Below are positions 1 through 64,000 of a stretch of DNA of 64,000 bases, piece by piece. The position numbers and the translations under genes were made by a program. The DNA lies in assembly GCF_964355755.1 (NCBI RefSeq), contig NC_092673.1, positions 6,639,001 through 6,703,000 of the forward strand, in the 5' to 3' direction. Below the pieces are notes generated by a model. It made no database searches, had not been told where the DNA came from, and worked only from the letters and a program-made list of their open reading frames with translations. Origin of the DNA: Antedon mediterranea. Lineage: Eukaryota > Echinodermata > Crinoidea > Comatulida > Antedonidae. Position 1 is the stretch's first letter. Every line of letters begins with the position of its first letter.

Positions 1-2433
1 ACCTCAATGCGATTACACAAATGTTTTGTTTAAATTATGATATAAAATAAGTTATTTAAATCTAGGCCAATCAATAATGAAGTGATTATTGATAATAATA
101 ATAATAATAATTATTATTATTATTGATTCATTAATAAATAGAAAGGGTTTAGACGGTTTTGCTTGATTATTACATAGAGCTACTATTTTTGTATTGGATA
201 TTACGATTGAGGCTGTTGTAGTTAGTGTTAAAGAAGTTCGCTTGTAAAATAACTTATTTTAGTATACTATAGGAGATCATGCTGATAAATAACTTATATT
301 ATTATCTGCAACATTTTGTACCCAAATTTACAATTTTATAATATTCTAATTGTATTTTTAAATAAAATGAGAATCTTGAATTGGCTATCAATTTTTCATA
401 TAGGCCTAACCCGATTAAATTATGTGTTGTGAATTTTGGAGAGTTTCTTTACTTTCTTTACATTTCTTTTTCAATTCGGTACTCCTTTACGTAGATATTT
501 ATAGGTACCTTAGATTATTGTTTGTGACTTGAATTTCTCTATAACCCATTTTTCAGTAGGCCTAAGTCTGCTGACTTTCTACATATTTTTTTTCCGGGAA
601 GTGTTTATTTGTAAGTTGATTTCATGTGACGTTTGTACGACATGTTTTTGATCGGTACAATATTGCCTATGTTTAAAGAAAGTTTAATTAGGCCTGTAAT
701 GTATTATTAATTTACAGGTTGTAGCAATGAACATGAATAAACACAAAAATGCTAATGTTTTTACATATAGATGACGTATCTCACAAGTTGAGGGCGCTAT
801 GGCAGGTAAAATAAAAACCTGGTAAAAATAGCCACTGCGTCACCTCTTTTCCAAATACGCCCAAAATCTTTCGTATTTTGCCAACATTTGTATTTCGTTC
901 GGATGCTCACCATTTTTTGACAATTACCCGTAAAACAATAAGATAAAATGGCCGGTCAATCACTAGGGGACACACTCCTATAATTAAGGAGACACCACCT
1001 GTGTTTGGTCGGTCCCACACGAAGGTGTCCCCGTAATAGTGGTTCTACTCATTAATCAAAAAAAAAAAAAAAATTTACCACTGTATTATTAGTTTTCAGC
1101 AGAAACTTAATTTGAATGAAATGAATGAATTTAACTGAGACAATTAGTGTGTTCGTATGCACTACTTAGTCTCTCACAACAGTCAATTTTGTAAGGTTCT
1201 TCAACATGGCTGTACCAAATTGAAATGTGTTTCAAAAGGGATTATAGAGACACAATGAATGTGGTAGACAACAAGATCCGTGCAATTATTAAATATAGGC
1301 TTACATTCTACATTACAGAATTACAGTACTGTATTTAAATGCACGCATGATACCTTGATTTTTTGTTTCCTATTGTCAAAAGGTAAGAATGGTACTATTC
1401 TGGTGTCACTATAAGTTTAATACGTTTCTCGTGATAATATGACGTACTAACTAGCTAAACGTTTCACGCTTCATTGATCAATCAATAGTATTAAAACATT
1501 GTATACAATAAACAAAGGTAGCTATGAAGTGAGAATTCGACGTTTCGATATTTTATTATTTTCAAGAATCATTTATCATTTACCATAACATTTATTTACA
1601 TTTACATTATTTACATTATTTACAAAAGTGTCATCCAATAAACAACAACTGCTGTATAAACCCTCTATCCTATCCCCATCCCCAAATTTAAATCGATACA
1701 TTACAGTATATCATTACTTTACACAAATGAATACAAAACAAAATATAGTAAAAGTTTTTTAAATAAAATCAACTGATGATAAACACAGCTAATTTCGAAA
1801 ACTCACTAACCCCCCTCCCCCACCCCTTTTCAATTTACCGTACTGAATGTAGCAATGTAGATAACATAGTTATTGAGTCATAGTTTTGTTATTTTAGCAT
1901 TCAATATTAATATTTATTTTCTACAATATCTACCGTACTGGATTTCTGGTAGTACAGGCCTAATCCCTTGTTCTATTATCGTTTACCTGGGAATTCCTGT
2001 AGACCGCGGTTCTGGAATTAGCAGGAAGTTTCTTAGTCACTTGATTTGAAAGTTTAAAAAGTTCAATCACAAACGGATTTATAGGGGATTTTTTGTAGGT
2101 AATACCATACATTCAACATTTTTTAGCATCTTACAGTAGCTTAATCATGATGAAATAAGCTAGGAAGACGCCCACATTGGGTAGGCAATGAACTCAATTT
2201 AGGGAAACATCATTTACATATCTGATACCATGTGATTGTCATACACCTTATGATATATCTTGTATTATATATTTTAGCCATTGAGTTTGCATTTTTTGTG
2301 GGTCCATGCGTAAAAAAATGAAATAAACTAGTAATTTGTATCCTACTATAATTCAAACTAATTGAAATGGATAAACAGATCAGGTTGTACTATAGGTCTA
2401 TTAAACGCCAGCAAAAACCATGCTCTACAATGG

Positions 2434-2578
2434 TTGGTTTCCACTAGAGACGCAACGCAAGGACGTGAGGCAACGTAAGTGAGTTGACCAATTACAAGCG
2501 ATGGATTATTTGAACTGTCGCTTGTCATTGGTCAATATGCTTGCGTTGCGTTGACGTACGTGCGTTATGTCCTAGTAA
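2434..2578. mobile_element. Palindromic non-autonomous element, copy 1
   Basis: It starts with 'TTGGTTTCCACTAGAGACGC' and returns as the inverted sequence ending near 'cctagtaaag'. Inner arms contain CGCAACGCAAGGACG and its complement, plus 'gaccaat..acaagcgatgg' and its complement. It is abutted directly by a second, better conserved copy. Confidence 0.5.
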
Positions 2579-2757
2579 AGCGTGGTTCCCACTAGCGACG
2601 CAACGCAAGGACGTAACGCAACGCAAATGAATTGACCAATCACAAGCGATGGCTTATTCGCTTGTGACTGCTAACTGTCTATAACTTCGCTTGTCATTGG
2701 TTAAAACGCTTGCGTTGCGTTTACGTCCTTGCGTTACGTTCTAGTGGGAACCAAGCT
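2579..2757. mobile_element. Palindromic non-autonomous element, copy 2
   Basis: About 180 bp that is almost a complete inverted repeat, running from 'AGCGTGGTTCCCACTAG' to 'CTAGTGGGAACCAAGCT'. It closely matches 34401-34577, over 30 kb away. There is no room for a transposase, so it is a MITE-like element. Confidence 0.5.
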
Positions 2758-3490
2758 TTACTAACAACGACTCTCCGTAAACGTAGCCCTATGAGACCAC
2801 CAACAAAAGGTAATTAACCAATCATTTCAGACCGATAAAAATATAAAACAGCCTCTGGGCTAACTGTATATTGATACCGCCAACGTTAACGTACAAGCCT
2901 AAACCGACAATCAATAAAATATAATGATCATATCAAATCAGAAACAAGTCAATCGTAAAATGGAATAAATTAATTTGTTTTTGTAATAAATAGCTAAACT
3001 ATTTTCGCCTTAATAGAATACCACATAATGTAGGCCCTATAGTTATAAAGACGAGGAAAGAATATGAAATTTCTGTATGACATTTGTTACAACAACGCAA
3101 TACTGTACTAAACACTAACATTTAGTCAACAGGTATATAATAGCATCTTCTGTGGTGAGCTTGTATACTTGATATACATGTCCTGGTTTTCTTGTATACA
3201 GACTCATGGCAAGCCTTACGTAACATTATATATTATATAACGAGAACAACAAGTCGAAGGAGTAGAAAGAAAACAAAAATCTTTCATGATAAATGGGTTT
3301 CACGGGTAAGTATAGGCATCAAAAGTAGGTGCTCTGTTTACCTTTAGGGCCTATTACTTGAATTGGCCTTCGTTAATTCCCATGTTGTGTTGTTTATGAA
3401 TATTACGTATTTCCTATGGGAAAGCGATGATTCTTATGTCGTTTATTTACTTTTGTTTTAATTGACGTGTCTATAATGTGTTTTACAATA

Positions 3491-3585
3491 ACAAGGCCAT
3501 ATACATGGCTGCAGTCGCGTGCACAAATTTGAGATAGTGTTTACCGACCGACCGACCGACCAATCGAGCTATAGAGTCGTGTTAC
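3491..3585 (+). repeat. Dispersed GACC-core repeat, copy
   Basis: Order of parts: 'acaaggccatatacatggct', GCAGTCGCGTGC, 'gtgtttaccgaccgaccgac', then 'gagctatagagtcgtg'. The same order recurs at seven other places in this window, with different numbers of GACC or GACA units in the middle. Confidence 0.5.
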
Positions 3586-4378
3586 AAAAATAGAGACGCC
3601 CTCAGCCACTCCTACAATCCCCACACCTTTTATAAAATACCACAACTCATAAATAGAAATATTAAAATACCAAAAGAATAAGTCAATTATAATGAGTTCT
3701 ATTATAATCCAATAACCATGGGTGGCATGCGGATTTATTTATTTTGGTATAAAAACACACTATAAAAATATTAAATATGTGAAAGAAACAAATAAAAAGA
3801 TCAGATACCAGTTATAGGTCTACTAAATTGTGGACAAACTTATTATTCGCCTACATAATATCACTGTAATTATATTGCCTAAAATTTAAAAAAATACAAA
3901 TGAATATGTAATTGGTTTGAAAATTAAATCTATTACTATTTATCAATTATTTACAAGTCTCAAGGTACTCCCAAACGCACCGAGGAAGGGTTAGTACAAG
4001 CTCCGTCGCAACCTCTCAATCTTTCTGGCTGTTTTACTTCATTGTTTTGATATAGCTATTGTCTTATTTTAGTTTTATCTACAATGTGATCCAGCCACTA
4101 ATACACACATCACTACCATTTTGTTTTCAGTAATTTTCCTTTTGACTTATAGGATAATATAATACCAGACATAACAATATTTAAAAAGAAAAACAACCTT
4201 CGGATTGTACTTGTCGGCCACGCTAGAGTTCTCATGTAATATTGTTATGGACGATTAATTTAATTCCTGTATGCTATTATTAGTCTTACGGAAAGTCCCT
4301 AGAAAAAGAGAGACGGTAGGTATCAAACCAGGATCACATGAAATCCTCATAATTATTGTTTTCCTACAGACAGGAGAC

Positions 4379-4383
4379 ATGGT
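4379..4383 (+). promoter_or_regulatory. Possible alternative start exon end: ATG followed by a strong splice donor
   Basis: An ATG at 4379-4381 is followed at once by GTAAGT. If spliced to an acceptor at 5416-5417 (ending ttcag), it would supply the initiator methionine and join in frame to the coding sequence that starts 'NLEINPF'. This would change only the first few residues of the FYVE protein relative to the start at 5405. It is a prediction from splice signals only. Confidence 0.5.
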
Positions 4384-4505
4384 AAGTTAAATATTACTTG
4401 TTTTACATATTTTGATTAATATTTTATCAGTATTGTTATTTGGTATTGAGTTTTAATTTTATTCTTGAGATATATTTACTGACTGAAGTCTCTATAGTTA
4501 GGTTA

Positions 4506-4574
4506 TAGGGACCATCGTTGCTGGTTTGTAGGGACCATCGTTGCTGGTTTGTAGGGACCATCGTTGCTGGTTTA
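4506..4574. repeat. Three tandem 23-bp units
   Basis: 'TAGGGACCATCGTTGCTGG' plus TTTG occurs three times in succession with no mismatch in the core. Such identity suggests recent duplication. Confidence 0.5.
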
Positions 4575-5404
4575 TCTCAATAAGAATTTATATTCAACAA
4601 GAAATATTTCTTACAAAAAACGCGGCTCGACATTTTGACGTCACACTTTAATTATTATTCTTTTTTATCGGAAATAGGCCTAATGAATAATAGTAATAAT
4701 ACATTTATCATAAACAAAACTATAGTAATGTACATATTCCAGGGATGGGGAATTACTCTCTAAGGTCGTAGTGACCCGACCCACATACTAAATTAAATTA
4801 AAAGTTAATATAATTCAAACAAATTATACATTGCCTGTTAATCCGTATTTTGTATCAATATCATTAAGAAAGAATTATTAAAGCCACGAAGTAAACAAAT
4901 TGCAATTATTCTCGATAATAATAATTACAGTTTTTAGTAATATATTTTGTAGTATATCAACATTGTAAAATTCAATAAAATAACTGCCTAAAGGCGCGGC
5001 GCGAAAAACATTATTGTCAATAATTAATAAATAATAATTAGCTTGAGTTCGAATAAAAAAACTCCCAAGTTACCACTCAATAATAAATGTATACAACATG
5101 ATTCTTTTTGGGTAAATTATAATCGATTGGTTAAACATAAATCAAAAACAATACGCATGACATCAATATTAAATGGTAGAGTATCATCCGTTAGTCATCA
5201 AATTGCTCTTTTGGCGTTCCATATCCATAATCGGGAATTCCCCTTTTCTTTCTTATTTCCTATATGACCTCGCTAAAACAGTAGGCTACTATTACTTGCA
5301 TATTTAGGTCTGAGATGTAGGCTGCACCGATGTCTATCATGACTCCTTTGTTGCGGTAGGACTACATATTTTGTTATGAATTAATATGAACGTATATTGT
5401 AATA

Positions 5405-8400
5405 ATGAATACATTTCAGAATTTAGAAATAAATCCGTTTGAAACGCCGATGGCTCTCTCTCATCCAGAGCCTAATCGCTATCAACTTTTAGACAAGTTG
5501 TTGCAGATAATGGAAGAACAACCAAAAAGTAAGAGCATGTTTATAACCATTAAGTAAGCTTTACTGAATCTTTATTGTATTTTCTAAAACATTTTTTTAT
5601 TGACATTCGTGATTAGGTCTACTAACACCAATCGTGTTCTTAAATGTGCACTAATAAGATAAAATAAGATAAGATAAATCTTTATTGCCATGAACACAAC
5701 AAGGCGAACATGAAATTGGTTTCTTCCCTTCGTTTGTCGCAACTAAAAAGTTTCTTAAAAATTGTGTGGCGTTTTATAAAGCCAAGGAACTGATGAAATC
5801 ATGTTTTATAGTTGTAACTTTTTGTTGGTCTTTTTTCTGGGTCCAGTGAGACAAGATCCGCTTCAAACGGGGCCTTATAATAATGTTTCTTCATTCGTAT
5901 ATTTTGTATACTTATGTCAATTGTCAAAATAATGAAATCAGATGGGTCTATTTATAGCTTAAAGTGAATTAAAACCACAGCATCATGTCGGTGATATCTA
6001 ATAAAGGGAAACCTGCACTCTCCATAAGAGAGTCACTTATTTTGAAAATGACGGACCTATGAAAAGGGTAAAGTGTAAAAATATGCCTTATTGGACGTCT
6101 TCGTTACAATAGACCTTTATATATGGACTTCAGGGGTGACCTACTGTATTACAACCAGAGTGTTAATGTGCAAATTACTATTCTATATAATTGACAAATT
6201 TCCCCATTGGGTGGACATTTTCTAACTGTTCTCCGGGCTTAGTAAAGGCTTTACATAAACATAAACTTTTGTATGCCTATAAATAATGTCTTTAACAACC
6301 TAGTTATATAATTTGTTTTTCTTGCCTAGAATCCAAAGGACGTTTTGCAGGCCTGCGTAGTAGAAATGTAACAACACGACTGGGTCATTGTTTCACAAAC
6401 ACCTGCACAAAAACGTTTATGTTCAATTGCAGTAACCATTGTCGTCTTTGCGAAAACACCTTCTGTGACAAGTGTTCTATGCTCGTATCTCCGGAAACAA
6501 TAATAGGTAATTAAATGTATTTATACAAACATTTATAAAAACAAAATACAAATATATTTTTTGAAATTACGGTACCTATGTTTGTTGCCATTTTGTCGAT
6601 CGCAGGGTGAGGAAAACCTTCTGCTTACAAAAATATAAAGCGCCTTTTCGATATTTTCGAACATTTTTTTTTTCTGATTTCTCAGAAACTGCTTATTTTT
6701 ATGATTTGTTTTGTTTGTACCTACTGAGGTAAATAGCAGAAAGAAAATCCTTGAGTATACCTCCACATTAATAGAGGTATTCAGGGGACATTACCAAAAA
6801 ACGAAATTGTTCGCTTAATATGGGTTTTCGCGGGGAAAAAACAAATGAACCAAAATGAACACTAATTTATCTGGACTCAAGAAATTGGGAAGAGTTAAAA
6901 CTTTGGCAGCCAAGGCATTATTAATGAATGTAAATTTTGGCACAATCCCTTTCTCTTAGGGTTCCCCTGAGTAGGGGCTGGCCGTATAGTATTAAAACAT
7001 AATAATATTGCCCTTAAATATTGTCCCCTTAAGAGAGGTGTCCCAAACGAGGTATATCCTTTATTAAAACATGGTTTTTTGTTAGGCTTTATGTTGGCTA
7101 TTTCTTTGAACAACAGCGCCTCCATTTACTATTATAAACAAATGATTTTTTTATGGACAGCTTCCATGATGATTGGCTACTCCCTGCAGCGCATATGAAC
7201 AAAAATGAAGTGCCTATTTTGGACAGATTTCTGCTAGAGTTTGTGAGCCATTTTTCTTACGGGTAGAGATTGTTTTCTGGTTTGGATAAGGGGTGGGCTA
7301 TTTGTTTGTTACGGAAACTGAATAAACCACGACAAATAAGTTATTTCTCCATACATAAACATTATTATTCTTCCTCTACAGTTCCTCTACACAAATACCA
7401 AGGCCATAAACAATTAAGGAATACTACCATCAAAGTATGTCAGGCTTGTAATGAACGAGTGCAAACAGAGTGGCAGATGTATAGCATAGATCTACGGGAT
7501 GGAATTCTAAGTAGAATACAGGTAGGCCTAAAACAGCTTTAATAAGCACATATGATACATAGGATATACCACTAATGGACCACGTGTTTCCTGCAATCAG
7601 TCAGACAGACACTATAAGCCTCCACAAATATAATGTTGTCATGAGTTTTACTTTTTGTTTAGTCATTGGTTTTCGTTCATGTGGTCCATAGATTACTGTG
7701 TTATTATAGTGGCACTGTTAGCTAAGTCCTTAATTGTTAACGGCGAGGAAGCATGTCCATACTTCGGTTTGGGTTCTGGCATGAACTTACACATTCTCAT
7801 TTTGCCTCGAAAGTTTCGGGTTATTTTTTTTTGCGCTTTACACATTCAAATCTATTAGTCATTATTGATTTAAATGAATGAGCTTTTAAAAGATTTGAAA
7901 AGATCGACGTCGCGAAGGTCTCCAAGCAATCAATTACCGTAGCGCAATTCTGGGTTGTATGTGACTTGGTATGCCTCATTCTTAACCGGTATGCCTCTTT
8001 CTTGGTTGTCCGGTATGCCTCATTCTTGGTTGTGCGGTATGCCTCATTCTTACTCGGTATGCCTCATTCTTGGTTGCCTGGTATGCCTCATTCTTGGTTG
8101 TCCGGTATGCCTCATTCTTGGTTGTCTGGTATGCCTCATTCTTGGTTGTCCGGTATGCCTCATTCTTACCCGGCGGTATGCCTCATTCTTGGTTGCCCGG
8201 TATATGCCTCATTTTTTCCCGGTATGCCTCATTCATGGTTGCACTGTATGCTTCATTTTGCCCGGTATGCCTCATTCTTGGTTGCCCGGTATGCCTCATT
8301 CTTGATTGCCCTGTATGCTTCATTCTTGCCCGGTATGCCTCATTCTTGGTTGCCCTGTATGCTTCATTCTTGCCCAGTATGCCTCATTCTTGGTTGCCCT

Positions 8401-11383
8401 GTATGCTTCATTCTTGCCCAGTATGCCTCATTCTTTCCCGGTATGCCTCATTCTTGGTTGCCCGGTATGTTTCATTCTTTCCCGGTATGCCTCATACTTG
8501 GTTGCCCTGTATGCTTCATTCTTGCCCAGTATGCCTCATTCTTTCCCGGTATGCCTCATTCTTGGTTGCCCGGTATGTCTCATTCTTGGTTGCCCTGTAT
8601 GCTTCATTCTTTCCCGGTATGCCTCATACTTGGTTGTCCTGTATGCTTCATTCTTGCCCAGTATGCCTCATTCTTTCCCGGTATGCCTCATTCTTGGTTG
8701 CCCTGTATGCTTCATTCTTGGCCAGTATGGCCTCATTCTTTCCCGGTATGCCTCATTCTTGGTTGCCCGGTATGTCTCATTCTTGGTTGCCCTGTATGCT
8801 TCATTTCTTTCCCGGTATGTCTCATTCTTGGTTGCCCTGTATGCTTCATTTCTTTCCCGGTATGCCTCATACTTGGTTGCCCTGTATGCCTCATTTTTGG
8901 TTGCCCTGTATGTTTCATTCTTGGTTGACCTGTATGCTTCATTCTTTCCCGGTATGCCTCATACTTGGTTGCCCTGTATGCCTCATTCTTGGTTGCCCTG
9001 TATGTTTCATTCTTGCCCGGTATGCCTCATTCTTGGTTGCCCTGTATGCTTCATTCTTGGTTACCCGGTATGCCTCATTCACGGTTGGCCTGTATGCTTC
9101 ATTCTTGCCCTGTATGCTTCATTCTTGCCCTGTATGCTTCATTCTTGCCCTGTATGCTCCATTCTTGGTTACCCGGTATGCCTCATTCACGGTTGGCCTG
9201 TATGCTTCATTCTTGCCCGATATGTCTTATTCTTGCCCGGTATGCGTTTTTTTTGTGTTTCACGGTTCCATACAAAAAAGTTATTGATTCCCGAGATTAC
9301 TCATAATTTCATTGGGACACAACAAAAGTGGTAAATGAAGCGGTTATATAACTCATTCTCCAATCCAAAGAAGAAGCGTGAACATTTGCTTACTTACCCC
9401 ATCGAGTAAATTGTACTGATCGTCTAAATCTTGAGTCAGGTAAAGCATGGATCTATCCGTGACAGCAGCATTATTTTACCGGCATGAAGAAGAGAATTGA
9501 TATTGCCTAAAAATTGGAAAACAATATGTATCCTTGTTATACTGTATTTCGTTCATTCGTAACATAGTTTAGTCAGTCTCTTCATTCTGTCATATATGTC
9601 ATCACTTCTAATATTTCTAAATAGACATTAGGCCTATATATTAATTTAAAAACAGATCAAACAAATTATGTCTTTTTTAAACCCAGAAACTTGACGACCT
9701 GAAAAAACACGCGGAGTGGAATATCGACACATACAATACTGCAATCAGAGAAGCAAGGTAATAAATACAATTTAAAAAAAACACAGAATTGGTACAATAC
9801 AGAGAATCACATTCATTCAAATTCATTTTAGACATGTATTATCCATAGAATACAATGATATTGCATGTGGTATGTAAGAAACGAAGAAGTTCTTTTGACT
9901 TCCTTCATTGATCAACCAACGCTGACTAAAGCTTGTTTTCATGTCGACGTTATTTCTTTATAACACACCTAGGCACATGCTTGTCATTTGATTGGACAAT
10001 TGTGGGTCAGACCTACATGATATTAAATTTCTTTTATGTAGAGAGTGCCGTGTCGTTATTTCAAAGCAATTTCATAAAAATTAGCTTGATCGTCTGGATT
10101 ATTTTTATTAATTAGAACTTCACAGAAGCGTGGAATTAATTCAGTGAAAGATGAAACGTTATATTTCCACGAGACAAAGCCGAGTAAAACAATACTCATT
10201 ATAAGCACTTATATGGTATTAAATTTTGATTTGTCTCCTTGTCATTGGTTAACTTCGTTTGACGTGTCATGTTCCTCATTTTAACGATTTAGTTAAACAA
10301 TATTAAAATGGCTGTGTAACGCGTAGGTCTGAATATTGCCATTCTTCTTTGCTCTCGCGGCCAAAATTCAATGAATGTTTTTGTTTTTGCTTTTACAGAG
10401 AAGGTACGAGGCACCATAAGCATAAACGGTTACATCAAATGCGCGACCAAATTGATTCAATTCTTGACGAGTATGATAAAACTTTGTAAGTATGTGTAAA
10501 CATTGAAAATCGGTTCCGATAAGGACGGATGGTGACGATAATGTAGACGATTATGGTGACGATAATGGTAATGTTGACGATAATGGTGACGGTGATGATA
10601 ATGGAGATGATAATGGTGACGGCAAATGGTGATGGCGACGATAATGGTGACGGTGCCGATAATGGTTACGGTGACGATAATGGTAACGGTGACGATAATG
10701 TTGACGGTGAAGGTAATGGTGACAGTGACGATAAGGATGAAGGTCACGAAAATAGTGATAGATGACGATTATGGTTACAGTAAAGGTAACGGTGACGATA
10801 ATTGTGACGGTGACGATAATTATGACGGTGACGGTGACGACAATGGTGACGGTGACGATAATTATGACGGTGACGGTGACGACAATGGTGACGGTGCCCC
10901 ATAATGTGACGATAATTGTGACGGTGACGATAATTGTGACGGTGACGATAATGGTGACGGTGACCATAACGGTAGTGATAATATTCATGAAGATCGTGTT
11001 GATAATTGTGTTGATAATAGCGATGGCGATGACATTACCATATGGCAACTGTAGCCATATATACGTGTTTTTAGTCGCAACTGTAGCCATATACATGGCT
11101 ACAGTTGCGACTAAAAACACGATTTGATTACAGATACACGCTGGTTCGTCAACATACAAACAAAATGCATCTACAATACAATGGGGATTTCGACCAATAT
11201 AGAACAGATTTAGATCGACTAAAACGCAATATATATGATGATTTAAGTTTACAAGAGAGAAGTTGTATAAACGTAAGAAGTTGTTTTTCCCGTCTTTGCC
11301 GTTGTTGTTGCTGTTGCTGCTTCAGTAAATCTACAGACTACGATTATATGGACAATAACTATAACTGCAGTACATTGTTATAA
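5405..11383 (+). CDS. FYVE-type zinc finger protein with C-terminal poly-cysteine tract (six exons, 282 aa)
   Basis: Proposed exons are 5405-5528, 6330-6506, 7382-7521, 9687-9757, 10399-10485 and 11134-11383. All junctions are GT-AG, the phases agree throughout, and the 849 nt give 282 residues plus stop. Residues 62-123 form a FYVE-type finger: C62/C67, C79-RL-C82, C87-DK-C90 and C120-QA-C123. The spacing from C79 to C90 is that of classical FYVE domains, and 'KVC' stands where FYVE proteins usually have RVC. The WxxD motif is missing, C62-x4-C67 replaces the usual CxxC, and only NHCR remains of the basic RRHHCR patch. Residues about 148-240 are charged and probably helical. The tail has CRCCCCCC (255-262), a possible S-acylation site, then acidic and tyrosine-rich residues. 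FYVE domains normally bind PI3P on endosomes; membrane targeting here is inferred. The start could instead lie in an upstream exon. AATAAA occurs at 11637 and 12113. I do not recognise the gene. Confidence 0.5.
5650..5720 (-). mobile_element. LINE 3'-tail-like fragment in FYVE intron 1
   Basis: Read on the minus strand, the segment ends in CAATAAAGATTTATCTTATC followed by TTATT-type short repeats, as in the 3' ends of many non-LTR retroelements. No coding part is attached. Confidence is moderate because only the tail is visible. Confidence 0.5.
7968..9246. repeat. 24/20-bp minisatellite in the third intron of the FYVE gene
   Basis: About 1.28 kb of tandem units built on 'GGTATGCCTCATTCTTGG'. 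A 24-bp form carrying TTGGTTGCC alternates with a 20-bp form that lacks the TTGG part, giving a mixed higher-order pattern. Units differ by recurrent single changes (GCC to GCT, CTC to TTC, CGG to CAG). Long open frames cross it on the plus strand, with a shorter one on the minus strand, because the unit has few stops. The array lies wholly between exons ending at 7521 and starting at 9687, so I treat it as intronic DNA and not as protein. Confidence 0.5.
10525..10982. repeat. GGTGACGATAAT minisatellite in the last intron of the FYVE gene
   Basis: About 460 bp of degenerate 6-, 12- and 18-bp units around GGTGACGATAATGGTGAC. It sits between the exons ending at 10485 and starting at 11134. Open frames on both strands are products of the short period, and the translations are low-complexity D/G/N or V/T/I strings. 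Confidence 0.5.
11064..11121. repeat. Perfect 27-bp hairpin next to the last FYVE-gene acceptor
   Basis: The arms 11064-11090 and 11095-11121 are perfect reverse complements around the 4-base loop ATAC. The inner part resembles the ends of the dispersed GACC-core repeat of this window (ccatatacatggct and gcgactaaaaa), so it may be a fused or collapsed copy of that element. The right arm ends 12 bases before the exon that begins at 11134. Confidence 0.5.
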
Positions 11384-12293
11384 ATTCCAACAGGACAGAT
11401 CCACAATCCACAGTGTCCAAGTACAATTTGAATATTGTATTATGATTTCCGATAATCATTATTGTAATCCGTTCTCCGCTCAAGAAAGATGTGTATCACA
11501 GTGACGCCTATTCATGGAAGGTTAGTTTAAGGGTTTGGTTACAGCCTATGATACTAATAAGCGATATATGTAAAACACATTATGTAGTTTGGTGGCATTC
11601 GGCGGTCGTCGTAAATCGAAAGCTCACTATTATTGAAATAAATAACTTTTGGAAGCTGTAGAAACGGTTGCCATGGTTTACAATATATTACTCTTCTTAG
11701 TATGTTAGTTTAGTATTATTTAGAAAACATCGTACTTAAAGAACTTTCCTATGTCGTGAACATTTTTACCCAACACCGCTTAACCTGAAGACCTACAAAT
11801 GTATTCTGCCAGGCCTAACTTTACAAAATAACTAAGAGACTCAATCAATGAATCATGCTAATAGGTACCAAAATAATAATAACCGGGACCACTTAAAATA
11901 TAAAATACAAAATATAAATCGCCATAATTTTTTTTATATATTATACGGATTTATCTATATTCACTCTTTCCTGATTTAACAGGGCCTATGGTACAATGAA
12001 ACGAAATACAGTAGCCACTTAACCCTATAGGTCTACTTAACTCCAATATTTAAGTATTCGCGTTTGTATATTATATTGTACAAATTATTGTATCATCTTG
12101 ACATCTTTGTTAAATAAAGAATTTATTTTAGAAAATATACGTTACTGCCTACATTTGTGAAATATTGGAAAATATGTGGACCATGCATGGTATAAACTAT
12201 CCAAGTTACAATATCCGAATGGGGTATGAACTATGAGCATCGTGGAATACGCAAACATTTGCTGAAACGACATATTGAGGGCGCTATGCTTTG
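11384..12293. other. 3' UTR candidate and AT-rich flank of the FYVE gene
   Basis: No open frame or element is recognised. Polyadenylation-type AATAAA words occur at 11637-11642 and 12113-12118, either of which could end the FYVE transcript. Confidence 0.5.
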
Positions 12294-12301
12294 CCAATTA
12301 T

Positions 12302-12871
12302 CAGAGCCATATTATATAGAAAGTTTCGACATTGAATGGATTATAAGCCATGTTTGTGTTCAAGTATTCCTATGTAGCGTATGGAGTTGAGTCTTTTGTT
12401 TTGAAAATGTATAACGTTCAAAAGGCTTTAATTATCGAATTTAATATTAAAACAATCAATTTGATTAAAGGTTTTTGTTAAAATAATAAAAAAATTATAA
12501 AGTTACTGCGAACATGATTTTAAACAACAAAAATAGCAATTTCGGAACGGCTCTGGCTGTGCGCTCCATGCGCGTTTAGTTTGTACAGCGATTCTCTATA
12601 GTAATGCATTGTTTTTACATTTTGTTGTTTAAAATCATGTTCGCAGTAACTTTATGATTTCGTTATTATCTTAACAAAAACAAATGGATTGTTTTGATAT
12701 TAAACTCGATATTTAAAGCCTTGTGAATGTTATACATTTTTTAAGCAAATAACTCGACTCCATACGCTATATAAGCATAGTTGGACATAAAGATGGCCGG
12801 TGTGCACACCACGTGACTTTCTAAAATCTGTGAACGCAAATGTCGAAACTCTCTCAGTTTATATGGCTCTG
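12302..12871. mobile_element. hAT-type MITE with perfect 8-bp target duplication (570 bp)
   Basis: The ends are CAGAGCCATAT at 12302 and its inverse ATATGGCTCTG ending at 12871. Both sides carry the same 8 bp, CCAATTAT (12294-12301 and 12872-12879). Inverted similarity reaches about 240 bp inward on each side and includes 'gcgaacatgattttaaacaa' near 12510 and its complement near 12620. There is no transposase frame. An 8-bp duplication with CAG-type ends is the signature of the hAT superfamily, so this is a non-autonomous, foldback-like hAT element. Confidence 0.5.
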
Positions 12872-12899
12872 CCAATTATACGTTAACTTGAGGGCGCTA

Positions 12900-12972
12900 T
12901 GAGATTCACGTACAATATTACCTCCAATATTCTGACAAGTGAATCATGTCAGAATACTGTACGTGAATCTCA
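12900..12972. repeat. Small imperfect hairpin
   Basis: 'GAGATTCACGTACAATATT' at 12900 is repeated inverted, with one change, ending at 12972. A nested inverted pair (tattctgaca / tgtcagaata) lies inside. It lies 28 bases from the end of the hAT-type element, and both sides carry the word 'gagggcgctatg' or a variant. Confidence 0.5.
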
Positions 12973-13332
12973 GCAGAGAGAGGGTGCTCTTATCGCTTTG
13001 TACCAAATTGATGTGCGCATGTCACAAAAACACTACGAAATGTGCCCTCGTACATTATAAAGTTCGATTAATTGATTTTGTAACGAAAAATCTCATGTCT
13101 ACGTCTTATTAACAATAATATGCAATAATTTTAAATTCATGATGTATGCTTTGCTGACTAAATAAATTAATAAAGTTTTGTGTTAATATACTGAAGGCTG
13201 AAAATATTAAATAATAAAGGAAAATTATCACATAAGAAATGATGAACGACACTTTTCATAATTTTTTTATTTTTTCTTTGCCGCAAGTACCTCTGTACGC
13301 TTTTTCACCGTTAAGTATGCAATTATATTTTT

Positions 13333-13422
13333 AACAAGGCCATATACATAGCTGCAGTCGCGTACGTGCTCAAGTTAGTGTTTACCGACCGACCGACCAA
13401 CCGACATAGTGAGCTGTAGATG
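13333..13422 (+). repeat. Dispersed GACC-core repeat, copy
   Basis: It has the same order as the copy at 3491: 'aacaaggccatatacatagc', GCAGTCGCGTACG, 'gtttaccgaccgaccgacc', 'gacatagtgagctgtaga'. The terminal hairpin half (gcgactaaaaa) is missing. Confidence 0.5.
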
Positions 13423-13570
13423 ATAATTATAAGAAAACGTGGAAAAATTTATTAATGGAGAGCAGACTATTTTGACACAATTTGCTCTAGTTAATCAATG
13501 TCGCAACGTCTTTGATTTTGGCAAAGTGATAGCGCCCTCTCCTTGCAAATATTCACGTAACGTTATTTTT

Positions 13571-14102
13571 CACGCTGCTGCTCTAGCCCGCTACGTCCCA
13601 TTAGGACTACTCAATCAGAAGCTAAAGCAAGCAGCAGTTATAGTTCTAAGGACGACAGTTTTGCGAAAATGGAAACTCTACTATAATTGATTGATTCCAG
13701 CTGCTACAGTAGACCCCAAAAAACGTCTAGGAAAAGAGTCTATTAGGACATAGGACATTATCGAAACAGTCCATTAAAGTTTGTGTTTGTAATAGGATAC
13801 TTCACACTTGAAATATCTAGGGTGATGAAGTGACCCACAGACTTGACCTTAGCAATAAACTTAACTAAAGTGACAGAAATTAAGTATTCACTTCTGTAAA
13901 AAAAAAAAATTTATTCACATATAAAAAGAGAAAAGAAAACCAAAAACCATTGTCTGACAGACAATTTAAGTATTTTTTAAGTACATTTTTTGAGGTAAAA
14001 TAACTATTATGTGACAATAAAATGATGACACATTCAAAAACATTTGAAATAAAAAATATTTTTCAATAAGCGAGCAGCGTTTTTTGTAAGAAATATTTCT
14101 TG
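13571..14102 (+). repeat. Dispersed repeat shared with 23.75-24.14 kb
   Basis: Segment 13571-13735 matches 23755-23890, including 'cgctgctgctctag', 'aagcaagcagcagtt', 'cccagctgct'-like words and 'cccaaaaaacgtct'. A second match, 'cgttttttgtaagaaatatt', lies at about 14080 and 24120. Sequence between the two matches has diverged. Any open frame across the first part is not coding, since the other copy does not keep it. Confidence 0.5.
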
Positions 14103-14184
14103 TTATATCATGTATTTCGGCAAAGCCTAGCGCCCTCACTTTGTTCACGTACTTTGATGAAATATCTGAAAGTCGGCTAAATAT

Positions 14185-14270
14185 TATTATTATTATTATT
14201 CTTTATTAAAAACAAAACAATTGGCAGCAAATCTGCTGAATTGCATGGTAAGGGACAATATACATTCAAA
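14185..14270 (-). mobile_element. Retroelement 3'-tail-like fragment
   Basis: On the minus strand the piece reads through 'aattcagcagatttgctgcc' and then AATAAAG followed by an AAT-type microsatellite, as in LINE or SINE 3' ends. No coding part is attached. Confidence 0.5.
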
Positions 14271-14799
14271 AGACAAGTAAAGTATAGTCATTATTAAACA
14301 AAATTATCGCAATAACAAAATATAGGAAATCAATTATGACTGAAGGAGTCTAATCAAACATTAGAAACAAATCTCCCTAATTTTGTTTTAATTCGATGAT
14401 TTTGCTTAAGTCTGTTTCAAAATAACATAAGCAATTGTATTTAGGCCGCCGACACGAATTTTGTTATAAAATGTTGGATGACGAGTTACTAAGTTAAGTA
14501 AAGTTCTAATATACAACTAATGAATGTTTAGTAATAGTAGTGCGATGATGATACAAAATTGCATATGACGTAATAGATAATAGTCTATTTTCACGAGGCG
14601 AAGTACGAGTGAAAATAGAAATTCTTATTTCACCGAATGTAATTATTTGTATCATCGCATGAATAGGCCTACAAAACATTAATTATATTTTGTTTACACA
14701 CATACCTTATGTCAAAACGAAACATATTCCTAGGCCTAGAATTAAATTTATACATATTGCTCTCCAAAAAATCTTATTAAGGGAACGCGCGCCATTTTT

Positions 14800-14907
14800 G
14801 ATCGCGCGCAACGCGACTCTACAGCTCACTATGTCGGTCGGTTGGTCGGTAAGTCGGTAAACACCAACTTGAGCACGTGACTGCAGCCATGTATATGGCC
14901 TTTGTTG
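14800..14907 (-). repeat. Dispersed GACC-core repeat, minus-strand copy
   Basis: Inverted relative to the copy at 13333: 'gcgactctacagctcactat', GTCGGTCGGTTGGTCGG, 'gagcacgtgactgcagcc', 'atgtatatggcctttgttg'. Confidence 0.5.
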
Positions 14908-15537
14908 TGTAATGTTATTGTTTTACCAAAAAGGGCAAGCAAAACAAAAGGGTGGTTCTATTAGACTTAACGTGTGGACGTTCACAGTAGAAAGGTTTAT
15001 GGAATATTTAATCATAATATATCTCTCAACATTCATTGTTTGTATAATATTTTGAGATAAAAACTGTTAAAGAACTGTTTTTATAAGTATCATTCCTAAT
15101 TTTACAGTATCTTGTGGCATTAGCATTGTCGATGCATTTAACCGTACATACTATAATGTATTACTTACAGCCTTCATGGGTGTAACTTCGGTCTTACAAT
15201 TAAAAAGCGGGGGAGGAAGGATACGCATACAATTCTTTTCAAATTGAAAAGTAACAAAACAGCATGAGCCACATGTGTAGCGTGCTCAATACCATGTGTA
15301 ATACCGATTTTCGATGCGTTTCGACGTGCGGAATGCATTTCACACGTTCAAGATTAGATGTATTCATTAAAAGTTGATAAACGCGGCACATTAAAACTTT
15401 AACAAATACTTTCTAACTAAGTAACAGTCAAATCCACGCATTTATAAAAAAAAAAGGATCAAACAGTATTCTTGAGATTGAATGTTATTGTTGATACGAT
15501 ACAAAAATTAAGAGTCTGGTTGTGATTGATGTAGCGT

Positions 15538-15660
15538 AAACAAGACCGTATACGTGGCTGCAGTCGCGTCCGCAAATTTAAGTTAGTGTTTACCAACCAA
15601 CCGACAAACCGTTTGCACGCGACCACGGAGAAATAACTTATTTCTCCATGACGCGACTAA
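15538..15660 (+). repeat. Dispersed GACC-core repeat, diverged copy
   Basis: It keeps 'gtggctgcagtcgcgtcc', 'gttagtgtttaccaacc' and the ending 'acgcgactaaaaac'. The GACC core is shortened, and a small palindrome (ggagaaataa / ttatttctcc) is inserted before the end. Confidence 0.5.
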
Positions 15661-17064
15661 AAACAGTTGAGCAGACTCTGAATACGATCGAGCAGACTGC
15701 GTATTCGAGAAAGAATGATGGGATGTACTGTATGAAGATGGATTTTGATTGCAATTACGCCACAACCCAAGCAATCTATTGCACTTGCCTACAAAAGGAT
15801 CAACATGAAAAGAAAAAGTAAGAGAACTTTCAATAAAAACCCCACTATAATTCGAAGCACCCGATTAATAGATTGTCATTTAAATGAAAAAAATTAAAGT
15901 AAACTTATCTTTTCATAATACCCCATAAAGAGGCCCGTGGGCATAAGACGAATCATTTGAAACGACAAATGTTTCTATTGTGCCCGCCTATCTATAAGAT
16001 GCATTCGTGGCGACTGCTTTAACACCATGAGTGGTAAAAATAAAAGGAATTTTATCAGATTGTTTTTAGGATGAACGTTTCTTTAAACGAGTTCCTGGTT
16101 TTAGAAACACATGAACTAAAATAAAACACAAAATGTATACGTGATTAAGCTGTCATTTGCATTAATTTCAAGTTTCGGAGAACTGTGTACCGGTAGTAAT
16201 TAACTAGTAAAACCGTGATTTCCAGGTAGTTCTGCGTATGGCTATTTAAAGAGTTTCCAGTAGAAATGCATAGCGGCAGGAAAGAGTTAATTATTTTACT
16301 CTTCCATGGGAGCAGTTAATAAACACTAAGTAATATGCATTAATCTACAGTACTTTTATTTAACCTCGAAGATTATAATAAAGTTAAATGTGTTCTATTT
16401 TATCTTTCAGTGATAAAAGTTTACTGTATAAATAACCGAATTGTAAACAAACAATTGGCCACACCAATATTTCCGATATAGATTATCATATCTTATACAA
16501 TTATTTCCTCAACAATACTACAATGCTTTGTGGTTTTGTTTGGAAAAAAACAACGGGCCTTATCGAACACAAAAGCTGTAATTATCGAGTTAAGAATGAC
16601 ACATAATGAACGAACAGTAGGCCTAAAGAGTAGAAGAGAGTTGGAAAAACAGAAAATGGTTTAGTCAATAATATTCGGGATGGAAAGGAATCACCACTTT
16701 CCTGGGATTAGGAAGTTATGTCATAACATTGCTGAATATCCACTCTGACAGAAGTAGTAAGAGTCACAGGAATTGAACAATCGAGCTTGTAATAATAATA
16801 ATTATTATCTTGTGATCTTGTTCTCATTTATTTTTTTCTTGTATATTGTTATTGTAATTAATTGTTTAAAAAAAATGAATAAATGAGCCTTTTATCTACA
16901 GAATTAAAATCCACTGATTAAAACATCGTGAATAAACTATCACTAAATAAAATAATGATCCATTCACGGGGAACTAGGATAAGGGGTTTTAATGTAAACG
17001 TTGACTATAGATGGGGTATAGCATATCACAGGTTTCAACACGATATTAATATGAATATTTAGTT

Positions 17065-17300
17065 GTGAGGTCTGGTGTGTTATGATGCTCGCTCGGCTAC
17101 AAATTCCCTTCCCTGGGTTCAAGCCCTGTCATCAGTCAACTCCACTACCTTGTAAAAAGAGATTTGTTTATGAGAGAATCTGGTATATACGTTTGTCTTG
17201 TGAACAGGGTTACCCCCTTGAAGAAAGATATCAAATTTATTTGCTTATGATTATCATTGCGCTATATAAGAACAGACTATTATTATTATTATTATTGGCA
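17065..17300 (+). mobile_element. tRNA-type SINE
   Basis: The head has a good RNA polymerase III box B, GGGTTCAAGCCC, at about 17115-17126, and a weak box A-like stretch (TGGTGTGTTATG) about 40 bases before it. The 3' end reads 'gcgctatataagaacagac' and then an ATT microsatellite, a common SINE tail in invertebrates. No tRNA cloverleaf is kept, so it is not a tRNA gene. Confidence 0.5.
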
Positions 17301-20300
17301 CTTTTCCTAAATTAATAAGACCACAAATTGACCATTGTTAATCTATTCGATGTTTCTCCATTAAAGTTTCTCTAATGAAGTTCTTCCAAAGGCCGCATAC
17401 TAGTAGTTGACTATAAGTCGTTATGGGCCATATATTTCAACTTAATATTGGTAAAAAGATAATTTTTTTTGGCACACATGGCGTTTCATACGTATAACAG
17501 ATTGAAAAACGACTAATATTTTCCAAAAAAACAAATTGAAACGTCGATTTGGGTGGACCATTATACCTCTATGGGTGGACTAACTTGGGGCAAGTCTATG
17601 GGCCATTGTAAATAAACTACTGTTTACTAAATAGGGAAACGCACTGTTGCGTTACAAGAGTCAATTGCATTCAATAAATGTTTTAATATGATCATTTATT
17701 CTATTTCCCATTTTATTTCGGAAGAATTAAATTTTCCATTAATTTATATCCATACAAAAGCAAAACAGAAATAACAATTTTAGTCTATATTGATACCGTC
17801 ACCGATGATTGATTATGACTAACAAAGCAAAAACAAGGTGCGTTTCAGATAAAGATATAAGACAATATATTTATGTTCTCGAGTCAGACTATTGTTATGA
17901 GGTGAGTTTACAGTAATATAAACATAACAATGCTATAATCATCATTATTTGTATAATATTCAATTCTTTAAAGAAAACAATGATCAAATAGATGAAAACG
18001 TTTATTTTTTTATGTATATGTATAAAATACGGCGAATATTTTATAATTATGAATAGGGGTTTCTAAAATAATAAATAAGTTCGCTGGCAGCTAATTCAGG
18101 GAAAAACCCTAAAGTGGTATCGTATGGGTAGTTAAATTTATTTGCAATAAGTGTAAACATTTTCTCACCAGGATATAGATCGGTCAAGGAGGTAACATAA
18201 GTTACTTCCTGTTTTCAAAGATGATATGAAAAGAACTGTAAGTATATTTATAGGCCTAATGGAAAATGGGTTTAGGGAAATAATTAACCATTATGAAGGA
18301 GTGATCGCCTTCACTAATAATAGAGGCATATTACTGAGGTAGCATATCGCCCGTTTCATTGTAGTCTCTACGTCTGTTTGTTTGGGCTTTGTTTGTGTGG
18401 GGTGAGGAAGGTGCCCGGAAAGTTGTGAAAATAGTTGGCTGAACACATGGATGAATTATATAATTCCTCCTGGTTGAAGACTATTCTTTTTAAAGCTCAT
18501 GTACAAGCATACATTTTAAATATAATATCTGGTTAATTATACATAAATCAAATATTTGTAATAGAAATCAAGACGAAAAAACATGAATTTTCCTTAAAAA
18601 TACAAAATTTGGCCTTTTCAGTAGTCAGGTAGTTTAACCTAATGTAATAACATGTCTTGTGACTCCCTAGAAGGAAGATGGTGGATATACGGTGGATATA
18701 CGGTGGATATTTTTTTCTATAGCATGAAAATAAAACTATATGAAGTTGAATTAAAATACTAGAAATGTAAATTTAAAGTTATATTACCTATATTTACATA
18801 GTTTTTTTTAAATGCCTTATTTTCAGCAAGCTGGTGTAGTAGCACAAATAAAATCTCAAAAAGTGTGAAACATAGGGGATAATTATAGATCGATAATTAT
18901 TGGGATGTATGATCAATAGGAATTTTTGGGCCGCACCTGTGGTCTATGCATAGAAAAGATTACCAATTACCTGTAAGTTATCCTACCTTCCTCTATCAAC
19001 AAGTAAAGAACTGAGTAGTACAGTACGTACATGAGGACGTGAAGAAGTTTGAACAAAATAGAAAGGAACATCGAAATGAACTGAGAGGAGAAAATATCGT
19101 CAAAACTCAAGCACATTGAAGAAACAGACGAGGAGTACACCTTGCCCTATCTGTCAGAATAAACGCAAATCACGAATTGAACTAATAATTAATACAGCCA
19201 CTCAAATATTTAAAATATGTCAAATCTCCCTGCAAAATATCAGACATCATACTCTATAAATAAGGGATAGCGAGGAGAGAGAAGGAGAGGATTACAAGAC
19301 TTTAGGCCTATAAATGGAGTAAACTTCAAAATAATTAATGGTCAAATGACCCGAGGATCGATCAAGTGACGAACATTCCAAAAATAATCCGCGGTACCTC
19401 CTCAGGATGCGGATTTGGTGGTACTACTGACCCGCGTCATATCAACACCCAATCAGATTCGTCGTTAAGACAATCTATTGCGGTATTGGTTACGAAAGTG
19501 GTGATTCAGTTTTTATGGGACTGAACTCATTCAAGCGCATAGAAACATAGCATTGTTCATAATCCATACAATTGTTAAAAGGTACAGTCGTGTTTTATCT
19601 TGTATATTGCAATTGCTATAGTTTTGATTTTTAATATTTCTATCTATTATTTCTATCTATTATTTCTACCAACGTCGTACAGGGTCATTATCGACCCTCT
19701 GCAAAGTACACGATTCTCCTCGTAGAAGTAGTAGGCCTAGTCATCAAACAACAGGTATGTAATATTGTCATATTAACTTACTCTTGTTTTAGAGAGTTTA
19801 CTGCACAAATTAATCCTTAAGTTCAGTACCATATTATTTATTTTTAACTGTGTGGCATTTCCGGGTTATTTGAGAATTTTTTAGTGATCAAGGGTAGTGA
19901 AATACAGTGAAGCTAGGCCCAGTGTAGAGTCTACAATGAATATCTATTTTAAATCGAGTATCACATTTTTTTAAACCATCATCATGTAATTTTTAGCTAT
20001 TAAATAGATATATCGTCATGTATATTATTTTTCAACCAATATGTCTTTTTGATACAGGCCTATACCTATAGCTATACAGTAGGCCTGCTAGTACAATAGA
20101 TCTTAATCTATCTTAATTAATATTAATGCAAACGCAACTAAGTTTATTTATTTATTATTGTAATTTTTTAAATTTATTTTTTTATTTTCTTATCAACCAT
20201 TATAGGAATACTTCAATTTGAAAAAAGAAACCTTTTCAATTAATAATTAATGTAACACTTTCAGGTAAAATCTTTGGTAATCAAGGTCCTGTATAAATAA

Positions 20301-22637
20301 GCTAACATTTAAAAATGTGTGGCACGAATGCGATTATTGTTATTAAATGTTATCAATTTAATATCTTAAATCTTAATAATCCTATTGTAATCCGCGTTTA
20401 ATCCGACCATATAGAATAACAATTGGATTATGATAACGATAAACCTTATTGAACAAACCTTTTGTTCAGCGGCACACGTTTACAAAGCAATTTAAAAACA
20501 AAATGAAAAGTATCAAAATAACATTTAAATTTTAAATAAATAAGAAGCGAATCATACAAGTCAAAAAAGATAAAATCATACATTTACAAACGTATAAACA
20601 GGAAATATCGCCATGAACGAAAGGACATTATACATTCTCACACAAACGCCGATTTGTGTACCGTGAAATTGACCTGTTAACTTCTTCGCTTCGGGTTATT
20701 ATATCTGTGTTGCCCGTTACCTTGACATGGAGAAGATTCGAGTCTCGGTGGTCCCTTTACAGGTACTTTTTTGTGTTTTTTATTTATTAAATTGCCTTGT
20801 CTATTCGCACTGATGCAGATCACTTCCGTGTCTACAACTACAGTGTAGTCTATAGAGGTTTATGCACCCCATTCTCTGAATTGTATATAACTCTAGTACC
20901 TCCACATGGCATTATCCAGTATCACACAGGCCAAATAGCTAGGTAATATAGTGTAACATCTGACCCCTGTATCATGGGAATAATATATTCTGACAGACTG
21001 TACCACAACATTTTTCTATTAATCGGCTTTGCTATCTGATGGCACAAACATGGTTAATTCATGTTAAAAAGTAAATATTTGTTATCATTTTATTATATAA
21101 GAATGGATAGATTTATACACTTTTTAAAAGGAGGAAACCATTCCTAGTCTGGTTATTTAATCAGTTTGATGAGGTAGTAAATCAAAACAATTATCAAACA
21201 CAAATTTACGACTTCCTTCTTTAAAATCATTATTTAAAAAAGTATGACAAAACATAAAAATAGGTCAAAATACGGCTCATTATTAAAAACATACATTGGT
21301 AAAATTAGGTGATATATTTTTTTTCTTCATTTTTTCCTCCTTTGGTAGTGATATAATAGACATTTTAAGAGTTAAAGTTAGTAAAATTGATCATTTTAAT
21401 TATCAATTACCAATATTTAATTTCCTGTTCTATTCACAGAATATTATATAATATTCAAAACCAATAGGAAGTGAGATAAAAATTTACTACAACTGTACTG
21501 TATATTTAAAAATATACAATGGCCTATCAAACATAGTCGTTCATCCTTGGCCGTGTTGATTATTTTACGGGACATATTAAAAGAAATTGTTTTCCTATAC
21601 CGGAAAAGGAAATTTAAGTATTTATATTTATACTGTATTTTATCAGAAATACCAACAAACTTGGTTACTTCATAGTACTTTATTTCACTACAAAAAAATT
21701 GTTTTGTATGGCAGGGGGGGGGGGGTCTGGGGGACTAGACACACCGTGGACCTAAATTTAGGTCCATGGACACACTCATCAAGTGAAAGTACAAGACGTA
21801 CCTGACACAGGGCTCTGTGTGGTTACATAATGGACAGGAAGTTGGATTAATTGTTTATACGTTTAGAATTGTCCATTGTTTAGTGTTCTTTTTGTTGGTT
21901 ATATTTAGCTCTAACAATGGTATAAAGCTTGTAATGTCTTACTCGTATTAAACTATATGTGTATGTAGGCCTATGTATCTATATAAATAATAAAATCGAA
22001 GAAAATAATACCAAAAATGTGGTAACAGTTTCTGAACCTCAAAGTCAAATACTTTCAGTCTGCAATAAATAAAATTCTTTCGTTTGGAGGCTATGGTAAT
22101 GGTAATCGAGTTTTTTATTTATGCAAATTCCCCCCCCCCCCCCAAAAAAAAAAAACAACACAAGAAAAAGCCTCTTTTGTAGAAGGATTTGCCACATTGG
22201 TCGGGCAAAACAAAAAACAAACTTCCCGCTGTACTCTTTCTCTAAATGCTATTTGTGTGTGACTCGATACAATTGGTAGGTCTACTGAAGATTTCCAATT
22301 TCGTACTAAAATATATTGACACAAACTTCCACATTAATTTAGTTTCACTTTGTACTTTGTTTACATTCTTTCTACTACAAGTTTGTATTATATAATTGCA
22401 AAAGTGCATTGTTAGTTTTTGATAGCATTTGAAAAAAATGAACAGATTAAACAATGAAAAGAACACATCTAATCAGTGAATTGGGAAAATATTTTCATAG
22501 AAAAAAGAGGATTTCTCGATTAAGCTTGGCTTAGCAACTTGTTTCGAAAACTATTAGCCGCGGCCAAAAAATAAGCCGCCAAACATTTTTAAATGTATTA
22601 AATTAATACGCAGATTACAACAAACATGATTTAGCCT

Positions 22638-22770
22638 AAAACTCTGTCTACACTTATCAAAACAGTTTGATGCCCATATATGGACATGATGATGTCATAT
22701 CACTACCATATTTGGGCATGTCACTACCATATTTGGGCAATTCACACTTTTTTTTGTCAAACATAAGCCT
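22638..22770. mobile_element. Small inverted-repeat element (TCTGTCTACAC family)
   Basis: It starts 'aaactctgtctacacttatc' and ends in 'gtcaaacataa'. It contains 'catgatgatgtcatatcact' and 'accatatttgggca', the latter duplicated. A fuller copy is at 41209-41343 and a fragment at 33905-33985. Confidence 0.5.
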
Positions 22771-23165
22771 GGATAATGTATCATTTTTGTATATTTTGTA
22801 ATACCCAGGTACCATAATGCGTAATATATTTAGTTAATGATTATATAAGGGAGACTTAACATATTGTAATCACGTGTTGCAATAATCACATGCCACAGGT
22901 TACGACGAGAAAAATAAGAATGCTGTAGAGATCAAAGGTGAAAGTGAGGCCGGAGGTTATTGTTTATTGAAATAAAACAAAACGAAAGAAAATTCCCGAA
23001 TCAAGATTTAACGATGGTTGCACGCGCCAGGGGTTTCCCCAATCGGTGTCAAATGGGAGGGGACGGCTGCTCGGCCCTCCTACTGGCGACACCAACTGAC
23101 TATGTAAACAAAAAATATCTTCGCTTCTTGTCTCATGAAGTTTGATTGACGTTTAATTAATGAAT

Positions 23166-23296
23166 GGTCAGACGGAACGCAAGAACGAAGACACGCAACG
23201 CAAGCGAGTTGACCAATGACAAGCGACAGTTCGATCCATCAATTGTGATTGGTCAAATCACTTAGTTGCGTTACGTACGTCTCTGTGTTGCATTAA
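23166..23296. mobile_element. Degenerate copy of the palindromic CGCAACGCAAG element
   Basis: It keeps 'cgcaacgcaagcgagttgac', 'gtgattggtcaa' and 'gttgcgttacgtacg' in the order of the element at 2579, but lacks both TTCCCACTAG ends. Confidence 0.5.
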
Positions 23297-23754
23297 GCAT
23301 TCAATATCAGGTTTAAATTAATATTTCATTCTATTTTTGAGTTATTACCATTTCGATAAGGTAAAATCTCGTAAACGAGTTTCGTCAAAACACGATTCCC
23401 CCATGTCCAACATATTTTTCCTTTTCTGCTTTCCTGTATTTATCATTTTCTGCGTGGTCTGTGACACTTTGCAGGAATTTAAACCCGGAAATTGACGGAT
23501 ATTATTAAAAGTATTGCCTAAAATAAACTCAAGGATTTTAAAGTCAAGTTATTTAATTCTCTCTACACACTACTGTACGTCGAAATAATTCCATTTCGAA
23601 ATGCATCCAACAAGTATCCCAGGGCATACACATGTACAGTAACTAATTATTATCCACGCAGATTGATTGGTCAAATTACCTGTGCAATGTATTGTATCGT
23701 ACCGTACTTTAGTTTGTGCGTTAAACGCATGACCCGATTTGTATGGTACGTTTT

Positions 23755-24140
23755 CGCGCTGCTGCTCTAGCCAGCTACGTCCCATGAGTACTACTCATTC
23801 ATAAGCAAGCAGCAGTTTGCGACTTTGTAAACTCGACTATAATTTATAGATCCCAGCTGCTGGACCCAAAAAACGTCTCGGAAAAGACAAGAAAGAATTT
23901 TCGTGAAAAGTCACGTTGTTGCATGCCAACAGGTTGAGGTCACACACACACAGCACATTCAAGTTCTAAATTGACCATTTTTAAATGGGCATGTGAATCA
24001 TAATTAAAGACTATCTTTGATTTGTATGTATTTTTGCGATTAAAGGACATCTTTTTTAATAATTAATCATAAATATATCTGAAGAAAGAACAATGATTAA
24101 TTATAAAATCTTGAGCAACGTTTTTTGTAAGAAATATTTT
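23755..24140 (+). repeat. Second copy of the repeat at 13.57-14.10 kb
   Basis: Strong local matches at 23755-23890 and about 24113-24140 to 13571-13735 and 14075-14102, in the same order and orientation and at a similar distance. A CA-type microsatellite lies at about 23940. Confidence 0.5.
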
Positions 24141-24179
24141 TTTCACTTAACGCAAAGACGATGATACAACAGCTTCCCA

Positions 24180-24365
24180 TCAGCAGTTCAAATGAGCCAT
24201 CGCGTTGTGATTGGGCTAAAATGTGCCTAGTTGCGGCGCGCTAAAGCTTGTTCCAACTTGGACGCAACGCAAGGACGATGCACGCTACAAAGTAATTTGA
24301 TCAATCACGACGCGATAGGTCATCCGAATTGATTGTAATTGGTCACCTTACTTCTTGCGTCCGGC
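24180..24365. mobile_element. Degenerate palindromic CGCAACGCAAG element
   Basis: It contains 'gttccaacttggacgcaacg' and CAAGGACGATGC, then 'gattgtaattggtcacc' and 'cttgcgtcc'. Both halves of the family consensus are recognisable but rearranged. Confidence 0.5.
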
Positions 24366-25160
24366 CGGGTGAGAAAACAAGATGTAGGTTCATAATGTGC
24401 ACTTGTTCAATCAAGGGATAGTTTAAACCCTCCTCATTTAGTGAACCCATGTCAGCCTCAATCATTAAACACAAACTAAATCGCATAAACAGTTGCAGAA
24501 TTTGTCAGAAAATGATAACAAAACAATACGGAAGTAAATAAGGGAAGACAGTCGTTGACTCAATGAGACTGAACCAGTTTCAATTGTCACCTCCGCTTAG
24601 TGGTTTTACATAACGCGACACGAGTTATTTGACCGAAGTTTTTATTTTTCTTGTATGACTTATAACCCATAATACATATTCCATATATTTTTTTTGCAAA
24701 TCATTCTTTACCAAAGTACGAACGACTTACCATTCATACATGAATTAACGCACTGATAAATGAACTAGACTAAAATTCTATGACGTATTTCCACCTGGCG
24801 GTGAACCACGCACATTTTTATGTGCATGTGTATTTTTCTTCAAACGAAAATGTACGGCGGTACACGTAAAGCATGTTCATGACTTGCGCACTATTGAGTA
24901 GACTACCCTACTTGCTTGCCCCAATTCTGTATTATTGTTTTTTTTTATGTTAGCCCACCCGTTGTCATTTCAATTTTTTTGTCTGGAAAAGGTATTTTGT
25001 GAGCTCATTATCATAGATATGAAACGCCATATATGCAAAAATATTTATCTTTTTACTTATATTAATTCGAATGCGGTCTAGAACCTAGACAATTAATTGT
25101 TCGTTCAACGAGTATGACAGACACAATGTTAAATATGTGATTTTTTTTGCAGGATATATA

Positions 25161-26276
25161 ATGGATCTATTTGAAAATACAACTTCTTTCTACTACTACG
25201 ACGACGAGAACGTGACATCAACAACGATTGAGCCATCTGTGGTTACGTGGGCTCCATGGGAACGTGTAATTCAGGTTCTCGTTCTAGGAATATTTGTCGT
25301 CACTGGTACATTTGGAAATACTCTTGTTATACTGTCTGTTATACTTTCTCGTAGATTACGTACAGGAACGAACGTTTTCGTCGTAAATCTAGCCGTTACG
25401 GACTTAGCAACTGTTCTTAATTTACCATGGAATATGTTGGCGTTTTTGAGTGAGGACGAGGGATGGCCGCTCGCACCGGGTGTATGTAGCTTTGCGTCCG
25501 CAATGGCTATTATCTGTATTGTTAGCAGTTTGTATACGCTGGCCTTGATTGCGATCACGAGGTTTGTTGTGATTACGCGTTCGGCGCGGGATTATCGGAA
25601 TATATGTTTATTCCGCACATCTAGTTTGATTGGTCTCCTCGTGTTCGTCTGGAGCATATCAATATTTACTGCGTTGATTCCACGGATGTTTGGAGTAGGC
25701 CAACTTGGATACGACACACGCTACAGCACATGCTCATGGGATTCGTCACATCCCAAGTCTGCCGTTTATAGTTTTATCATTTCTGCTATACTTTATCCCG
25801 TTCCGTTTGTCATCATCATATATTGTTACATACGAGTGTTTACACACATTCGGAAACACGTAAAAACAATGAAATCGGACCTAACTGCATCCGGGCCGCT
25901 CGAACATTCGTCCTCAACCAACGAACCAACGTTAAGGACCATCAACAGAAGTAGACAAGCGTCCACCCTTCATCAATCCACCAGGAAACGGTTAAGTAGG
26001 ACTCAAGTTGAGGTCACCAAGAACTTATTTTACGTCGTAGTTCTGTATGTTGTTTGCGCAACTCCGTATAACGTTTGTCTTCTGTTGCCAGGCGACGGTG
26101 CGATCAAAGCAACCCCGTATGCCGCGCTTTTCTTACTGTGTAATAGTTGTGTAAATCCGCTTGTATACGCCACCAAACATCCGTTTTTCAAAACTGTGTT
26201 CAAAAGCATTTTAACGTGTAAATGTTCAAAAATTCCAGATAAAGCGCACTTTTTACGATCAATAAGAAGATGGTAA
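25161..26276 (+). CDS. Orphan class A (rhodopsin-like) GPCR
   Basis: A single-exon frame of 371 residues with seven hydrophobic segments. Acidic N-terminus with N-glycosylation sites NTT (6-8) and NVT (17-19). TM1 carries GN ('TFGNTLVIL'), TM2 'NLAVTDLA', and TM7 ends in NPLVY. Cysteines before TM3 ('GVCSF') and in the second outer loop ('STCSW') can form the usual disulfide. Two motifs are changed: TM3 ends ITRF instead of DRY, and TM6 has CATP instead of CWxP. The third inner loop is Ser/Thr- and Arg-rich, and the tail has CKC for possible palmitoylation. ATG at 25161 is chosen because 'ttttttttgcag' ends at 25152, a typical acceptor, so an upstream non-coding exon is likely. The overall look is that of melatonin/GPR84/moody-like orphan receptors, but the ligand cannot be told from sequence. 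Confidence 0.5.
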   Translation: MDLFENTTSFYYYDDENVTSTTIEPSVVTWAPWERVIQVLVLGIFVVTGTFGNTLVILSVILSRRLRTGTNVFVVNLAVTDLATVLNLPWNMLAFLSEDEGWPLAPGVCSFASAMAIICIVSSLYTLALIAITRFVVITRSARDYRNICLFRTSSLIGLLVFVWSISIFTALIPRMFGVGQLGYDTRYSTCSWDSSHPKSAVYSFIISAILYPVPFVIIIYCYIRVFTHIRKHVKTMKSDLTASGPLEHSSSTNEPTLRTINRSRQASTLHQSTRKRLSRTQVEVTKNLFYVVVLYVVCATPYNVCLLLPGDGAIKATPYAALFLLCNSCVNPLVYATKHPFFKTVFKSILTCKCSKIPDKAHFLRSIRRW

Positions 26277-27040
26277 AATACAAATACAGAAAACTGTATT
26301 TAACGATTTTAAATGGTGTTTTTAATAGGCGTGTACCATAATTATTTAATATTCTCGGAACTTTATGTTGACATCTAAATTACCACCGCACACATACAAA
26401 ATACAAGAAAGGAATTATAAGTGGCGAATCCAGAGACTGACCAGGGTTACTTTCCAACCCACTCTGAAACCGCCACTACGGTACGGTACTAATATTAGTA
26501 TAATACATACTTTTTAAAAGGGAAAAAATGAAATTAACTATACCAGTTAACCATACCTTGAGGAAATGCGAGTTCATTCGAAATTGGGTAAATTACGATC
26601 ATAAAATTCAGGTTTTTTAAAATATTTTTTGTAGTTAAGTATACGTGATATTTTAACTTTATAAAATACAATTTTAAAGTGTTTCTTTATATAAGGTTTG
26701 ACATTTCAGTGAAGAATGTATAAAATAATCATAATATTTGCTGTCATAACAGCAAATATTATGATCATATTATTCTCAGCCTGGATGCCAAACCACTTTG
26801 TAAACTTAAAAAATTGACACATTGAATCTCATATTTATGCTATTTTTTTTTGGGCAAATATCTCCCATTTAACGTACGCTTACGTTCTTGCGTTGCATTC
26901 GTTGGAACCAAACTTTATTCTGCAATCTTAACTTAGGAAAGTATTACCATTTATGATATGTATATTGTATAGAGTGTTCAGGTCTATATAACACCTAAAT
27001 CTGATTGGACGATTGTGGGAAACATGGCGTGAGTACACCA
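26277..27040. other. 3' flank of the GPCR gene
   Basis: AT-rich, with no coding signal. It contains a perfect 17-bp hairpin (26728-26765) and a fragment of the palindromic element (about 26868-26912). Confidence 0.5.
26728..26765. repeat. Perfect 17-bp hairpin
   Basis: 'ATCATAATATTTGCTGT' (26728-26744), loop CATA, and its exact reverse complement (26749-26765). No TIR-flanking duplication is visible. Confidence 0.5.
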
Positions 27041-27049
27041 TTAGTACTA

Positions 27050-28950
27050 TAGTACTATATTTAAAAAGGGCAAAAGAGATCAACCAGCAAATTATAGAGG
27101 CGTATCCTTAATATCCACTTTAGGCAAGGTGTTTTTATACATTATAAGCAATAGATTAAGCAAATGGACAGAAGAAAATGAAATATTACATCAAAAACAG
27201 GGAGGGTTTAGAAAAGATTGTCGTACTATTGATAACATATTTATTTTAGACACAATTGTTAACAAATATCTCTCAAAAAAACGAGGAACTGTGTACATGG
27301 CGTTTATAGATTTAAAACGCGCTTTCGATTCTATTAGACACGATTTCCTTATAAGTAAACTAAGAAAATCTGGTATAAAAGGTAAAATAATCAAAGTTAT
27401 AAAAACAATGTATAGTAAATTAAAAGGGCATGTAAAGGTTGGCAACAAAATTGGAGAATCCTTTAAATGTGAAGTAGGAATACAACAAGGGTCACCTTTA
27501 TCTTCATTATTATTTAATATTTTTATTAATGATATAACTGAGTTATTACATACTGCTGAAAATCGAAACAAAATAAAAATTGATAACATAAATATTAATC
27601 GCCTACTGTATGCAGATGATCTAGTTTTAATCAGTGATACAGTGTACTCATTACAAGATCTTTTAAATAAACTAGCATATTATTGTAATAGGTGGGGATT
27701 GGTAGTTAACATTGACAAAAGTAAAATAATAGTATTTAAAAAAAATGGAAAACTTAAGAACTACGAAAAGTGGAATTATCTTGGTAAAGAAATTGAATTA
27801 GTAAAATCTCTTAAATATCTTGGAGTCACTTTCGATTGTTCAGGAAATTGGGAAAAGGCCAGAAAACAAAATAATACACAGGCTAATAAAGCACTTTTCT
27901 CACTCAAAAATATAATATATCAGAAATATGGACATCTACCAGTGAATATTTGGAACTACTTATTTGATGTTAAAATAAACCCAATTATACTGTATGGTAG
28001 TGAAATATGGGGAAAACTAAACAACAACAAAATTGATGATATTCAAAATAATTTCTGCAGATATGTTTTAGGGGTCGGGAAATCAGCCACAAATGTTTCA
28101 ATTAGAGGAGAATGTGGACGATTCTCTTTATCAATCGAAAGTGTACTCAATGTTATCCGTTATTGGGTAAGACTAGTAAATATGAACGAGGACAAATATG
28201 CGAAGAAATGTTATAAATCTCAACTTCATAAAGCGCAAAATAATAGTAATTGTTGGGTAAGCGATGTAAAACACATGTTATGCTCTATTGGTCATGGAAA
28301 CATATGGTTTTCACAAAATAATATCCTTGATAAATTTTATATAGTTAATAAAATAAAAGAAAGGCTAACCGATATAGAACGCCAATCCTTTCTTGAAAGA
28401 ATAAATATTTCTTCAAAATTAAGATACTATAAAATATTCAAAAACAATTTCGGAGTAGATGGATACTTACTACAGACCCTTGATACTAGATATAAGCGAG
28501 CTTTAAGTCAACTAAGACTGGGCACACTTCAACTAGAGGTAGAAAGGGGAATATGGAAAAGAATAGAGCGCAGCAATAGGTTATGTAAAATATGTATTGT
28601 AATATAAATGAAGTTGAAGATGAATATCATTTTGTTACAGTTTGCTCTCGTTACAAGGAAATCAGAAAAAAATGTATACCTTCTTTATTTTTTGAAAATC
28701 CAAATACTTTTAAATTCTGTCGTTTAATGTCATCACAGGATCCAATAATTATTGATAATCTATCTAAATATATTTATCATGCTTATAAGTTAAGATATAT
28801 GTTTTGCTTAAAGAACGAAATTAATTAATTCATTTATCTTGTGACCATAAATTGCTTTATTTTTCAATGTAATTATTATTTTGTTAATTACTAGGGGCCA
28901 GAGGCCTAAAGTAAATAAAGTCAGGCGATAAGCCTGAATGAATGAATAGT
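27050..28950 (+). mobile_element. 5'-truncated LINE (non-LTR retrotransposon)
   Basis: The element enters within the reverse transcriptase ('NYRGVSL' block at about 27088) and has no endonuclease region. It ends in a short 3' UTR with AATAAAG and TGAA repeats at about 28915-28948. 5' truncation and a short-repeat tail are typical of target-primed insertions. A duplicated AGTACTAT-type word (27045-27060) sits at the 5' junction. Confidence 0.5.
27057..28828 (+). pseudogene. LINE reverse transcriptase with C-terminal zinc-knuckle-like motif, frameshifted
   Basis: The translation carries RT blocks in order: 'NYRGVSL', 'QGGFRK', 'FIDLKRAFDSI', 'GIQQGSPLSSLLFN' and the catalytic 'YADD' ('LLYADDLVLI', about 27610). 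After the RT comes the LINE C-terminal region, ending with 'RLCKIC' and, in another frame from about 28592, 'DEYHFVTVC', the Cys/His motif that usually follows. The break between these two pieces near 28595-28607 is a frameshift. The 5' end, including any endonuclease, is missing. The clade is probably in the Jockey superfamily (CR1/L2-like), but this is tentative. The copy is dead, though its long open frame suggests it is fairly young. Confidence 0.5.
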
Positions 28951-29859
28951 TTTTTTAATTGTATATAATATATAACTACGCTGTTACGAATTGTGATAAC
29001 ATAGTACAATTTCCGATATGGATTAATCATTCTTCCTCTGAGTGTTAAATGAATGACTTAAATTAAAGACCAGACAAGCATCATGTCATTTCCATGAATT
29101 ACAATTGCTCTGACAAGATAGAAAGGAAATTACGACATGGATTTCCTAATAAGGCAACAAGCAACAAGTGTGTGCGTACTATGTCACCGACCGGAATCCA
29201 TGTGAGATCCCGGATTCAAAGAACTCGTAAATATAAAGATTATATTCTATTTTTGTCTTGTCCTAAAACAAACAATTTTTTTTGCTTTACCTCGACAGCC
29301 CTGTTCAACATTTTTGTTTCCGATTGTCGAAAGGTTGAAAATAAAAAATAAATAAATACATTTTTTAACGAAGGAAAACTAGATCGCGTTGAAAGAATGC
29401 TCAAAAACTACAACCGAGCGGCACGTGATGCGTAAATAACCAATCAAATGGCGGGAATATACATTTAAGTGTCACGTTCAAACATGTTCAAATGAACAAT
29501 AATAATTATTGTAATTGTAATCAGGGGAGGGGATGGGAGGTGATGATGTTATTACAATCCAGGGTCATTTATACGTAATGGAGTGACAATATTATATCTA
29601 GGGAAATTTTACTGTAGAAAAATAAGATAAATATTTACATTAATTTTATACAACTTTGTAATAATTTATTACAGTATTAGAAATAAACGTTTAAATAATC
29701 AATAATAACCAATTAATCGTTACATGTTTATTGAACGCTTTCATCTTGGATGGTTTCACTATCGTGTTAGGGAAAGTAATAGGAAAACCCAGAAACAATA
29801 CAACTACTGTATTAACATGTCGTAAACAAGAAAGGTTTCAAAGTAGTTTAAAAAGTAGT

Positions 29860-29990
29860 TTAACAAGGCCAACAGCCATTAAGTCGCGTGCTACAATGCA
29901 TAGTGATACCGGACCGACAGACAGACTGACAGACAGACCGACAGACAGACAGACAGAGAGACCGACCGACCGACATAGTGAACTATACTG
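29860..29990 (+). repeat. Dispersed GACC-core repeat with expanded GACA core
   Basis: 'aacaaggcca', 'gtcgcgtgctacaatgcata' and 'gtgataccggaccgacagac', then about 65 bp of GACA/GACC units (29910-29975), then 'cgacatagtgaactata'. It shares the middle and right parts of the family and has a long simple-repeat core. Confidence 0.5.
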
Positions 29991-30554
29991 ACCGAAAATA
30001 CTGAACATGTTTAAAAATGTTGAAATGTTTAAAAACATTTATTTTTTTTTAATTTACACGTGCGTAGCCTGTCACTTTCGACGTGCTCGTATAACGTAAT
30101 TTCGAGTTGAAAAGTACGGTAAGTCAAGAAAACAGAAATCGGGCAAAAAGAGTGCGCAATAACATTTAACGCGCAGTGCGCGCGCAAAAATATGCGCACT
30201 CATGGCAATTTTGTAAACGCTTAAAATTGCCTGAAATGTACTCTTATTTCATCGAAAATAAATTTTGAAAATGTTAAGCGCGCGTACGCATGCGTTACAT
30301 GCGCTACACACGTAATTGTATTGCCATATGATGATTTATGCCCTGAAATTTATGAGTACCAAATTTTATTTAATTGTGATTCATGGTTGTGAAGATATGA
30401 TTACAAACGTGATTTCGTTAAATCGTGCGTAGACCGCGTAATTTTTTATTGCGCACCGTGAAAACATAACCACATTGATTCCTGGCCATAAGGAATATAC
30501 TGTGAAAAATTGACCTAGCTAGATTAAACTGATATCAAGATAAGGTCAGAAAGC

Positions 30555-30660
30555 GATAAAACGCATAGTGATACCGGACCGACAGACAGACCGACAGACC
30601 GACAGACAGACCGACCGACCGACATAGTGAACTATAGAGTCGCTTCCACGCGACTAAAAA
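30555..30660 (+). repeat. Dispersed GACC-core repeat, right part
   Basis: 'gcatagtgataccggaccga' and a GACA/GACC core, then 'gacatagtgaactatagag' and the ending hairpin 'cgcttccacgcgactaaaaa'. It is the same subtype as the copy at 29860, about 700 bp away. Confidence 0.5.
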
Positions 30661-31162
30661 GTAGGACGAATGAACAATTCCAAACTAAGGTGAAAATTAA
30701 AGACTACTTATTAAAGTCTATATTAGAACGGAAAATTTGTACGAAAAAATATGTTTTTTAGACCAATGTCTTTGCAATTTCCGAATGCTGCGTCTGATAA
30801 TTCTCGTTATATTAAATACTAACCGTGGCAATGCACTGACTAGCGTCGTGAGATAAGTTTAAGCGAATGGAATAGATAATAATAAATAAGCCAGGTCAAA
30901 TTGTCAATGTCGTTCTTAAAAAAAAGTTATAAACCTGGAGCTATACCCTTTAAGGAACATAAACGTTATGCAAAAATCTTGCACGATAAAAAAAGAGAGG
31001 AAAAGACAGGCCTATGAATGAATATGGTTGAGGAAAGGTGCAAAGATGTCTTTGTTTCTGTTGTGCGCCATTTGCGGAAAACTCTTATCAAACGGTCACT
31101 TTCCCGTGAAACAAATGAGTGACAAATATTTGGTAATACGGCCGGCGGGCAAGTCCCCTATT

Positions 31163-31379
31163 AAAGCGTGGTTCCCATTAGAACGCCACGTAACGCAGCG
31201 ACGTATCGACGCAAAGTGATGTATTGGGTAATCGCAAGTGGGAACCGACGACGCAACAGTGCTGTAAAAATCGCAGATTTGATTTAACGCAGGCGGGGGC
31301 AAACACAATGATTGGAAGGGCATTTTCTTACGTTGCGTAGATTGCTTTACGTTGCGTCGCTCAAGTGGGAACCAAGCTT
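31163..31379. mobile_element. Palindromic element, long subfamily
   Basis: Ends 'AGCGTGGTTCCCATTAGAAC' and 'AGTGGGAACCAAGC', with TTAA at both edges. The interior ('ggcgggggcaaacacaat', 'aagtgggaaccgacgacgca') matches 34090-34290 and is absent from the short subfamily at 2579 and 34401. Confidence 0.5.
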
Positions 31380-33904
31380 AAGGGTACACTTTGTTGAGTT
31401 TGGGCTCTACTGTAGGCCTATGTTTCAATTTACACCGTATCTTGCACGACGATACGAAGTTTGGAATATAAATAAATACAAAGAAAATATACACAGGCTA
31501 CCACATCCTACTTTCGTTCTTAGAAAAAAAAATCATGTTTTAAATAACGAATAGGGGACACAGGGGACACATTGTTGTACGGTCGTTGACCTGTTTTATG
31601 TTGACGTCAGTTGCAATGGCGATGGGACTGAAGATGGAATTATCGTACAATGAGAGTGACAGTTTTATTAGGCGATACCCAGAGTTACAATCAAATATTG
31701 TGTAATGGTATAACAAGTCATTTAAAAGTATGAATAATATTGCAATTCGTTCGTTCGTCTTAAGCGGTTGCCGACTGACAAATCGGTTACTGTCCATCCA
31801 AATTAGGAGTGTAAACAATCAGTAATTATAAACATAGTTCATTTATTCTATGTACACATTTGTTTTTTCTTTAGTTTCACAGTTTAAAGGGGTAGCACCA
31901 TTTAAATGTCTATATAGATGTATTAAAAAATATAAACTATTGCAAACAAATTGATAAAAATACCACTTATATTTTTCGTCAGCGGTGAATCAGAACAAGT
32001 CTAGTGAAATAGGCCCATCGATGTTGAAATCTTTTAACAAAAAAATAGAAATTGTAAAAGACGGAGCTCTCCCTTTAAATTGAGTAAAAAAGTAGGTGGA
32101 AGTGGAACCTCTCATGTCCGAAGAAATACATTTGAGCAAAACATACAATAAATCAACAACAAATTAAAAGAAAAATCAAACATTGCAGTCAATTTTAAGA
32201 AATGTTAACATTCGATTCCTGTTCTGTAAATGCAAAATCAATGCATTGTATAGTTTTTTTCTCTATTGTATGATTTTAACTATTCACACAACTGATAGAC
32301 TAGTTTTTACGACGGATAGAATCGCTGATTTTCTTCTGTTTTCGGAGCATGACTGGCAAAAAATTGAAGAACAATAGCGCGAAACATATAATTTCATACG
32401 TATTTCTTTATTGTCATTCACATATTGATTATGTCATTATTCACGACAAATGACATATGGTCATTTGACTTTTATTATAATTTGATATGGGCATCGCACT
32501 AACCACACATGTGTGCCAGTTCACACGTAGGCTTAAATTGTTCCTCGATGGTAACACATAAACTTTGAGAAAAAAAATAATTTCGTCATATAAATTCCAT
32601 AATGTAGTTATTGGAATTCCACCCACACATGATCCAATGACTGAAGTTCAGGTAATGGTAATGAACTTACACCGGGACACATTATAGAAAATGTCATGAA
32701 AACAAGTTTATACTTTTAAAGGCCTATGCAAAATTTATTAAGACAACAAGCAATCAGATAAACTAATAAAATCTAGTGACAATAATTCTGTATGTTTAAT
32801 TACCATTACAGCTCGTCTGTGTAAATTGGCCTTTATATATGGTTGAAAAGGGGACAATATATATATATAAAAGTTGGAGATTACTCTACTCATTTCTAAT
32901 TTAGGATTAGGCTGGAAATAACTGTTATGGGGGCGAACCGTTTATCAAAATAAGCGTCTTCGCACAAGAGTAACAACCATTATATAAAAGAGTCTATCAA
33001 AAAAACAGTATTACATTAAATCAAAACGTATGAGTGAAAATAAATTTGTGACTAGATTATTCCGTTTGTTAAAAAAGGGATCTTACTTAGGCCTATACTT
33101 ACAAGTTTTGTTGGTATTTGTAATTATAATATTAAAGCATTGTATAATTATACAATATAATTAGTTAAAGATGTATTTCCCCCATGAAAAATGTAAGATT
33201 AATGAAATCAAACTTTGAATAGGTCATTTCGCAGTTTCATTAAAGTTATTCACTTCGGTTTAACAAAACCAATAAAAACAATTTCACTTATAAATTAAAA
33301 AAAACTCGATTCCTTTGTTTTAAATTACAGTTTTCAGGTAAATAATTTTATAAACTGTGACATTAAAATTGCATATTAAACAAACGACGGGAGGAAAATA
33401 TTTTCATTAATACGAAACACAACAGGGCACTAATAAAATATAGTACAATAAATGACACTGACAAGGAACAAGTTAAATGCTTGTTAAAATGTAATATAAT
33501 TGTTGTTACTCGTTTGTTAATTCAAATAAAATCGAGTTTCAAAGACATTGAAAACCATCGCAAAGTTGGTATGCCTGGGAAAATTCAGAGTACGGGGCGC
33601 CGTTCGGGACAGAGTAGATCCAGATGTAAAATTTATATTATGAAATTCCAACAGAGGTGATGCAGAACGACGGTTTTGGACTTTTTCTTCTTCAAAGAAA
33701 TAAAATTCATTAAAATTTACTCTTATTTATACAAATTATTTTTAAAGTACTATATAAATCGAAACATAAGAAAATACTATTTTTATTACAATAGTTTTCC
33801 AGTAAAGGGATCTGTAAATTTAATATCTTGAAACTTTTAACAAGAAGTTCTGAAGAACCACTTAAAAATAGTGGGTCTGGGATATCAAAATATTAGGGTA
33901 ATGT

Positions 33905-33985
33905 TAGGCTCTGGCCTTAAAAAATGTGTCACGTGGACACGATGACGTCATTATTATCACTACCATATTTGGGTATATCACTCTT
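33905..33985. mobile_element. Fragment of the TCTGTCTACAC-family inverted-repeat element
   Basis: 'gatgacgtcattattatcac' and 'taccatatttgggtatatca' align with the central part of the copies at 22638 and 41209. The ends are lost. Confidence 0.5.
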
Positions 33986-34089
33986 TATGTATAAATTTGA
34001 ATACAAGAGCTACCCTTCAAATTGACTAATAATTATAGGAACCGCTTCTCGGATTGCCAGTAAAATGCAGTGGAGAAGGAAACTAATAA

Positions 34090-34290
34090 AGCGTGGTTCC
34101 CACTAGAACGCAACGCAGCGATGCAAAGTGCTTTATTGCGTAATCACAAGTGGGAACCGACGACGCAATAGTGCTGCTGCAAACATCGCAGGTTTGATTT
34201 CACGCAGGCGGGGGCAAACACAATTATTAGAAGTGCATTTGCTTACGTTTTGTAGATTGCTTTACGTTGCGTTCTAGTGGGAACCAAGCT
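34090..34290. mobile_element. Palindromic element, long subfamily
   Basis: 'AAGCGTGGTTCCCACTAGAA' to 'CTAGTGGGAACCAAGCT', with the same interior as 31163-31379. Similarity to that copy is high along the whole length. Confidence 0.5.
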
Positions 34291-34400
34291 GGTACTATTA
34301 TTATGCAGCATGAGAGCGAGAGAGTACAAGCGAGTCCATGTGACCGACTCACGGGAAATTAAACTCTCCCAGCCAATATCGTTGGCATTTCATAGTTTAA

Positions 34401-34577
34401 GCGTGGTTCCCACTAGCGACGCAACACAAGGACGTAACGCAACGCAAGTGAATTGACCAATCACAAGCGATGGCTTATTCGCTTGTGATTGCTAACTGTC
34501 TATAACTTCGCCTGTCATTGGTTAAAACGCTTGCGTTGCGTTTACGTCCTTGCGTTACGTTCTAGTGGGAACCAAGC
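34401..34577. mobile_element. Palindromic element, short subfamily
   Basis: It nearly matches 2579-2757. TTAA stands on both sides (34397-34400 and 34578-34581), which may be a target duplication or part of a longer terminal repeat. Confidence 0.5.
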
Positions 34578-34599
34578 TTAAAGGGCTTCTCCTTTAACA

Positions 34600-35050
34600 A
34601 CATTTAATTCGTACTATATGAAGCCTGAAACCTGCCCGACCAAAGTGTCTCATTTGGTTGCTCCTAGCCGGCAGACAAGAGGAAGTTTACACACGTCACG
34701 TATTAAAACAATAATTAGGAGTTTCTATAACATCACTTGTTAATATGAAACATATTAAATATCTTATTAAAAACAATGTTAAAGAAAACAAAATTACAAA
34801 TTAGTTTAGAATTATATTAATAAATAATATTATTTGTTAAAATGAAACATCTTATAATTTGAAATGTTACTGTTTAAGTACTTATTTACTGAAAAACACA
34901 CACAGATTTGAATACGTATATGGCATGGCATTTCTAATCGAGATGCCATGAAAACATTAAAAAATATCCAACAAACACCGTCCACACACAATTGAAATTA
35001 TGATTGTCTAAAGTTTATGAAAAAAAAACCATATTGTAAACAATATTGTT
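34600..35050. other. AT-rich spacer
   Basis: Nothing recognised between the palindromic element and the minisatellite at 35.05 kb. Confidence 0.5.
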
Positions 35051-35054
35051 ATAA

Positions 35055-35597
35055 TGGCATAAACGATCATGGGGCATAAACGATCATGGGGCATAAAAGA
35101 TCATGGAGCATAAAAGAAAATATGGCATAAAAGAAAATATAGCATACAAGAACATAGGGCATACAAGAACATAGGGCATAAAAGAACATAGAGTATACAA
35201 GAACATAGGGCATACAAGAACATAGGGCATACAAGAACATAGGGCATACAAGAACATAGGGCATAAAAGAACATAGAGTATACAAGAAAATAGGGTATAC
35301 AAGAACATAGGGCATATAAGAACATAGGGCATAAAAGAACATAAGGGCATATAAGATCATAGGGCATAGAAGAACATAGGGCATAAAAGAACATAGGGCA
35401 TATAAGAACATAAGGGCATATAAGAACATAAGGGCATATAAGAACACAAGGGCATAGAAGAACACAAGGGCATAGAAGAACACAAGGGCATATAAGAACA
35501 CAAGGGCATAGAAGAACATAGGGCATATAAGAACATAGGGCATACAAGAACATAGGGCATATAAGAACATAGGGCATATAAGAACACAAGGGCATGA
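35055..35597. repeat. 17/18-bp minisatellite
   Basis: About 30 units of 'GGGCATACAAGAACATA' with a 17-bp and an 18-bp form. Variants (ACAAG/AAAAG/ATAAG, ACATA/ACACA) occur in blocks, as expected from local unit duplication. Overlapping minus-strand frames are products of the array. Confidence 0.5.
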
Positions 35598-35599
35598 TG

Positions 35600-36400
35600 A
35601 CGAATTAAACGTATGACAAAACCGTTCATCAAATATTGTAAATAAGAGAAAGACTGCTAACGTTAGAAAACAAGAAACACGCGGAAAAGCCAAAAACGTT
35701 TATCAATGAGTTATATGGACAAATGTAAACACATCAGTAATAAGAATTGAGAATAGGAAATAAGAGATACTTATTGTGATCTTTCAACGATTGTTGCTCA
35801 TCATCATAAACTCACCAATACATACCGTAACAGTATGTCTGCATTATCTATGGAGGTATGAATAGAAAGTATGTCAATAGTAATGCATGTTTCTTGTGAG
35901 CCGACCTAAACAAATGTCTCAAGCCTAAAAGTGTATTTTAATAAGGCACATAATCAAGGCTCATTTAATATTGTAATTATCCTAAAAATACTTTTTAAAG
36001 GCAGATTGAAACATATTGGGAGAGTGAGAAGATTTTAGTTTCTGATGACGTCTATACATGCACCAACAATGGATGTTGCGAAAAAGATAGTACAGACAGT
36101 ACTGTGTATTAAGAATTATAACATGAAATAGTAAGAAACTGTACAGTGCAGGTTGTAAACCCCTATATAGGGACCAACAAAGAATCCCTATAACAGTGGG
36201 ATCTGTAGTATTAAAAAACTAGTATCTGCTTAAGTATCCCCTTACTAGGGGCGTCCGTAGTGCAACACAATATGCTCTTGCTACAGTAGAACCCCTATTT
36301 AGGGACCAACAAGGAGTCCCCATAATAGGAGTGTCCGTAGTGTTAAAACGTATATTTCCTTGTTCATTTCACAAGTATCCTCTTAAGTATTGCATTAATA
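35600..36400. other. Spacer with unit-like precursors of the next array
   Basis: No gene. Between 36160 and 36360 there are isolated words such as 'agggaccaacaa', 'gtccgtagtgttaaaac' and 'tacagtagaacccctattta', which resemble the unit of the array starting at 36404. Confidence 0.5.
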
Positions 36401-36403
36401 GGG

Positions 36404-37805
36404 GTGTCCATAGTGTTACACAATAGGGTGTCCATAGTGTTACACAATAGGGTGTCCAGAGTGTTACACAATAGGGTGTCCAGAGTGTTACACAATAGGG
36501 TGTCCATAGTGTTAAACAATAAGGTGTCCATAGTGTTAAACAATAGGGTGTCCATAGTGTTAAACAATAGGGTGTCCATAGTGTTAAACAATAGGGTGTC
36601 CATAGTGTTAAACAATAGGGTGTCCAGAGTGTTACACAATAGGGTGTCCAGAGTGTTACACAATAGGGTGTCCAGAGTGTTACACAATAGGGTGTCCATA
36701 GTGTTACACAATAGGGTGTCCAGAGTGTTACACAATAGGGTGTCCATAGTGTTACACAATAGGGTGTCCATAGTGTTAAACAATAGGGTGTCCATAGTGT
36801 TAAACAATAGGGTGTCCAGAGTGTTACACAATAGGGTGTCCATAGTGTTACACAATAAGGTGTCCAGAGTGTTACAAAATAGGGTGTCCATAGTGTTAAA
36901 CAATGGGGTGTCCATAGTGTTAAACAATAGGGTGTCCATAGTGTTAAACAATAGGGTGTCCAGAGTGTTAAACAATAGAGTGTCCATAGTGTTACACAAT
37001 AGGGTGTCCATAGTGTTAAACAATGGGGTGTCCATAGTGTTAAACAATGGGGTGTCCATAGTGTTAAACAATAGGGTGTCCATAGTGTTAAACAATAGGG
37101 TGTCCAGAGTGTTACACAATAAGGTGTCCAGAGTGTTACACAATAGGGTGTCCATAGTGTTACACAATAGGGTGTCCAGAGTGTTACACAATAGGGTGTC
37201 CATAGTGTTAAACAATAGGGTGTCCATAGTGTTACACAATAGGGTGTCCAGAGTGTTACACAATAGGGTGTCAATAGTGTTACACAATAGGGTGTCCAGA
37301 GTGTTACACAATAGGGGTGTCCAAAGTGTTACACAATAGGGGTGTCCATATTGTTACACAATAGGGGTGTCCAGAGTGTTACACAATAAGGTGTCCAGAG
37401 TGTTACACAATAAGGTGTCCAGAGTGTTACACAATAGGGTGTCCAAAGTGTTACACAATAGGGTGTCCAAAGTGTTACACAATAGGGGTGTCCATATTGT
37501 TACACAATAAGGTGTCCAGAGTGTTACACAATAGGGTGTCCAGAGTGTTACACAATAGGGTGTCCATAGCGTTACACAATAGGGGTGTCCATAGCGTTAC
37601 ACAATAGGGGTGTCCATAGCGTTACACAATAGGGGTGTCCATAGCGTTACACAATAGGGGTGTCCGTAGTGTTAAACAATAGGGGTGTCCAGAGTGTTAC
37701 ACAATAAGGTGTCCATAGTGTTACACAATAAGGTGTCCATAGTGTTACACAATAGGGGCGTCCGTAGTGTTACACAATAGGCGTGTCCGTAGTGTTACAC
37801 AATAA
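36404..37805. repeat. 24/25-bp minisatellite (about 57 units)
   Basis: The unit is 'GGGTGTCCATAGTGTTACAC' plus AATA, 24 bp. From about 37310 on, many units carry an extra G (25 bp). Variant positions (CATAG/CAGAG, TACAC/TAAAC) are shared by runs of units. The 24-bp period leaves open frames on both strands across 900 bp; these stop where the 25-bp units begin, as expected for non-coding DNA. Confidence 0.5.
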
Positions 37806-37816
37806 ATTTCCTCATA

Positions 37817-37822
37817 TTTATT
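37817..37822 (-). terminator. Candidate polyadenylation signal for QSOX
   Basis: AATAAA on the minus strand about 250 nt downstream of the QSOX stop codon and just beyond the edge of the minisatellite. It is the only canonical hexamer noticed close to the 3' end. Confidence 0.5.
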
Positions 37823-38069
37823 TTACAAGAAAGTGTCCCTGTAAGTGACCCCTGAATTTAGCTTAAATTCACTTCATCTTTTTTAAAAAGTTAATACATT
37901 AAATCATATGAAAATTATTAAGTAAATTTACTGAAAGAAATTGGTAAAATATAAATATAAACATTTATAAATAGTTTGGTTGGAATGTGGATAAATAGCA
38001 TAAACATTCTAAAAGATTACTCTAATAAATTTCAAAGTTTCTATTAAAAATATATATACTTATACTTAT

Positions 38070-41000
38070 TTATACTTTCTGTTTCATAGTTTTCCTCTTT
38101 TTTTTCCGACAAATTGCAAGATATATAAATACACAAATAATTATACAGACGCTATACAATAGGACACACATGCTAACATCCATATTTGTTACATTGTAAA
38201 AATTGCTAGACTTATATTTTAGCCTATCGTTAGCAAGCCGCACCTCTAGCTGCTTTTCTAGTTCTCTTTTCATAACCTCTTGTTTCAATTTTATATCACC
38301 TAAGTCTAAAAACCTTTCCGGTGGATCCTTCTCTATAAACTTGGGAATTTTTCCTTGAGGAATCAACCGGTCAAAGACAATATTCCGGATGCTGTAATAT
38401 TCCTTCAGGAATCTAAGGACAGCCTTTTTATCCCATTCATCCTCATGGCCTTTTCCTAGACGGCAGGTTTGACAGAGATCCGTTGATGGGAACTGGATCT
38501 TGGGATGAGCTGGATCTTCCGACATGTCTCCTTTCAGTCGCAGGTTGACACTATTGTGGATTTTCCAGAGGTATAGGATGGCAGTGTCGTATGAAGTGAC
38601 TGTTGAAGACATCAGTTTTGATTCTTTAGCAAAGTTTTTAACACATTCTTTGCAGGTGAAGAATTCTTGTATGTAGCCTTTCATAGCTTGCAAGACTTCT
38701 TGTGAATTGCCAGTTGGATCTAATAATAATAAAAGGAATAATACATTGAATAAACTAAAATATTCTATAGAAAGAAAAAACAAACAGGGGCCTACTACAA
38801 GCCTGTCGGCTCGAAAACCCAAACTATCATCAGAGATCAGCAGAAGAAGTGATGCATAACTAGCCTAGCTCACCTAAAACCTCTTACATACATGTTATAT
38901 CTTTAGCCTATGAAGAATAACAGAATAGCACATTCACAACATTAATTTGTGAAAATGCAGTAATTATTAAGTCTGTTTACTGAATAAAAATAAATTCTTG
39001 CAAGGACAAATTTTTCTTCCATTTAAATTTATGTTGACACCACAGTTTTTTGTAGCAATGATTATATTATATTATTCAAGTTCAAGTTCAAGTTCAAAAA
39101 ACATTTATTTATTCAACAATGGCATTATACAGTATAATATAATTATAGGTGTGTACATAAATGAAAACATAGTAATAAGCCATCATTTTGGGTCTTCTCT
39201 AGAAGACTGGGTGATCTCTTCAGTCACAGACTGGTCTCACAGTGGCTGTGATGTACTAGTACACCGGGGTAATGCCCTACTCATCTTGAAAGATGTACTA
39301 GGTTCTTTAAAGTGCACATGAGGTAGATGTGTACACTGGACCTACAATTTATAGTTCCTTATCAGAGAAGACTCGTTCTTCCACCAGAACCATGGAGCGA
39401 GTGAGCCTTGAACCTTTGATGATGTTATGGTTACGTAATTACAGTTCCACTGTCTTAACCGCTCGACCAGTCACTCGCTAGATACATTAAAAAGTAAAGA
39501 AGATTCAAATATGTCCTCACTTTGCTTATTAATCTTTGCAGCACTGACGGTGAGTGTATGAAACAGAGTCCATAAGCTACAAGGGTAGCCTCTGTATCTA
39601 GGTGAGCTGCCTAGACATCCTTCCCACTTCACTACATGCGGTAAAACAGCTTTAGAATCCTTGAGAAAAAAAAAGTGAACCGATTGTAATATTAGCAACT
39701 ATTTGAAGAAACGTGCTTGATACAAGTTTTTCTGAAGTTAGAAATTGCAAGGAATTAGAAAAAAAAAAGGGTTTTTGTAAATGAATTGGAAAATTGGATG
39801 TTTACACTGGACCTCCAACTTTAAGTCCTTATCTGAGCAGACGATGTTCCGTCAACATAAATGGATTTATGCACCAGGACAGGAAACGCTGGATGACGGT
39901 ATTTCACACTAAGCCCTGGCTACTTTTGGACTGCGTATGCCCCAATCTCCCGTCCACAATTTTCTTGGGACAATAAACTATATTATTTGTTCTCGCCTCA
40001 AAATGAAAAAAAAAACCCTATTATTCTCAAATATCTAATTTGATTTTGGATTTTGTAACATTATATAATTACTTAATGTTTTGTTTACAAAAATGAACAT
40101 AAAACTGATTTGTGGAGGGTCAACAGCACAATAATGGGATGGTTATTTGCTGATCGCTCCAAAGAACACAGACGCTCTGTTCACCACCTTCCTCTCGTTC
40201 TGATGTGATTGAAGAGAGTCTCAAACTTGTGCCAAAAGTGTGGTGTAGTGCGAGTGGCTTGGCCACTTAACTCGACAGAAATCATGAGAATGCATATTAT
40301 GCAAATTTTTCTATTCTAAAGAATACTCACTTTTTCTGGATCATAGTTTTCATTCACAAAGTCCAACCACTCGTCAGATGTGATCGACGGACGTTTTTGA
40401 TCCATTAACCAAAAGTCAAGGCTCTCTAAAAACGAGCTTATTTGACTTCTGCCAGGAAAATACTAAACAAAAGAAGAAAAATATGTTTGTATTGTAAAAC
40501 AATGTAGGTCTCAGTAGGTATTTACACATCTGAGAAAAGCTGAAAAAATGAAATGAAATGTTAAAAAAATATTGTAATGACCATTATTGTACAGGGACAA
40601 AAAGACTACACACTTTTAAATTTCAGTAACAAGTAAAGTTAACAACATACAGTATTATACAAATAATGAATGTTTATGAGTGTAATGGTACAAATAATGG
40701 CATTAGGTGAATGATGAAATGGATATATCACCAAGGCGAAGCCAAGTTGATATTAAACCTTTCATCATTCACCAAATTTTCCAAAAATAAATTATTAATA
40801 TTATATAAAATTGTCTGACAAAATAAAAGTGTGTTTGAAAAGCCTTTAATAAAGTTATAAATCACTGCAAATGACAGAGTATAGTTCCAATGGCCTCAGA
40901 GTATGAAATTGTGAATATTCTGATTGCATTATCAATGAAATTTACCAAAACATTACGTCCAAATTCAGCCTAAGGGGGTGGGATGATAGCACACACAAAT

Positions 41001-44000
41001 AGGAAGGACTATAGTCATTCATATAGGATATTATAAACTGTAGCCTTACTTTACTGAGAACTGCCACAAAGTTGCGGAGAGCCACCAGGGCGGTTCCTTC
41101 AATAGTTTCTTTTAGAGGCACCTCTTGCCTTAGGGCATATGTCAACGCTGATTCAAGATCTTGCATGTGTACTGGAGGTCTGAAATAGAATGAGAACAAG
41201 CAATGTATAAGGCTCAGTCTACGCTTTCAAAATAGTTTGACAAGTGTAATGTGCCCAAATATGGTAGTGATATGACATCATCATGTCCATGGGCACATGA
41301 CATTTTTTTGTCACATAAAGTTTGATAGTGTAGACAGAGCTTTATGCAAGCCAAGTCCTATAGTATTTAAGAAAATAGTACAGCTATCCTACTACGTACA
41401 TACTCAGGATCCTAGTCTATAGAACAGGCTACTGAGAGTCAGCTATAGTGTAAATACCTGTACTACTATGTTATAGTACAGTAGAACCCTGCTTTCTTTT
41501 CTAGAAAGCAGATTGCAAATGATATAAGCCAGGACAGAAAAAGGACAACAGCCGTAAGAAGGAATATTCTAAAACTCACCTAAAGCATGCATCTTTTTCT
41601 TGCTAATAATATTGGATGACTTTATAGAAACCCCAAGTGCATCTTTTTACGCAAATCTACATCATGCGTCCTTTACATCGACTTTTGTGGATGCGCGATC
41701 TTGTTTTAAGAACTGCACATCAATTTTTTTTTTTCCGCGAGTGAAATATATTTCTAAGAAAATGTTTGTTTTGACAATTGAAAACAGTTTTATAAAAGTA
41801 TATAAAAATGTCTTTTACACGCTTGGTTTAATTCTCGTTTTCACAAATTTCAAAAAGTTTTATTTGTATAATATTGTATTTCAATATAAAGTACTTTACT
41901 CAAAATGGTTTATGACAATTTTAACACAATTTAGCAAACACTATGAACACATGTTTAAAACCAATTTAAGGCTTATATTATAGCGTGCATTAAAAAATTC
42001 CAGCTAAAATGGCCATCGATGTAAAGGTGGAAGAAGGGTTTTTCTCTTAAATATTAAATAATAATAATGTATATTAACTTACAGTGTGTTACTTTTCCTA
42101 ATAAGTTCTTGGCGTTCAGCTTCTACCTCCTGTTTCTTCTTTTTAACAGCGTCCCAAGCAAACTTAGTCTCTACGCCAACATCTATTTTTTTATCAGCAA
42201 CTACTGAGAGATAAATGATTATGTTTATTAAATTAGTAATAATAAAACTTGCATAAACTACAGGGGACTTTGTTTAATAAGGGTGACTCAAAACAGCTGA
42301 GGCTGACATGCTTGAGGCGCTCAACATTGAAAAAACAGGAACTTATGTTTGCCTCTCTCCACCTAAGTATACAAATACAAGTGTACTGGATTATGTTTTC
42401 ACACATGTTCGTTGTGAGGTGGTTTCCCGAATCTGTGTATGACCAACTAGCGTTATTGTCACCGGCTAGTCATCCATTCATAGAAGTACTGATGTAGTAG
42501 CCTACCTGTACGGAGACCATAGAATGTGACCCGAGGCATGACTAACTACGACTTTAGATGATAGAAAGTTGAGAAAAAATGTTACGAGTAGTTGTAAGAC
42601 ATGAAGATGTTTATGAAATTATGTCAATAATGTTTACACACTAGGCATACAAATAGTAATGTTTGTTAGTAAAAATAATTTTGAGTTAATCAGAATAAGA
42701 TATAAGGAAGAAAAGCAAAGAGACTATGGAGCGGCTATTCCTGAATATACAATACTAAGTATCGTAGATTTAAATTATAAATTTTAGGCGATCTTGTCAA
42801 AGGTCAAGCGCCTATAGCCTGCCACGTTTCGATATTCAATATTGAACTTGATGTTTAATCCAAAAATAGTCGGGGTAATAATGTGAAGCGCTATATAAGA
42901 ATCATATTTTGCACATGAAAGCAAAATAAGACATAAGTCATAAATTAAAAAAATTCCAATTCATGTCTGATTTCATTTCACTATTATAATACAGAACAGT
43001 AAATCAGCAATTGCAGAATGGATATGCTATTAGGAGGCCTATATTGTGCTTATAAACTATCATATGAGGTTTAGGGAGTGGAGTAGAAATGACGCAATTT
43101 AAATAAACCATGGATTTAATCTACAACAACAATGGCTTTGAACTAGCAAGACGTGCATAGTACCGGCTCTCTGATTTTTATGGATGAAATCGATGCTAAG
43201 CTTCAATCAATCATTGTGAAACTTAAAGATACACCGTCTATTCATGTCAAGACCAATCTCATCAGTGAATTCACTTTTGATGAATTATTACAAGCCAGAA
43301 AAGTCATATTTGAGGCTGCCAAGTGTAAGCGAGGAAAGTGCCAGTGGATAGTCTAAAGTATATGGCCGCATTTGTCTATTAGCTAAGCATTTTACTAATG
43401 GTTAAAAGCAAAAGTAAATACTTTATTCATTTTTATGGCAAATCCCATTTTCAATGTACAGATATCTCAAGTTGGTGAAATTCCAGGAGATTTATGAAAA
43501 CCATACCAAAACAAGAGAGGGGGCTATAACAATTGGAAAATAAAACAAACCATAACACCAACTACTCAAATTTGATAGAGGGCTCAAAATAAAAAAGATT
43601 GTGTATTGGCAATTACCAAATTTGGAAGGTAAATCAGTATTTAATAATAAACAATGTATAATATAACAAAATGAATTTCCAAGTGGTATTTGCATTGTAA
43701 ACCAATGCAAGTGGTAAATATGAATTTTTGGGTTGGGCTAGAATTGACTAGTAAAAATTAGTAAATCCTGTATACCTTGATCATCTTTCTGCTGCCTTTC
43801 CATTCCTGGCATACCCTCCATTCCTAAAAAATTCCCTAAATCTTTGTTCGCTTCCGTGTTGCCATCATAATTCTGTATTTTTTCTTCTTCTTTATTTGTA
43901 GTATCTTCACCACCCGTTTCTGCTTTGTGTACAACCTCCTGTTTCTCTTTATCTTTTGGTAATTCTGGGTTATCTGACAAGCCTATCAAGCCTAGCAATA

Positions 44001-47000
44001 GACTTCTGAAGCTCTCTCTTGTTGGATCTGGAGTACTATTTTAATACAAAAAAAATGGACAAACATTTAATAATAGTTGCCTATTAAACACAGTAACATT
44101 TCAGAAACAAGGTCTGTTTGCTCCAATTTTTAATAATCTGTATTTGTGATAATGGCATAACTTGGTGTAGTCTTGTTAAAATACTGTACTACTACTGGGC
44201 CAAAATTATTAGAAAAAAACTAGATGCTATAGAAAATTCATATCATTCGAACTTAGATTTGATCGAATTTCAGGTATAACTAAAATTTACTTTATAAAGT
44301 ATAATAGTTTCTTTTCAGATACTTGAGAAAGACAAGACTTTGTTCTGTCGGTTATATTTTAATTAGATCTAAAAGTGAACATTTGATGTGAATGGACCTC
44401 CCTCATGAAGACGTAGTATCCTCATTTTCTACAATCTCTTGGAAAAAATTATGTCATGTCACTTCTATCATTGTTGATGGCCTAAAAAATTAAGAAAATG
44501 TAAAATTATGTTTTTAAGTATCTTTTTTATTATGCCTTGTGTTGAGTATTACACACTATACTATACTACACCATTATACTCTTTATTTTGGTTCATACCA
44601 TGAAATTAATTTTATTATTTATTTTGTGTGTATCTAAACATTTTTATTTTTTTTTATTCTTCTTAAGTTGGTTTTATTTATTTATTTTGATTTATTTATT
44701 TTTTTTGTTTTTGTAAGAGTTATGTTTTGTATTTCACTCATTCATTTTGATTTATTTTTAATATAATAATTTTATTTATTCTTGTATGTTATTATTTGGA
44801 CGCACCTTTATCAACAAAGTGTGCCACTGTTGTAAAAGTGAAGTTTCCAATAAATTATTATTATTATTTGTTTTTAATCATTTAAAAGCAAAAGTTAGGT
44901 TTATTCTGATAGGTGATGGACACGGTACCTTCTTAATTCTTGAGCTCGTCCATCAGGGTAAAAGACATACAGTGATGGAAATTGTGTAATTTGTAATTCT
45001 TTTATCAAATCGGTGTTATTCTTAATAGCTCTTGCGACCTTAAACTCGGAATATGGTACCATATCTAGGATTACCTGAAAACAAATGAAAAAAGAAATCA
45101 TTTTCAACTTTAATGGCTAAGCATTTTCAGGTCATATTTGACAAATTTATAAAGCTTTTGAACGATTCTACGATTACAGTTATGTACTGTAGGTCCGACG
45201 CCGGCAATTCAAATTGAATATCAATGTCACGTGGCTACATGCATATTGATTGCCGCATAGCCGCATGGAGCTTCATGAAAACAAACATTGAAGTTTGATT
45301 TGATTTGCAAGTGCCAATCCAGAACCGTGAGTTAAGAGTTTAAAGAGTCAAGCGGTAAAAAAAATATAGAATCTATGTTATTCCTTATGACCATTTACAC
45401 ACAACCCGGAGCGGGCAGGAGGTTTCTGCACTAGATAGATACAGATTCTATGTGGGACAATATGTACATGGTTTTCCGCTTACTGTTACCACTAGTCTGT
45501 GTAAATTGGCCTTTATACAGACAAAAGATAGTAAACTTGTTTATCTTAATTCAATGTTAATAGCACTGGGCCAGCATGGTACCTTTGGCACAAATAAATT
45601 TGTAATCTTTGGTAACACTTACTTCTCTTCCAATGTATGATTGTTCATCTTCAAAAATGACTGCAAGATATTTGGCAGTTGGAGACTTCTTAAATTCTAA
45701 TACTTCTGATAATCTATGATATATTAGTAACATATTTATAGTCAAAAATATACTTTTTACTAAAAGTAACATTGTTGTTTGTATTACCATATAAACATCT
45801 AGAAAGATTGTTTATCAAACATTTTAAAATAAAATATATTCAGTGCCCTCAAAATGGAGGAAAACAATCTGACCCTAATTTTTTACCGGATTGGGTTAAG
45901 ATTTGGCCAATGCTTTGGACGTGTCTTATCACTGTGACCTTCGACATGGTCAACCAATGCATGTCGTATATTGTCTGACTGTCTTCCACCTGGAAGAATA
46001 AAGAGAGATTATTAGTAACTGTATCTTGTGAAAGAAACCGAATCATTTTATTTGAATTTTAAATATGGAACTGTTAAAAGCAAATGATTTTTTTTCACAC
46101 CATTTTAACAGGAAAATACAGGATGGGAAAACCATTCTTTTCAAATAACTACCCTATTTACACTTGCGAATGGGACGACTCCTGGGCTTCTTCAGGATCT
46201 GATTGGTTAAAGTTTTGTTCCCACTAGGATGTAACGCATGAACGTATGCGCAACACAAAGTGATTTGACCAAATTTGCAAGCATCCTAGTGTGAACCAAG
46301 CTTTAAAGCCATTGGTTATTTTTCACTGCATGAGTCAGCCCAATCTTTAAACTGGCTCCAGCAGTACCTTGAGAGGAATTACGGTCGAAGCGGCCGCCAA
46401 CCAAAGCGGCCGCTAGTTCAATAACGGTAATTTGTATGGAACGCCGTGTGTGCTTTGATTGTCGTTGTTTTGTAATTTTTGATCGGACGTAAATAACAAT
46501 CTACATTATTAATATTATGTAATTTATTCTCTTTTTTTACAGATTAAATGTGATACGTTCTTTTAAACGAAATGGCGAATCGATGATAAATGATATATGT
46601 TTAATAAAGTCAATAAAATACATTGTGGTGTTTTAAGAATAATATATATATTTTTTCCATAAAGTATATCAAAATATATATACTGTATTTGTTATTGTAT
46701 ATTAATATATTAGTAACTACTGTAAGTAGTACGTGTTAGCAAACATAATTTAATTCAATAACATGATGACATCAACTTATTTATTTAATATCCTAAATTG
46801 TTTTATACCTTCAGATATATAAATATTGATCAATTTAAAATGAGTTTTAAATAATAAAATAATAAGATGCAAGTGTCTGTACGGTACGGTAATTAATTAC
46901 GCAAATTTCTAATAACTCGACTGGCGGCCGGTCAGGAATAGTGCTGTAAAAGGTCGCGTTTTCGTCTCCACGTTGCTTTATTGAAAACACAAACAATGTA

Positions 47001-50000
47001 TTACAATGGAATAACACTTAAATGTATATATAACCATGGAGGTATTTATACCTCCATGATATAACACACCCTATTACTAATAATAAAAACCAAGATTCGA
47101 TAGTATGTAAATGAGATATAAAGATTCGGCAATACCGTACGTAACTTATTATTGCAATACTGTATAAAGATTCGATGTAAATGAGATATAAAGATTCGGC
47201 AATACCGTACGTAAATTATTAATGCCATACTGTATAAAGATTCGATAGTATGTAAATAAGATATAAAGATTCAGCAATATCGTACGTAAATTATTAATGC
47301 AATACTGTATGAAGATTCGATAGTATGTAAATGAGATATAAAGATTCGGCAATACCGTACTTAAATTATTATTGCAATACTGTATAAAGATTCGATAGTA
47401 TGTAAATGAGATATAAAGATTCGGCAATACCGTACGTAAATTATTATTGCAATACTGTATAAAGATTCGATGTAAATGTTGTTAATCTCTCAGAATGGAA
47501 TATTGGTTGTACTGTATATAATTGACAACACTAATTTTCGCTTTTGAAAACCACTATAGTCTCCTCAAGTATACTTTTATGCAGAGGCCACTTGACAAGA
47601 TATTCTACAGCTGTCTACAAAATAATTACTATTGTTTGGTAATAATAGATGTTGTAATAAAGAAACATGACAATACATCTATTGTAAACACTGACAATTG
47701 GTAGTGCTATCAATTTTAAAAGATACAAAATATGATATTGTATTTTTATAGAGAGAACAAAGAAACACAAACATATCAATTATACTGTATTGAAAGTTTA
47801 GTTTCTCAGGCATTCCACAGTATTTAAAAAAATATATTATACATGAATGTTTATTAGTTGGATGGAAAGAATATTTCATGTGTTGAAAGATACTGCTATA
47901 TTAAACTAGGCGAGCCAAGCTAAATATAGTAGTGCAGTTAATCTTTTCCTCAAAAAGAAAAACAATCATACTTACCCCGTAATTTAGCTCCTGTGTTGTT
48001 ACTACTTGATGCATTAAAGAGCTACAGAAAAAAAAACAGAAAAAAAAAACATTACTTCTGCTACCAAGTTGTGTTGGATTGGATTTAGGCGAATTGTTCC
48101 CCTTTTGAAAACAAACTTTATGAATTATTTTTGGTAACTAGTGAGCAACCCTGGATCCTTCTACTGGCCAGGATGTGAGCAAATATATCTGTTATTACTT
48201 GACTGGTTAATAGCCTATAGTTTGTGTATTAGCATTGTTATGGCGACGAAGTTAAGAAACATTGGGCCCGGTTGCTTTCTTGGATGGGAGACCATCTGGA
48301 AATATATTGCCCTTCAACAGTCGGACCCAGCATATATTTGGATGCTAGAGAAGACTGCCTCTTGGATGCGACTGGCATCAGTGGGAGGAACGAAACTGTA
48401 CTGTACTGTATAGACCAGAGAGTAATGGTGCAATGATATTAAAGGGAATCAGACTAGTATACGATAGGCATGGGTTCTAGCCTATCTGTACTATACTGAT
48501 TGTATCAAGTACACTAAAGATGCCTTACTCTTACTGCCTCTTATTTCGGATAAATAAATTTACATTACAGTAGGGCAAATTTCAGAAAATCGTTAAATGT
48601 GTCATTAACTAACTAAATAGAATCTAGAAAGTTGGTATATACTTTTGGTACTGATTTTTACCACCTAATGAAAACCAGTACACTAAAATTAAGTTGAGTT
48701 AGATAATTAGTTATTGAGAATTGAAACAAATTTATGTTAAACAATTTGCGCTGAAAAGGGTACTGTATGTGTTTTTCAAATGTGGTACACACTGTCTATG
48801 GTTATTGATGTTAAAACATACTGTACAAGCACATCATTCAAATGCTATTGGTGACTATAAACAACTTAGCAAAACCCTGGAAACAATAGTTACTGTAGTA
48901 AATAGTAATGAATAATTCTAAAAAATTCTAATTATTATTATATTTATGGCCAGAGGCAATGTTTACTCAATTCCAATTAGGCTGGGAGCGTACAATACTG
49001 CATATTATTATCAAGTTGAAAGGTATGAAAATAATTATATGGTTCTAGTGATACAAAAATTGTCATGGAAACAGACAAAAAAACATTCATTTGAGCAACC
49101 TCCAATAGTTGATTAAATAAAAATCTAACTCTTGTATTGGGTAAATTATGACAAAGAGTAATTAAAAAGAACATTGAATTTTGGTTATGATGAATTAATT
49201 TAAAAATCACAAAAGACTTTATATAAAGAAACTATACCACTCATGTAAATTACATTGTAATTGCATACAGTATACAGTATTGTAAAGCCACTATTGAGGG
49301 GACACATTAACCCAAAAAAAGCATCCTCGTAGTTCAGTAAATATTAGAATACTGTATATTCATTTGTAAAAAACAAAATACTTTATAACCTTGCATTATA
49401 AGGCATCTCAAATGCTTTTGAGCTGCTACTGTTTGGAATTTCTAATAAGACATTCGTGGTGGCTATGGGAAAGAAATTCCCTTTTGGTTATAAAAAAAAT
49501 CTCTAAATTATGACTGTAGTGTAACATGTTTTTATTATCACAACTGCTTTAGTGTTTGAAATTTGTTTAAATATTTTATTGAAGAAACAACAATGCATCA
49601 AAATTCAGTTATTGTAACCTGGTGTGGAAAACCGAGAACATGATATTAGGCCGGGAGACAAGTCTAAAATATGCAGTGACCGCAAGTCTTAGAGAAAAGA
49701 GCGTAAACAAGGCCATTACATGGTTGCAGTCGCGTGCTCAAATTTGAGTTAGTGATTACCGACCTACTGACATAGTGACCTGTGGAGTCGCGTTTGCACG
49801 CGACTAAAAACTAAGGTTATAATCAATTATTTAAAAAACTACTGTAGTTTGAAAAATAACTTTTACAAATTTACCTTTCATTGTAAATGATTAGCATAAT
49901 ACTGTTTTTTTTGTCTACAGAGGGTTAGGCAAAAAACTATTATAAGTTGCAGTCAGAACTATAGTATGCTCTCTATCTGGTTATCTCATATTAAATGATT

Positions 50001-53000
50001 TAATTTAATTCCTATAATACTATAAAATACTATTTTACCAACCTTACTGTAACTATCTACTGGAATTATAATCAAAAAGCCTAGTAGTATAATCAAAATG
50101 TTATGATTGCTATAATGAAGTTGGCCACGTCCTATCCTCTCCATGTTCAAGCTGTTAGTGTTAGCTAAATGTTTTATTACAAAAACCGTACAATTACACA
50201 GATTATAACCTTGAGGAAAATACATACAATCAATACGAATTAATCAAATTGCGCATTTGTACTATTTAAAGTTAAATTAAACAGGTAGGACTTACTGTAT
50301 CCAGTATTCAAATTAGGTACTGTCATTATTATCAGGGAGTTATTTTACAACTCTCTCCTATTATTATTAGTGGCCAATCTTCTTATTTAAATAAATTAGC
50401 ATATAATTAGTGTGATTAATGTACCAGTAAAACGTGTAAATGTTTCATTTATAAATTAAATAGTCATGTATTTAAATAAGCTACAAAAATGAATTACTTG
50501 GGACTGAACCCCAAAAAAATCCAGAAAGGAAAATAATAAAAAAAATTGTGTATGCTATAACAAACAAAGCAATTTTAGTTTGCCAAGTACAGTATAATAA
50601 TAATATACTATTCATAATTACTATGGTTAGGAGAAATTTACCATGGTTACTCTCAATATCAAACACTAATAACAACCAACCTATTATAATAATGGAAGTC
50701 TCTGTATTGTAATGTTATATTATTCCAATGCTAATTTCAATACCATATTGGTATTTGACACATTTGACAGAGAACAAACAACATTTACTACATTTACTAA
50801 GCAAGATATTATTTAATGTAATTATTCTATAAACCTTTTTTTTTTCAAACCACCTCATATATTAATTTACACAATTATACTTAAATACAGTAGAACGGTA
50901 AGCTTCCTTTTTTCTAAACTTCACTGGCTTTATTAAGTATAGTACAACAACCCATCAACTATAAAATGTCAACCTTGATTTAGAGATGTATTCATGGCCC
51001 TACTCCTACTTATTATTATTTCTCTTTATGTTCCATCAGGTCCTGGACTTATTTAAGTGTTATCAACTCAAAAAACTCACTTTATATCAGACCCAAAAGG
51101 TCTTTTTTGCTCAAGCACATTGATCTAGAAGTGTCTTCCATTTCACATACAGTACAAGTCTTTAAAATTTAAGTTTTTTCTTAAAACATACATTTGTTCA
51201 AAATTAATTCTTTAAAACACAGCCAGTTTATAAGCGCTTTATAAATTCTTGGTATTATTAATATTAATACGAGACACTCATTATCAAAGGAAATCCCAAT
51301 CAAAGGGGAGACTGATGTAAAGTTAACAATGCGCAACGCCGAAATAGGCCTATTAATGGTTTAACACTATGGTCAACCACTATTCAGGTAACAAAGTGTA
51401 AGGCACTTCGTTAGGACCGAGGGTAGGGGCTCTAAATGTATAACTGGTTTTTTTTTTCCATAGTTTCAGTTGCCAATATTTTACTTTTTTCAGAACAGAA
51501 AAGAACTGAGAATACAGTACAACTACAACTAATAATTTTGAATTGCATCAGTTAGATGTTTCCATAAGCGTTATTAGTTCCCAACTACGAATCGCATTGT
51601 GGGAAGCACAACTACTGTAGTTACTGTACCATCATTTCCAGTGTTGACATTAGTGATCACTCACTGATTCTGTTCAGTTCCTTTGAGTTGCCCTCACGTG
51701 CAACAAGTTCTTTACAGTTCTAACCCTTAAGACTTTAGGTGAGTGATCCCACTTTCATGCCTAAATAAGGCATGAAATTTGAAGAACATATATTTTAACT
51801 TAATTAAATATCTTACCAGAGAATTTTGTGACAATAATAAACATTTTCTAAAAAAGCATCTGAATTAATTGTTTCTGTGTTACCTTCAATGTAGGATATC
51901 CTTCTACTTTGAACGATCGGCAAACATTGAAATTCTGTTGTATAGCACAATCCATGCTGGCTACACCTATTACACTCTTCCATGCTATGGAAAGGGAAAT
52001 TGAGACAAATATTTAGTCATTCAGTATTATTCCATATTTATTCGAATAAAGCCAAGACGACTTTGAAAAATCCCATACTCCTAGCACATCTTTTGGAATA
52101 AACTCCCCCCGACATACCCCTCAAATAAACGCCCTGGCCGTTTTATGCAAATACATGCTCCACCAAATGATACTGTATTATCAGGGGGCCTGGGGCTAGA
52201 CCTAGCAATATAATAACGGCCGGGCGACAATGTCGATGCTGTAGTAATAGAGCAAGATCATGTGGTTGGTGGAGGTTACATAAATAAAGCGTTTAAACAT
52301 GCACTCAATCTCAAATATTATTATTATTTCATTATAAAACATTATACCCTACAGTAGAAATATGTTGATAGCCAAATTAGAAGTAAAGGAATTATAATTA
52401 AATGTTGGAAATTGTGTTGCGTCTAGTTCATTCGACCATAGTTAGGCCTACTATAATATGAGGGTTTAATTTTTATTCCAATGGCCTATTTAGGCCTATA
52501 TTTTTTAATAAACGTTGTTTCCAGATGGTGACCATAAACAAAAAGCAAATGCGAACAATAAAGGGGCCCTCAAATACTATGATTTAGACAATAGGCCTAG
52601 CCCCAGGTCTGAGTCACAGAAATCAGCGCACACGTGCAGCTGGCCCCAGCCTGGCAAACAAACTCATATACGTACCGAGGCTATAGGTTATAGGCCTAGC
52701 ATGGTTATAAACTTATACTAGGCCTAGGCCCTAGGCCTAACTATAGTACGTACGTTGGCCTCTAGTAGAGTAGTAGCCGTAGGCCTCTTTTTTCATATTT
52801 AGAGGCATCCAAATAATCAGGTGTTATATGTTACCATGTTCACCCATTTAAATTGGTAATCAACTTATTAGTAATAGGCAATATACTATTTGACATATGC
52901 TAGGCTAGGCCTACACCTAGGCCTAGTATGCCCTCTTTAGACCAAAGTTCACGATCGGAGACAAACCTTTTAAGTCCAGTGCCAGCTGTTTGTACGTTGG

Positions 53001-53216
53001 AGCAAAATGGATACAGTGACCGCACCAGCTAGAATAAAACTCAACTATCCAACAGTTTCCACTATTAAAAATTGTCTTTGAAATAGTTCCATTATCTAGC
53101 TGTACAACAAAATCAAGAGAATCGTACAAAGACTGTGGAATGTTACCAGAATGAATAATTAAAAGTTGACAATTTATCAAAACGACGAGCAAAAACAACT
53201 TCATGTACGCTGCCAT
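38070..53216 (-). CDS. QSOX: Quiescin sulfhydryl oxidase (QSOX), 12 exons, 722 aa
   Basis: Exons on the minus strand: 53216-52967, 51984-51884, 48021-47976, 45989-45887, 45713-45623, 45074-44929, 44035-43776, 42203-42083, 41179-41050, 40462-40331, 39659-39521, 38719-38070. Junctions are GT-AG, phases agree, and 2169 nt give 722 residues, close to vertebrate QSOX. The enzyme puts disulfides into secreted proteins, using FAD and O2, in the Golgi or outside the cell. Seen: a signal peptide (1-23), thioredoxin active site C65-GH-C68, a second thioredoxin-like region, a charged linker (about 260-332), a helical region, then the Erv/ALR domain with 'YPCSLW..FH' (485-494), redox pair C529-KE-C532, FAD motif 'LWKIHNSVN' (557-565) and C589-QT-C592. 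A membrane segment (690-710) and a lysine/arginine tail follow. Start: ATG in 'CAACATGGC', directly before the signal peptide. QSOX1 versus QSOX2 cannot be assigned. Confidence 0.5.
39075..39482 (-). mobile_element. tRNA-derived SINE in a QSOX intron
   Basis: On the minus strand the head begins with 'AGCGAGTGACTGGTCGAGCG', whose TGGTCGAGCGG is a box A of Ser/Leu-tRNA type, followed by GGTTCAAGGCTC as box B. The first and last 8 bases of the head (AGCGAGTG / CACTCGCT) still pair. A body of about 300 bp follows, and the 3' end is a GAACTT repeat next to an A-rich stretch. The anticodon arm is not preserved, so it is a SINE and not a functional tRNA gene. It lies between QSOX exons 11 and 12. 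Confidence 0.5.
39795..39976 (-). mobile_element. Partial SINE body related to the one at 39.1-39.5 kb
   Basis: 'acactggacctccaacttta' and 'gtccttatctgagcagacga' match the body of the neighbouring SINE ('acactggacctacaattta', 'ccttatcagagaagac') in the same orientation. The tRNA-like head is missing. Confidence 0.5.
41209..41343. mobile_element. Inverted-repeat element (TCTGTCTACAC family) in a QSOX intron
   Basis: It runs from 'aaggctcagtctacgctttc' to 'tgatagtgtagacagagctt', imperfect inverted ends of about 22 bp. The interior 'atggtagtgatatgacatca' is itself followed by an inverse-like 'tgatgtc' region. It lies 30 bases from QSOX exon 9. Confidence 0.5.
42520..43775. other. QSOX intron 7 (part), with one short plus-strand frame
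   Basis: AT-rich intron sequence. Only the 58-codon frame at 43180-43356 stands out. Confidence 0.5.
43180..43356 (+). CDS. Short protein-like frame inside a QSOX intron, uncertain
   Basis: Fifty-eight codons from ATG to TAA, opposite in strand to QSOX. The translation is unlike the low-complexity frames nearby: amphipathic, with 'EIDAKLQSIIVKL', 'EFTFDELLQARKVIFEA' and a basic end 'KCKRGKC'. A helix-then-acidic-patch layout with 'F..eEl..A+..lfe' recalls small N-terminal regions of some invertebrate transposable-element proteins, but I cannot name a family. It may be a relic of an element, or chance. Confidence 0.5.
   Translation: MDEIDAKLQSIIVKLKDTPSIHVKTNLISEFTFDELLQARKVIFEAAKCKRGKCQWIV
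46207..46305. mobile_element. Short degenerate palindromic element
   Basis: 'gttttgttcccactaggatg' to 'catcctagtgtgaaccaagc' forms inverted ends like those of the 34401 element. The interior keeps only 'acgtatgcgcaacacaaagt'. Confidence 0.5.
47086..47478. repeat. 75-bp tandem repeat in a QSOX intron
   Basis: About five units containing 'gattcgatagtatgtaaatg', 'agatataaagattcggcaat' and 'accgtacgtaaattatt', with few differences. One unit lacks 'atagt'. A minus-strand frame crosses it only because the period is a multiple of three. Confidence 0.5.
48130..48545 (+). mobile_element. 5S-rRNA-derived SINE in a QSOX intron
   Basis: Bases about 48240-48308 match the 3' half of eukaryotic 5S rRNA: 'gacgaagttaag', 'cattgggcccggttgctttc' and the polymerase III box C 'ttggatgggagacc', followed by 'atctggaaatat' (5S: gcctgggaatac). 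The 5' half of 5S is barely recognisable. A body of about 230 bp follows and ends near 'ggataaataaattta'. The 5S likeness is plain; the exact element limits are estimated. Confidence 0.5.
48550..51880. other. QSOX intron 2 (part): AT-rich
   Basis: One GACC-core repeat at 49705-49808 is listed separately. No coding signal or other element was recognised. Confidence 0.5.
49705..49808 (+). repeat. Dispersed GACC-core repeat, nearly full but short core
   Basis: 'aaacaaggccattacatgg', 'ttgcagtcgcgtgctcaaat', 'gttagtgattaccgaccta', 'gacatagtgacctgtggag' and the ending hairpin 'gtcgcgtttgcacgcgac' plus TAAAAAC. The ends are complete, so it shows the length of the family, about 105 bp without core expansion. 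Confidence 0.5.
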
Positions 53217-53280
53217 GTTGGAACAATTGACGTTTCTATTTTTCTTATAGGACGCCCTCTATAAAGTAACCTTTTTTTGA
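53217..53280 (-). promoter_or_regulatory. Putative QSOX promoter and 5' UTR
   Basis: On the minus strand two TATA-like words (ACTTTATAGAG and CCTATAAGAAA) lie within about 60 bases of the QSOX ATG. No transcription start can be fixed from sequence alone. Confidence 0.5.
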
Positions 53281-54400
53281 AAGATTCGCGGATGACGACT
53301 GGTTTATTCATTTTTTGTATTAAAAATTATAAAGTTTCCACAAAATTATTATTTGCAAAAATACAACACACTTAAAATCGTTTTGGATCAAGGCCTTTTT
53401 AGCGGGTTATTCCATTCCCAATGGTATATTGTGTATTAAATCGGTGGGTTGTATTTGACCAATTGAACCCAGTAGGTTATTTTTATTCTCTTTCAAGGGT
53501 CATTTCACATTTATTTTACCACAGTTGTTTTGATGTATGGTTAAAGTGAATTATTTAAGTAAATTATTAATAGAACTTAAACTTAGCTTCGTAAAAAATA
53601 AAAAACAATTAACAGTCAAGAAATTAAAGTATTAAAAATTGTTTTATTCTCAAAACAATTAGAAGAGTAAACTTTAAAACTTAAAATATAAATTTGTATT
53701 CTCTTTATCTTTTAACTATTAGCAACAATGGTTTTATTCTTTATGTTATACTTAAACTAAAACTTAAGCCCGCGGACAAATTTCAGCTATACGCTAATAT
53801 ATTGTCAAATGCGGTCTCTAAATTTTTGCCGTGTTCCTGACGCCACATAGACTTATCCAGATATTCGCCTAGCCATTCTCTTTTCACTCCCTCGCATGTT
53901 TTTATGCTTTACACCACCAGTAGGATTCGACGTTTTGGGTGTGTGTACGGGGTTGACGAAGTGGCGGGAGTGGTTGACGGTACGGTGCGGTGACTCTCGA
54001 TTGTTAGTAGGCCTATCTCCCCAACACGGCGATATGCAGCACATTGGTCCAAATGAATTATAGTTCCAGGTCGAGTCTTTGGCCTCAATGATTGGTGAGT
54101 GTTGCAGCAGATGTGTCGGATACAATTTCCATGTCTCCTCCTTTGCAGAAGTTGAAAGTGGCTCTGACGGTATCCTTTTCAAAAGAGCACCTCGCTCACC
54201 GAGGGCTCTGATTCGATGCAGTTTCCCTCATGCTAGAAAGCTTCATTAAGTACTAGCTGTACCCTCCACAATTACCTCCGACTTGGTTCTAAGGTAAGAG
54301 CAAACAACTTGCCTCAGCATTTACCTGGCGCCATTGGCGGTCCAAATGCTATTATAAGCAGGCTATAAGGGTGGGTGTGTGAGAGAGTGGCTAGGACGAC
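53280..54400. other. Upstream flank of QSOX
   Basis: AT-rich from 53.3 to 53.8 kb. From 53.85 to 54.4 kb the base composition resembles the DIRS fragment, and a 109-codon minus-strand frame occurs there. I recognise no domain in it, so it may be decayed 3' sequence of that element. Confidence 0.5.
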
Positions 54401-54404
54401 GTTA

Positions 54405-55090
54405 ACATCCCATCGAGGAATCAAGACCTTGACTGGAGGTCGTTCTCTGAACATTCCCCGTAGTCAGTTGAGTGATAACGGGGGATGACGACATAGAGCA
54501 ACCGTCTTTAAGTGTTGGTGTTATCGCGCCAATGGCGGATCTATAGCCTGTAATGGTGCGGACTTGAAGGCCTGACTCGTACAGGTAATGCAGGAAGGCG
54601 CAAACTTGTCCAAGGGTGATCGACCCTGGCTCTACCTGTTGTCGCCTGCACCATGTAAAGAAGTGTTTTAGTCGGCTATTGTAGACGGTAAGAGTAGATT
54701 CCCGACGAGATATCGCCGCGAGGGCGGCAGGGCCATCTGGAATGCCTGAGTCTCGGAGCTGATCCTTGACAATGGCCATACAGTCAGGCGCAGGGAGTGT
54801 AAGTTCCGTAGTGGGAACTGAGCTCAGCCCTGTGTCAGCAGATCCTCGCGAACTGGTAGACGCAGGGAATGATCGTAGAGCAGGTCGAGAAGCAGTGGAT
54901 ACCACGCTTGTCGAGCCCAGCCCGGGGCAATCAGAAGGACCCGGCAAGGATGGCGCTGAATGCGCGTCAGAACATTTGGAATCAGTGATATTGGTGGGAA
55001 TGCATACGCCCATAGTCCGTCCCAATGTATGGACAGGGTGGGAATGTATGTGGTGTTGTTGATAGTCACAAACACTGCCTTTAAAGTCAA
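54405..55090 (-). pseudogene. Decayed DIRS-type retroelement: RNase H end plus tyrosine recombinase N-terminus
   Basis: On the minus strand, one frame (55090-54824) reads 'AYAFPPISLIPNVL', 'RVLLIAPGWARQAWYP' and 'LPVREDLL', which is the end of the RNase H region of DIRS/Ngaro-like elements. An overlapping frame reads 'STLTVYNSRLKHFFTWC', 'ITLGQVCAFLHYLYE' and 'TITGYRSAIGAI', the N-terminal core-binding part of the tyrosine recombinase. A third frame near 54450-54405 resumes with 'RGMFRERPPV' and 'LIPRWDVNVVL', typical of the next part. The catalytic Arg/His/Tyr region is not found downstream. At least two frame changes and missing ends mark it as dead. Base composition is clearly richer in G+C than its surroundings. 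Confidence 0.5.
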
Positions 55091-55859
55091 AATTAAAATG
55101 TAACACTGTCTTATACAAGGCTATAATAGTTATAATAATAATAATAGTAATTTAATTGTTATTATATAAAATAATTTCGATCAACAACTCACACATAATT
55201 ATTTATTAAATTCTGAATAATATTGTTATTTATTAATAATTGCATTGTATAGGGGCACGTTTTATTGTTTATACATAATTTCTGCCGTTTTTTATATAAC
55301 TGCATCTCCATTCCTACATAAAATGTCTGTCAGCCATTACATAGGCCGTGCATGTTGTTAAGTGATTATTATAAGAAAACATGATTTAGTATCAAAATGG
55401 TAATCATTAACATCACCAGAGCAACATCTACTCATTCTTCAGTCATCAAGATTCATCAATTTTTGTCGCAAACCCATTATCCCAATTTCCAAATAATGAG
55501 GCTAAGAGCGGAATTCTTTGATATATGCAGTGGCTCATATATTATTATTTTCATAATGCTTGAATTCATCATTCAATCTCTACTTCTTCATGTTTTTATT
55601 TTATAATCATCTTCTTCAGTCGACATTTTATTGGGTTTAATACGGAGTAGCCTGATTATGAATAAACGTCAGAATATGGGCATTGTATAAAGATAATAAA
55701 AATGTGTGAGGAGTTAGCATTCGACGTATATTTTGTTGTATTAACCATGTCATTAAACACAACAACCTTTCGGAAACGTAGACAAGTTTAAGTTGTTTAT
55801 TACAACATTAGAACATTGTGTCTTTAAACCTCAATATATTCTTAAAAGCAACAAGTTCA

Positions 55860-55997
55860 CACTAAACAAACTTGTGTCGCATGCTCAAGTTATTGTTTAC
55901 CGGCTAACCGACCAACCGACCGACCAACCGACTGACCGACCAACCAACCGACTGACATAGTGAGTTGTTGTAGAGTCGCGTTGCAAGCGACTAAAAA
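55860..55997 (+). repeat. Dispersed GACC-core repeat with expanded core
   Basis: 'tgtcgcatgctcaagttatt' and 'gtttaccggctaaccgacc', then about 45 bp of AACC/GACC units, then 'gacatagtgagttg' and the end 'gagtcgcgttgcaagcgact' plus AAAAAC. The left end is diverged. Confidence 0.5.
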
Positions 55998-58900
55998 CGA
56001 GTTAGAATTTTAAAGTCATAATATACTTCCTTCCTTCTATTACTATGGCTTACGGTAGGTAATGTATTTATCGGATTGGACTAGGACATATTAGGTATGT
56101 ATAACATATGGAAACATAACCATTCTAATTACGCACTATTGTAGGTGTATGACTAAAATATTGTTACTAAAAGGGCAGCGAAATGAAATAATAAATAAAT
56201 TTCCAGATTAAACATAATGTAGACCTAAAAAGTACACGGGTGGTGAAAATAAGGAGTGCGCCCTCTTTATGTAATTACTCTCAAAACTTTTTTTATGGAC
56301 AGAATCTCATTAGACCAGGGAAGAGTTCCCTGATTAGACTTTGCAGGTAGTATCAAAACTAACAAAGATAATAATTATTTTTGCCACACTAAGTGAATAG
56401 TACCGCTTGATAATAATTAGAGCTTGCCACATGTATGTGTTGTGCATTTGTAAGTCTACATGAAAACAACGTGCCATCCGAGGGACGAGGCATCTTTACC
56501 CCACAAAAAAGGACAAAGAAAGCAACTGGACTGGTCTCTCCCCTTTCCCATTTCATCATACTAGGCCTACTATAATTTACCGGTAGTATAATGACTAAAG
56601 CGCACAATGACGTCATACCTGCATTCGACTTGAAAATAGCAACACTTTTTTTCAGAAGTTGGTACCAAATATTATAATCATGAAAAAGTATGTATACAAA
56701 ATACCCGCTGCGGCGGCATTTAATAAAAATGATTGAATGAGCGTCAAATCTAGAGTGTAGATTAAAACTTTACCCGTTTAGTAGTTTTAAATGCCATCGT
56801 GAAGTAAGTAATTACCTCAGCACAATGATCACGTTGTCAGCTCTCAGACCAATAACTCGTTAGCTAATTAGAGTCAATCATAATTCCAATTTGACCCTTC
56901 CTCGTTGCCGCCAAAGAAATGAAGCATACAATATATTTTGGGAAACATTCAGGCGGCAAATGGGTTAGTTGTAGTATGGCACGCGCCATCTTTGTCGTCT
57001 GATGCTTTATGCTGACGCGCATACGTGCCAACGTTTTCCATCATCGTCTCGCTAGACCTTAAAAAAAAACCAGTTCCAATAGGAAATTCACGGTAATAAA
57101 TCACGGATTTTTCAGAATTAAAACTTAATAAGTAATAAGAGGGCAAACTTGTTCAAAGATTTACGTAATAAAAAAAAGAGCTCTGACGAAACTGAGCGCA
57201 ATTGGGTATATAATAATAAACTGTTATTAATTATACACAATGCCTTCAATGCTTATTTACATTTTAAGCGCAAGTTAATGTTTTCAAAACGTTTTAATAT
57301 TTCGAAATTTACTCCAATAATTGGCAGATTAGATTTATTTAAATGAGTAATGAAAACATAGGTAAAAAATCAGTTAAATTTGTTATGATTTATCTAGGCC
57401 TATACTTCATTTATTGTATACTACTATAGCCTACCGTACTAATTTATTTACACATTTTTTACATGTATTTCAAGATGTATTGTCCCCCTGAAAATTTTTT
57501 TAATTATATTTTTTTGTTGAATATGCCATTTTAATGTCACATAATAATTATCCACTTTGACCAAAAATTGGATTTCGAAAAAAAAATGTATTTACCTGAA
57601 AAAACTGTAATTTAAAGCAAAAAATGGTCAAATTGGCTGCCAGTCAATGGTTTTTGGTGAAATTTAACCATTTATTTTGTCATTTTCTTAGTGAAAACAT
57701 TTTTTTTTCCTATTTTTTTTTCTATGGAAGTGATTAACTTTATTAAAACTACAAAATAACATATTCAAAGTCTGATTTAATTAATCTTCATATTTCATGT
57801 TTTTTGGGGACAATACATCTTTAAACAAAATTCTACCTCATCAACATAAAGATAACGTATACCACGTACGAAAACAGAGACATCAGAATGTCGAGACCAG
57901 AAATCTTCGGGTAGATGTTTTCGAAAAACATGAAGTTTGGTGGTTTTCCGTATTGTGTGAAATTATTAATGATTGTATTGTTCATTTATGTTTCAATTTG
58001 AATCTCTAAAAAAATGATTTTTTTTGTTTGATTTTCCTTTCCAACAATCAAATCAAAATTATAACGTTTTTATAATTACTTGCTGCTATGCAGCGGTCTT
58101 CCGGAAGGTCTAGAATGAAAATCTTAAAAACATAAGTGGATTACTTCTAACAAAAATAGTGTTTTTTAAAAGACATTTCAAGATTGTTGAAGGATTTTTA
58201 GTAAGTAAGATTTTGTAATCTATTTCTCTAAACAAAACAGGACCAGACGTAAAACAGGTGCAATATTTATACCTGATATGTTTTTATCTGGTATAAATAT
58301 GTTTTTAAATTAAAAAAAATAATAATTCTCACAAACTGTTACCGATAAGGCTCGGCCTAATCATGGTTTCCGATACAAATCGCCAAATGATATTTCAGAG
58401 ACTCAGAAAATAGTGGTTTTTAGTTTTAATATTCCATTTAATTATAGTAAGGAAAACCTGAAAACATCCCATATTATAGATTTTACCATAATTTACTGGT
58501 TAATCCAAAAGTTCATTTCCACATTAATCGTAGTTTATATCTTTTCGTAAATCCCTAATCCCATTTGGCCTAATCGTAGTTTATCTTTACTTAAATCCCT
58601 AATCCCATTTCAAATGTTCATCCTAATGTTGATACCTATTTAATCCCATACACTATTCCACACTCGTCAAAGCACTTTTATTGATTTCTTATAGAAGAAA
58701 TATCTAATATCGTAATCCCATAACCTAATCTTTATCATAATCCTTTTTTTCGGATTACTTCTATATTTTATTTTTAATCCACGCACAGCTTTTCCAATCA
58801 TCATTATTTTCTAATTGTTAACCTTACAGTTGGAAGTGGCAAACCTTTTAGGGTTTTATACAAAACATTTCTTTATGCGACAGTAATACATACGTTTTAT

Positions 58901-60598
58901 TATACCCTTCGGCGGCCCTCGTTTACATGCATCGCTTGCCTCGAATAGAGTCATTCCTGCGACGCAATTTTTACGACTTCATCATTTTTGTTTGATATTT
59001 TTTTTCTATTTTAGCTTTTTCAATTTTCTCAATTGTGTTTTGTAATTGAAGTATTCCGCGATTGTAGATGAGTCTACGTAGTTTAGCTATCGAACCACTA
59101 AACTATTAGTTAACGAGTACCGGTGATGCGATATTGGCGGGAATTATCCCGCACGTGCCGTGTGATTGCTTGATATCTGTCCGTCTGTTGGCTTAGATGA
59201 TGCTAACCCAGTGCTAAGTACCAACATCATCAAAGTCTAATCACTGCTAAGCGATGCCTAGCAGTGTTTTTGACTGTTTGACACCTTTGGTAAACCACCA
59301 ACGGTCATCGTAGACTTTGTTTAACACTAGCATAAGGACTTACGTTTAATTTGCATCGAATGAATTTTAAATCCGCATTATTAGGATTATCATCGCCGAT
59401 GCGTCCCATTACGAGTTCACGATTTCTCAATTTAACTGTCTTAATAGTGATTCTTATCTCTTCATCTATTCCAATACTTATTGTGTGATCTTCATAGAAT
59501 TCTTGACATGTTGCATACGTAAATTCATGTAATATTATATCGGCAATAAAAGAAAATATCTATTATTAATTATTCTCTGGAGGAGAGAATAACATAAAAG
59601 TACAACCTATAAACTTGGCCGAGCGTCACACATAGAATATGACATGGGTTCAAACTTTCATTCAAATAGCGTGCAACGAGTTTTGAACAAAAACAGGTCA
59701 GACAATGCAGCTCTTTAGGCCTAACATAAACGAAAAAAAGCAATTACCCGCCGCCCCCATCTTCCCCACCCAACCACAACAAAGAGAACATATGAGCAAA
59801 TCTTTATCTTACATGAGTAGTTTTATAAAGAAAGTCATAACGATATGCCTGTAATAATGGACTATTTATTAGTACCGAAAAGGACACTACGAACTTTTCA
59901 GAATGTGAACAATTTAATTCTTTTATAAAACATTAACGAAAGACTCTTCTTCTGTTCTATGTCTCTTGGAATGGTTTAATAAAGTATTATTAATAGCAAT
60001 TAGTTTTTCTGTTTCTTTCACAATTTTCTATGTTGACATGACTTTCGTTCTTTTTCTTCGTAAATATGTAATTTTACTACGAGGACATTTTCTCTTCCAA
60101 AACGGCAAAAATAATACATAATAAATTAAATGATTTGCGATATATTTGTATGTTTTGTTTTTAAGGTCTTCTATGAGATAATCTAAACTGGAAAAAATCC
60201 CAAATTAACAGAAATTAACTAGAATTAACTTGGGGAGAGAAGCTCATGTAAGAATACATTGTTTTCTATGATAGAAAGATAAATAGAATTTCATCTTTTT
60301 TTCTCATGCCACGCCAAAGCTACCATGGCCACTGAATAGGGCAGAGCAATATTTTAAACCATTCTCAAACAGATTTGATGTAGAAAGAAATGAAAACCAT
60401 TGACAACAAAATAAAAATAAGATAAAACATATTTGTTGTTCCTTACATTATCTTATAAAAAGAACAACATTTCTTTTTCTATTAAACATTGCTTTGTATT
60501 TGAACATGAAAACGGATACTTTAATTGGTCCATATTTCCTTTTCTTACCAGGAATACAATATACAACCGCATTTCAAGGACCCCCACTATTATCATTG

Positions 60599-60871
60599 TT
60601 ACGAGAGAAAACTTATATCAAAGGGTCTCGTCAAAATTTGTCTAATCATAAAAACCTTTATAATTCCAAGGTAAAATGTATTGTCTCCAAAGCACACCGA
60701 TAATACATTGCAAATGCAGCATGATAAAGATGTTTCAATGAAAATCGCATGTTCAATAATTTGACCAGATGGTATACAAACTGCACCAATGCCATGTTCA
60801 GGAGCATCGGCGAATAACTGGCGGGCATACGTTTCTTTAACGATTATTACCCTCAAAACGCCTCCAGGCAA
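60599..60871 (-). CDS. Unidentified open frame, uncertain
   Basis: A 90-codon minus-strand frame without an ATG start (it opens with an alternative codon). The part around 'ETYARQLFADAPEHGIGAV' and 'CIPSGQIIEHAIF' has the mixed composition of real protein, in contrast to the AT-rich frames nearby. I see no clear splice sites at its limits and recognise no family. It could be an isolated exon, an element relic, or chance. Confidence 0.5.
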   Translation of the reverse strand: MPGGVLRVIIVKETYARQLFADAPEHGIGAVCIPSGQIIEHAIFIETSLSCCICNVLSVCFGDNTFYLGIIKVFMIRQILTRPFDISFLS

Positions 60872-61374
60872 TATTTTTTTTGGTCAATCAATTTATCTGT
60901 CTCTTTATTAATTGATCAGCATTCAATGATTTCTATGTTTATAAACAGGTAAGCTATTTGCTACTCTTAACGACTGTCTCTTTATGGGATTGAAATCGTT
61001 TTTATGTTTACAAACAACGGTCAAAGGATACGCCTATTCGAACTTGGCTTTAATTGGTTATGGTAATATGCAATTTCCATTTAGTTGATGAGTCTTTAAT
61101 TATCCGATTCGTTTGTTTGTTTTAAGCAGCGATTATGAAGCAATTCCAGTCCCATAAGCAAGAATTAGGACGGTCGAGTAAAGGTTATCAGTGACAGAGT
61201 GTTTTTTTAAAAAGGCATACCTCTTTTTTCATAATTACCCTTCAGAATACACTGCGAGAGTAAAAATCTATAACAATCTATCAAATTATTCTAATTAGAA
61301 CGGTTCATGTACCCAGCTAGATCGGAGCTTTAAGCGGCCCAGTCGGGTGGCTTACCCTCAACTCGAATTTAAAA

Positions 61375-62285
61375 GAGTCTGAACAGGCTCTGAGCTCAAA
61401 CTGTACAGGGGACAATCCACGAATGCAAAACTTTAGAAAAGTCTGAACATGCTCTGAACTCAACCTGTACATGGGGACAATCCACCAATCTAACAACTTT
61501 AGAAGAGTCTAAACAGTCTCATAACTCAGCCTGCACATGGGGACAATCGACCAATGCAACAACTTTAGAAGATTCTGAACAGGCTCAGAACTCAGCCCGC
61601 ATATGGGGACAATCTACTAATGCAACAACTTTAGAAGATTCTGAACAGGCTCAGAACTCAGCCCGCATATGGGGACAATCTACTAATGCAATAACTTTAG
61701 AAGATTCTGAACAGGCTCAGAACTCAGCCCGCATATGGGGACAATCTACTAATGCAACAACTTTAGACGAGTCTGAACAGGCTCTGAACTCAACTTGCAC
61801 ATGGGGACAATCCACGAATGCAACAACTTTAGAAGAGTCTGAACAGGCTCTGAACTCAACTTGCATAGGGGAACAATCCACCAATTCAACAACTTTAGAA
61901 GAGTCTGAACAGGCTCTGAACTCAACTTGCACATGGGGACAATCCACGAATGCAACAACTTTAGAAGAGTCTAAATAGGCTGAGAACTCAACCTGCACAT
62001 GGGAACAATCCACCAATTCAACAACTTTAGAAGAGTCTGAACAGGCTGAGAACTCAACCTGCACATGGGGACAATCGACCAATCCAACAACTTTAGACGA
62101 GTCTGAACAGGCTCTGAACTCAACCTGCACATGGGGACTATCCACCAATCCAACAACTTTAGAAGAGTCTGAACAGGCTGAGAACTCAACCTGCACATGG
62201 GGACAATCCACAAATGCAACAACTGTAGAAGAGTCTGAACAGGCTCTGAACTCAACTTGCATAGGGGAACAATCCACCAATTCAA
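61375..62285. repeat. 66-bp minisatellite, left block
   Basis: About 14 units of 66 bp ('ACAACTTTAGAAGAGTCTGA', 'ACAGGCTCTGAACTCAACCT', 'GCACATGGGGACAATCCACC' and a short link). Units differ in a few positions (TCTG/TCTA, CTCTGAAC/CTGAGAAC, GCACATGG/GCATAGGG). The minus strand is open for about 560 bp as 22-residue repeats such as 'VDCPHVQVEF'. I see no ATG context, splice sites or signal that would support translation. Confidence 0.5.
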
Positions 62286-63367
62286 GGGTATCACGAAACC
62301 TAAGACCACGAAAGCTAAGACCCCATAAGACCTAAGATCACGAAAGCTAAGACCCAAGACCTAAGATTACAAATTCTAAGATATACTACAGCTTAAAAAC
62401 AATACTTGCTTATCCATACATAATTTTAAACACAGTAGGTTTCATTTATTACCATAAATATAATTTAATACTACCGCAAAACATAGATAAACTCACATTA
62501 TTTTCGCCCGTTGAGTAAATGTATATTTTTTCTTTACAACAAACAAACTTGACGGGTTGTTTGTTGGTATATATTTACTCCAATGTGTTGGTTCAGAGGA
62601 TGTTTTTCTTACGCACCTGCCTTTCTTGTATTTTGACTCCAAATTTGTTGACTAACTTTATCCTGAATACCACACTTTAAAATTAGGACTTATAAGTACT
62701 TTCAGAAGGAGAAACACATAATAACAAATAAATAAATCCTTTAAATTGATGATTTTACAGACGTGTTTCTTTGTATACTGTAATGTAACTCCTCGAGCTC
62801 CCCATGCTCAATGTTTTTGTTTCTATGGAGCGCCAAAAGAGCAACAATAATAGTACAAGTATAAAAACAGAAAGAAAACGAAACAAAAAAACTTATCATA
62901 ATTTTTAAGTTAAAATTTATTTGCCAGTATTTATTTCTTCGTACTTGCATGATTATACTATTATCATTACAATTTTAATTTTACTTTGTTCCCTCCACAC
63001 TGTAGATGGTGGACTCCACAGAGTTTTCAGCCCTCTATATAATTTTTGCTCTTTCGACGTTCCATAGAAACAAAAACATTGAACATGGGGTAGGCCTACT
63101 TCTAGTGTGCTGTAGGCTAGTCATTTTGTGTGCGAGAAAAACGTCTGTAAAATCATCAATTTAAAAATGTATTTGTTACTTTTTATGTGATTCTTTTTCA
63201 TGAAAGTGCCAATTCTAAGGTGTGGTATTCAGAATAAATGTTGAGAGTTAAAATACAAGGCAGGTGCGAAAGATAAATATTTGTAATCTTAGGTCTTGTG
63301 TCTTAGCTTTCGTGATCTTAGGTCTTAGGGGGTCTTAGCTTTCGTGGTCTTAGGTTTCGTGACACCC
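62286..63367. mobile_element. Foldback DNA element inserted in the 66-bp array (1,082 bp)
   Basis: The ends are 'GGGTATCACGAAACC' at 62286 and its inverse 'GGTTTCGTGACACCC' ending at 63367. ACCAATTCAA stands on both sides (62276-62285 and 63368-63377), a 10-bp target duplication. Inverted similarity extends deep into both arms: 'gaataccacac', 'aaattgatgattttacagac' and 'caatgtttttgtttctatgg' all return inverted in the right arm. The outer part has short internal repeats of CTAAGACC/CACGAAAG. The left arm has about 200 extra bases (62370-62600). There is no transposase frame. A long inverted repeat with a 9-11-bp duplication suggests a Mutator-like foldback element; this class is an inference. 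Confidence 0.5.
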
Positions 63368-64000
63368 ACCAATTCAACAACTTTAGAAGAGTCTGAACAG
63401 GCTCTGAACTCAACTTGCACATGGGGACAATCCACGAATGCAACAACTTTAGAAGAGTCTAAATAGGCTGAGAACTCAACCTGCACATGGGAACAATCCA
63501 CCAATTCAACAACTTTAGAAGAGTCTGAACAGGCTGAGAACTCAACCTGCACATGGGGACAATCGACCAATCCAACAACTTTAGACGAGTCTGAACAGGC
63601 TCTGAACTCAACCTGCACATGGGGACTATCCACCAATTCAACAACTTTAGAAGAGTCTGAACAGGCTGAGAACTCAACCTGCACATGGGGACAATCGACC
63701 AATCCAACAACTTTAGACGAGTCTGAACAGGCTCTGAACTCAACCTGCACATGGGGACTATCCACCAATCCAACAACTTTAGAAGAGTCTGAACAGGCTC
63801 TGAACTCAACTTGCACATGGGGACAATCCACGAATGCAACAACTTTAGAAGAGTCTTAAACAGTCTCAGAACTCAACCTGCACATGGGGACAATCCACCA
63901 ATGCAACAACTTTAGAAGAGTCTGAACAGACTGAGAACTCAACCTGCACATGGGGACAATCGACCAATCCAACAACTTTAGACGAGTCTGAACAGGCTCT
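63368..64000. repeat. 66-bp minisatellite, right block (runs off the window)
   Basis: Same unit and orientation as the left block, with the phase of the array preserved across the inserted element. About 9.6 units are visible, and the array continues past the end of the window. Some unit variants (for example the 'agagtctaaataggctgaga' unit) are present in both blocks in the same neighbour order, which points to segmental duplication within the array. Confidence 0.5.

Follow-up and report, generated by a model that had tools for sequence, protein, structure and literature searches.

Tandem FYVE-like proteins with an N-terminal NPF motif and a cysteine-rich tail in the crinoid Antedon mediterranea: candidate membrane adaptors

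How would a protein hold on to membranes if its FYVE-like finger has lost much of the lipid-reading signature and its tail carries a run of cysteines? Canonical FYVE domains read PI3P. The question is raised by a gene near one end of a 64,000-nucleotide stretch of the A. mediterranea genome (C4:6639001-6703000, here called the window), which a first-pass annotation of the letters described as an uncatalogued FYVE-type protein. The gene structure, the kinship to FYVE, the conserved NPF motif, the in-frame cysteine run in two copies and the purifying selection are established. The reading that we prefer on these grounds, with a probability of roughly one in two, is that the gene encodes an endosomal adaptor that would combine a FYVE-like finger, an S-acylated cysteine string and an EH-binding motif.

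The gene and its tandem relatives

The gene model of the first-pass annotation largely holds: its six exons (5405-5528 and the five later exons of Table 1, all on the plus strand) were rebuilt into a closed frame of 282 residues from the ATG at 5405, and the five introns are all GT-AG with phases that agree. The gene is not alone. A search of the whole genome (354 Mb, 18 contigs) disclosed four tandem copies on the same strand, named A to D, of which D is the window gene, and a single-copy gene is thus rejected. With D as the query, 19 of 20 matches fall within one 65 kb stretch of contig C4, and the other (C5:15773157, E 2.1) is weak and was taken as a chance match; with B as the query, all 20 matches fall within that stretch. 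Among the viral contigs, 243 stretches fit a pattern, and 0 relatives were found among them.

Table 1. Features of the window gene (window positions) and of the four tandem copies (contig C4 positions unless marked)
Feature	Position	Strand	Content
Candidate start ATG before GTAAGT donor	4379..4381	+	Would close a mostly untranslated first exon
Homologous exon 1	5420..5528	+	Earlier exon 1 shortened by 15 bases at its 5′ end; encodes E-I-N-P-F-E-T
NPF codons, then Glu	5432..5440	+	N5 P6 F7 E8 T9
Second homologous exon	6330..6506	+	First six FYVE ligands, CX4C...HCRLC...CDKC
Third homologous exon	7382..7521	+	KVCQAC, the final FYVE pair, then the beginning of the helix-like region
Fourth homologous exon	9687..9757	+	Pro-free charged region
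Fifth homologous exon	10399..10485	+	KRLHQMRDQIDSILDEYDKTL; of all exons, most similar to its A and B counterparts
Last exon with stop	11134..11383	+	YRTDLDRLK segment and Cys tail
Copy A	6585574-6588244	same as B, C, D	Five homologous exons
Copy B	6626543-6633404	same as A, C, D	Six homologous exons; 261-residue frame before stop
Copy C	6637149-6638600 (L009:1650-3101)	same as A, B, D	180-residue frame before stop
Copy D (window gene)	window 5420-11383	+	Six homologous exons

Copy B, which ends 11.0 kb upstream of D, has all six exons of D with the same intron phases, those of the first homologous exon included. The fourth homologous exon has 71 bases in D and B and is 15 bases shorter in A. 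The protein encoded by the fifth is 76.7% identical in D to that of A and to that of B, and A and B are identical there at 87 of 87 bases. The last exon of A was not found in the genome search, where a missing match is not proof of absence. In copy C, the third homologous exon continues straight into the tail, so that this copy lacks the helical region.

In pairwise codon models restricted to gap-free codons, omega is significantly below 1 in each comparison: 0.288 for D and B (253 codons, p 5.8e-10), 0.087 for A and B (187 codons, p 2.2e-4), and, for D and C, 0.246 (174 codons, p 3.3e-9). The last value is rough, since the codons are near saturation (dS 1.9) and the middle of C is loosely aligned. 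The last exon alone gives 0.161 for D and B (68 codons, p 5.2e-4). A and B are identical at 497 of 507 bases in four exons, the fourth homologous exon with its 15-base difference being excluded, vs 1565 of 1690 neighbouring non-exon bases (Fisher p 1.4e-6). By these comparisons the exons of D are real, the gene model has comparative evidence, and D and B evolve under purifying selection. Gene decay, or an error in the gene model, is a very unlikely explanation of the locus: the missing match for A's last exon, the altered ATG/donor site of A (see below), the loss of the helical region in C and a 5′ end that is unsettled in all copies would fit decay, but D and B are closed six-exon frames under selection.

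The start of translation is the part of the first-pass model that is doubted. The ATG at 5405 is inside ATGAATACATTTCAG followed by AATTTAG, which resembles a splice acceptor, and the blastn homology of D begins within this acceptor, at 5413 against A and B and at 5410 against C; the ATG thus probably lies in the acceptor. A start at the upstream ATG/GTAAGT site of Table 1 is likelier, though unproven. It would alter the first residues only, MNLEINPFET replacing MNTFQNLEINPFET, and would give 278 residues from seven exons. Copy B has ATG/GTAAGC at L008:475, about 0.57 kb 5′ of its first homologous exon; the site is altered in A, and none was found in C. The probability of meeting the 8-mer ATG/GTAAG by chance is 0.037 in D (1920 bp) and 0.0195 in B (1043 bp), and local alignment of the upstream stretches of D and B scores 19.0, which is not above shuffles (best 20.5 in 200). 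Reading back from the start of homology, copy A runs into a stop after 23 codons without passing an ATG and therefore requires an upstream start. In B, the frame stays open as far as an ATG 23 codons upstream, so that B alone would not require another upstream exon. The acceptor of C contains a TAG in frame, and this copy therefore also requires an upstream start unless it begins at Met 8, its first downstream Met, in which case its NPF would stay untranslated; the first downstream Met in A and B is residue 88.

The introns and flanks of D carry several repeats. The intron after 7521 holds a minisatellite (7986-9215) in which a 24-base unit, CCGGTATGCCTCATTCTTGGTTGC, is repeated about 55 times; this array alone leaves long open frames. 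The intron preceding the last exon holds a degenerate GGTGACGATAATGGTAAC repeat (10555-10974) and an inverted repeat around tagccatatacatggcta (11040-11125) that ends immediately 5′ of the last-exon acceptor; ggccatatacatggctgcagtcgcg-like words, similar to this inverted repeat, were seen by eye at about 3495 and 13338. Elsewhere in the window are a rhodopsin-family GPCR in a single open frame (25089-26273, Pfam 7tm_1 E 3.6e-42), a reverse transcriptase open frame (27045-28604, RVT_1 E 5.8e-39) that presumably belongs to a retroelement, and, on the minus strand between 38073 and 53258, a thioredoxin frame (52926-53258) and an Erv1/Alr frame (38073-38864), which we take to be perhaps one QSOX-like gene.

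The FYVE-like finger

FYVE (PF01363) is the best Pfam hit in all four copies, with 31.0 bits in A, 31.4 in B, 26.7 in D and 19.7 in C, and it is the sole family above its cut-off in the Pfam scan of the copies. The profile search proposed at first pass therefore points to FYVE. Against the curated cut-off, 27.8 bits, A and B score above, C scores below and D itself falls 1.1 bits short. In an exon-by-exon scan of the genome with the same model, which returned 27 matches, A is barely included (27.8 bits) and D is absent. Together, the profile matches support FYVE kinship of the four copies. Among PDB sequences, the profile search (best E 0.13) and the sequence search both gave no significant match. 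The nearest sequence by phmmer is the FYVE domain of protrudin (ZFYVE27; E 0.11, not significant), which, in the alignment obtained, likewise is without the RRHHCR form. Protrudin has membrane segments, and nothing resembling these matched in D.

The eight FYVE cysteines reported at first pass, the predicted zinc ligands, are present in D in order. All eight are Cys in D, B and A, while C has His at the sixth position (CNKH in place of CDKC), as does the Vps27 sequence in the alignment from the PDB profile search. The spacing claimed for C79 to C90 is also as described, HCRLC-x4-CDKC giving CX2CX4CX2C. The first ligand pair, in all four copies, is CX4C and not the canonical CX2C.

The canonical FYVE motifs, in the available text of PMC7431699, are WxxD, R+HHC+xCG and RVC. 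The absence of WxxD from D, noted at first pass, follows from the lack of any Trp ahead of the first Cys pair and extends to all four copies: C has no Trp there either, and A and B have WTKR 15 residues before the pair, which is not WxxD. The basic patch is reduced, as claimed, to SNHCRLCEN in D and likewise in C, and reads PGHHCRLCKN in A and B; none of these matches R+HHC+xCG, and the leading basic residues are lost in every copy. In place of RVC there is KVC in D, B and C and KAC in A. Since WxxD is gone, the basic patch is reduced and RVC has become KVC or KAC, PI3P binding by the finger is doubtful.

A finger with so degenerate a lipid motif could be a protein-binding zinc module with no lipid role, the tail cysteines binding metal or forming disulphides, and the FYVE-like domain of Rubicon has been reported not to bind PI3P (PMC7431699, in the part available). 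We regard this as unlikely, since no signal peptide is seen by eye at the model N-terminus, although an upstream exon outside the model might supply one. The tail also speaks against it, since its cysteines are clustered beside Phe and Arg and resemble acylated strings.

The N-terminal NPF and the middle region

All four copies share an unchanged NPFET close to the N-terminus, so that NPF is followed by an acidic residue (NPFE), as expected of an EH-domain ligand, in each of them. NPF is a short motif, which weighs against reading it as an EH-binding site. In Rabenosyn-5, the NPF motifs come after the FYVE domain. The EH domain of EHD1 binds NPF, especially with negative residues directly after it, and Rabenosyn-5, an NPF and FYVE protein, is required for the recruitment of EHD1 (PMC7511005, available sections). 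D resembles Rabenosyn-5 in having a FYVE-type finger with NPF, which in Rabenosyn-5 serves EHD proteins, but differs in that Rabenosyn-5 has five NPF motifs, none of them in residues 1-263 (same sections of PMC7511005), whereas D has one, before a degenerate FYVE.

Between the finger and the tail lie 107 residues, coded from about 7495 to about 11269, with no Pro and with 43% charged residues when His is counted. The best heptad window fills six of eight core places. These features would fit a helix; no Pfam model above its cut-off covers this region. The last exon folded alone gives a poor mean pLDDT of 42.6 and so speaks neither for nor against a helix.

The cysteine tail and membrane attachment

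The CRCCCCCC reported near the C-terminus is in frame at 11297-11320 (+). Its (TGY)6 core (11303-11320) is the single occurrence in the window and did not arise in any of 100 dinucleotide shuffles. Since the Cys codons are a mixture of TGT and TGC in D and in B, the run is not a fresh pure repeat, and this, with the shuffles, rejects a chance origin as well. The first-pass annotation would have given up the string if orthologues had it out of frame or missing. Among the paralogues, B has seven Cys in frame (CRCFYCCCCCCC), C has RCFSRLYRCC, in which the string is reduced to RCC, and the last exon of A, as noted, gave no match; the string is thus in frame in two copies, but a long one is not common to all.

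It is possible to read the same data with the finger still binding PI3P as the main anchor and the string as a slight lengthening of a stretch of TGY codons. HCR is kept in all four copies, extended to HHCR in A and B; three of the four have KVC for RVC, and the length of the run varies (six in D, seven in B, two in C). We consider this improbable, because every copy is without WxxD and without the leading basic residues, the TGT and TGC codons are mixed and the omega of the last exon is low. Lipid attachment at the Cys run is plausible.

Several known proteins offer parallels. DNAJC5, or cysteine-string protein alpha, is a J-domain protein. Its cysteine-string domain is palmitoylated (PMC6897512, as far as available), and D would share this acylation; outside the string, D and DNAJC5 do not match. 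RFFL and RNF34 (CARP2 and CARP1) join a FYVE-like finger to a cysteine-based membrane hold, and a Cys5/Cys6-to-Ala variant of RFFL shifts from vesicles to the cytosol (PMC12211564, available portion). By analogy, RFFL would be a partial precedent for a FYVE-like finger with cysteine anchoring, and in D the hold would be by acylation. Unlike D, the two carry these Cys at residues 5 and 6 and contain a RING domain; no RING is among the Pfam hits listed for D. In the Rheb proteins, FYVE and lipid anchors are combined or swapped between paralogues, with acylation predicted (PMC5869587, accessible text); D is like them in pairing the two, and unlike them in that they are protist GTPases. No FYVE protein carrying a cysteine string at its C-terminus was met in the open-licence literature that was available.

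In the adaptor reading that we prefer, the four copies would be membrane adaptors of the cytosol, forming a small family in tandem. Their finger would be a divergent FYVE that folds on two zinc ions and by itself probably binds PI3P weakly or not at all, while S-acylation of the C-terminal string would keep the protein stably on the membrane. The charged middle, free of Pro, would be helical and may pair, and the N-terminal NPF-E site would bring EH-domain proteins of the EHD or Eps15 type to endosomes. Since there are four neighbouring copies, two of them with a cysteine string, D probably is a genuine membrane adaptor, from a family that has no name.

A further reading, which we offer as tentative, is that this is an unnamed animal family shifting its anchorage from PI3P reading to the cysteine string, with copies A to D at different stages. 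A and B retain more of the basic patch, D retains less and has the string, and C is without the helical part and has lost most of the string; B, whose patch is better kept and whose string is the longest, fits a state in which both are used together. If true, a swap in the mode of attachment would be evolving within one tandem cluster. A family that unites a conserved NPF-E, a degenerate FYVE and a string of cysteines would be a compact natural test of lipid reading traded for acylation in a coincidence-detecting endosomal adaptor, and four copies in different states would permit direct comparison.
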